Part shown: positions 1-44,500 of the stretch, one piece after another | How the letters are laid out: each line of letters starts with the position of its first letter | How positions within the stretch are numbered: the stretch's first letter is position 1 | Origin: Clostridiales bacterium | GTDB taxonomy: Bacteria > Bacillota > Clostridia > Caldicoprobacterales > DTU083 | Assembly: GCA_012839095.1 (NCBI GenBank) | Contig: DUOA01000137.1 | Span: forward strand, 1 to 44,500 | Length of the DNA stretch: 44,500 bases | Direction: 5' to 3' | Made by a program: the position numbers and the translations under genes | The notes under the pieces: generated by a model | The model's database searches: none | What the model was told of the DNA's origin: nothing | The model's input: only the letters and a program-made list of their open reading frames with translations

Positions 1-1
1 G

Positions 2-2201
<2,200 letters not shown>

Positions 2202-2230
2202 GAAGAATATCCGGATAGGAGAGCAGGTTA

Positions 2231-2824
2231 ATGTCAGGGTTGAATAAATTAGTAGAGCAGATAATAACAACAGCAAGGGATGCAGCAGATGCTAAACTTG
2301 CTGAAGCCCGCCGGCAAGCAGAAAGTATAATTCTGGAGGCTGAAGAGAGGGCAAGGCAGGAAAGCGATATCATTCTTCAGGAAGCCAATGAAAAGGCATC
2401 GGATATTATAGAAAGAGCCAAATCGTCCGCCGACCTGCAAAAAAGAAGAGCTATTCTGTCTGCAAAGCAGCAGATTATAGAAGGCACCATGAAAAAGACA
2501 ATGAATACTCTTAAGTCTTTACCCAAAGAAGAATATATTGACTTAATCCTTAGAATGGTATCCAGATATGCTCAGCCTCAATGCGGCAGCATAATATTTT
2601 CCAAGCGGGATCTGGAGCGTCTCCCTGCTGACTTTGAGCGGCAGTTAAATGAAAGGCTCAAATCAAATGGAGGCTCTTTAACCTTATCTTCGGAGAACCG
2701 GCAGATTGACGGTGGGTTTGTTTTGGTTTATGGAGATATAGAAGAGAATTGTACTTTCGAAGCCATTTTAAGCAGCAAGTATGACATCCTGCAGGATAAG
2801 GTTAACGATTTCTTATTTGCATAA
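2231..2824 (+). CDS. ntpE: V-type ATPase subunit E (peripheral stalk)
   Basis: This 197-residue protein is the peripheral-stalk subunit that holds the catalytic head against the membrane part. Residues 1-100 form a long charged helix rich in Ala, Glu, Lys and Gln, as expected for the stalk coiled coil. The C-terminal half is a compact mixed domain with the IDGGFVLVYGDIEENCTFEAIL signature typical of E subunits (shown here in part: GGFVLVYGDIEENCTF). The start is ATG 2231 with AGGAGAGC upstream. It sits 29 bp after ntpK and 29 bp before ntpC in one operon. No G or H partner of the E subunit is visible between K and C; if one exists it should lie before ntpI, outside the window. Confidence 0.93.
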   Translation: MSGLNKLVEQIITTARDAADAKLAEARRQAESIILEAEERARQESDIILQEANEKASDIIERAKSSADLQKRRAILSAKQQIIEGTMKKTMNTLKSLPKEEYIDLILRMVSRYAQPQCGSIIFSKRDLERLPADFERQLNERLKSNGGSLTLSSENRQIDGGFVLVYGDIEENCTFEAILSSKYDILQDKVNDFLFA

Positions 2825-2853
2825 AGCCATCCTGCCAGGAGGAGGAAACCATT

Positions 2854-3822
2854 ATGCAGGAAAAACACTATGTATATGCTGTGGCACGAATCCGTTCAAA
2901 GGAGATGCAGCTTCTTGATACGCAGTTTATCAACCAGCTTGTTGCAGCCCCCGGCTATGATGAATGCCTGAAATTACTGTTGGATAAAGGCTGGGGCAGG
3001 GAAGGCAGTACTGAACTGGAACAGATTCTTGCTTATGAACAGGAAAGGACATGGTCCTTTATATCAGAATTGGTAGAGGATATGTCAGTATTTAACGTTC
3101 TCTTGCTGCCCAATGATTATCATAACTTAAAAGCAGCGATTAAGATGGTTTATACAGGATTCGATGATAGAGGTCTTTTTTTGTCCCGTGGAACCATAGA
3201 TGCTGATACTATCCTCAAAGCAGTTAAGGCTCAGGATTTTTCCTTGCTGCCTGAGCATATGAGTTCTTCTGCCAGGGAAGCCTACCAGGTATTAACTGAG
3301 ACCGGTGACGGCCAACTGTGCGATCTGATTATTGATAAAGCTGCATTGGAAGCACTTTATTCAGCCGGTAAAGAACAGACTGATGATGTACTAAGGCTTT
3401 TTGCTGAACTTAAAATAGCATCCTCCAATATAAAAATAGCGGTACGGGCTCAAAGAACAGGGAAGCCTCTGGAATGGATACAGCGTGCTTTGGCTCCCTG
3501 TGATTCTCTGGATATTGAAAAGCTGTCTCAGGCAGCAGCTTCAGGCCTTGAGGAGATCTATGAATACCTGAGGCGCACAGAGTACGAAGAAGGGGTTAAG
3601 GAATTGGAGCAATCCCTGTCGCACTTTGAAAAATGGTGCGATGACAGGCTGATATTAAAGATACAGCCTCAGAAATACAACCCCTTTACCACAGGGCCCC
3701 TTGCAGCATATCTGCTGGCCAGGGACAACGAAATAAGAACGGTGCGCATTATTCTTTTAGGCAAGTTGAATCAGCTCTCCGATCAATCCATCAGAGAAAG
3801 GTTAAGGATAATGTATGTATAA
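2854..3822 (+). CDS. ntpC: V-type ATPase subunit C (d-type, rotor-shaft adaptor)
   Basis: This 322-residue helical protein belongs to the V-ATPase subunit C/AC39 (d) family. It links the central stalk to the proteolipid ring. The N-terminus begins YVYAVARIRSKEMQLL, typical of the family. The rest is almost entirely helical, with a C-terminal stretch reading ARDNEIRTVRIILLGK that is conserved in this group. The start ATG 2854 follows a strong AGGAGGAGG site. The end overlaps the next gene (ntpF) by 8 bp, suggesting coupled translation. Length and operon position fit; no unusual feature was seen. Confidence 0.93.
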   Translation: MQEKHYVYAVARIRSKEMQLLDTQFINQLVAAPGYDECLKLLLDKGWGREGSTELEQILAYEQERTWSFISELVEDMSVFNVLLLPNDYHNLKAAIKMVYTGFDDRGLFLSRGTIDADTILKAVKAQDFSLLPEHMSSSAREAYQVLTETGDGQLCDLIIDKAALEALYSAGKEQTDDVLRLFAELKIASSNIKIAVRAQRTGKPLEWIQRALAPCDSLDIEKLSQAAASGLEEIYEYLRRTEYEEGVKELEQSLSHFEKWCDDRLILKIQPQKYNPFTTGPLAAYLLARDNEIRTVRIILLGKLNQLSDQSIRERLRIMYV

Positions 3823-4141
3823 GATAGCAGTATTGGGTGACAGAGACAGCATATATGGTTTTGCGGCACTAGGTCTGGATATCCATCCGGTTTCATTATC
3901 CGATGATGTATCCGAGGCCGCAACAAAGTTGAAGGAGCTTGCTGAGAGTGATTATGCGGTGATATATATCATAGAATCATTGGCTGAGAAACTAATGAGT
4001 GAAATCCGCAGTTACAATACCGTGAAACTGCCTGCAATTATTCCGATTCCGGGGGCATCCGGCAATACCGGACTGGGGATGAGAATGGTTAAGAAATCAG
4101 TAGAACAGGCCGTAGGCTCAGATATCCTGTTTCGTGAATGA
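3815..4141 (+). CDS. ntpF: V-type ATPase subunit F (central stalk)
   Basis: This 108-residue protein is the small central-stalk subunit (called F or G depending on the nomenclature) that binds the D subunit in the rotor shaft. It begins YKIAVLGDRDSIYGFAALG, the classical start of the family. It continues with an alternating beta-alpha pattern ending IPIPGASGNTGLGM, as in a Rossmann-like F subunit. The start ATG 3815 lies inside the end of ntpC, with AAGG just upstream. About 60 bp separate it from ntpA. That gap has no hairpin and leads into the AGAGGTGG site of ntpA. Confidence 0.93.
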   Translation: MYKIAVLGDRDSIYGFAALGLDIHPVSLSDDVSEAATKLKELAESDYAVIYIIESLAEKLMSEIRSYNTVKLPAIIPIPGASGNTGLGMRMVKKSVEQAVGSDILFRE

Positions 4142-4201
4142 TTCGTGATTGATATGGAGATACATACTTTACTGTAATATTGATAAAGAGGTGGACCAAA
4201 A

Positions 4202-5971
4202 ATGAGTAAGGGTACCATTAAAAAAGTTGCCGGCCCACTTGTTGTAGCAGAGGGCATGCGGAATGCGAATATGTTTGACGTTGTCCGTGTAAGTGACCAG
4301 CGACTGATTGGTGAAATAATAGAGATTCATGGAGATGAAGCTTCTATACAGGTATATGAGGAAACATCCGGCCTGGGACCGGGTGAGCCGGTTGAATCCA
4401 CGGGCTTCCCTATGAGCGTGGAACTGGGCCCGGGTCTGTTGGGAGGTATTTATGACGGCATCCAACGCCCATTGGATCTTATCAGGGAACAGACGGGAAA
4501 TAACCTAAAAAGGGGAATTGAGGTACCTTCTCTCGACAGGGAGAAAAAATGGCACTTTGTTCCCTCCGTTCAAGCGGGAGATGAAGTGGAAGCCGGGGAT
4601 ATAATTGGTACAGTTCAGGAGACTGAATTCATAGTACATAAGATCATGGTTCCCTATGGAATAAAAGGAACTGTTCAATCCATAAGGGAAGGCGAATACA
4701 CCGTCGAGGATACGGCTGCAACTATCATTGATGAAAATGGAACAGAAAAACAGATAAAGCTAATGCAAACCTGGCCGGTTCGTGCAGGACGTCCCTATAA
4801 GGAGAAAAAAGCACCATTTATGCCTCTGATAACCGGCCAGCGTGTAATCGATACCTTGTTTCCCCTTGCCAAGGGTGGTGTTGCAGCTGTGCCCGGACCT
4901 TTTGGTTCAGGTAAGACAGTTGTGCAGCATCAATTGGCCAAGTGGGCTGAAGCGGATATCGTAGTGTATATCGGATGCGGGGAACGGGGAAATGAAATGA
5001 CCGACGTTCTCAATGAATTTCCGGAACTGAAGGATCCCAAAACCGGAGAATCCCTGATGCAGCGTACCGTATTGATAGCCAATACATCGGATATGCCCGT
5101 TGCAGCCAGAGAGGCATCCATATATACCGGAATTACTATTGCTGAATATTTCCGTGACATGGGATATTCGGTTGCATTAATGGCTGATTCCACTTCCAGG
5201 TGGGCAGAGGCTCTTCGAGAGATGTCAGGCCGTCTGGAAGAGATGCCTGGTGAAGAAGGCTATCCTGCCTATCTGGCCAGCCGCCTTGCTCAGTTCTATG
5301 AGCGGGCAGGCCATGTTGTTGCATTGGGTAAAGAAGGCAGGGAAGGTGCTTTGTCAGTAATCGGTGCAGTATCACCGCCCGGCGGCGACTTATCCGAGCC
5401 GGTTACCCAGGCCACCCTTCGTATTGTAAAGGTATTCTGGAGCCTGGATGCAGCTTTGGCTTACAGTCGTCATTTTCCGGCGGTGAACTGGCTGACCAGT
5501 TATTCCCTGTATACGGATACCACTGCCCAATGGTTTAACAGCAATGTAGGCAGTAATTGGACGGAGCATAGAGCACGCCTTATGCGCCTGCTGCAGGATG
5601 AGGCCGAATTGGAGGAAATAGTTAAACTGGTTGGTATGGACGCTGTTTCGGCATCTGACAGGTTAAAACTTGAAATAGCACGATCCATACGGGAAGACTT
5701 CCTGCATCAGGATGCCTTCCATGATATCGACACCTATACTCCTCTGGAAAAACAGTATTCAATGATCAGGCTGATACTTAGCTTCTATGATGAAGCAGCG
5801 GCAGCCCTTGATAGGGGAGCAGATATAGAGAAACTGGTCAGTCTGCCCGTTCGTGAGCGAATTGGCCGCTATAAATATGTTAGCACAGACAGAATTGAAG
5901 AGGAATTTAATCAGATATCAGGTGAAGTTTCGAATCAAATACAGGAATTGCTGCAAAAGGAGGACTTCTAA
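4202..5971 (+). CDS. ntpA: V-type ATPase catalytic subunit A
   Basis: This is the catalytic nucleotide-hydrolysing subunit of the V1 head, 589 residues, the usual length. It has an N-terminal beta-barrel starting with [12 protein letters not shown], the A-type non-homologous insertion (about residues 115-185), and a Walker A motif GPFGSGKT at residues 232-239. Further motifs are [29 protein letters not shown] and GAVSPPGGD. The C-terminal part is helical. The start ATG 4202 follows AGAGGTGG. The stop overlaps the ATG of ntpB by one base (TAATG), a typical coupling arrangement. All expected catalytic motifs are intact. Confidence 0.98.
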
Positions 5972-7350
5972 TGCCTAAGGAATATAGAACGATACAGGAA
6001 GTTGCCGGTCCTCTGATGCTGGTAAGAGGCGTAGAAGATGTAACCTTTGATGAACTGGGTGAAATCGAACTGGTCAATGGGGAAACCCGCAGGTGCAGGG
6101 TGCTGGAAATCGACGGCAGCAATGCATTGGTTCAGTTATTTGAAAGCTCCACAGGAATCAACCTGTCCAACAGCAAGGTTCGCTTCCTGGGACGGAGCAT
6201 GGAGCTTGGCGTATCAGAAGATATGTTGAGCAGGGTGTTCGACGGTTTGGGAAGACCGATAGACAACGGGCCGGAGATCCTGCCGGATGTAAGGCTGGAT
6301 ATTAATGGACTGCCAATGAACCCCACAGCCCGTAATTATCCTCAGGAATTCATCCAAACAGGGATATCCGCCATTGACGGCCTGAACACATTGGTACGCG
6401 GACAAAAACTGCCTATATTCTCAGCGTCAGGACTGCCTCATGCCCAGCTGGCAGCGCAGATTGCCCGTCAGGCACAGGTAAGGGGAACCAGGGAGCCTTT
6501 TGCAGTGGTATTTGCTGCTATTGGCATAACCTTTGAGGAAGCAAACTTCTTTATTGAAAGCTTCCGGGAAACAGGAGCAATTGACCGTGCTGTAATGTTT
6601 ATGAATCTGGCAAATGATCCTGCCATTGAGCGGATTGCTACTCCCCGGATGGCTTTGACTGCAGCGGAATATCTGGCTTTTACCAAGGGGATGCATGTGC
6701 TGGTTATATTAACTGACATAACCAATTATGCCGATGCCCTGCGTGAGGTTTCCGCAGCCCGTAAGGAAGTGCCGGGCAGAAGGGGCTATCCCGGTTATAT
6801 GTATACCGACTTGGCTTCCCTTTATGAACGGGCAGGCAGACAAAAGGGACTGCCGGGCTCAATAACCCTGATTCCCATACTGACTATGCCGGAGGATGAC
6901 AAAACCCATCCCATTCCGGACCTTACCGGATATATAACAGAAGGGCAGATAATTCTCAGCCGTGAACTGTACCGTAAGGGCGTTACACCGCCCATTGATG
7001 TCCTTCCCTCTTTATCCCGTCTCAAGGATAAGGGAATAGGTGAGGGAAAAACCCGGGAAGACCACGCCAATACCATGAACCAGTTGTTTGCAGCTTATGC
7101 CCGGGGAAAAGAAGCAAAGGAATTGATGGTTATTCTCGGTGAAGCCGCTTTAACCAATATAGACAGACTCTATGCCAGGTTTGCCGATGAATTTGAGCAG
7201 CGATATGTTTCTCAGGGATACGAAGTTAACCGTACCATTGAGGAGACCCTGGACCTTGGCTGGGAACTTCTTAGGATTCTGCCCCGCAGTGAGCTGAAAC
7301 GTATCCGAGATGAATATCTGGATGAATATTATGATGCGAGGGAGGCATAG
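5971..7350 (+). CDS. ntpB: V-type ATPase regulatory subunit B
   Basis: This is the non-catalytic subunit alternating with NtpA in the V1 hexamer, 459 residues. It starts with a beta-barrel ([16 protein letters not shown]). As expected for B subunits, the P-loop is replaced by [17 protein letters not shown]. Conserved segments include [38 protein letters not shown] and [17 protein letters not shown]. The start ATG overlaps the stop of ntpA, and ntpD begins two bases after its stop. Nothing unusual was seen. Confidence 0.98.
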
Positions 7351-7352
7351 TC

Positions 7353-8021
7353 GTGGCCGGGAAGCATGTAAACCCCACACGAATGGAGCTGACCAACCTG
7401 AAGCGGAAGCTGGTAACTGCCGTAAGGGGACACAAACTTCTGAAGGATAAACGTGATGAATTGATGAGGCAGTTTCTGGAATTGGTTCAGGAAAACAGAC
7501 GGCTGCGTGAACGGGTGGAAGAGGGGATCGCTTCTGCCAATAAGAACTTTGTGCTGGCCAGGGCTGTCATGCAGGATGAGACTTTGAAAACAGCTTTTTT
7601 GGCTCCCAAGCAGGAGGTTTACCTGGATACAGGCGAGAAAAATATAATGAGCGTTATAATCCCCCAATTTACCTATAAAACCCGTACTTCAGACCCTAAT
7701 GATATTTATTCCTACGGATATGCCTTTACCTCCGGTGATCTGGACAGTGCTGTCAAATCTCTGGCAGATATATTGCCCGATATGCTGCGTCTGGCGGAAG
7801 TTGAAAAAGCATGTCAGATGATGGCTGCCGAAATAGAAAAGACAAGGCGCCGGGTTAATGCATTAGAGCATGTTATGATTCCGGAAATGAAGGAAAACAT
7901 TAAATATATCACAATGAAGCTGGATGAGAATGAGCGCAGCACCCAGGTACGTCTGATGAAGGTAAAGGATATGATGCTGGAACAGGCACATCAGTACAGC
8001 AAGCGGTATGCTGCTGATTAG
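7353..8021 (+). CDS. ntpD: V-type ATPase subunit D (central rotor shaft)
   Basis: This 222-residue protein is the axle of the V1 motor: two long antiparallel helices (about 1-70 and 130-210) with a short central beta region. The N-terminus NPTRMELTNLKRKLVTAVRGHKLLKDKRDELMR is typical of the family (key part: TRMELTNLKRKL). The start is GTG 7353, two bases after the ntpB stop, with GCGAGGGAGG overlapping the end of ntpB as ribosome site. Only 24 bp separate it from the nucleoside deaminase, so that gene may be co-transcribed with the pump. Confidence 0.95.
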   Translation: MAGKHVNPTRMELTNLKRKLVTAVRGHKLLKDKRDELMRQFLELVQENRRLRERVEEGIASANKNFVLARAVMQDETLKTAFLAPKQEVYLDTGEKNIMSVIIPQFTYKTRTSDPNDIYSYGYAFTSGDLDSAVKSLADILPDMLRLAEVEKACQMMAAEIEKTRRRVNALEHVMIPEMKENIKYITMKLDENERSTQVRLMKVKDMMLEQAHQYSKRYAAD

Positions 8022-8045
8022 GATGTTTGCAAGGAGGATCCGGTT

Positions 8046-8537
8046 ATGATAAGTGACTTGGATATGAAGCACCTGCGCCGATGTGTTGAGTTGGCAGAAA
8101 TCGCGCTGGAGAAGGGTGACGAGCCGTTTGGTTCAGTGCTTGTCTCAGCTGACGGAGATGTGCTTGCTGAAGATCACAATCATGTTGCCGGCGGCGACAA
8201 TACACAACATCCGGAATTTGCCCTGGCACGATGGGCAGCCGCCAACTTGACACCTGAAGAAAGAAGCATGGCTACAGTTTATACCTCAGGCGAACATTGC
8301 CCCATGTGCGCTGCTGCACACGGCTGGGTTGGCCTGGGCAGGATAGTCTATGCAAGCTCATCCAGGCAGCTGGCGGAATGGCTGAATGAAATGGGGGTTG
8401 CTCCGACACGCGTCCGGAATCTGCCCATTCAGGATGTTATTCGTGATACCATAGTAGACGGACCTGTTCCGGAACTGGCGGAACAAGTCCGGCAACTTCA
8501 TCGACAGTTTTACACAGCAAAGCGTAAGAACTCATAA
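8046..8537 (+). CDS. Nucleoside deaminase (CMP/dCMP deaminase fold)
   Basis: This 163-residue zinc hydrolase belongs to the cytidine/deoxycytidylate deaminase superfamily. The zinc and proton-shuttle motif is H55-P-E57 (the usual H-[AP]-E) and the second motif is C85-P-M-C88 in SGEHCPMCAAAHGW. Members with this HPEF...ARWAA pattern are usually annotated simply as nucleoside deaminase. The nucleobase (guanine, cytosine or tRNA adenosine) cannot be read from the motifs, and the short form lacks tRNA-specific features. The start ATG 8046 has a strong AAGGAGG site. It lies 24 bp after ntpD and about 120 bp before a terminator, so it is probably the last gene of the V-ATPase transcript. Confidence 0.85.
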   Translation: MISDLDMKHLRRCVELAEIALEKGDEPFGSVLVSADGDVLAEDHNHVAGGDNTQHPEFALARWAAANLTPEERSMATVYTSGEHCPMCAAAHGWVGLGRIVYASSSRQLAEWLNEMGVAPTRVRNLPIQDVIRDTIVDGPVPELAEQVRQLHRQFYTAKRKNS

Positions 8538-8660
8538 CGCTGACGACATATGAAATATTATACTGTTAATGCGTTAATAAATAATGATTATCAGAGGATG
8601 GATATAAATAAAGAGTAAATAGCTGTAATTAGCTTTGAAAACTCTCCAGGAAATAATAGA

Positions 8661-8700
8661 CTGTCAACCGAGAACTGCTTCGGTTGACAGTTTTTTGTTT
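8661..8700 (+). terminator. Rho-independent terminator after the deaminase
   Basis: A perfect 11-bp stem (CTGTCAACCGA / TCGGTTGACAG) with a 7-base loop is followed at once by TTTTTTGTTTT. It lies about 120 bp after the deaminase stop and should end the ntp-deaminase transcript before the permease gene. Confidence 0.9.
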
Positions 8701-8728
8701 TCGACATGTTTCATAATTTTCTACTGCG

Positions 8729-8756
8729 TTGATATACTAACTAAGTATGTAATAAT
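8729..8756 (+). promoter_or_regulatory. Putative promoter with palindrome upstream of the EamA permease
   Basis: TTGATA at 8729-8734 and AATAAT at 8751-8756 are 16 bp apart, a plausible but weak sigma-A promoter. The spacer contains a 15-bp inverted repeat (ATACT AACTA AGTAT, 8734-8748), which could be an operator. Confidence 0.4.
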
Positions 8757-8777
8757 GAAATGCGGAGGCTGGTTGGT

Positions 8778-9707
8778 ATGGAGAAAAGGAGATACCTGAA
8801 AGGGTACCTTTTCGTTGCTATAGCCGGTTCGCTATGGGGAATAGGCGGTTTTTTTGTTACTAAGATGAGTGAAACCGGTGCATCTTCTCTGATGACAGCA
8901 TTTGCCGGCCACTTTTTAGCGCTCCCGCCTTTATTATTCTATTTACTAGCCCGTAAAGGAACAAATGGACTGAAGATTTCAAAAAAGGGTCTTTTGGTTT
9001 GTATCTTGTTAGGTGTATTAACAAAAGGAATTTTCAAATTGGCTTTGGACACCAGCATGATTTTGGTAGGAGTAGCAACCTCTACAATTCTTATGTACTT
9101 AGCTCCGGTTTGGACAGCTGTAATGGCTGTGATCTTTTTCAGGGAAAAACTTCGCGGCTATCAGAATTTTGCCCTTGTTCTAAATTTAATCGGATGTGCA
9201 CTAATGGTAACCGGCGGAAACTTTGCAGAGCTAAATATTTCAGGACTTGGTCTGGGTCTGGGACTTGTAGCAGGGTACTTATATGGGCTTAGCACCATTT
9301 TAGGTAAAATTGGAACAAGTGAAGATGATTCAGTGACAATGGCCTTCTACATGATGGTATTCAGTTCAATCACTACTGCTGTATTTGCTAAGCCATGGGA
9401 ACATTTAAACTTGTTTGCAAACGGCACATTCCTATTTTGGACTGTCGCAGGTGCTGTGCTCAGCGGTGCTATTGCGAATATTTTTTTCTTAACAGGACTG
9501 TCAACGGGTATAGATGCTTCAAAAACGACTATAGTTACCTCTGTTGAAGTTGTTGTGGCTACGATTGCCGGAGTATTTTTATTGAATGAACATATAAATT
9601 TAGTTGGATATATTGGAATAATTATAATGTTGGCATCAATTGTCCTAATAAACATCAATATTCCTAATCCAAAAGAAACAGCTGATAAAGCCCTGGAACC
9701 TCAATAA
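8778..9707 (+). CDS. EamA/DMT-family membrane permease
   Basis: This is a drug/metabolite transporter superfamily protein of 309 residues with about ten hydrophobic segments in two EamA repeats. The first repeat starts at GYLFVAIAGSLWGIGGFFV and the second at LGLVAGYLYGLSTILGK. The start at ATG 8778 is chosen because GGAGG (8764-8768) lies 9 bp before it; the in-frame ATG at 8760 has no ribosome site and would lie ahead of that GGAGG. The substrate cannot be read from sequence. The next gene, 38 bp downstream in the same direction, is a cytosine-deaminase-like amidohydrolase, so uptake or export of a nitrogenous heterocycle or its product is a reasonable inference only. Confidence 0.88.
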   Translation: MEKRRYLKGYLFVAIAGSLWGIGGFFVTKMSETGASSLMTAFAGHFLALPPLLFYLLARKGTNGLKISKKGLLVCILLGVLTKGIFKLALDTSMILVGVATSTILMYLAPVWTAVMAVIFFREKLRGYQNFALVLNLIGCALMVTGGNFAELNISGLGLGLGLVAGYLYGLSTILGKIGTSEDDSVTMAFYMMVFSSITTAVFAKPWEHLNLFANGTFLFWTVAGAVLSGAIANIFFLTGLSTGIDASKTTIVTSVEVVVATIAGVFLLNEHINLVGYIGIIIMLASIVLININIPNPKETADKALEPQ

Positions 9708-9745
9708 ATTGAAGAGAAAATCAGAATTAAGGAGGACGTAAGATT

Positions 9746-11002
9746 ATGAAGAAGTTTACAAATGCAGTTATTTACGGCCAAAATGGTGCAAATGAGATTC
9801 TAATAGAGAATGGGGTTATAAGATCCATTGGTAAGAATCTGGGATCAGCGGATGAAACTATTGATTTAGGAGGTAAATTAGTTATAGCTCCTTATGTGGA
9901 TCCTCATCTGCACCTGGATTATGTTTACACATTATCTGAATTTGAGAAAACAGGTGCCGGTTCGGGAACGCTTTTCGAAGCAATTGAAATGTGGCCGAAG
10001 TTCAAGGAAAATTTGACTATCGAAGGCGCCAAAAGACGTGCTATAAAAGCAATTAAGGATGAGGTCTCCCAGGGAGTGCAATATATACGTACACATATAG
10101 ATGTTACGGATCCAAATTTCACAGCTCTAAAAGCTATGTTGGAATTGAGAGATGAACTAAAGGATATAGTCGATATACAAATAGTAGCTTTCCCGCAGGA
10201 AGGAATGTATACATATAAGGGCGGCCGGGATTTAGTTGAAGAAGCTCTTAGAATGGGTGCTGACGCAGTCGGAGGAATACCGCATTATGAGCCGGCCAGG
10301 GAATTTGGCGAAAAATCCATTCATGACATAGTAGAACTGGCTGTTAAGTATGATAAGGTTATAGATGTTCACTGTGATGAAACAGATGATCCGCATTCAC
10401 GTTTTGTTGAGTTATTAAATGCGCTGGTTCTGATGGAGGATTATGGCATAAGGACTACCGCCAGCCATACATGCTCATTTGGTTCAGCTGACGATTCATA
10501 TGCTTACAGGATGATGGACTTGTTTAAAAAGAGCAAGTTGAACTTTATTGCCTGCCCGACGGAAAATGCTTATCTCCAGGGTCGGCACGATACCTATCCC
10601 AAACGACGCGGACTCACCAGAGTGAAAGAATTTATGGAATCAGGAATTAATATAGCGTTTGCACAAGATTCAATAAATGATCCGTGGTATCCAATGGGTA
10701 ACGGAAATATGATGAATATTCTTGACAATGGAATTCATTTAGCTCAAATCATGTCGCCTGGCGAAATAGAGAAAGACTTGGATTTAATCACATATAATGG
10801 GGCTCGCTGCTTACATATTCAGGACAGATATGGACTGGAGGAAGGCAAAGATGCAAATTTCATCGTTCTTGATGGGGACAGCCCATTTGATGTGATAAGA
10901 AATCGTGCCGGAGTATTAGCTTCAATAAGAAAAGGGGAATACCTGTTTAAGCAAAAACCGATAGAATATGATGTTGAACTTGATTTGGGCGTTGCCTATT
11001 AA
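9746..11002 (+). CDS. Cytosine deaminase-like amidohydrolase (CodA family)
   Basis: This 418-residue metal-dependent amidohydrolase aligns by eye along its length with E. coli cytosine deaminase. Shared segments are SGTLFEAIEMW, QIVAFPQEGMY, DVHCDE, TASHT, QGRHDTYPKRRGLTRVKE and NDPWYPMG. The metal ligands and catalytic residues are all present: H54 and H56 (HLHLD), H209, E212, H241 and D308. Two pocket positions differ: E. coli D314 corresponds to S309 here, and E. coli F316 to N311. The preceding H312 is Q307. Hydrolytic deamination of a cytosine-like or isocytosine/creatinine-like ring is expected, but cytosine itself is not assured. The ATG follows AAGGAGG. The gene is paired with the upstream permease, probably as a two-gene unit. 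Confidence 0.85.
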   Translation: MKKFTNAVIYGQNGANEILIENGVIRSIGKNLGSADETIDLGGKLVIAPYVDPHLHLDYVYTLSEFEKTGAGSGTLFEAIEMWPKFKENLTIEGAKRRAIKAIKDEVSQGVQYIRTHIDVTDPNFTALKAMLELRDELKDIVDIQIVAFPQEGMYTYKGGRDLVEEALRMGADAVGGIPHYEPAREFGEKSIHDIVELAVKYDKVIDVHCDETDDPHSRFVELLNALVLMEDYGIRTTASHTCSFGSADDSYAYRMMDLFKKSKLNFIACPTENAYLQGRHDTYPKRRGLTRVKEFMESGINIAFAQDSINDPWYPMGNGNMMNILDNGIHLAQIMSPGEIEKDLDLITYNGARCLHIQDRYGLEEGKDANFIVLDGDSPFDVIRNRAGVLASIRKGEYLFKQKPIEYDVELDLGVAY

Positions 11003-11049
11003 TATTAACTCTGCCCGCCATAAAATAAAATAATTAGGAAGTGATGCCT

Positions 11050-13125
11050 GTGACCGCTAAATCAAGCGATCAGCCCAATAGACTGATAAAGGAAAAATCG
11101 CCTTACTTATTACAGCACGCTTATAATCCGGTTGACTGGTACCCCTGGGGGGAAGAGGCTTTTGACAAGGCAAGGACTGAAAACAAGCCAATCTTTCTGT
11201 CCATAGGCTACTCCACCTGTCACTGGTGTCATGTGATGGAGCGGGAATCCTTCGAGGATGAAGAGGTAGCCGATGCTTTGAATAATAACTTCATCAGCAT
11301 AAAGGTTGACAGGGAAGAGAGGCCGGATATCGATCATATCTATATGTCTGTGTGCCAGGCCTTAACCGGACAAGGCGGATGGCCGCTTACCATCTTTATG
11401 ACAGCTGACAATAAACCTTTTTATGCAGGAACCTATCTGCCAAAAACCTCCCGATACGGAAGAATAGGATTTCTTGAGCTTTTAGATCGGATTCATGAAA
11501 TGTGGTTGGAGCAACAGGATGAAGTGAATGATTCAGCTGAACGGATTCTTTCTGCAGTTAAAGAAGCCTTTTTAAGTGATGCTGAGCAAGGCGAAAGCGG
11601 AATACTTCCGGAAACGGTTCATGATGCCTATGAGCAGTTCAAATATACTTTTGATCGCAGTTATGGCGGGTTTGGCTCCGCACCTAAATTTCCTTCGCCT
11701 CACAATCTATTGTTTCTCATGCGTTATTGGTTCCGATATGGGAATGAAGTGTCTCTTGATATGGCAGTTGAAACCCTGAAAGCAATATATAAGGGAGGCA
11801 TCCACGACCATATAGGATTTGGGTTTTCAAGGTATTCCGTTGATAACAAATGGCTTGTGCCCCACTTTGAAAAAATGCTGTATGATAATGCCCTTCTGGC
11901 TACGGCCTATCTTGAGTGTTATCAGATAACCGGACTGCCATTGATGAGTAAAGCAGCTGAGGAAATCTTTGAATATGTGCTTAGAGAAATGACTTCGCCG
12001 GAAGGCGGATTTTATTCTGCAGAAGATGCAGATTCAGAAGGAGTGGAAGGGAAGTATTATGTCTGGACTCCTGATGAAGTAATATCTGTTCTGGGAGAGG
12101 AAAAAGGCAGGGAGTTTTGTCTTGCATATGACATCACAGAGCAGGGTAATTTCGAAGGCAAGAGCATTCCCAATCTGGTCAATGCATCAGATGAGGATAT
12201 CGATAATGCTCATCAGCTGTATGAGGAAAGGATTAAACTGCTTGAAGCCAGAGACGAGCGGTCGCATCCCCATAAGGATGATAAAATTCTGACATCCTGG
12301 AACGGCATGATGATTGCTGCACTTGCAATGGGAGGAAGGATATTAAAGGACTCCTCTTATTTGGAAGCAGCTGAAAAGGCATGGCATTTCATCATAGAGC
12401 AGCTGCAAAGGGAGGATGGCAGGCTGCTGGCCCGTTACAGGGATGGAGAGGCTGCTATACCGGGCTATGCAGATGATTATGCCTTCCTGATATGGGCAGG
12501 CATTGAATTATTTGAGACTACAGGACGAGCGGAGTACCTGGAAAAAGCAATTGAGCTTAATGACGGATTGATGAAACTCTTCTGGGATGAAGAGAAGGGC
12601 GGACTATTCCTATATGGTACTGACAGCGAGCAGCTGATATATCGACCAAAGGAAATATATGATGGTGCAACACCTTCAGCTAACTCGCAGACTGTATGGA
12701 ATTGGCTGAAATTGTCCGGAATAATAGGGAATCAGGAATATGCGGATAGAGCTGATCAAATACTGACTGCATTTGGTGATTCAATAGTGAACCAGCCAAG
12801 AGGATCCTGTCATGCCTTGTCCGGAGCCATGTATGCTTCTGAGTCAAATAGAGAAGTAGTGATTGTCGGCCGGGAAGAGGATAAGGAATTTCAGGACATG
12901 GTAAAAGCAGCACAATCAAACTATTACCCCTTCAGCGTGACAATATTGTGCAAAGAAGGTGACGAGAGAAGAAAACTGGAGTTACTTATACCGGACATTG
13001 GAGATAAAGGTATGTTGATGGGAAAAGCAACCGCCTATGTATGCGTTGATTTTGCATGCAGGGAGCCTGTCACTTCAGCTGTTGAACTGAGCAGACAGTT
13101 GGAGGAATTCAGGCATCAATTGTAA
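11050..13125 (+). CDS. yyaL: YyaL-type thioredoxin-domain protein (DUF255)
   Basis: This protein of about 691 residues belongs to the YyaL/SSP411 family: an N-terminal thioredoxin-like DUF255 domain followed by an alpha/alpha-barrel resembling N-acylglucosamine epimerases. The N-terminus [25 protein letters not shown] and the CHWC active-site motif ([10 protein letters not shown]) are diagnostic. The C-terminal part includes [12 protein letters not shown] and [16 protein letters not shown] 11050 is preferred as start because AGGAAGTGAT lies 8 bp upstream; ATG 11044 and GTG 11041 are in frame but sit inside that ribosome site. The biochemical role of the family is not established. It follows the amidohydrolase by 47 bp without a terminator, so it may share its transcript. 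Confidence 0.9.
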
Positions 13126-13152
13126 ATAAAGGGTGAACATTTAAGGCAGCAA

Positions 13153-13181
13153 TGGAATGGTTTTACCGGTCATGCTATAAT
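13153..13181 (+). promoter_or_regulatory. Extended -10 promoter of the small stress-like gene
   Basis: TATAAT at 13176-13181 is preceded by TGC, giving an extended -10. A weak -35 (TGGAAT) lies 17 bp upstream. It sits 46 bp before the ATG at 13228. Confidence 0.55.
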
Positions 13182-13227
13182 AAGGTTGCAGCAGGAATCA
13201 TAGGTTGGCAAAGGGGTAGGTTGTTAG

Positions 13228-13605
13228 ATGAGTGTACCAAGGGTTATGGTTTGTGTTACCCGTCAAAAAACCTGTGAGCGACTGATTAGAATCGGCCAGA
13301 GACTGGTAAACGGTGAAGGTAAGCTGATGGTCGTCCACGTGGCGAAGACGGGAGACAATGTACTGGGGAATCCTGACGAAGGAGAGGCATTGGATTACCT
13401 TTTCCAGGTTTCAAAGCAGGCGGGAGCTGATATGACAGTTCTCCGTTCTGATAACATCCTGAATACCCTGATTGATTTTGCAAAGAAAAACCGCATTACA
13501 GAGATCGTAATGGGCGAATCACCGGATCCAGGCAGTTCTGATTCTATTATAAATAATATGGAGTTTATGCTTCCCGGAGTAAAATTCAATGTTATTCCCT
13601 CCTAA
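13228..13605 (+). CDS. Small universal-stress/KdpD-like domain protein
   Basis: This 125-residue protein resembles a single UspA-like alpha/beta domain of the kind found in the KdpD sensor. It starts VPRVMVCVTRQKTCERLIRIGQRL and has an alternating strand-helix layout, with LMVVHVAK as second strand and ITEIVMGESPDPG near the nucleotide-binding position of ATP-binding Usp proteins. The full G-2x-G-9x-G motif for ATP is not obvious. The start ATG 13228 has GGGGTAGGTTG upstream. It seems to be a single-gene unit between its own extended -10 promoter and the shared hairpin at 13661. The role is unknown; a signalling or stress role is only a family-level guess. Confidence 0.65.
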   Translation: MSVPRVMVCVTRQKTCERLIRIGQRLVNGEGKLMVVHVAKTGDNVLGNPDEGEALDYLFQVSKQAGADMTVLRSDNILNTLIDFAKKNRITEIVMGESPDPGSSDSIINNMEFMLPGVKFNVIPS

Positions 13606-13660
13606 GCAGAATCATGAGCAAGACATATGAAAATGCCCGTATATGTTGTTACATCTGAAA

Positions 13661-13706
13661 AATCGGAAGGCACACAAATATGCATGTTCCTTCCGACTTT
13701 ATTTTA
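13661..13706. terminator. Bidirectional terminator between convergent genes
   Basis: An 8-bp stem TCGGAAGG / CCTTCCGA (13663-13670 and 13689-13696) with an 18-base loop is flanked by a T-rich run on the plus side (CTTTATTTT) and by TTTTT on the minus side. It lies between the Usp-like gene and the oppositely oriented GH2 gene. Confidence 0.65.
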
Positions 13707-13776
13707 AATACTCATTGCAGATATTATATTGATACTTTTTAACCGTTTCCTGATGAAAAAATTCTATATAATACTC

Positions 13777-15537
13777 TTATTTAAAACCCACCATATCATT
13801 TATCCTTTTTATTTTTTCCGGGGCGATTTTAGGCTTCCTGTCAAAGGTCAGCAAGCCATTTTCCTCCTGCTGTACATCCGTCAATTGTGTATAGCAGTAT
13901 CCCACGAAGTATCCGGGCCTGGCAATTGCCCGGGTTATTTTTTCAAAGCGCTCAAGGAAGGATTCCTCATCTTTCACTTTGTTCCCGTATCCCCAGCCTT
14001 CATCTTTTTCAAAAGCGATTCCTCCGTATTCACTCAGCAATACGGGCTGCCCCTCATATCCGTAACCATTGGCAAAGATATGCTTATGTTTGTTTGGTGC
14101 GCCGTTCATCACCTCATTGATGTCCTTATATCTTTCAGCAAATACCTCTCCGTCCTCCACATAATCATGGATGGTGGTTATGTCAGACATGGTGTGTTCC
14201 CATCCGTCATTGGAGATTACCAGTCTCGTGGAATCCAATGATTTTACCATATGATACAGGGCCAATGTGTGTTGCTGCTGCCTATAATCAGTTAAAATAT
14301 CGGGAATACCCCAGGATTCATTCATCAATGTCCAGGCAATGATGCATGGATGGTTGTAATCCCGCTCCACTACTTCCATCCATTCAGTCATGTTGGCTTT
14401 TACCATGGTTTCATCATATTCATATGGACTGGCCATTTCCCCCCATACCAAAAGCCCCATTTTGTCACACCAGTATAAGTAGATGGGATCTTCAACCTTT
14501 TGATGCTTTCTGGCTCCGTTATAACCAAATTCCTTTGTATATCTTATGTCTTCCTTAATTGCTTCTTCAGAAGGCGGAGTCAAAAGACTGTCGGGGAAGT
14601 AACCCTGATCAAGTATCAATTTCTGATAGTATGGTACATTATTGAGCAGGAATTTATTTCCTTTGCAGGATACTTTTCTCATACCAAAGTAGCTTTCCAC
14701 CCTGTCAATACAATTTCCCTCATCATCGATTAATGAGAATTCTATGTCATAAAGGTTCGGGTGTTCGGGAGTCCAGCGGGCTACCTTCCATTCCATGGAA
14801 TCACTTCTTACATTTGAAACAAATGAAACTCTGCTTCTGGAAATCGTTTTTTCCGTTAAATCAACTTCCAAACCTTTAAATGAAATTCGGGTGTTCAGTC
14901 GCAGACCTTCTACAGAGCCCTTTATCTCGGCCTCAACTGCAAGTTCATCATTATCCAAATCCGGCGTCAGCCTTACCTTCTCTATATAGCTCTGAGATAC
15001 CGCCTCCAGCCATACAGTCTGCCATATGCCGGTTGTACGTTCATACCAGCAGCCAAAATTCTCCTTCATCCAGCTTTGTTTTCCCCTGGGCTGACGGCAC
15101 TCAGTACTGCTGTCTTCAGCTCTGACAACTATGGTATTGCTTCCTTCGCAGAGAAAAGATGTGATATCGAATGAAAAAGGAGTACTTCCACCGATATGAT
15201 CCCCGACCATTTCACCGTTAACCCATACCTTTGCATAATAATCAACGGCACCAAAATTCAACAATACTCTTTTGTTCCTGAATTCTTCGGGAATGCTGAA
15301 ACTTCTCTTGTACCATACGTAATCATGGAAATCATTGGTATGTATACCGCTTAATTTGCTTTGAAAACAGAAAGGAACAACTATTTTTCGTGAAAAAGCC
15401 TTATCCTTATACCATTTTTCAATTTCGCCGACGTTTTCATCATCAAACTCAAAATCCCATTCACCGTTCAAATTCATCCATAAGTCCCTCTTCAGATTAG
15501 GCCTGGGATATTCCGGCCTTGGTATGGATTGTACCAT
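13777..15537 (-). CDS. Glycoside hydrolase family 2 (beta-glucuronidase/beta-galactosidase-like)
   Basis: This 586-residue retaining beta-glycosidase has the GH2 order: jelly-roll sugar-binding domain (NLNGEWDFEFDD, about 20-170), immunoglobulin-like domain (about 170-275), then a TIM barrel. The acid/base is E407 in LMNESWG and the nucleophile is E503 in LLSEYGG; this spacing is close to E. coli beta-glucuronidase. The C-terminus has the YTQLTDVQQEENGLLTFDR pattern of this group. The start is the ATG at 15537, which has GGGGAGA 7 bp upstream; an earlier in-frame Met lacks a site. No signal peptide is visible, so it acts in the cytoplasm on an imported oligosaccharide or glycoside. It stands alone with a strong promoter and operator-like palindromes. 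The sugar specificity is not determinable here. Confidence 0.92.
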   Translation of the reverse strand: MVQSIPRPEYPRPNLKRDLWMNLNGEWDFEFDDENVGEIEKWYKDKAFSRKIVVPFCFQSKLSGIHTNDFHDYVWYKRSFSIPEEFRNKRVLLNFGAVDYYAKVWVNGEMVGDHIGGSTPFSFDITSFLCEGSNTIVVRAEDSSTECRQPRGKQSWMKENFGCWYERTTGIWQTVWLEAVSQSYIEKVRLTPDLDNDELAVEAEIKGSVEGLRLNTRISFKGLEVDLTEKTISRSRVSFVSNVRSDSMEWKVARWTPEHPNLYDIEFSLIDDEGNCIDRVESYFGMRKVSCKGNKFLLNNVPYYQKLILDQGYFPDSLLTPPSEEAIKEDIRYTKEFGYNGARKHQKVEDPIYLYWCDKMGLLVWGEMASPYEYDETMVKANMTEWMEVVERDYNHPCIIAWTLMNESWGIPDILTDYRQQQHTLALYHMVKSLDSTRLVISNDGWEHTMSDITTIHDYVEDGEVFAERYKDINEVMNGAPNKHKHIFANGYGYEGQPVLLSEYGGIAFEKDEGWGYGNKVKDEESFLERFEKITRAIARPGYFVGYCYTQLTDVQQEENGLLTFDRKPKIAPEKIKRINDMVGFK

Positions 15538-15564
15538 TAAGATCTCCCCTTTCATTAACCCGCA

Positions 15565-15580
15565 AGTTAATATATTAACT
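15565..15580. promoter_or_regulatory. Perfect palindromic operator candidate 1 for the GH2 gene
   Basis: AGTTAATATATTAACT is a perfect 16-bp palindrome between the promoter and the start of the GH2 gene. A further ATTAAC (15554-15559) faces it. This is the position of a roadblock-type repressor site. The cognate regulator is not in the window. Confidence 0.6.
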
Positions 15581-15591
15581 GATGCTTTACA

Positions 15592-15605
15592 TTTAGTATA
15601 TTAAC
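15592..15605. promoter_or_regulatory. Operator candidate 2 overlapping the GH2 -10 element
   Basis: TTTAGTATATTAAC matches the core of the perfect palindrome at 12 of 14 positions and lies over the -10 hexamer (15595-15600). Its centre is 26 bp from that of operator 1, a spacing compatible with two dimers on similar DNA faces. Confidence 0.5.
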
Positions 15606-15623
15606 CATATGCCCGCTTGTCAA
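15595..15623 (-). promoter_or_regulatory. Consensus sigma-A promoter of the GH2 gene
   Basis: On the minus strand, TTGACA (15623-15618) and TATACT (15600-15595) are 17 bp apart, a near-perfect vegetative promoter. It drives the GH2 gene starting at 15537. Confidence 0.85.
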
Positions 15624-15737
15624 TAACCAGGTTAGAGAACAAACGAAGTGGATGATCTGCAGTAGAGATTTTTTCTTATTTGCCGGATGGTCATGAGCGG
15701 CTTTTGAGTTAAGCTTTACTTGCTGCTGAATCTAACA

Positions 15738-15763
15738 AAAAGCACCGCTGCAGTGAGCGGTGC
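15738..15763 (-). terminator. Terminator of the 51-codon minus-strand gene
   Basis: On the minus strand GCACCGCT-CACTGC-AGCGGTGC is an 8-bp stem followed by TTTTTG. It lies 41 bp after the stop of the small gene at 15804-15959. The right arm plus tail (AGCGGTGCTTT) is repeated exactly in the leader of that gene. Confidence 0.75.
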
Positions 15764-15803
15764 CTGGGTTGCTGTATCTTGAAGTTTGATAAAAAGTTTT
15801 GTT

Positions 15804-15959
15804 CTATTTGGATTCTTCCATCAACTTAAAGAGAAGCTTGTTAATATCATTCTCCAGGATAGTAATTTGCTCTTGGATGAGCTGATAGTTGTTAAGAAGA
15901 TCTTTCAGATACTCCTGCCGTTCTATCAGGGCTGCTTCCAATATGGCTTGATCTTTCAT
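15804..15959 (-). CDS. Hypothetical small coiled-coil protein, 51 aa
   Basis: A short gene read directly from the minus strand. ATG at 15959 is preceded by AGAGGAG at good distance, encodes 51 residues and stops with TAG at 15804, followed by a clear terminator. The product (start MKDQAILEAALIERQ, end KLLFKLMEESK) is entirely helical with heptad-spaced Leu/Ile and no cysteines, so a small coiled coil is likely. It lacks the SQELD signature of Spo0E-like phosphatases. The ribosome site, single-gene arrangement, terminator and upstream inverted repeat together argue for a real, regulated gene. Function unknown. Confidence 0.65.
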   Translation of the reverse strand: MKDQAILEAALIERQEYLKDLLNNYQLIQEQITILENDINKLLFKLMEESK

Positions 15960-15991
15960 AAAGCACCGCTCCTCTCTTTTTTACTTATATA

Positions 15992-16009
15992 CCCATATTC
16001 ACATATGGG
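15992..16009. promoter_or_regulatory. Inverted repeat upstream of the small minus-strand gene
   Basis: CCCATAT-TCAC-ATATGGG has 7-bp perfect arms and lies 33 bp upstream of the ATG of the 51-codon gene, next to an AT-rich stretch (TATATAAG on the minus strand) that could be its -10. It could be an operator. The rest of 15960-16280 holds the zwf promoter and nothing else recognised. Confidence 0.4.
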
Positions 16010-16116
16010 AAAACATTATTTTACAATATTTTGCCAAGATATTAACTTGATAATCTATTCTTATTCGCACATTAAATGATATATCACAATGGAATCAGCC
16101 TGCAAACTGGAAATAC

Positions 16117-16145
16117 TTGACGGATATGCAATACATGAATAATAA
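16117..16145 (+). promoter_or_regulatory. Putative promoter of zwf
   Basis: TTGACG (16117-16122) and TAATAA (16140-16145) are separated by 17 bp, in the right orientation for zwf. The leader to the likely start is about 130 bases. Confidence 0.5.
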
Positions 16146-16280
16146 TATATGTAAAAAACTATTAACATAGGAACGGGCCATCAAAGAACAGCTGATGTTT
16201 AATTTAAAACCCTGTGTGGTATAAGTGATTTAGGCATTATTTTGGCAGCAGGCCAGTTGACTGTGTTTGGAGGGATTATT

Positions 16281-17759
16281 ATTCACAGCTTGTTAGTGGT
16301 ATTCGGAGGAACGGGAGATCTTGCACACAGGAAGATATATCCGGCCATTTACAATCTATATGTGTCAGGACATTTACCGGAAAATTTTGCTATGGCGGCG
16401 GTTGGCAGAAGAGAAAAAACCGAGGAGACCTTCCGGAAGGAGGCTGCCTCATCTATACGCCGGTATGCCCGGGAAAATCGCGGCAATCAGGAAGATATCG
16501 ACCATGTTGTTTCCCGTTTTTTCTATTGGCAGGCCGACTTCACCAAATACAACGGATATGAGGAACTTAAAGACTATTTGAATGCTCTTGATGCCAGGTT
16601 TCATACTCATGGCAACCGAATATTCTATCTGGCTGTTGCTCCTGAGCATTTTGGCACCATTGTTCAGCACCTGGATCGAAGCGGGATGACTGACCAGGAA
16701 CGAGCTTACAAGCGGGTTGTTATAGAAAAGCCTTTTGGAAAGGATTTAGCTTCTGCCATTGAATTGAACAATATTATTACCGGCGTGTTTAAGGAAGACC
16801 AGATTTATCGCATTGATCATTTTCTGGGAAAGGAAATGCTGCAAAACATACTGGTAATCAGATTTGCCAATGCATTCTTTGAGCCATTGTGGAACAATAA
16901 ATATATAGATCATATTCAGATAACATCCAGTGAGACCGTCGGGGTGGAAAACCGCGGCGGATACTATGAAACTGCGGGAGCCATGAGGGACATGATGCAG
17001 AATCACATGCTCCAGCTGCTTATGCTGACAGCCATGGAACCACCGGTCAGCCTGGATACTCATGCCATACGGGACGAAAAGGTAAAGGTACTAAAGGCAA
17101 TTGCACCTTTCAGCCCCGAAAAGGTAAAGACCAACGTGGTCAGAGGACAATACGGGGACGGCTTAATCCATGGAAAGCCGGTTTCTGCTTATCGAAAGGA
17201 AGAAAGGGTGTCTCCTGATTCAGATACGGAGACCTATATTGCAATGAAGCTGGAGATTGAAAATTTCAGGTGGGCAGGTGTTCCCATCTATCTTCGCACC
17301 GGAAAGCGGATGCCGGTAAAAACTACAAAAATAGTGATCCAATTTCTTCCCCTGCCGGGGATTCTGTATTACAGGAATTTCGGAAGCCTGGAACCCAATC
17401 GTCTGATTATTGAGATTCAACCCAGAGAAGGAGTGATAATACGATTCAACGGCAAAAAGCCCGGCACCCGCAATGAAATTATACCCGTTGAACTGGATTT
17501 TTGCCAAAACTGCGCCATAGGCGAAGTATCTCCTGACGCCTACGAAAAGCTGCTGCTGGACGTTATGAATGGTGATTCAACCCTGTTTACCCGCTGGGAT
17601 GAAGTAGAGTATGCCTGGAGACTGATGGACAATATTACCCGGGAATGGAGCAGCAATATTGAAAATCCCGCTTTTCCCAATTATGCTTCCGGAACATGGG
17701 GCCCGGCAGCAGCAGATGATTTGCTGGAGCGGGACGGACGCTTCTGGTTCAATGACTAA
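16281..17759 (+). CDS. zwf: Glucose-6-phosphate 1-dehydrogenase
   Basis: This enzyme oxidises glucose 6-phosphate to 6-phosphogluconolactone with NADP+, the entry step of the oxidative pentose phosphate pathway. The N-terminal dinucleotide motif is FGGTGDLAHRK and the active site is RIDHFLGKE, followed by the conserved FANAFFEPLWN. The C-terminal G6PDH domain runs to GRFWFND. The start is unusual. The best ribosome site is GGAGGG at 16269-16274. Six bases later comes ATT (16281), giving a short leader before the LVVFGG strand as in other G6PDHs. Alternatives in frame are TTG 16290 (15 bp from the site), GTG 16263 and TTG 16242, none with good spacing. The enzyme call is firm; the start is not. 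The gene stands alone, between its own promoter and the hairpin at 17804. Confidence 0.93.
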   Translation: MHSLLVVFGGTGDLAHRKIYPAIYNLYVSGHLPENFAMAAVGRREKTEETFRKEAASSIRRYARENRGNQEDIDHVVSRFFYWQADFTKYNGYEELKDYLNALDARFHTHGNRIFYLAVAPEHFGTIVQHLDRSGMTDQERAYKRVVIEKPFGKDLASAIELNNIITGVFKEDQIYRIDHFLGKEMLQNILVIRFANAFFEPLWNNKYIDHIQITSSETVGVENRGGYYETAGAMRDMMQNHMLQLLMLTAMEPPVSLDTHAIRDEKVKVLKAIAPFSPEKVKTNVVRGQYGDGLIHGKPVSAYRKEERVSPDSDTETYIAMKLEIENFRWAGVPIYLRTGKRMPVKTTKIVIQFLPLPGILYYRNFGSLEPNRLIIEIQPREGVIIRFNGKKPGTRNEIIPVELDFCQNCAIGEVSPDAYEKLLLDVMNGDSTLFTRWDEVEYAWRLMDNITREWSSNIENPAFPNYASGTWGPAAADDLLERDGRFWFND

Positions 17760-17803
17760 TAATAAAGGAAACGATAAGGCCTCTTAAACCTGTATAACAA
17801 GGA

Positions 17804-17833
17804 AAGCCCGCAAACACTTTTGTTTGCGGGCTT
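17804..17833 (-). terminator. Terminator of tRNA-Thr, also facing zwf
   Basis: A 13-bp perfect stem (AAGCCCGCAAACA / TGTTTGCGGGCTT) has a 4-base loop. On the minus strand it begins three bases past the tRNA CCA and is followed by the T-rich TCCTTGTTATA, so it should end the tRNA transcript. On the plus side it lacks a T run but could still stop or stabilise zwf mRNA. Confidence 0.7.
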
Positions 17834-17835
17834 AC

Positions 17836-17911
17836 TGGAGCCACCCACGGGAGTCGAACCCGTTACCTCGTCCTTACCAAGGACGCGCTCTGCCTAGTGA
17901 GCTAGGGCGGC
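17836..17911 (-). tRNA. tRNA-Thr (anticodon GGT)
   Basis: The minus strand folds into a 76-base cloverleaf. The acceptor stem is GCCGCCC / GGGTGGC with one G-U pair, the anticodon stem is CGTCC / GGACG with loop TTGGTAA, and the T arm contains GGTTCGACTCC. The anticodon is GGT, reading ACC and ACU threonine codons. The discriminator is T and the CCA end is encoded. Confidence 0.97.
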
Positions 17912-17942
17912 ATATTTAAAGTCAAATCAAACGACAATGTAT

Positions 17943-17971
17943 ATTATAAGGTCCTTGGTCAAAAAAAGCAA
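17943..17971 (-). promoter_or_regulatory. Promoter of tRNA-Thr
   Basis: On the minus strand a perfect TATAAT (17948-17943) lies 17 bp after TTGCTT (17971-17966), about 32 bp before the tRNA 5' end. The element overlaps an imperfect plus-strand hairpin followed by six T (about 17948-17985). Confidence 0.6.
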
Positions 17972-18033
17972 GGCCTTTTTTACGTTCTTCCGTTTCAAGG
18001 GAAAGCTAACTGAAGCTTACTAAATGTAAAATT

Positions 18034-18065
18034 TTGATGATGTTTGTGTAAAGATGGTATATAAT
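18034..18065 (+). promoter_or_regulatory. Promoter directly abutting the radical SAM start codon
   Basis: TTGATG (18034-18039) precedes the overlapping -10 candidates TATATA (18058-18063, preceded by TGG) and TATAAT (18060-18065). Transcription would start at about 18070-18072, the A of the likely ATG. Confidence 0.6.
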
Positions 18066-18071
18066 ACACTT

Positions 18072-19811
18072 ATGAGAATTATTTTAGCAGCACTGAATGC
18101 AAAATTTATACACAGCAGCCTGGCTTTAAGAAGCTTGAAGGCATACTGCACAGCTTATCATCCGGGAATTTCCATAAGGGAGTTTACTATAAACGATTCC
18201 AGGGCTCATATCGTCGCATCCCTGGTTGACTGTAGACCGGACTTGCTGTGTTTTTCCTGTTATATTTGGAATATCCGGCAGACCCTTGATATCGCTGAGA
18301 CAGTCAGAAAAATTCTGCCGGAATGCAAAATTGTGTTGGGCGGCCCGGAGGTTTCTTACGACAGTGAAGCCTTAATGGGGGAGAATCCGTATATTGATTT
18401 CATTATCGCCGGTGAAGGAGAGCAAACCTTTCTTGAATTCCTGAATCGCTGTAAAGAAGGTACTGAATTCGATGGAATAAAGGGCTTGAGCTGGCGAAGA
18501 GATGGCAGAACAGTGCAAAACGATCCCCGTCAGCCAATTTCACTTGATTCTGTGCCCTTTGCTTATCAGGATGGATTTCAGGATCTTAAGAATCGGATAA
18601 TATATTACGAAACTTCCCGAGGTTGTCCTTATCAATGTCAATACTGCCTGTCTTCAACTACCGGCCGCGTTCGATTTCTATCCATGGACAGGGTAAAGGA
18701 AGAGCTGGCATATTTTGTCCGTTCAGGAATCAAACAGGTGAAATTAGTCGATCGCACCTTTAACTGCAAACCGGATAGGGCAAAGGAAATTTTCACATTC
18801 CTGATCAATCTGGGGGGAAACACCAATTTTCACTTTGAAATGGCCGGTGATCTGATTGACGAAGAAATGCTGATGATATTATCACGGGCTCCTGAGGGCA
18901 TGTTTCAATTTGAAATCGGAGTCCAATCCACTAATGAGATGACACTGGAATCAATCCGAAGAAAGAGCAATCTGACCAGGCTTGAATCTTCCGTAAGACG
19001 TCTTATAGAAATGGATAATATCCACATCCACCTTGATTTGATAGCAGGACTGCCTAATGAGGACCTTTCATCCATGGCCCGTTCCCTGAATCAGGTTATG
19101 AAGCTTTCACCTCACAGACTACAGCTGGGGTTTCTGAAGCTGCTTAAGGGTTCGGGTCTGCGAGAAGCTGCCCGGAAATATGAATATAAATATACCTCTT
19201 ATCCCCCCTATGAGGTATTATCCAATCATGTGATGTCCTTTTCTGAGCTGATTCGTCTGAAACAGATGGAAGAGCTGATAGAATTGTATTATAATTCACA
19301 TCGTTTTGAGCGTTCCATTGAGTATCTGGCAGGGCAGCTGGGAGGAGACTACTATCATTTGTTTAATGGAATGGTGGATTTTTGGCGAAGCAACGATTAT
19401 TTTCAGTATTCGCACAGCATTCTGACACTCTATGAGTATCTGCTGGCATATGGCTCCATGCTGCCGCTTACTGATATGCAGCTGTTCAGGGAATTGCTCA
19501 GGTTTGATTATGTACTTCACGAAAAACCCAGCAGATACCCGAAAGGTCTGGAGCCGCTGCCTGATCGGGAGAAGATAAGTCAATGTCATGAATTTTTGCG
19601 CCGTGAAGAAAACCTGGAAAAGATTCTGCCCCTATGGAAGGGGCGTACCCCCGGACAGATACTTAGAAGAATACAGCTGGAGATCTTTCAATATCGTATG
19701 AATTTGCATGGAAGGGCAGCCTATCAAAAGGAGCAGACTGTACTGCTGTTTGATTATCAGACCAGGCATGGAGTTCTGCGAAGGCCGAAAATCATACCCC
19801 TAAACATATAA
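18072..19811 (+). CDS. B12-binding domain radical SAM protein (DUF4080 type)
   Basis: This 579-residue protein combines an N-terminal cobalamin-binding-like Rossmann domain (about 1-140, with IVLGGPEVSYD and IIAGEGEQTF) and a radical SAM barrel. The CxxxCxxC cluster motif is C185, C189, C192 in RGCPYQCQYC. A C-terminal region (about 380-579) fits the DUF4080 family. Members are presumed Fe-S/SAM enzymes of unknown substrate. ATG 18072 is chosen because the family begins at MRIILAALNAKFIHSSLALR (shown to its 20th residue); the in-frame ATG at 18054 lies upstream of the -10 element. No ribosome site precedes 18072, so a leaderless transcript is possible. Family call firm, function unknown. Confidence 0.9.
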   Translation: MRIILAALNAKFIHSSLALRSLKAYCTAYHPGISIREFTINDSRAHIVASLVDCRPDLLCFSCYIWNIRQTLDIAETVRKILPECKIVLGGPEVSYDSEALMGENPYIDFIIAGEGEQTFLEFLNRCKEGTEFDGIKGLSWRRDGRTVQNDPRQPISLDSVPFAYQDGFQDLKNRIIYYETSRGCPYQCQYCLSSTTGRVRFLSMDRVKEELAYFVRSGIKQVKLVDRTFNCKPDRAKEIFTFLINLGGNTNFHFEMAGDLIDEEMLMILSRAPEGMFQFEIGVQSTNEMTLESIRRKSNLTRLESSVRRLIEMDNIHIHLDLIAGLPNEDLSSMARSLNQVMKLSPHRLQLGFLKLLKGSGLREAARKYEYKYTSYPPYEVLSNHVMSFSELIRLKQMEELIELYYNSHRFERSIEYLAGQLGGDYYHLFNGMVDFWRSNDYFQYSHSILTLYEYLLAYGSMLPLTDMQLFRELLRFDYVLHEKPSRYPKGLEPLPDREKISQCHEFLRREENLEKILPLWKGRTPGQILRRIQLEIFQYRMNLHGRAAYQKEQTVLLFDYQTRHGVLRRPKIIPLNI

Positions 19812-19829
19812 ACCGCCCTTTCAGGCGGC
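19812..19829 (-). terminator. Weak terminator for the eight-cysteine gene
   Basis: CCGCC-(C)TTTCA-GGCGG forms a short GC stem immediately after the radical SAM stop. Read on the minus strand it is followed by the T-rich TTTATATGTTT, so it may end the 57-aa gene's transcript and also insulate the convergent radical SAM gene. Confidence 0.45.
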
Positions 19830-19850
19830 ATATGCGGCGATATTCTGTTT

Positions 19851-20024
19851 TCAGGCCGGTTGCCCCGGCTTCTGGCAAGCCTTGCAGGACCAGGAGCATT
19901 CCTTATTCTTGCAGATGCATTCATTATCCCTGTAATAGAGGTCAGTACCGCACGCAGGGCAGAATGCATAACAGTCGCTTGTGTTGGCTTGGTTTTTTTT
20001 GTTGTTAGGTATATTATTATTCAT
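19851..20024 (-). CDS. Small eight-cysteine zinc-ribbon-like protein, 57 aa
   Basis: A gene too short for routine calling, read from the minus strand. ATG at 20024 is preceded by GGAGG with 7-base spacing and by a strong promoter, and the frame stops at 19851. The 57-residue product has an Asn/Lys-rich N-terminus and then eight cysteines: C18, C22, C25, C36, C38, C43, C47 and C50. These include CPAC and CKAC knuckles that could hold two zinc ions or an Fe-S cluster. The gene is real on the strength of its signals. Its role is unknown; a zinc ribbon binding nucleic acid or protein is a guess. Confidence 0.7.
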   Translation of the reverse strand: MNNNIPNNKKNQANTSDCYAFCPACGTDLYYRDNECICKNKECSWSCKACQKPGQPA

Positions 20025-20059
20025 ATTTGTGCCTCCGAATAGTTTATTGCTTTTTATTT

Positions 20060-20088
20060 ATTATACTATAATTTGATAATATTGTTAA
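20060..20088 (-). promoter_or_regulatory. Strong promoter of the eight-cysteine gene
   Basis: On the minus strand TTAACA (20088-20083) and TATAAT (20065-20060) are exactly 17 bp apart, 36 bp before the ATG at 20024. The very AT-rich 20041-20115 must also contain the LCP promoter on the plus strand, which I could not place. Confidence 0.7.
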
Positions 20089-20153
20089 TAATATAACATA
20101 TATTAATTTATATCCGTCTTTTTCTTAACCGTCACACGAGGGGGACAGGAAGA

Positions 20154-21776
20154 ATGAAAAAACGCATCATATTGATGGCGATCCTGATAGTACTGCTTGC
20201 TGCGGGAGGATATGGGGCATATTTCTGGCACCAAATCAACAATCCGGAGGATTTGTTTGAGATTCCGGACAACAACATTAATCCATCAGAAAAGCCTGGC
20301 CCGGCTGATGAAACAACTGAGCCAACCATAGAACCCTATGAGTTTACTGAAAAGAGGCTTAATCTGCTGCTTCTTGGATTGGATGCCGATGAATACAGGT
20401 ACAAGAAGATGGGTGCTTTCAGGACCGACACAATTATGCTGGCCTCCATTGATTTTACCCAGAACAGTGTTGAACTGATTTCAATTCCCAGGGACAGTTA
20501 TGTTAAAATCCCGGGGAGAAAAGAAAAGGGAAGGGTGAATGCGGCCTTTGTATACGGCGGCGGATTCAAAGGCGAAGGATTTGCCACAACCATACAAACG
20601 GTAAGTGATCTACTCGGGGGCATAACAATTCAGTATTATGCCGCAATAGACATGAATGTTTTCGTGGAGATTATAGATGCTTTAGGAGGAATTACCTATG
20701 AAATAGATGTACCGGTTTCCAGTGCAGGTATCCAGCCGGGTCTTCAAAAGCTTGACGGAAAACAAACACTGGCCTATGCACGGCATAGAAAGACTCCAGG
20801 AGGAGATATCGACAGGGTTGACCGCCAGCAGCGTCTGATGCTGGGCATTTTGGAGCAGTTGAAATCGACCGATTCATTGAAAAAGCTGCCTAAAATATAC
20901 GAGGCAGTCAAGGATGATGTCTGGACAAATCTGAACATAAGGCAGATTGCTGCGTTGGCCTTATTTGCCGCCAGATTGGATATGGAGAACCTAAACAGGC
21001 ATATGATACCGGGTACATATCTGGACATGGATAATATCAGCTATTGGGGCATAGACCAGAAGAAAAAGAATCAGCTGGTTAATGAATTGTTTGGTTTAAA
21101 TATTACAGAATATGACAAGGAAGATGACGTATATTATATCAAGGCACAACTGCGCAAGAAGCTTAATGATATGAAAAAAGCTATACAGGATTGGGTATCC
21201 GGGGCATTGAGGATTCTCAGTGATTACGAAAATGTCCTGCTGGAGGAAGAACGTTCTGAATTGGAATCCGGCATACTGATGCTGGATGAAGCGCTTGAAA
21301 AGGGCGATGTGGAAAATGCAGAAGACATTCTGCAGGAGATGAAAGACTATCAGGTCAGTCTGACTCCTCAGCTGGAGAATAGAAAAACGATATTCCTGGA
21401 CGCTCGGGCTGTATTGTCGATGGTGGAGGAGCAATATGCCCTTTATTCAGAAAGGATTACAGAGGATGATACGGAAATCCTAAGCAGCATCATTCACTCA
21501 CTGCGTCAAAAGATGGAGAAAAAACAATTTACGGAAATTTCTCCTGCTGCTTTGGAATTGAAATCCTTCTGGAACAGTCTGAAAGAAAGACTGGATGATC
21601 AAGCCTATCCATTACCTACTCAGGTGCCGTCACCTGAGCCTGAGGAGTCACCGACACCATCTCCATCGGATCAGCCGACAGACAATCCTGATCCCGATAC
21701 AACCCCGTCTCCCACGTCTGAGCCAACTGAGGCACCGACAGAAGGGCCTGACGAAGATGAAGGCAATGAAGGGTGA
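20154..21776 (+). CDS. LytR-CpsA-Psr (LCP) family protein with C-terminal extension
   Basis: LCP enzymes transfer undecaprenyl-linked polymers (teichoic acid, capsule) to peptidoglycan outside the membrane. This 540-residue protein has an N-terminal membrane anchor (about 5-24) and an LCP domain (about 75-270). The domain has the conserved FRTDTIMLASID, SIPRDSYVKIPG and AYARHRKTPGGDIDRVDRQQ segments, including the arginines that bind the pyrophosphate. After it comes an acidic helical region (about 320-475) and a Pro/Thr/Ser/Glu-rich tail (about 483-540). The last two parts are not standard for the family and look like a wall-spanning spacer. The start ATG 20154 has GGGGGACAGGAAG upstream. 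The gene seems monocistronic, with a new promoter before the next gene. Confidence 0.9.
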   Translation: MKKRIILMAILIVLLAAGGYGAYFWHQINNPEDLFEIPDNNINPSEKPGPADETTEPTIEPYEFTEKRLNLLLLGLDADEYRYKKMGAFRTDTIMLASIDFTQNSVELISIPRDSYVKIPGRKEKGRVNAAFVYGGGFKGEGFATTIQTVSDLLGGITIQYYAAIDMNVFVEIIDALGGITYEIDVPVSSAGIQPGLQKLDGKQTLAYARHRKTPGGDIDRVDRQQRLMLGILEQLKSTDSLKKLPKIYEAVKDDVWTNLNIRQIAALALFAARLDMENLNRHMIPGTYLDMDNISYWGIDQKKKNQLVNELFGLNITEYDKEDDVYYIKAQLRKKLNDMKKAIQDWVSGALRILSDYENVLLEEERSELESGILMLDEALEKGDVENAEDILQEMKDYQVSLTPQLENRKTIFLDARAVLSMVEEQYALYSERITEDDTEILSSIIHSLRQKMEKKQFTEISPAALELKSFWNSLKERLDDQAYPLPTQVPSPEPEESPTPSPSDQPTDNPDPDTTPSPTSEPTEAPTEGPDEDEGNEG

Positions 21777-21809
21777 ACAGGGCAAGCGCCGGCCAGGAGA
21801 TAGAGGTAC

Positions 21810-21838
21810 TTTCTTTTGCTAAGCAAAAAGTGTATAAT
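21810..21838 (+). promoter_or_regulatory. Promoter of the PocR-AraC regulator with inverted repeat
   Basis: TATAAT at 21833-21838 has a weak -35 (TTTCTT) 17 bp upstream. The spacer holds the inverted repeat TTTTGC TAA GCAAAA (21814-21828), a possible binding site, perhaps for autoregulation. Confidence 0.5.
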
Positions 21839-21878
21839 ACAAAATGAACAGTGACATCTTATGGAGGAATACATGTAG

Positions 21879-23192
21879 ATGAAAGAGTGGGACAACATCC
21901 ACCTGGAGGATGTTATTGACATAGATGAAATGAAAAAAATACTGAATTCATTTATACTTGCAACCGGTCTGGGTGCTATCTGCGTCAATGATAAGGGTGA
22001 ATCAGCCATTGTACCGGAAGAGCATGAAGCCTATTGTTCTTTCTGCAAAATTATACGCAGCGATCCGGAAGGACGAAGGCGTTGTGCCGATTCAATGAAC
22101 AAGGCAGGTAAACTTGCCGCCAAACTGGGTGAACCATACATCAGCCGCTGCCATGCCGGTTTGATTGAATTTGCCGCACCTATTCTTTTTAATGATATCT
22201 ACCTGGGGAGCATTTCCTGCGGCCCTGTACTCATGTGGGAGTGGGATGAAATTGCCATCCAGGAATTTTTGAATCTGACTGCGGACTTGAACATAAACCG
22301 CGAGGCCTTACTGGCAGCCAGCAGGGAAATCAAGGTGCTTACCGGTAGAAATGTACAGGCTGCAGCTGAGCTTTTATATATCACAGCCAATCACTTTGCA
22401 AAATCCAGCATAATTACCCTGCAGCAAAGAAAGGAATTAAGCGAGCAGCAGTCCAGGCTGGCTGAAATGATTTTTGAGCATAAGAAAGCCGAAGAGCGTA
22501 TCCGCTTACTGGAGGAACGGGTTAAATGTGAAGATTACCCCATGGATAAGGAAAATGAGCTTCTGAGCAATGTTCGAATGGGTGATCGAACCGGGGCAAA
22601 AAAAATACTCAACGAACTTCTGGCTGTCATTTTTCTTCGTTCCTCCGGGAATATTGAGCTAATTAAAGCCCGGGTTCTGGAGCTGGTAATTGTTATCTCC
22701 CGGGCGGCTGTGGAAGGCGGAGCCAGTCTGGACAAGCTGTTAGGGCTCAACTACAGCTTTATAAGTGAACTGGCCGAAAAAAACCGCTTTGAAGATATCT
22801 GCTCTTGGATTGTAAAAGTGCTGGATACATTTCTGGATACGGTGTATGAATCCAGGAACATTAAGAATTCTGCTTTGCTGGGGGAAGCTGTCAGATATAT
22901 CAGGGAAAACTACAACGAAAATCTTTCCCTGGAGGATGTTGCCCAGAAAGTCTTTATCAGTCCCTATTACCTGAGCCATCTGTTCAGGGAGGAACTTGGC
23001 ATTACTTTCCTGGAATACCTAACCCGCATAAGGATTGAGGAAGCGAAGAAGCTGCTGCAGGACAGAAGTCTTACTATTTTTGATATCTCTGCCCGGGTGG
23101 GATACGAAGATCCGGGATATTTCAGTAAGGTATTCAAGAAGAACATGGGGGTTTCACCAAATCAATACCGGAAAAATACCGCTCAGGGATAA
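21879..23192 (+). CDS. PocR-domain AraC-family transcriptional regulator
   Basis: This 437-residue regulator has an N-terminal PocR sensory domain (about 10-175) with conserved cysteines C53, C56, C69 and C91 in CSFCKII, RRRCADS and RCHAGLIEFAAPI. A helical linker (about 185-335) follows, then a C-terminal AraC double helix-turn-helix (about 338-435), with LSLEDVAQKVFISPYYLSHLF and the signature ending DPGYFSKVFKKNMGVSPNQYR (both shown in part by family motif). PocR domains occur with cobalamin-dependent catabolism and one-carbon systems and are thought to bind small hydrocarbon derivatives. The next gene encodes a corrinoid protein 102 bp away, so this is probably its activator. The start ATG 21879 has GGAGG 11 bp upstream, and the ATG at 21872 is closed at once by a stop. 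Confidence 0.9.
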   Translation: MKEWDNIHLEDVIDIDEMKKILNSFILATGLGAICVNDKGESAIVPEEHEAYCSFCKIIRSDPEGRRRCADSMNKAGKLAAKLGEPYISRCHAGLIEFAAPILFNDIYLGSISCGPVLMWEWDEIAIQEFLNLTADLNINREALLAASREIKVLTGRNVQAAAELLYITANHFAKSSIITLQQRKELSEQQSRLAEMIFEHKKAEERIRLLEERVKCEDYPMDKENELLSNVRMGDRTGAKKILNELLAVIFLRSSGNIELIKARVLELVIVISRAAVEGGASLDKLLGLNYSFISELAEKNRFEDICSWIVKVLDTFLDTVYESRNIKNSALLGEAVRYIRENYNENLSLEDVAQKVFISPYYLSHLFREELGITFLEYLTRIRIEEAKKLLQDRSLTIFDISARVGYEDPGYFSKVFKKNMGVSPNQYRKNTAQG

Positions 23193-23294
23193 TTCGCAAG
23201 ATTTTACCGGTTATCACAATAATTAATAGAGACTATAAGATTCTTGTATGTTATTATAGAAACAACTGTCATTACAAAAAAGGAGGAAGACAAA

Positions 23295-23927
23295 ATGGCA
23301 AATTTGAGAGAAATTGCTGACTTTCTAAAAGCCGGTAATGCTCCCAAGGTAAAAGAATTGGTACAAGCTGCCATAGATGAAGGGGTAGAACCTACTGACA
23401 TTTTAAACGAAGCCCTCATCGTTGGCATGGGAGAAATTGGAGTATTGTTTAAAAACAACGAGGTATATGTTCCCGAGGTGCTCATAGCTGCAAGAGCTAT
23501 GAAGGCAGGCATGACAATCATCAAACCTTTGCTGGTTGAAAAGGATGTCAAACCCGCCGGTACCGTAGTGATCGGCACCGTAAAAGGCGATCTCCATGAT
23601 ATCGGTAAGAATCTAGTTGCCATGATGATGGAAGGCGCAGGCTTCCAGGTTATTGATCTGGGAATAGACGTACCCCCGGAAAAGTTTTTGGATGCAGTAA
23701 AGGAACATCAGGCAGAATGTGTTGCCATGTCAGCACTGCTGACCACTACCATGCCCGGCATGAAAGATACCATTGAAACCTTTAAGGCAGCTGGTCTGAG
23801 AGATCAGGTAAAGATTATGGTGGGCGGAGCTCCTGTTACACAGAACTTCTCAGACGAAATTGGTGCAGACGGATATGCTCCGGATGCAGCATCAGCTGCA
23901 GAGCTGGCAAAGGAATTAATTGCCTGA
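23295..23927 (+). CDS. Corrinoid (cobalamin-binding) methyl-carrier protein
   Basis: This 210-residue protein of the MtaC/MttC/MtbC family carries the methyl group on a corrinoid between a substrate methyltransferase and an acceptor. It has an N-terminal four-helix cap (1-85) and a Rossmann-type B12 domain with the base-off ligand motif D99-x-H101-x-x-G104 in KGDLHDIGKN. It continues with SALLTTTM and MVGGAPVTQNFSDEIGADGYA (family pattern, shown in part), the standard lower-ligand pocket. ATG 23295 follows AAGGAGG; an in-frame ATG at 23244 lies before that site. The gene ends at a strong terminator with no methyltransferase beside it, so its substrate (methanol, methylamine, betaine or methoxy compound) is open. 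Confidence 0.93.
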   Translation: MANLREIADFLKAGNAPKVKELVQAAIDEGVEPTDILNEALIVGMGEIGVLFKNNEVYVPEVLIAARAMKAGMTIIKPLLVEKDVKPAGTVVIGTVKGDLHDIGKNLVAMMMEGAGFQVIDLGIDVPPEKFLDAVKEHQAECVAMSALLTTTMPGMKDTIETFKAAGLRDQVKIMVGGAPVTQNFSDEIGADGYAPDAASAAELAKELIA

Positions 23928-23995
23928 TTGAAAGCAATAGATTCAATCCAATAGATGGCAGACTCATTAATACAAGGATAGCAGGATAAGTGTAT

Positions 23996-24030
23996 AAAGC
24001 ATCTGCGGTTTGCAGATGCTTTATTTTACC
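23996..24030 (+). terminator. Strong terminator after the corrinoid protein gene
   Basis: An 11-bp perfect stem AAAGCATCTGC / GCAGATGCTTT with a 5-base loop (GGTTT) is followed by ATTTTACC. It separates the corrinoid gene from the following envelope/RACo operon, though it could be partial. Confidence 0.88.
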
Positions 24031-24078
24031 AAAGAATTGGGCAGAATGTAGAAAGCAATGTAAAAAAGGAGTATTCAA

Positions 24079-26382
24079 GTGATACGAAGGCTGGCTTTCA
24101 TTCTGTTATTTCTGCTGTTCTTGTATATGGCGCTGTCTATATACTCCTGTTCTCCTCTAAAATCGGGGTTAAGAGGATTGAACAACACCATGCAGACCCT
24201 TCAGACGGGCTCATACCATGAAACCTTTATTGATACGAAGATGCCTGAGACGGGGAAAACACTCTTAATTATCATAGATCGCATAAGTTTGTCTGATCTG
24301 TTACGGGCAGATACCCCCAATCTTGACTCTCTCATGGAGAAAGGCGGTATTGGGCTGATGACAACCAATACCGGCGGCAGCCGATCCCAGAAAGATGCTT
24401 ATCTTACTATGGGAGCGGGCACAAGGGTTTCCGCTTCCGATAAATCTCCACTTGGGCTGCAGGCCGATGAGACTTATCAGGGGAGTATGGCCGGCATCTT
24501 ATATCGGCAGATTACGGGAATAGCTGCCCCGGAAGCTTCCATAGTAAACCTTGGATTTACCCAGGCAGTCCGCAATAATGTTAACAGACCCTATACCGTA
24601 ACAATCGGTGCCCTTGGAACGGCATTGCGTCAGGCTGGAATCCGTTCGGCTGTTATCGGCAATTGCGATACACCCGGCACATTTAAAAGATATCTGGTCT
24701 CCCTTCTGATGGACAACCAGGGCCTTGTTCCTGCCGGTATTGTTGATCAAAGCCTTCTGGTCGAAGCTCCTACGCGCCCTTTTGGCATATGCACAGATTA
24801 CAGCAAGCTGATGCAACAAGTAAATCGTCTATGGGATTCTACCGATGTTTTTGCCATACAACTGGGTGACACCTCCCGGGCGGAGGACTTCCGCTATGAG
24901 GCGACGGATTACATGAATGATCATTACAAAAAGACAGCCATTGAAGAAAGTGATGTCTTCCTGGGTGAATTGGTCCGAAAACTGGATTGGAAACGGGATC
25001 GAATACTGATTGTTACGCCGCTGGGACCTGCAAGGGATTTGGCTGAAAACAACAGGCTGACACCGGTAATCATTGCCGGTGCAGGTTATACAAAAAGTCT
25101 TTTGTCGTCTGCCTCTACGCAAAGAGACGGTATTGTAACCAATCTGGATATAGGCGCAACAATACTGAACTTCTATGGGATCCCGCACTATGGAGGCCAG
25201 CTGGGAGCAAGGATTTATTCCTCCCGGAAAGTCATGGAACCGGAAGAACTTCTGAAATACAATATAAGGCTTAAGGAAATCAACAACCAACGCACTCCTC
25301 TGCTGAGAAGCTATGTAACCGTGTTGATTTTCCTGCTTGCAGCATCCTTGCTGAGTATATTCTGCTTCAGCCAGTTTCTTGATTACGCATCCGGTTTTCT
25401 GATATTTATAATGGCTGTCCCCGTTTCTTACCTGTTTCTCCCTCTTTTTCACCGTTCTGCATTTGTCGGGTGTTTCCTATTGTCCTGGGCGCTGGCACTT
25501 ATTATAACCGTGCTGGTGTCTATGGTAAAAAGGCGTACAATATCAGCAATAGGGATAATATGCCTGACAACGGCTGCATTTATTGCGGGGGATCAATTTA
25601 TCGGAGGCCGCCTGATTGCAGGCTCGCCTTTGGGTTATGATATCATAAGCGGAGCCAGGTATTACGGCATGGGAAACGAGTATATGGGTATTTTTATAGG
25701 AGCGGTATGTACAGGAATTGGTGCTGCATGCGAGCTGTTGGGCAGGAAGAGCAGTTCAGGCACAGTCTGGCTATCCCTGCCTTTATTTGCTGTTTCCCTT
25801 TTGGTTGTTGCCCATCCGGGGCTGGGAGCCAATGTAGGTGGGGCGGTTTCCATGCTGTTTGCAGCGGCTTCTTTTATTATCCTGAGCCGTAAAGGTAAAA
25901 TTAGTATTAAGCATATATTGATAGTTGGTGTGGCTGCGGCTGCATTTATCATAGTGCTTTTCATGTTTGACAGCAGCCGTGCCATTGACAGTCAATCGCA
26001 TATGGGGCAGACCGTATCATTGATACGAAAAAACGGTATGTTTGAGCTTTTTCATATAGCCAGGCGGAAAATTGATATGAATATCAGATTGTTCCGCTAT
26101 ACTATCTGGACCCGGGTTTTTCTATTATCCTTGTTAACCATGGTATTACTGCTTTTTCGTCCGGTAGGACTGCTCAGAGAAACTGCGGAGAAGTATCCAT
26201 TTTTTGTGAGAGGGATCGCTTCAGGAGTGGCAGGATGCATCATAGCCTTGCTTACTAATGATTCCGGCATTGTCGCAGCAGGTACATCCATGATCTATCT
26301 TGTACCGCCCCTGCTGATGATTGTCATTAACCGGCTGAATCAGCGGGAAGTCAGGCAGCTGCGGAAGGAGCAATCCGGATGA
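24079..26382 (+). CDS. Membrane protein with alkaline-phosphatase-like ectodomain
   Basis: This 767-residue protein has an N-terminal signal-anchor (about 4-24), a large extracytoplasmic region (about 40-395) and about nine to ten membrane segments to the end (first near 413-430). The ectodomain looks like an alkaline phosphatase/phosphoglycerate mutase superfamily fold: LLIIIDRISLSDLLRADTPNLDSL opens with the metal-binding aspartate (D67), followed by GGSRSQKDAYLTMGAGTR and RDRILIVTPLGPARD. The last segment lacks the usual DH pair, so activity is uncertain. The start is GTG 24079 with AAGGAG 6 bp upstream. The gene overlaps the glycosyltransferase by ATGA. A role in an envelope polymer pathway is inferred from that partner. 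I do not recognise a named family for the membrane half. Confidence 0.72.
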   Translation: MIRRLAFILLFLLFLYMALSIYSCSPLKSGLRGLNNTMQTLQTGSYHETFIDTKMPETGKTLLIIIDRISLSDLLRADTPNLDSLMEKGGIGLMTTNTGGSRSQKDAYLTMGAGTRVSASDKSPLGLQADETYQGSMAGILYRQITGIAAPEASIVNLGFTQAVRNNVNRPYTVTIGALGTALRQAGIRSAVIGNCDTPGTFKRYLVSLLMDNQGLVPAGIVDQSLLVEAPTRPFGICTDYSKLMQQVNRLWDSTDVFAIQLGDTSRAEDFRYEATDYMNDHYKKTAIEESDVFLGELVRKLDWKRDRILIVTPLGPARDLAENNRLTPVIIAGAGYTKSLLSSASTQRDGIVTNLDIGATILNFYGIPHYGGQLGARIYSSRKVMEPEELLKYNIRLKEINNQRTPLLRSYVTVLIFLLAASLLSIFCFSQFLDYASGFLIFIMAVPVSYLFLPLFHRSAFVGCFLLSWALALIITVLVSMVKRRTISAIGIICLTTAAFIAGDQFIGGRLIAGSPLGYDIISGARYYGMGNEYMGIFIGAVCTGIGAACELLGRKSSSGTVWLSLPLFAVSLLVVAHPGLGANVGGAVSMLFAAASFIILSRKGKISIKHILIVGVAAAAFIIVLFMFDSSRAIDSQSHMGQTVSLIRKNGMFELFHIARRKIDMNIRLFRYTIWTRVFLLSLLTMVLLLFRPVGLLRETAEKYPFFVRGIASGVAGCIIALLTNDSGIVAAGTSMIYLVPPLLMIVINRLNQREVRQLRKEQSG

Positions 26383-27524
26383 AGATAATGGAAATCATAA
26401 GAGCTGCCGAAGGCGGAATGAAGGAGCATTATATCACTTTGGTCAAGGGGATGGCCGGGAGAGGCGCAGAGGTAACTGCCCTGGGTGAATTTTCCGGGGA
26501 AAGCAGGGCAGAGCTTTTGGATGCAGGGGTTTTGGTGATTCCCTTCTTTCTCCCGGGAAGAATCAATCCTTTTACTGACTGCATACGTATTATCCGGATA
26601 ATTTCCCTGATTCGGAAGACAAAACCGGATATTATACATTGCCATGGTTTCAGGGCCGGCTTCACAGGAAGGTTAGCCGGCTGGATTTCAGGTGTGCCAA
26701 TGCTGTATACTGTACATAATTTTACTGCATATAAACGAAGTAAATTTGAAAAATGGCTTATTGCCGCTTTTGAAGGCTGGATGGGCAGGAAGACTGATGG
26801 AATTATATGCGTATCCCGCGCCCTGAAAAAAAACATGCTGGAAGAGGCGGGAGTGCCGCAGGAAAAATTGCATGTGATTTATAACTCCCTTCCGGCTTGG
26901 CAAGCAGGTGACAGGAAGTATGTAAGAGTAAAATACAATATTGATGAGAACTGCATTCTGATAGGAACAGCATCCAGACTTATTCCGTCGAAGGGTACAG
27001 GTATACTGTTAAGGGCAGCAGCAGGCATAATTCCGATTTTTCCCCATGTCAGACTGATGATTACAGGAACGGGACCGGAAGAATCCAGGCTGCGGGACTT
27101 GGCAGATTCCCTGGGAATTGCTCCACAGACTGTTTTTACAGGCAGGGTATCAAATATGCAGGATTATTATGCTGCTTTTGACTTATTCGTTTTGCCTACC
27201 TTATCCGAAGGGCTTGGCATGGCGGTTATCGAAGCCATGGCAGCAGGATTGCCGGTTATAGCAACAGCAGTAGGAGGTATTCCTGAGTGGATAGTTCACG
27301 AGCGAAATGGATATCTGGTAAGGCCGGACAACGTATTTGATTTGCGAACCGCCTTGCAGAGTTTTCTGGAGGAGCCTGAAAAGTTTGCACAATATGGCAG
27401 CCAGGCAAAAATAGATATACAGGAAAATGGATTAACAGAACTGGAAATGGTTGATAAAACATTATCCGTGATTCGGATGGCATGCAACAAAAATCAGAAG
27501 AGAAAAAAGGGGAATAAATTATGA
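26379..27524 (+). CDS. GT4-family glycosyltransferase
   Basis: This 381-residue GT-B fold enzyme transfers a sugar from a nucleotide donor. The N-terminal Rossmann domain contains the glycine-rich AAEGGMKEHYITLVKGM loop and PDIIHCHGFRAGFTGRL. The C-terminal domain has IGTASRLIPSKGTG, VFTGRV and the donor-binding E-x7-E region LPTLSEGLGMAVIEAMAAGLPVIAT (key glutamates in SEGLG and VIEAM). The start ATG overlaps the preceding stop, and its own stop overlaps the start of the RACo-like gene, so all three are coupled. The acceptor may be a lipid-linked envelope precursor, given the membrane partner. The substrate is not known. Confidence 0.9.
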   Translation: MKIMEIIRAAEGGMKEHYITLVKGMAGRGAEVTALGEFSGESRAELLDAGVLVIPFFLPGRINPFTDCIRIIRIISLIRKTKPDIIHCHGFRAGFTGRLAGWISGVPMLYTVHNFTAYKRSKFEKWLIAAFEGWMGRKTDGIICVSRALKKNMLEEAGVPQEKLHVIYNSLPAWQAGDRKYVRVKYNIDENCILIGTASRLIPSKGTGILLRAAAGIIPIFPHVRLMITGTGPEESRLRDLADSLGIAPQTVFTGRVSNMQDYYAAFDLFVLPTLSEGLGMAVIEAMAAGLPVIATAVGGIPEWIVHERNGYLVRPDNVFDLRTALQSFLEEPEKFAQYGSQAKIDIQENGLTELEMVDKTLSVIRMACNKNQKRKKGNKL

Positions 27525-29320
27525 ACACACAAAAGACAGAAGTGAGACACGGTGAGAATCTGCTGGACTACTTGAGGGAAAAGGGCAACCGCCTAGCTTC
27601 ACCCTGCGGCGGGAAAGGAGTATGCGGCAAATGTCGTGTTCGAATTCTGGAGGGTGAAAAAACATTAGGCCGGCCTTATCCGGGAATGCGGGGAATCACA
27701 CTGGATGAATGGGAAAAAGGCTGGCGGCTGGCCTGCAAGACCATGATGGAAGAGGAAATGACGGTAGAAATACCTGATATGTGGAATACGGAAGCCAATA
27801 TTCTGACCAGCGGGGATTATGAGGTGACCTTGCAGCCATGTATTCAGAAGATCTACCTGGACCTTCCCAAACCATCCATAGAGGATCAGACCAGTGATGC
27901 GGATCGTCTCTTACGTGCTCTGGGCAGGGGGGAGATATCGGATCTGTCTCTTGTGCAGCTGCTTCCTGAAATTATGGAGAAGAATGGGTACAAGGTAACT
28001 GCAGTACTTAATGGAAATACAGTGATTGGAGTGGAAAGCGGTGACACCACCAAATGCTGTTATGGTGTGGCCGTGGATATTGGTACTACGACTATCGTGG
28101 GCACACTCATTGATTTGTGCACCGGCGATGAAATCGCCATTTATTCCACTTTGAATCCGCAAAAGATGTACGGGGATGACGTTATATCCCGTATAAGTCA
28201 TACAATAGAAAATAAAGATGGGCTAAAAAAGCTGCAGCAGACTGTTTTGGAAAGCCTGAATACAATGTTTGATTTTTTTGAACAAAAATATAATATTTCA
28301 GCAGAGAATATTTATCATGTTAATTTTGTGGGGAATACTGTAATGATTCATCTGCTTGCAGGTCTGCCTGTGGAAAACATAGCCTCTGTTCCCTTTCAGC
28401 CGGTGGTCACCAGCTTACCTAATATCCAAAGCAGGGATCTGGGACTGAATATAAATCCAAATGCAGTTATTACATCTCTGCCAATGATTGCAAGCTATAT
28501 AGGGGCTGATACAGTCGCATGCATATTGGCTACTGACATGCTGGAGGAATCAGGATATTCGCTGTTGGTGGACATAGGTACCAACGGTGAGATTGCCCTG
28601 GGAAACAAGGAGGGACTGCTGGCATGTGCCACTGCAGCCGGACCGGCTCTGGAAGGAGCACATATACAGTGCGGCATAGGTGGAGTACGAGGCGCTGTCA
28701 ATAAAATTGAACTGAACGAAAATGGTGTATCCTATACCACAATAGGGGACCAGCCGGCAATCGGTATTTGCGGTTCGGGGATTGTGGACGTGGTAGCCCA
28801 TATGATCAATAAGGGATTGATTGACTCTTACGGCCGTCTTCTGTCGGCTGATGAAGCATCCGAGTTTCTGGCCCCTGAACTGGCATTGAGAATAGGCGAA
28901 TATAATGGAAAACCTTCTTTTTTAATAGCTGCAAAGGAAGAAGGGGCCGGCAACGAGATATTTATAACACAAAAGGATGTCCGGGAAATCCAGTTGGCGA
29001 AAGCAGCTATTGCTGCAGGTATACAAATACTTATGCAGGAGATGCAAGTTGAATTTGACGATATACAAAAGGTATACCTTGCCGGTGGATTCGGCAACTA
29101 CATCAACCATGATCATGCCATGATAATAGGGCTGCTGCCTGCGGAATTAAAGGGAAAAGTTGTACCCGTGGGAAATGCCGCACTGACCGGAGCAAAAATG
29201 GTGATGAAGTCCGTTGGTTTTATGGACGCTGCTGAGCAGATAAAAAAATCCACCAGATATATCGAGCTGTCTACCAGACTGGATTTTCAAAACATCTTTG
29301 TAGATAATATGGAATTTTGA
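27521..29320 (+). CDS. RACo-like corrinoid activator (2Fe-2S ferredoxin + ASKHA, DUF4445)
   Basis: Proteins of this type use ATP to reduce inactive Co(II) corrinoid proteins back to Co(I). The 599-residue product has an N-terminal plant-type 2Fe-2S domain with ligands C29, C35, C38 and C72 (SPCGGKGVCGKC and LACKT). A middle region is followed by an ASKHA ATPase fold opening with VAVDIGTTTIVGTLIDL near residue 184. Further motifs are YIGADTVACILA, LLVDIGTNGEIALG, GICGSGIVDV and AGGFGNYIN. The start ATG overlaps the GT4 stop (ATGA). The natural client is the corrinoid protein encoded 3.6 kb upstream. Being coupled to a glycosyltransferase is odd. Orientation is convergent with fabI, 21 bp away. 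Confidence 0.9.
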   Translation: MNTQKTEVRHGENLLDYLREKGNRLASPCGGKGVCGKCRVRILEGEKTLGRPYPGMRGITLDEWEKGWRLACKTMMEEEMTVEIPDMWNTEANILTSGDYEVTLQPCIQKIYLDLPKPSIEDQTSDADRLLRALGRGEISDLSLVQLLPEIMEKNGYKVTAVLNGNTVIGVESGDTTKCCYGVAVDIGTTTIVGTLIDLCTGDEIAIYSTLNPQKMYGDDVISRISHTIENKDGLKKLQQTVLESLNTMFDFFEQKYNISAENIYHVNFVGNTVMIHLLAGLPVENIASVPFQPVVTSLPNIQSRDLGLNINPNAVITSLPMIASYIGADTVACILATDMLEESGYSLLVDIGTNGEIALGNKEGLLACATAAGPALEGAHIQCGIGGVRGAVNKIELNENGVSYTTIGDQPAIGICGSGIVDVVAHMINKGLIDSYGRLLSADEASEFLAPELALRIGEYNGKPSFLIAAKEEGAGNEIFITQKDVREIQLAKAAIAAGIQILMQEMQVEFDDIQKVYLAGGFGNYINHDHAMIIGLLPAELKGKVVPVGNAALTGAKMVMKSVGFMDAAEQIKKSTRYIELSTRLDFQNIFVDNMEF

Positions 29321-29341
29321 CGAGAAACGAGACGACAGCCT

Positions 29342-30112
29342 TCAATAACCTATTATATGATATCCGGCATCAACATGAATATTTTCTCCGGTTATTCCCC
29401 GTGAAAGATGGCTTAACAGAAAGAGGGCCGTGTCTCCGACTTCCTGCTGATTTACAGTTCTGCGGAGAGGGGCTTTCTCTTCATACAGGCTGAGAACAGA
29501 GTTGAAATCCTTTACTCCTTTGGCAGATACCGTCTTAATCGGACCAGCGGAAATGGAATTTACCCGGATTCCTTCAGGACCCAGGTCGTTGGCCAGGTAT
29601 CGGACAGAAGCTTCCAATGCTGCTTTGGCAACACCCATAACATTATAGTTCCTGACTGCACGTTCGGCACCCAGGTAGGTCAGAGTCAGGATACTGCCCC
29701 CTTCTGTCATCAGGGGTCTCGCTTCTCTGGAAACAGCCGCCAGAGAGTAGGAGCTGATGTTTTGAGCCAAAAGATATCCTTCACGGGAAGTATCGTAGTA
29801 TTTTCCGCCAAGCTCAGAACCTTTGGCAAAAGCCACCGAGTGGACAAGTCCGTGAAGAATGCCATGATCAGTCTGAATGGACTGGAATAACCGGCTGATT
29901 TCCTCGTCGGAGCTTACATCGCAGGGATACAGGGAAACATCCGGGATACCGGAAGCCAGCTGTTCAATACCGGCCCTGGCTCTCTCGTTCTGATAGGTGA
30001 GAATCAGCCTGGCTCCTGCTCCGGCGCAGGACTCTGCTATGCCCCATGCTATACTCCATTTGTTTGCTGCCCCCATAATCAATATGGTTTTGTTCTTAAG
30101 CAGTCCAGTCAT
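29342..30112 (-). CDS. fabI: Enoyl-[acyl-carrier-protein] reductase FabI
   Basis: This is the last reductive step of each fatty acid elongation cycle, using NAD(P)H. The 256-residue SDR enzyme has the FabI nucleotide motif (MGAANKWSIAWGIA) and the Y-x6-K active site: Y156 and K163 in YNVMGVAK with Y146 before it, the same numbering as E. coli FabI. Segment RVNSISAGPIKT and the C-terminal GENIHVDAGYHIIG are typical. The start ATG 30112 has AAGGAAGG upstream. It is transcribed alone, divergent from tig, and convergent with the RACo-like gene without an obvious terminator between them. Confidence 0.96.
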   Translation of the reverse strand: MTGLLKNKTILIMGAANKWSIAWGIAESCAGAGARLILTYQNERARAGIEQLASGIPDVSLYPCDVSSDEEISRLFQSIQTDHGILHGLVHSVAFAKGSELGGKYYDTSREGYLLAQNISSYSLAAVSREARPLMTEGGSILTLTYLGAERAVRNYNVMGVAKAALEASVRYLANDLGPEGIRVNSISAGPIKTVSAKGVKDFNSVLSLYEEKAPLRRTVNQQEVGDTALFLLSHLSRGITGENIHVDAGYHIIGY

Positions 30113-30185
30113 AAGAAACCTTCCTTTCAGGGTTTATTGTCGGCTGTATAATGGCTAACCGAACTATATGAAATGAATTTCTACT

Positions 30186-30215
30186 ATTATATAACAGTAT
30201 GGAGCAAAAGGGCAA
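30186..30215 (-). promoter_or_regulatory. Promoter of fabI
   Basis: On the minus strand TTGCCC (30215-30210) and a perfect TATAAT (30191-30186) are 18 bp apart, about 74 bp upstream of the fabI ATG. Confidence 0.6.
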
Positions 30216-30237
30216 TAAAAATGTCTTATCGGCGCTA

Positions 30238-30266
30238 TTGCAATCAATTATCAAGTGTGTTAAGAT
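30238..30266 (+). promoter_or_regulatory. Promoter of the tig-clpP-clpX operon
   Basis: TTGCAA (30238-30243) and TAAGAT (30261-30266) are 17 bp apart. The leader of about 135 bases contains the inverted repeat ACCCGG-AA-CCGGGT (30325-30338). No CIRCE or CtsR box was seen. Confidence 0.5.
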
Positions 30267-30406
30267 ACACCTTAGGAATTTTTGTATCCGTTATCTGTTA
30301 TTTGCATGTTAACAGGTTAGAGATACCCGGAACCGGGTTATGATATATTACTGAAGGACAATGAATAACAGCTAGCTTCTGACGGATAATTAAGGAGGAC
30401 ATATTG

Positions 30407-31819
30407 GTGAAGGTTACTAAAGAGATCCTGGAGAGCAAAAAGGTAAGATTGGAAATCCACGTAGACCCGGAAACATTTGAAGAGGGAATGCAAAAATCTT
30501 ATATAAAAAACCGTAAAGGAATAACCATTCCCGGGTTCCGCAAAGGGAAAGCCCCCAGAAAGATAATCGAAAGATACTATGGTGAGGCTATTTTTTATGA
30601 GGATGCTATAAATGAAGTATTTCCCAAGGTATATGATGAAGCGGTTAAGGAAACCGGCATTGAACCGGTTGCCATGCCGGATGTGGATATTGTTCAGATC
30701 GGGGATGGCCAGCAGTTGATTCTGACTGCTGACGTCGATGTAAAACCTGAAGTACAGCTTGGACAGTACAAGGGCATAGAAGTAGAGAAAGTTGAGTATA
30801 CTGTATCGGACCACGATGTGGAACATCAACTGGAGCATATCCGGGAAGACAATGCCCGTTGGATTAATATAGAAGATCGCAGCATACAAAACGGAGATCT
30901 GGTTACCTTGGATTATGCAGGCACCATAGACGGCGAGGCCTTTGATGGCGGCACTGCTGAAAAACAGACTTTGGAGATTGGTTCCGGCCGCTTTATACCC
31001 GGCTTCGAAGAGCAGCTTACAGGTCTGAGTCTCGAGGAAGAGAAGGATATTACCGTAACTTTTCCCGAGGATTATCATGCAGAGGAACTCAAAGGCAAAG
31101 AAGCAGTTTTCCATGTTAAAATACATGAAATCAAAGAAAAGGAACTGCCTGCTTTGGACGATGAATTCGCCAAGGATGTCAGTGAATTTTCATCGCTGGA
31201 AGAATATAAGGCGGACCTTAAAAGAAAACTTGTGGAAAGTGCCGAGCAAAATGCCAGGAGTCAGATGGAAAATCAGCTCCTGTCCAAAATAACAGAAAAT
31301 GCCACAGTTGACATTCCGGACGTTATGATAGAAAATGAGATTGACAGCCTTGTGCAGGATATGGAAATGCGCATGCGCTACAGCGGACTTAGTCTCCAAA
31401 ATTATCTGGAGATGAGTAATACATCGCTGGAGGAATTCAGGGCACAATACAGAGATAATGCATACAATAGAGTTAAGACCAGGCTGGTGCTGGAGGCTGT
31501 TACCAAAGCAGAGGATATTACTGTAACCGATGAAGATCGGGAAAAGGAATACCAAAAACTGGCAAAACAGTATCAGAGGGATGTCGAGGAAATTAAGAAG
31601 ACTTTTGCTGCCAACTCCGAATATATGGATGACAGCGTCCTGGTTCAAAAAACCATTGATTTTCTGTTGGAATCGGCAGTAATGGTTGAGCCGGAGGAAG
31701 ACAAAACCGATGCTTCCGCCGCTGAACACGATCACGGCCATGAACACCGGGAACCGGACCAGGCAGAGGCTGAGAAGCAGCAGACTGAAGGGGTAGAAGA
31801 ACAGTCGAACAATGAGTAA
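30407..31819 (+). CDS. tig: Trigger factor (ribosome-bound chaperone, PPIase)
   Basis: This 470-residue chaperone binds nascent chains at the ribosome exit. The N-terminal domain holds the ribosome-docking signature (TIPGFRKGKAPRKIIERYYG, key GFRKGKAP). The FKBP-type PPIase domain spans about 155-240 (GDLVTLDYAGTIDGEAFDGG, key residues DYAG and FDGG). The C-terminal arms are helical. An extra acidic tail of about 40 residues contains HDHGHEH. GTG 30407 is preferred to TTG 30404 because AGGAGG (30393-30398) then has 8-base spacing and the protein starts MKVTKEIL like its relatives. clpP follows after 12 bp, so tig-clpP-clpX form the standard operon. Confidence 0.97.
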   Translation: MKVTKEILESKKVRLEIHVDPETFEEGMQKSYIKNRKGITIPGFRKGKAPRKIIERYYGEAIFYEDAINEVFPKVYDEAVKETGIEPVAMPDVDIVQIGDGQQLILTADVDVKPEVQLGQYKGIEVEKVEYTVSDHDVEHQLEHIREDNARWINIEDRSIQNGDLVTLDYAGTIDGEAFDGGTAEKQTLEIGSGRFIPGFEEQLTGLSLEEEKDITVTFPEDYHAEELKGKEAVFHVKIHEIKEKELPALDDEFAKDVSEFSSLEEYKADLKRKLVESAEQNARSQMENQLLSKITENATVDIPDVMIENEIDSLVQDMEMRMRYSGLSLQNYLEMSNTSLEEFRAQYRDNAYNRVKTRLVLEAVTKAEDITVTDEDREKEYQKLAKQYQRDVEEIKKTFAANSEYMDDSVLVQKTIDFLLESAVMVEPEEDKTDASAAEHDHGHEHREPDQAEAEKQQTEGVEEQSNNE

Positions 31820-31831
31820 GGAGGAGTTTTT

Positions 31832-32416
31832 ATGAGTCTCGTGCCGATTGTTGTTGAACAGACTAACCGGGGGGAAAGATCCTATGATATATTCTCCCGT
31901 TTGCTGAAGGAAAGAATTGTATTTTTAGGTGAAGAGGTCAACGATGTAACAGCCAGCCTGGTTGTTGCACAGCTTTTGTTCCTCGAATCCGAGGATCCCG
32001 ACAAAGAAATCAAGCTTTACATAAATAGCCCTGGAGGTTCCATATCTTCCGGCTTTGCTATTTATGATACCATGCAATATATTAAGTGTGATGTTTCTAC
32101 CATTTGTATCGGTATGGCTGCTTCCATGGGAGCATTCCTGCTTGCTGCAGGTACCAAGGGAAAGCGGTTTGCTCTTCCCAATAGTGAAATTATGATTCAT
32201 CAGCCTATGGGGGGAACCCGGGGGCAGGCCTCCGATATTGCAATCCATGCAGAACATATTCTAAAAATGAAAAAGACCCTGAATACAATCCTGGCTGAAA
32301 GGACAGGCCAGCCATTGGAGAAGATAGAAAGAGACACTGACCGGGATAATTTTATGTCTGCTCAGGAAGCTAAGGAATATGGTCTGATTGACGAGGTTAT
32401 TTTTCCCCGCAAATAG
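31832..32416 (+). CDS. clpP: ATP-dependent Clp protease proteolytic subunit
   Basis: This is the serine peptidase of the ClpXP machine, 194 residues. The catalytic triad is S98 (GMAASMG), H123 (MIHQPMGG) and D172 ([11 protein letters not shown]). The hydrophobic N-terminal start [19 protein letters not shown] (family-typical) shows no long propeptide. The start ATG 31832 follows AAGGAGG. It is located between tig and clpX with short gaps, the common clostridial order. Confidence 0.98.
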
Positions 32417-32434
32417 TTGATTAGAGGTGAAGAA

Positions 32435-33721
32435 ATGGCAAGATATGAGGACAAGAAGCAGCTTAAATGCTCTTTTTGCGGTAAAACCCAGGACCAGGTA
32501 AGACGTCTTGTTGCCGGCCCTGGAGTTTATATCTGCGATGAATGTATAGATTTATGCCAGGAAATTATAGAAGAAGAATTTGAAGATGCTTCCGAGCTGG
32601 AATTGAAGGATATTCCAAAACCATCGGAAATAAAGCAGATATTGGATCAGTATGTTATCGGTCAGGAGCATGCAAAAAAAATTCTGGCCGTTGCGGTATA
32701 CAATCATTACAAGCGCATAAACAGTGACATAAGAAATGACGATGTGGAATTACAAAAGAGCAACATTGTCATGCTGGGGCCTACAGGTTCCGGAAAAACC
32801 CTGCTGGCACAGACTCTGGCAAAAATACTGAACGTACCCTTTGCAGTAGCAGATGCTACATCGCTTACAGAAGCAGGATATGTGGGAGAAGATGTGGAGA
32901 ATATTCTGCTTAAGCTGATTCAGGCTGCTGATTATGATATTGAAAGAGCCGAAAAAGGGATTATATACATTGATGAAATAGACAAGATAGCCAGAAAATC
33001 TGAGAATCCTTCCATTACAAGGGATGTTTCCGGAGAAGGGGTACAGCAGGCGCTGCTTAAAATCCTGGAGGGAACCGTCGCCAGTGTTCCGCCTCAGGGC
33101 GGACGCAAGCATCCTCATCAGGAGTTTATTCAGATTGATACAACGAATGTGTTGTTTATCTGCGGAGGAGCCTTTGACGGTATAGACAAGATAATACAGA
33201 ATCGAACCGGGAAAAGATCCATTGGATTCGGGGCGGATATCCGCAGTAAATCCAGCCAGGATATAGGCGAGATCCTTCAAAAGATTCTACCCGAGGATCT
33301 GCTGAAGTATGGGCTCATTCCTGAATTTGTAGGCAGACTGCCCATCGTGGCCACCCTCAATGCCCTCGATGAGGATGCTCTTGTAAAGATTCTCAAAGAG
33401 CCTAAGAACGCTTTGGTTAAGCAGTATCAAAAGCTCTTTGAGATGGACGGGGTGATACTGGAATTTGACGAGGAAGCCCTGGGACTTATTGCCCAAAAAG
33501 CTATCGAGCGTAAAACCGGTGCGAGGGGGCTGAGGGCTATTCTGGAGGATATCATGCTTAATGTCATGTATGAAATTCCTTCCCGGGATGATATAGAAAA
33601 ATGTGTAATCACAAAAGACACCATTTTGAATCGTCAGGAACCCATGCTGATTATTGCTGATAGTCAAAAGCCGAGAAAATCAGCAAAAAAGCCTAAAGAA
33701 AAGAAGGAAACAGCATCCTGA
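32435..33721 (+). CDS. clpX: Clp protease ATP-binding unfoldase ClpX
   Basis: This hexameric AAA+ unfoldase feeds ClpP and has 428 residues. The N-terminal zinc domain has C12, C15, C34 and C37 (CSFC, CDEC). Walker A is GPTGSGKT (about 114-121), Walker [10 protein letters not shown], and the sensor 2 region is [13 protein letters not shown]. The ClpP-docking IGF-type loop reads [11 protein letters not shown] 32435 has GAGGTGA just upstream; a TTG at 32417 directly after the clpP stop would be a poorer start. A terminator lies 29 bp after the stop. Confidence 0.98.
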
Positions 33722-33749
33722 TTTAAAACTATACAATAGTGCATGCATG

Positions 33750-33780
33750 AAAAGAAGGGCAATTTGCTCTTCTTTTTTTG
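33750..33780 (+). terminator. Terminator of the tig-clpP-clpX operon
   Basis: A stem of about 12 bp, AAAGAAGGGCAA against TTGCTCTTCTTT with one G-U pair and a short loop, runs into TTTTTTTG. It lies directly after clpX. Confidence 0.88.
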
Positions 33781-33879
33781 ATTCCTTCCCTCCCTTGCTT
33801 TCTGGATAAAAACTCTTTCCATACCGCATAATATTTTATGGCGGCTATGATAAAAAGGTGGAAAGGCAGGTAACGGATA

Positions 33880-35577
33880 GTGAGTGAGATCATTATAATA
33901 ATACAGTTCTTTTTTGCTGTTGTGATTGGACTGTATTTTTTAAATTTACTGCGAGGGCAGCAGGGGAACAAAGCGGCTGTGGAAAAGGAATCAAGAATTG
34001 AATTGGAAAAATTGCAGCGATTACGGGAGATCTCTTTGAGTGAACCTTTGTCGGAAAAGACTCGTCCGAAGACCTTTCAGGATATTATCGGCCAGGAGAG
34101 CGGCATTAAGGCCCTGAAGGCAGCATTATGCGGGCCCAATCCGCAGCATGTTATTATATACGGCCCGCCGGGGATAGGAAAGACCTGCGCAGCCAGGCTG
34201 GTATTGGAAGAAGCAAAGAAGAATCCTCGTTCTCCCTTCAGGAAAAATGCCAAATTTATTGAAATGGATGCCACTTCAGTTAGATTTGATGAGCGCAGTA
34301 TTGCCGATCCCCTAATTGGATCCGTTCATGATCCTATCTATCAGGGAGCGGGTCCACTGGGAGTTGCAGGTATTCCCCAGCCCAAGCCCGGGGCTGTTAC
34401 CAAGGCACATGGCGGTGTGCTGTTTCTGGATGAAATTGGCGAACTGCATCCTATACAGATGAACAAGCTGCTGAAGATCCTGGAGGATCGCAAGGTATTC
34501 CTGGAAAGTGCATACTACAATTCACAGGACAGAAATATTCCGGCACATATACATGATGTTTTTCAAAACGGCCTTCCGGCTGACTTCAGGTTGGTTGGGG
34601 CTACTACCAGAAGTCCGTCCGAAATACCACCGGCTATCCGTTCACGTTGTCTGGAGGTTTTTTTTCGTCCTCTGCTTAAGGAAGAAATTGGTTGGATTGC
34701 AGAGAGAGCAGCTCAAAAAGGCGGGTTTCATATTGAAAAAAGTGCAGCAGCAGTCGTCAGCATGTATGCCGACAACGGCCGGGATGCGGTTAATATTATA
34801 CAAATGGCCGGCGGCATTGCCCTTTCTGATGAGAGAAATCATATCTCTAAAGAGGATGTGGAATGGGTAATCAACAATGGCGATTACTCTCCCAGACCTG
34901 CAAAAATGGTCGGGGACAGACCCCAGGTGGGCTGTGTAAACGGACTGGCTATATATGGGCCGAATCTTGGTGTTGTCATGGATATTGAAGCTTCAGCTGT
35001 TAAGGCAGCCAGGGGAAAAGGAGTGGCAACCGTTACCGGTATTGTTGATGAGGAGGAAATAGGAGGCGGGGGTAAGAAGGTGAGAAGAAGGAGCAATGCC
35101 AGAAGTTCGGTGGATAATGTAATGACTGTCATACGCAGGTGTCTGCAATTAGAGCCTAAAGACTATGATATTCATATAAACTTTCCGGGCGGTATACCCA
35201 TAGACGGACCTTCTGCCGGTATCGCCATTTTACTGGCTGTCTATTCGGCTATATCGGGAATACCGGCAGATAATAAGACAGCTGTGACAGGTGAGGTTTC
35301 CATCCGGGGTGATGTCAGACCGGTAGGCGGTGTGCCTTCAAAAATTGAGGCAGCTGCACAGGCAGGTGCTGAGCGAGTTTTGATACCTGCGGAGAACTGG
35401 CAGGAAACCTTTTCAAAAAGCAGAGTTCAGGTGATTCCGATTAAAAGGGTGGAAGAGGCAATCCATATATCTCTTCATCATTCAAATGAAAAGCTTTCTG
35501 CTTCTTCTGTGATACCGGAAACCGATATACTGGCTGCTTCCGGTTCCCGCAAAAAAGGGTATGATTGCACATATTAG
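33880..35577 (+). CDS. lonB: Sporulation-type ATP-dependent protease LonB
   Basis: This membrane-tethered Lon-family protease (565 residues) is typical of endospore formers, where its Bacillus homologue acts in the forespore. The N-terminal anchor is about 4-22 (IIIIIQFFFAVVIGLYFL), followed by an AAA+ domain with GPPGIGKTCAARL and VLFLDEIGEL. The C-terminal protease domain has the Ser-Lys dyad S445 (GPSAG) and K488 (VGGVPSKIEAA). It lacks the large N-terminal LAN domain of LonA. The start is GTG 33880 with only a weak upstream site (GCAGGT). It precedes lonA by 72 bp, the same pairing as in Bacillus. No convincing sigma-F promoter was found in the 158 bp upstream. Confidence 0.95.
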   Translation: MSEIIIIIQFFFAVVIGLYFLNLLRGQQGNKAAVEKESRIELEKLQRLREISLSEPLSEKTRPKTFQDIIGQESGIKALKAALCGPNPQHVIIYGPPGIGKTCAARLVLEEAKKNPRSPFRKNAKFIEMDATSVRFDERSIADPLIGSVHDPIYQGAGPLGVAGIPQPKPGAVTKAHGGVLFLDEIGELHPIQMNKLLKILEDRKVFLESAYYNSQDRNIPAHIHDVFQNGLPADFRLVGATTRSPSEIPPAIRSRCLEVFFRPLLKEEIGWIAERAAQKGGFHIEKSAAAVVSMYADNGRDAVNIIQMAGGIALSDERNHISKEDVEWVINNGDYSPRPAKMVGDRPQVGCVNGLAIYGPNLGVVMDIEASAVKAARGKGVATVTGIVDEEEIGGGGKKVRRRSNARSSVDNVMTVIRRCLQLEPKDYDIHINFPGGIPIDGPSAGIAILLAVYSAISGIPADNKTAVTGEVSIRGDVRPVGGVPSKIEAAAQAGAERVLIPAENWQETFSKSRVQVIPIKRVEEAIHISLHHSNEKLSASSVIPETDILAASGSRKKGYDCTY

Positions 35578-35649
35578 TAAAATTCGGTATAATGGTATGG
35601 CAATGTACAAGGTAATATGTACTGTAAACTGCAAGGAGTGAATACCTGA

Positions 35650-37986
35650 ATGAACGAAAAACCGGTAAAGAGGCTGCCATTGCTGCCTTTGCGAGGTTTG
35701 ACAGTTTTTCCCTATATGGTTTTACATTTTGATGTTGGACGTGCCCGTTCCATTGCTGCACTGGAAGCGGCCATGTTAAACGATCAGGAAATTTTCCTGG
35801 TCACCCAGAAGGATACAAGAATTGACGAACCCGAAGTTGATGATATTTTTGAGGTAGGGACGATCTCAAAGATAAAACAGCTGCTAAAGCTGCCCGGAGA
35901 AACAATCCGCGTTCTGGTAGAAGGTCTTGAAAGAGGAAGAATACTGGAATTCATTGAAGAAGAGCCCTATTTTGAAGTGGATTTGGTTACACCGATAGAG
36001 TATGATGATGCTGAAATCGAACTGCAGATGGAAGCAATCTCCAGATCTGTGCTAACCAGCTTTGAACAATATGTAAAGCTTAGCAATAAGATTTCTCCGG
36101 AGACTTTGCTTACGGTCAACTCACTGGAGGATCCCGGCCGTTTGGCTGATGTGATTGCCGCCAATATCCTTGTTCGTTCCGAGGATAAGCAGAAGGTATT
36201 GGAAGCCTTTCATCCTGTGGAAAGACTGGAGACTCTCTACGATATTCTGATACGGGAAATTGAAATACTGGAGATCGAGAATAAGATCAATCTGAGGGTC
36301 AGAAAGCAAATAGACAAGGTACAGCGGGAATATTATTTAAGGGAACAGCTGAAGGCAATTCAGAAGGAGTTGGGAGAAAGTGACGGTTTAGCCGGTGAGA
36401 TAGAGGAATATGAGGAAAAAATAGAAAAGGCTGAATTGCCGGAAGAAGCACATGAGAAAGCTATCAGAGAACTGAATCGTCTTTCAAAAATGGGCCCGGG
36501 CTCGGCGGAAGGTTCCGTCATACGAACCTACCTGGACTGGATTCTGGATCTGCCCTGGAATGAAGAAACGGAAGACAATATGGATTTAAAGAATGCAGCT
36601 CGCATACTGGATGAGGATCACTATGGTCTGGAAAAAGTGAAAGAACGGGTTATTGAATATTTAGCAGTGCGGCAGCTGACAAAAAACATGAAGGGGCCGA
36701 TTCTTTGTTTTGTGGGGCCTCCTGGTGTGGGGAAGACCTCCATAGCCAAATCCGTTGCCCGTTCCCTTAACCGGAAGTTCGTCCGAATGTCGGTGGGAGG
36801 TGTGCGGGATGAGGCGGAAATTAGGGGACACCGCCGTACTTATGTAGGCGCCATCCCCGGCAGAATAATTGCTTCCATGAAGCAGGCAGGTTCAAAAAAT
36901 CCAGTATTCCTGCTGGATGAAATCGATAAGATGAGCAGTGATTTCAGGGGCGATCCGGCATCCGCCCTGCTGGAAGTACTGGATGCAGAGCAGAATTTTG
37001 CCTTCAGGGATCACTATCTGGAGCTGCCTTTTGATCTCTCCAAAGTAATGTTTATTACTACTGCTAACACCCTGGATACCATTCCGCGTCCGCTGCTTGA
37101 CAGAATGGAAGTCATTCAGATATCCGGCTATACGGAAGAGGAAAAACGGAATATTGCATCCATGTATTTAATACCAAAACAGATGAAGGAACACGGCATT
37201 CCTGAAAAAGGCCTGGTTATATCCAATCCGGTCATAGGTGATATCATCAATTATTACACCCGTGAGGCGGGGGTCCGTAATCTGGAAAGGCAGATTGCAA
37301 CCATCTGCCGCCGGGCTGCAAGGAAAATTCTGGAGACCAAAAAGTCCGGTGTCAGGATTACCGCCGGTAACCTAAGCAGATATCTGGGTGCTCCCCGTTT
37401 TCATTATGACAAGGCTGCCGACAATAATGAAATCGGAATGGTAACAGGCCTGGCCTGGACATCGGTAGGCGGAGACACACTATCCATAGAAGTAACGCCT
37501 ATGATCGGTACAGGAAAACTGGTACTGACCGGTCATTTGGGCGATATTATGAAGGAATCCGCCAGAGCCGGATTCAGCTATATACGTTCCAGAAGTGCGG
37601 AGTTTGGCCTGCCGGAAGACTTTCATGAGAAAACGGATATTCACATCCATATACCGGAAGGTGCTATACCGAAGGATGGGCCTTCTGCAGGCATAACCAT
37701 GACTACTGCAGTCATATCTGCCCTGACAAAAATTCCTGCCCGGGGAGATGTGGCCATGACAGGTGAGATAACCCTGCGGGGCAGGATACTTCCCGTCGGC
37801 GGATTAAAAGAGAAAATCCTGGCTGCACATCGGGCAGGAATAAAGAAGGTTCTCATTCCCAGTGAAAACAGCAGGGATCTGGATGAAATTCCTGATAATA
37901 TTAAGAGGAAAGTGGAAGTTGTTCCTGTGGAAACAATGGATGAGGTGCTGTCACATGCACTTGTAAGGCTGCCGGAACCGGCTTAA
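35650..37986 (+). CDS. lon: ATP-dependent protease La (LonA)
   Basis: This is the cytoplasmic quality-control protease, 778 residues. It has an N-terminal LAN substrate domain (1-200), a coiled-coil region, an AAA+ domain with [13 protein letters not shown] and [10 protein letters not shown], and a protease domain. The catalytic dyad S679 (PKDGPSAG) and K722 (VGGLKEK) falls at the same numbers as in E. coli Lon. The start ATG 35650 follows AAGGAG. engB follows after 12 bp and is likely co-transcribed. Confidence 0.98.
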
Positions 37987-37998
37987 GGGGGCAGATGA

Positions 37999-38601
37999 AT
38001 GGAGATATTGAAGGCTGAATTTGTAACCAGCGCGGTCAACGCTGCCGGTTATCCGCAGGATGGACTTCCTCACATTGCAATGGTGGGGAAGTCCAATGTA
38101 GGAAAATCCTCTCTCATAAATGCCATGACCAATCATAATAAGTTGGCCAGAGTAAGCGGTCAACCCGGAAAAACCAGGCTGATTAATTTTTTTCGCATCA
38201 ACGACAGTTTTTATTTGGTTGACCTGCCTGGGTATGGGTTCGCTCGTGTATCCAAGGCAGAAAAGGAAAAGTGGGGAATCATGATGAATGAATACTTCAC
38301 TAAGGCTTCCCCGCTGAACTGCATCATAATGATAGTGGATATCAGACACAGCCCTACTGCAGAAGACAGACAAATGGCCGAATGGATCCAATACTACCGG
38401 ATTCCGGTTATTCTGGCGGCTTCCAAGGCCGATAAACTGGGTAAGACCAGAATTAGGCCGCAGGCAATGAAACTACGGGAGCAGTTAGGGTTTTCCGGCG
38501 ATGTGCCTGTCTTGCCTGCTTCTGCTGTAACCAAACATGGCATAGAGGACCTGCTGAAATATTTGGACGCCTTTCTTTTCAAATCAGACTCCGGGCACTG
38601 A
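37999..38601 (+). CDS. engB: Ribosome biogenesis GTPase EngB/YsxC
   Basis: This 200-residue TRAFAC GTPase is needed for late 50S subunit assembly. G1 is GKSNVGKSSLI, the G2 threonine is in GKTRLINFF, G3 is DLPGYGFA, G4 is SKADKLG (replacing the more common NKxD) and G5 is near PASA. The start ATG 37999 has AAGGGGGCAG upstream, 12 bp after lon. The lon-engB order is conserved in many Firmicutes. Only 10 bp separate its stop from the convergent gene downstream. Confidence 0.97.
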   Translation: MEILKAEFVTSAVNAAGYPQDGLPHIAMVGKSNVGKSSLINAMTNHNKLARVSGQPGKTRLINFFRINDSFYLVDLPGYGFARVSKAEKEKWGIMMNEYFTKASPLNCIIMIVDIRHSPTAEDRQMAEWIQYYRIPVILAASKADKLGKTRIRPQAMKLREQLGFSGDVPVLPASAVTKHGIEDLLKYLDAFLFKSDSGH

Positions 38602-38611
38602 CATCCTCCTT

Positions 38612-40102
38612 CTAATCCTCCTCCGGATGTTCATCAGGGTTTATCAGGATGCTTACATTTCCCAGGAGTATTTCACCGCTGCCGGTATCAACGTTTTTTA
38701 ACGGTTTTCCTGTTTCTTCTGATTCCTGTTCGATGCTTGCATCCTGTTTTGCCTTGTCATTGTTTTCCTTTAATGAATGTTGTTCTGTCCCTGCCCTCAC
38801 GGCACCGGCTCTCATAGATCTGATCTGCTCCAGTTCAAAGCTGAGCTTACGAATCTGAGCCTCTACATGAAATGCACTTCTGTCCTTTTGCCTGATGTAA
38901 TCCTGCAGCTGATAGAGAGCGGTATGCAGCTCATCCAGCTGCCTGTTCAATGTATCGATTTCCTTATGAATGGCATCCATCCTTGCATTGAGCTCTTTTA
39001 TCGGCAGAGAAGAAGCCTGCAATGGCTTTTCCATCTGAAGATCTGCCCCTTGTTTCTGTATTTCTTTTTTATCTAATCCAGACTTATCTTCTGATAAAAG
39101 AATCTGCAAGGTCCATCCAAACTCCGGATAACCATCTCCGATTTCTGTCCTGATTCGTGTCATCCCATCCAAAGATACAGAGACCCTTCTATATGCAGTA
39201 AGGGAACCTTCGAATAACAGCAGAGGTTTTTCCCATGTTCTACCAATGGAATCACTACGGCTGACCATTCCCTTCTTTTCCTGAACCCAAAAACAATGAA
39301 GTTCTTTCCCAATGTAAAGGGAAGGACTGTATATGGGAACTGTTCCATCAAAAATACAAACCGTACCAGGCAGGGCACCTGTGACAGCCGCGGGCTCGAT
39401 CTTTTTGTAATTCAGCTGATATACGGAACCTGCTTCCTCCACCCACACCATATGCAGATGACCGGAGGAATCTGCCAAACCGGCAAAATCCCTGCAGATG
39501 CCGGGTTTTTGAAAAAGTGTGGAGGGCTTGGACCAGGCTGCTTTTGCATTTTCAAAGTAAATAAAGGAGCAGCGGGTCTGATTCCTGATAATCCTGGTAT
39601 ATACGCAGAACAGATTGCCTTTTGCATCATTCTGAATCAACTGAGGTGTCACCGACTGATCAGTCAGGAAATTCATCAGCACATTGCTGTGCCAGCCCGT
39701 ATCATCCAGATATGAATGAATCAGTGATTCATGTGCTCTTTTCAATGCATTTTCAATATAGTAAAACAGGTGAAGACAGTTGCTGCCATTCAGCAGCTCC
39801 AGGCGGGTTATGTTTTCAAACCGGGAGCTTATTTGATACAGCTGCCTTTGATACCATTGCTGCCCGTCCCATTCATAATACATAAGCTGCTTGGAAGTAT
39901 TATAAGCAACAAGGCAAAGCTTGTCATTTCTGTCAATGGTTGCACTGAAAAGCTTTACGGGACGGGTGGCAACCTGCTTTGGTTCAGACCAGCTTCCTTT
40001 ATCTCTACGGCTGTATTCCATAATCTGCTGTTCTGAAAGTGTAAAATACCACTGTATGCCCAGACTTTCTTCCACCAGGCAGGAAATGTCGGGAAGGGTC
40101 AT
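38612..40102 (-). CDS. Hypothetical beta-propeller plus coiled-coil protein (possible sporulation gene)
   Basis: I do not recognise this 496-residue protein. Residues about 1-335 show repeated short beta-strand units with W-x-x-P and G-x-L-x-x-V/F patterns (for example GSWSEPKQV, AAWSKPSTLF, RTWEKPLLLF), like a sialidase/BNR-type propeller. About 365-435 is a heptad-rich coiled coil (IKELNARMDAIHKEID). A charged linker and a short C-terminal segment (EILLGNVSILINPDEHPEED) finish the protein. There is no signal peptide. ATG 40102 has AGGGAGTGA upstream. A good sigma-E-type promoter match precedes it, suggesting expression in the sporulation mother cell and perhaps a coat role; this is inference. 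Confidence 0.7.
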   Translation of the reverse strand: MTLPDISCLVEESLGIQWYFTLSEQQIMEYSRRDKGSWSEPKQVATRPVKLFSATIDRNDKLCLVAYNTSKQLMYYEWDGQQWYQRQLYQISSRFENITRLELLNGSNCLHLFYYIENALKRAHESLIHSYLDDTGWHSNVLMNFLTDQSVTPQLIQNDAKGNLFCVYTRIIRNQTRCSFIYFENAKAAWSKPSTLFQKPGICRDFAGLADSSGHLHMVWVEEAGSVYQLNYKKIEPAAVTGALPGTVCIFDGTVPIYSPSLYIGKELHCFWVQEKKGMVSRSDSIGRTWEKPLLLFEGSLTAYRRVSVSLDGMTRIRTEIGDGYPEFGWTLQILLSEDKSGLDKKEIQKQGADLQMEKPLQASSLPIKELNARMDAIHKEIDTLNRQLDELHTALYQLQDYIRQKDRSAFHVEAQIRKLSFELEQIRSMRAGAVRAGTEQHSLKENNDKAKQDASIEQESEETGKPLKNVDTGSGEILLGNVSILINPDEHPEED

Positions 40103-40135
40103 ATTGAATCACTCCCTGTACCCAGATTTTACTAT

Positions 40136-40165
40136 AACATATGAAAAATCCGGTCAGATTATCAC
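40136..40165 (-). promoter_or_regulatory. Sigma-E-like promoter of the propeller gene
   Basis: On the minus strand GTGATAAT (40165-40158), a 14-bp spacer and CATATGTT (40143-40136) resemble the Bacillus sigma-E consensus (GTCATATT, 13-15 bp, CATACAAT). The start point would be about 25 bases before the ATG at 40102. Confidence 0.45.
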
Positions 40166-40175
40166 TGGGAGTGAC

Positions 40176-40203
40176 ACAATCAGGCTTCCTGGAACATATC
40201 ATG
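40176..40203 (+). promoter_or_regulatory. Sigma-K-like promoter of the divergent gene
   Basis: AC (40176-40177), 17 bp, then CATATCATG (40195-40203) fits the sigma-K pattern AC-N17-CATANNNTA except for the last base. It lies about 50 bp before ATG 40256. The motif is short and low in information. Confidence 0.35.
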
Positions 40204-40255
40204 CTATTGAGAATATGACTCTATTACTATTCCATTCGGAAAAGGAGGTTTATTG

Positions 40256-40969
40256 ATGTCTTTTTATTCCTATAAGAATGAAGGTAATCCTCGTTGTCCT
40301 GGAAGAATCGGCTTTGACGGGTTAAGGAAGATACACGAGAAGGTCTGCGTTCAGGTGAACAAGGTATATGATTCCTGTCTGCAGCAGGAGACGCTGGAAG
40401 ATGTGAGAATTGTGCTGACCGAGGTTAGCAAGAGCCGCACCAATTTTGTACCGCCGCTTATGTTTGTCAGCTGCAGAAGCACTACCACAAAGGGAAAATT
40501 GGTTGGCACCCGCATAGACCGGCTCCCTGATCGTCCGAATTTTGCCCGGGTTCGAACCAAGGTGGAGATTCCCATAGAGGTTGTTTTTGAAGACTGTGAG
40601 GGCAGGCAGGGCAGCGGAAAAGCTGAAATAACAATACCCAAGGATGTTATCCTTTACGTACCCGATGAGTCCGTAATCCCCTTCCAACTGGAAAGCATTG
40701 TGAATGCAGTTTGTGTAGCAGGGAGATTTATACCCGGGGAAACCTTCAGATTTAATGTTGATGTTTGTATAACCATAATCCTCAAGATTGTTGCCAAGGT
40801 TGAGCTGTTGATTCCATCGTTCGGTTTCTGTGAAATTCCTCCGTGTGAAGAGTTTGCTGAGTCGGTTTGCGATGATATATTCAACCTGCCTCTGTTCCCG
40901 CCTCAGCTGGAAGATATTTTGGATCGCAGGAAAGGGCACAGAGTACTGGAAGAGGAAAGTGAAGAATAA
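40256..40969 (+). CDS. Conserved-looking hypothetical protein, 237 aa (possible spore protein)
   Basis: I do not recognise a named family. The 237-residue product starts MSFYSYKNEGNPRCPGRIGFDG and continues with a beta-rich middle (VRTKVEIPIEVVFEDCEG, AEITIPKDVILYVPDES). It contains nine cysteines including an FCEIPPCEEFAESVC cluster near the end, followed by the hydrophobic LPLFPPQ. No signal peptide or transmembrane segment is clear. ATG 40256 has AGGAGG with 7-base spacing. It diverges from the propeller gene across a spacer with sigma-E/K-like matches and ends at a strong terminator. A cysteine-rich structural or coat-associated protein is plausible, not shown. Confidence 0.72.
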   Translation: MSFYSYKNEGNPRCPGRIGFDGLRKIHEKVCVQVNKVYDSCLQQETLEDVRIVLTEVSKSRTNFVPPLMFVSCRSTTTKGKLVGTRIDRLPDRPNFARVRTKVEIPIEVVFEDCEGRQGSGKAEITIPKDVILYVPDESVIPFQLESIVNAVCVAGRFIPGETFRFNVDVCITIILKIVAKVELLIPSFGFCEIPPCEEFAESVCDDIFNLPLFPPQLEDILDRRKGHRVLEEESEE

Positions 40970-40993
40970 TAGGACAATAATTCCATTGCAATC

Positions 40994-41045
40994 AAAAGCT
41001 GTAAAAAGACTTCAGCCAAATGCTGAAGTCTTTTGCAGCTTTTTT
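40994..41045 (+). terminator. Long terminator after the 237-aa gene
   Basis: A long stem (AAAAGCTG then AAAAGACTTCAGC, pairing with GCTGAAGTCTTTT then CAGCTTTT) has a 5-base loop CAAAT and ends in a run of T. One mismatch lies in the middle of the stem. Confidence 0.9.
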
Positions 41046-41104
41046 CAATGCAATTTTCCCGCTTAAGTAGGCAAAAAGGATGTACAAATTGATATACAAC
41101 AAAA

Positions 41105-41137
41105 ATGTAAAAGGCTTCCGTATCCCTGGAAGCCTTT
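41105..41137 (-). terminator. Terminator of tRNA-Leu
   Basis: On the minus strand AAAGGCTTCC / GGAAGCCTTT, a 10-bp stem with an 8-base loop, is followed by TACATTTTTG, starting six bases past the tRNA CCA. Confidence 0.8.
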
Positions 41138-41142
41138 ATTTA

Positions 41143-41231
41143 TGGTGCCGAAGGTGGGACTCGAACCCACACGGAGTTTGAGCTCCACTGGATTTTGAGT
41201 CCAGCGCGTCTGCCAGTTCCACCACTTCGGC
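41143..41231 (-). tRNA. tRNA-Leu (anticodon CAA)
   Basis: The minus strand gives an 89-base class II tRNA. The acceptor stem is GCCGAAG / CTTCGGC, the anticodon stem CTGGA / TCCAG has loop CTCAAAA (anticodon CAA, reading UUG), the variable arm is long (TGGAGCTCAAACTCCG) and the T arm holds GGTTCGAGTCC. CCA is encoded. Confidence 0.97.
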
Positions 41232-41299
41232 AAATATTTATCCCTAAAAGGATTTGTCGCTGTTTAGGAACTATTCGTTGCCATTCGGCGACAATAAAT

Positions 41300-41328
41300 A
41301 TGATAGCATAATAAAAATCAGAATGCAA
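41300..41328 (-). promoter_or_regulatory. Promoter of tRNA-Leu
   Basis: On the minus strand TTGCAT (41328-41323) and TATCAT (41305-41300) are 17 bp apart. The leader of about 60 bases before the tRNA contains the facing arms TTGTCGC and GCGACAA. Confidence 0.6.
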
Positions 41329-41362
41329 CAAGTACTATTCAACTATTTCCCTGTTTTTTATC

Positions 41363-41391
41363 TTCCCACCCTTTTGCATATGTGATATACT
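41363..41391 (+). promoter_or_regulatory. Promoter of the YdjM-family gene
   Basis: TTCCCA (41363-41368) and TATACT (41386-41391) are 17 bp apart. The in-frame GTG at 41382 lies just ahead of this -10, which supports the downstream TTG start. Confidence 0.5.
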
Positions 41392-41438
41392 GGAAGGGCT
41401 TTGTTTTTTTATTATGTAAACCAGGGGGCGAAAAAGCA

Positions 41439-42383
41439 TTGGACCCAATAACTCATGCCCTGGTCGGTATGACTGTCGGCAGCTTCAGCGGCGGCGGAAG
41501 TGTACTGTCCAATCCCATGGCACTGGGCTGCCTGATCGGATCGGTTATACCGGACGGGGATATAATAATGCAATATAAGGGAGATTATGCATACTTGAAA
41601 AGTCACAGGGGAGCCAGCCATTCTCTTCTGGGAATGGCAGTTCTTTCAGCAGCAGCGGCATTTTTGATACAGATGCTGTTTCAGGGGAGTGGATTTTGGA
41701 GTATATTTCTCTGGACTTATATCGGCTGCCTGACGCATGTCGGGCTTGATGTATTTAATTCATACGGTGCAAAGCTGCTCTGGCCGATATGGAACAAAAA
41801 AATCGGAACCGGGCTGATGCTTTCATTTGATCCCTTCCTGATTGCGGCTACAGCAGCAGTTTATTGGTTACATGCAGTCAATCCCCTGTATACTATACTG
41901 AGTTCAGGTGCATTTGCTGTCTATTTGCTGTTCCGATTGATCCAAAAAGTCCGGATTCGTTCAGCTCTTGTACGTACCATTGAGTTTCCGGTTTATCGGC
42001 TGGTATTACTGCCATCTATGAATGGTTTTTTCAGTTGGGATTTTATAGCTTATGGAGAAGAGGAAATAGCAACAGGAAAATGCAGCATGATTAACAGCAA
42101 GACAGAGCTGAGGGACCGTTTAACCCAATCAGATGATTGGATGAGGGATTTGGTTATGGATACGGAGCTTGGCCGTTTCTTTCATGAGTTTACGAAAGAG
42201 TACCATATATCCTTTGAAAAGCTGGAAAATGGCAGAATTAAGGCAACTATGACTGATTTGCGATATTACATCAATAACAGGTACATGCATCATGCTACGA
42301 TTCATTTTGATCAGGAATTAAAACCTACTGAGGGATTGTTCCATCCATATAACATGAACAGAAAGGCTAAGGTGCCTGTTTAA
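41439..42383 (+). CDS. YdjM-family membrane-bound metal-dependent hydrolase
   Basis: This protein of about 314 residues belongs to the YdjM/YfhO-like putative inner-membrane metal-hydrolase family. The N-terminus DPITHALVGMTVG carries the first conserved His, and SVIPDGD followed by SHRGASHSLLG and CLTHVGLDVFNSYG supplies the other His/Asp ligands. About five hydrophobic segments fill the first 190 residues and a soluble C-terminal domain follows. TTG 41439 is chosen because the family begins at M-D-P-I-T-H, GGGGG lies 10 bp upstream, and the in-frame GTG at 41382 sits just ahead of the -10 hexamer. The substrate is unknown. It probably forms a unit with the following anti-sigma-like gene. 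Confidence 0.85.
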   Translation: MDPITHALVGMTVGSFSGGGSVLSNPMALGCLIGSVIPDGDIIMQYKGDYAYLKSHRGASHSLLGMAVLSAAAAFLIQMLFQGSGFWSIFLWTYIGCLTHVGLDVFNSYGAKLLWPIWNKKIGTGLMLSFDPFLIAATAAVYWLHAVNPLYTILSSGAFAVYLLFRLIQKVRIRSALVRTIEFPVYRLVLLPSMNGFFSWDFIAYGEEEIATGKCSMINSKTELRDRLTQSDDWMRDLVMDTELGRFFHEFTKEYHISFEKLENGRIKATMTDLRYYINNRYMHHATIHFDQELKPTEGLFHPYNMNRKAKVPV

Positions 42384-42500
42384 TATTTTGGTACTATTAT
42401 CCGGGATTCTTGCAACCTTTTGCCTCTTGCTCCGTCTATTCCGTATGAGATTGCTTTTCTGTAATAAGGATGGTAATTGTACAGAAAGGGGGAGGATGGA

Positions 42501-43244
42501 TTGAGAAATTGCAGATACGGCAAATATATAGCAGCCTATCAGGAACAGCTGTTGAAACAGCGTCAGCAGCAGATCCTGGAGGAACACCTCCCTCATTGCC
42601 CGGAATGCAGACAAATATGGGGGGAACTGGAAACGCTCAAAAAGCAATGCAATAATCTGCCCGAACAGGAACTGCCTCATGGCCTCCATGAACGAATTCT
42701 TTACAGGCTCAGGAAGGAAAATTCCAAGCCGCACAGGTTGCTGATACGGCCGCAGCATATTGCCATTCCTCTGGCTGCAGCAATCCTTATTTTCCTAATA
42801 GGAAGAGGGATGCCGGATTCAATGAAAAATATGGCAGACAACAAGCCCAGGCCAGACACTAACATAATGGCAACTGCAGAAACCGCAGGCTCTGAAGAAG
42901 CAGAACCAAACGATTTTGCCAATTGCCCGGATGAGAGTTATTCCGAACCCGGCGGACTGAACGAAGAGTCTGCAGAGGGTGCGGATGCTGAAAGTCTTAT
43001 ATCTGCAGGGGATGACTTGGCAAAGGATGACGATGCAACAACCAGGGATGGCTTTGCAAAGGCTGACGATGCAACGACTGAGAAAGGCAGTTTATTATTA
43101 CCAACAGATAATGTTAAACCAATCGATGAAGCATTGGCTAATCATTCCGCCCGGGGGATGCCAAGAATTATAAAATACTCACTGGGCGCTGCATTGGCGG
43201 CCTTGCTGCTGCTGACAGTAAAAATACTCAAAACCAAAAGGTGA
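42501..43244 (+). CDS. Zinc-finger (anti-sigma factor-like) membrane protein
   Basis: This 247-residue protein resembles ZAS-type anti-sigma factors. The N-terminal cytoplasmic zinc-finger motif is H-x3-C-x2-C (HLPHCPEC), followed by a membrane helix (IAIPLAAAILIFLIG, about 92-108). A long acidic Ala/Asp/Glu-rich low-complexity region follows, with an imperfect repeat (DDDATTRDGFAKADDATTEKG, key unit DDATT), and a second hydrophobic helix (SLGAALAALLLLTVKIL) lies at the C-terminus. TTG 42501 is preferred because GGGGGAGG lies 5 bp upstream; TTG 42477 precedes that site. No ECF sigma gene is next to it, so the partner is unknown. The stop codon lies inside the stem of its own terminator. Confidence 0.7.
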   Translation: MRNCRYGKYIAAYQEQLLKQRQQQILEEHLPHCPECRQIWGELETLKKQCNNLPEQELPHGLHERILYRLRKENSKPHRLLIRPQHIAIPLAAAILIFLIGRGMPDSMKNMADNKPRPDTNIMATAETAGSEEAEPNDFANCPDESYSEPGGLNEESAEGADAESLISAGDDLAKDDDATTRDGFAKADDATTEKGSLLLPTDNVKPIDEALANHSARGMPRIIKYSLGAALAALLLLTVKILKTKR

Positions 43245-43266
43245 AGCGCAGCTTCACCTTTTTAAG
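43236..43266 (+). terminator. Terminator overlapping the end of the anti-sigma-like gene
   Basis: A 12-bp perfect stem AAAAGGTGAAGC / GCTTCACCTTTT with a 3-base loop continues into T. The TGA stop (43242-43244) is within the left arm. The rest of 43245-43448 shows no other clear feature. Confidence 0.88.
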
Positions 43267-43448
43267 TTCATTTAATCCTGATGAGTATGAGTTTCTTGAG
43301 AACCGGTCAGATTCTTCCGGCACTTCAAAGGCGGCAAAATGCTGCATTGTGTAATATGAAAAAATATGATAAAGTCAAATAGGTACAACAGTAGTAGTGC
43401 ATAAATTGGTCAAACAAGTATTTAATAGGGATCAGGTGAAGTATAAGC

Positions 43449-44500
43449 ATGCAAAAAACATTAATGGTAATAGATGGAAACAGTCTGTTGCACAGAGCAT
43501 TTTACGCAATTCCGATTCTGTCCAACAGAAAGGGCGTGTACACCAATGCAGTATACGGGTTTTTGAACATGCTTCTTAAGCTGATTCAGGACTATCAGCC
43601 CTACTCACTGGCAGTAGCCTTCGACAAAAAGACGCCAACCTTCAGGCATCAGATATATGCTGAATACAAGGGTACCCGTCAGAAGGCACCGGAGGAGTTG
43701 GTGCCCCAGTTTGAACTGGCTCGGGAAGCAATGGTGAAAATGGGCATACCTATCTATGAAGCGGATGGGTTTGAGGCAGACGATATTATGGGTACTGTAT
43801 CCCAGTCCTGCGGCAATACCGGACAGCATGTTCTCCTGGTTACTGGAGACAAGGATGCTTTGCAGCTGGTATCAGAACATACAGAGGTTCTGTTGACCAA
43901 AAAAGGCATTTCGAATATATACAGATACGATTTGGATGAAATAGCCGGAGAATACGGTTTAAAACCGGTGCAGCTGGTTGATATGAAGGGTCTGATGGGT
44001 GATTCTTCCGACAATATCCCCGGTGTTCCGGGTATCGGTCCTAAGACTGCTGTCAGCCTGCTGAAGGAATACGACACTTTGGAGAATGTGCTGAAAAACA
44101 CTGAAAACATCAAAAGGAACAAGCTTAGAGAGAACCTGACGATATACAGGCAGCATGCCCTACTAAGCAAGGAACTTGCTGCCATTCGGCGGGATGTTCC
44201 CATTGACTGCTCTATTTTGTCCAGACCCTTGGTGATAACTGAGACACCTGAATTAAAGCAATTTTTGATGGAATTGGAACTAAACACCATCATCGAGCGG
44301 CTGGATCTGTTTGAAGTGCATCCTATGGAGTCGGAAGAGGCCGCCGTGAGAGACAAAACCGTAATAGAAATTCGAAAAACAGCGGATTTGCAGACGTTTG
44401 TACAGCAGCTGATGGAACAAAAAGAAGCAGCTGTCATGCTTGAGCCGAATATCAGCATCGCCTGGCAGGAGGATGAGGTATATAAGCTGTGCCTGAAGGA
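43449..44500 (+). CDS. polA: DNA polymerase I (3'-truncated by window end)
   Basis: This is replication/repair polymerase with a 5' nuclease domain. The frame is open from ATG 43449 to the window end (350 codons), so the polymerase part is outside. Visible motifs are MVIDGNSLLHRAFYAIP (metal Asp), EADDIMGT, VTGDKDALQLV and the helix-3-turn-helix GDSSDNIPGVPGIGPKTA, ending the 5'-3' exonuclease domain near residue 290. After that, VIEIRKTADLQTFVQQL opens the 3'-5' exonuclease-like domain; whether it keeps its catalytic acids cannot be seen, though the expected first Asp region reads AAVMLEPN, which suggests a degenerate exonuclease as in many Firmicutes. The start has AGGTGA about 9 bp upstream. 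Confidence 0.95.
   Translation, partial: MQKTLMVIDGNSLLHRAFYAIPILSNRKGVYTNAVYGFLNMLLKLIQDYQPYSLAVAFDKKTPTFRHQIYAEYKGTRQKAPEELVPQFELAREAMVKMGIPIYEADGFEADDIMGTVSQSCGNTGQHVLLVTGDKDALQLVSEHTEVLLTKKGISNIYRYDLDEIAGEYGLKPVQLVDMKGLMGDSSDNIPGVPGIGPKTAVSLLKEYDTLENVLKNTENIKRNKLRENLTIYRQHALLSKELAAIRRDVPIDCSILSRPLVITETPELKQFLMELELNTIIERLDLFEVHPMESEEAAVRDKTVIEIRKTADLQTFVQQLMEQKEAAVMLEPNISIAWQEDEVYKLCLK

Follow-up and report, generated by a model that had tools for sequence, protein, structure and literature searches.

Three-component corrinoid systems, as in the O-demethylases and glycine betaine operons, consist of MT I, a carrier, MT II and RACE; usually, each substrate has a dedicated operon and carrier. 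In Phaeobacter inhibens, a split methionine synthase works with RamA-like (DUF4445) reactivation, a function shown by fitness data (PMC5764234), and in Ruegeria pomeroyi MtgC/MtgD are common to methionine synthesis and glycine betaine demethylation (PMC12478193). In type 1 mlp clusters, MtaA-like URO-Ds share a single carrier and a single Ram/RACE; these clusters hold at least two Mlps, a carrier and a Ram in one direction with at most 2 kb between them (PMC10418091).

The locus analysed here lies in a window of 44,500 nucleotides, which is the entire contig C90 of a 2.74-Mb draft genome (169 contigs, 96% complete) of a Clostridiales bacterium. The original prediction had named a PocR-AraC regulator, a corrinoid carrier with a DxHxxG motif and a 2Fe-2S/ASKHA activator; their domains and the carrier motif DLHDIG bore this out. 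All five genes of the locus (PocR/AraC, carrier, membrane protein, GT4 and RACo) were confirmed in place and run in the same direction:

21879..23192, + strand: PocR-sensor/AraC-type regulator (PF10114 1.4e-45, HTH_18 6.1e-26)
23295..23927, + strand: free-standing corrinoid carrier of 210 aa (PF02310 4.9e-31, PF02607 6.3e-20)
23994..24024, + strand: intrinsic terminator 3′ of the carrier, then a T-run (13-bp stem, -19.9 kcal/mol, z = -5.7)
24079..26382, + strand: conserved membrane protein of 767 aa, here called APmem (no Pfam or NCBIfam match)
26379..27524, + strand: GT4 glycosyltransferase (PF00534 9.3e-37), conserved in position, with a 4-bp overlap at each end
27521..29320, + strand: RACo-type ATP-dependent corrinoid reductive activator (PF14574 2.1e-77, PF17651, PF17650, Fer2)

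The true start of the carrier gene was placed at 23295 by the ribosome-binding site AAGGAGG, leaving a gap of 102 bp to the PocR gene, whose product probably regulates the carrier. The carrier is composed of a B12-binding cap and a B12-binding domain, and its nearest solved structure is 1y80, a Moorella corrinoid protein. As to substrate class, it scored below cut-off against the NCBIfam models MtgC_2 (232 vs 370 bits), pyl_corrinoid (212 bits) and MtbC (204 bits). The carrier transcription unit was correctly predicted to end at a terminator. Overlaps of 4 bp join the genes for the membrane protein, GT4 and RACo, which therefore resemble a single coupled operon distinct from PocR-carrier; RACo comprises Fer2, linker, middle and C-terminal domains. 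The label “alkaline-phosphatase-like” for the membrane protein found no backing in Pfam or NCBIfam. In an Rfam scan that covered the window and six loci, no cobalamin riboswitch exceeded the threshold, the only matches being two tRNAs in the window, a T-box in L030 and a TPP riboswitch in L012, and the number of sites in a promoter scan was not above that in shuffled sequences. A B12-binding radical SAM protein with DUF4080, which is corrinoid-linked, is encoded at 18054-19811 of the window and also lies near the locus in most family genomes.

As originally claimed, no methyltransferase gene was found within 20154-33721 of the window. We therefore compared the locus with the rest of the genome. 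The window carrier was the one match to PF02607, the cap domain shared by methyl carriers and MetH, in this draft, from which a further carrier could be missing, and the window RACo was the one match to PF14574; further carrier-methyltransferase operons with their own activators were not encountered. MttB (PF06253) was absent, PF00809 was present in two proteins, and PF01208 gave 25 matches at E <= 1, of which those exceeding the Pfam cut-off represent roughly 20 genes spread over many contigs. PF01208 (URO-D) is the superfamily of MtaA, MtbA and the O-demethylases. Overall, the genome holds, in part as candidates, the same four kinds of component as the three-component systems: carrier and reductive activator in the window, a methyl-tetrahydrofolate:corrinoid acceptor methylase (MeTr) on contig C93, and the ~20 URO-Ds as substrate-methyltransferase candidates. 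Unlike in those systems, the locus itself holds only carrier and activator, in single copy for all candidates. Of the two explanations offered originally for a locus without partners, service to several distant methyltransferases fits a sole carrier and sole RACo with MeTr, a MetH without B12 domain and ~20 URO-Ds elsewhere, while an unrecognised partner is unnecessary and not supported.

The MetH in question is a 554-aa protein encoded on contig C24, with PF02574 and PF00809 and without PF02310/PF02607; it ends after the pterin domain and aligns to metH 3-595 of 1182. Its gene overlaps the cobalt-transport gene cbiO downstream of cbiM, an order (cbiM-cbiO-metH) repeated in three relatives (G001, G004 and G008). 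A cobalamin-type MetH that lacks this B12 domain depends on a separately encoded carrier, of which the genome yielded one. Similar to the P. inhibens system, homocysteine and pterin domains are thus encoded separately from a free cap and B12-binding carrier, reactivation is of the DUF4445/RACo type, and the parts are dispersed in the genome. In P. inhibens, however, the two domains form separate proteins, whereas here they are fused, and a MeTr/formate branch and ~20 URO-Ds are added; moreover, P. inhibens is an aerobic alphaproteobacterium with fitness data, whereas the present system is known from sequence alone. In two other genomes (L193 in G015, L195 in G014), a full-length MetH-type protein of 898 aa has as its neighbour a protein of 595-605 aa that combines a homocysteine-methyltransferase domain with a weak MetF-like part.

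MeTr (266 aa) scored 367 bits against a cut-off of 259 for the NCBIfam methyltetrahydrofolate:corrinoid methyltransferase model. Its operon, ordered metF-like, etfB, etfA, MeTr, formate/nitrite transporter (FNT) and formate-THF ligase (fhs), is a folate methyl branch and is kept, complete or partial, in four relatives (G001, G004, G006 and G007). Judged by gene content, this branch would more likely end in formate than in acetyl-CoA because no CoFeSP was found among the 13 family genomes, in which PF03599 cross-matched just MeTr and the MetH pterin domain.

Among the URO-Ds, the highest-scoring one, on contig C107, retains the MtaA-type His-x-Cys...Cys ligands; about nine others have HxCG and no final Cys, and the remainder have Asp or other residues at these sites. 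By a published rule, an intact zinc triad points to substrates with sulfur or selenium, and substituted ligands point to oxygen (PMC10418091). The top match of the window-genome URO-D profile among solved structures was MtaA (4ay7), and the UroD-type R[QM]xGR motif was found in none of the URO-D genes by motif search; two URO-Ds were modelled (pLDDT 82.6 and 80.0), and the models matched UroD and MtaA alike and gave no discrimination. As most URO-Ds lack the full MtaA-type zinc triad, they count as candidate corrinoid methyltransferases. Two weak matches were set aside, one to a CimA-like protein (C130) and one to a 118-aa fragment at a contig end (C21:4-288), and the URO-Ds on C40 and C6, 97.2% identical over 1,091 bp, may be one locus. 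The neighbours of the URO-Ds on C125, C116, C169, C22, C21, C40 and C135 (L015, L019, L017, L023, L018, L021 and L029) resemble, as read from sequence, glycoside hydrolases, sugar ABC/TRAP transporters, a sulfatase and GntR/LacI/AraC regulators. Such neighbourhoods hint that the substrates are sugars carrying methyl groups, or related methyl ethers. Although the C107 protein has the His-Cys-Cys ligands typical of type 1 mlp clusters, the window locus holds no Mlp and does not belong to that class, with no URO-D in it and carrier and RACo 3.6 kb apart. Nor does it belong to the glycine betaine MtgB/MtgC systems (PF06253 is absent and the carrier falls below the MtgC_2 cut-off) or to AcsV/CoFeSP activation (CoFeSP is absent). 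By inference, one carrier would serve a split MetH and a demethylation route, as in R. pomeroyi; the substrate there is glycine betaine, whereas here there is no MttB-family protein and the candidate donors are URO-Ds.

In relatives, the arrangement of the locus is conserved. The order across the family (13 genomes) is PocR, carrier, membrane protein, GT4, RACo, FabI, trigger factor and ClpP; it was retained, complete or partial, in G001-G008, with some copies broken by contig ends. The PocR gene immediately precedes the carrier gene in most of the family and at the loci L093 and L094, RACo is linked to the carrier throughout the family, and APmem stays between carrier and GT4/RACo across the family as well as in G015 and L093. 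The membrane protein and GT4, originally regarded as an interruption, thus form a conserved arrangement together with RACo. Two family members, G009 and G010, have a carrier of another clade with RACo and PocR (L086/L087), together with a hydantoinase/oxoprolinase-like protein of 695 aa and a Met_synt_B12-like protein. The single-contig genome G009 has no URO-D, and its RACo is split in two frames.

Four syntenic loci contain partner genes, among them L093 and L094 of two near relatives. L093 reads PocR, MeTr, carrier, Fhs, FTCD_C, FolD, one further gene, APmem and RACo, with a carrier 79% identical to that of the window, a MeTr 73% identical to the one on C93 and an Fhs at 77%; its FTCD_C gene is FchA-type. 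L094 reads FNT, PocR, MeTr, carrier (77%), Met_synt_B12-like protein and RACo, its MeTr being 73% identical. In G015, PocR and carrier are followed by divergent URO-D and CobW genes, a truncated MetH (562 aa, 46% identical to the C24 protein), APmem, a GT4-like gene, two genes, RACo, FabI and trigger factor. A 3.4-kb contig of G012 (C47) carries PocR, a His-Cys-Cys URO-D (80% identical to the C107 URO-D), carrier and RACo, but may be a contaminant, the genome being 6% contaminated and otherwise holding a MetH with its own B12 domain. Each partner class that is dispersed in the window genome therefore adjoins the carrier in some relative. A methyltransferase beside a syntenic version of the locus, which the original prediction had named as its refutation, does occur, in a milder form, as the MeTr of L093/L094, the truncated MetH and URO-D of G015 and the URO-D of G012. 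The window locus is a variant, with dispersed partners, of an arrangement already known, and not a system lacking a methyltransferase. The G015 URO-D (L175:4493-6783), divergent from the carrier, has a C-terminal thioredoxin-like domain (weak, below cut-off) and overlaps the gene of a CobW-type GTPase, a pair that recurs in G013, G014 and G017.

We consider it likely that the locus is the shared carrier and reactivation hub of a dispersed corrinoid methyl-transfer network that includes a split methionine synthase. This reading draws on features of sequence, namely gene content, single copies, the missing B12 domain, conserved operons and partner adjacency in relatives. Co-occurrence of carrier and partner genes is not interaction, and we infer the docking with each partner, the direction of methyl flow, the substrates and the use of the carrier by most of the ~20 URO-Ds.

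The numbers of carriers and URO-Ds across genomes bear on this reading. URO-D matches ranged from 0 to 32 per genome in the 13 family genomes, and many URO-Ds with one carrier were also seen in G004, G014 (6 contigs; 10 URO-D matches, a single free carrier and one MetH that includes a B12 domain), G017 (25 matches) and G020 (15 matches), a small sample for which we claim no significance. G023 and G024 have neither free carrier nor URO-D. A carrier without URO-D was present in four genomes (G008, G009, G019 and G022), so the carrier has other uses and the rule that it exists for URO-Ds fails. The homocysteine-methyltransferase domain was not found in G006, G007, G009 and G010, and no single partner class is universal.

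An alternative explanation is that the split MetH and MeTr alone are served by carrier and RACo, as their B12 and reactivation modules, and that the URO-Ds do not use the carrier. The truncated MetH, placed in a cobalt operon here and next to the carrier in G015, would agree with this, as would URO-D-free genomes that keep the carrier, such as G008 with its truncated MetH, and the zinc triad missing from many URO-Ds. We nevertheless regard it as unlikely, because G006 and G007 keep the carrier with no homocysteine domain found, a URO-D adjoins the carrier in G015, on the G012 contig and in 28 of 91 sampled carriers, and the URO-D profile matches MtaA best. It is much less probable still that a separate carrier accompanies every URO-D cluster and went missing in gaps of the draft: the genome is in 169 contigs and several URO-Ds lie near contig ends, but the single free carrier recurs in the many-URO-D genomes G014, G017 and G020, and most URO-Ds with complete neighbourhoods have no carrier nearby. 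Activation by RACo of the CoFeSP of the Wood-Ljungdahl pathway, with the carrier nearby by chance, would agree with AcsV as the top NCBIfam match of RACo, though below cut-off (447 vs 800 bits), but is largely refuted, since no CoFeSP was found in the 13 family genomes and the RACo-carrier linkage holds across the family.

If the locus is a shared hub, the carrier would hold the corrinoid and RACo would use ATP and its 2Fe-2S centre to return inactivated Co(II) to Co(I). Each URO-D would demethylate its own substrate and thereby methylate the Co(I) carrier, from which MeTr would pass the methyl to tetrahydrofolate; there MetF/Etf would oxidise it, Fhs would take it further to formate, and the formate would pass through FNT. 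The truncated MetH would borrow the carrier between methyl-folate and homocysteine. A further-reaching, hub-and-spoke form of this reading, which we put forward tentatively and at somewhat less than even chances, is that one carrier and one activator take methyls from ~20 substrate-specific URO-D demethylases and deliver them to methyl-folate (formate, ATP) and, via the split synthase, to methionine, new substrates being gained by one added URO-D gene without a new carrier. Many URO-Ds in sugar-catabolism neighbourhoods would then perhaps act on methyl ethers such as O-methylated sugars. Both the split MetH with reactivation of RamA type and the sharing of an MtgC have been described before, and what would be new here is the scale of carrier sharing.

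If true, orphan URO-D genes in anaerobes could be read as interchangeable demethylase modules, and URO-D substrates could be screened against one purified carrier. Looking next door for the carrier, which is the usual rule, would miss such URO-Ds. The genome would also offer a case, in a bacterium of anaerobic type, where a cobalamin methionine synthase apparently relies on a demethylation system for its B12 domain.
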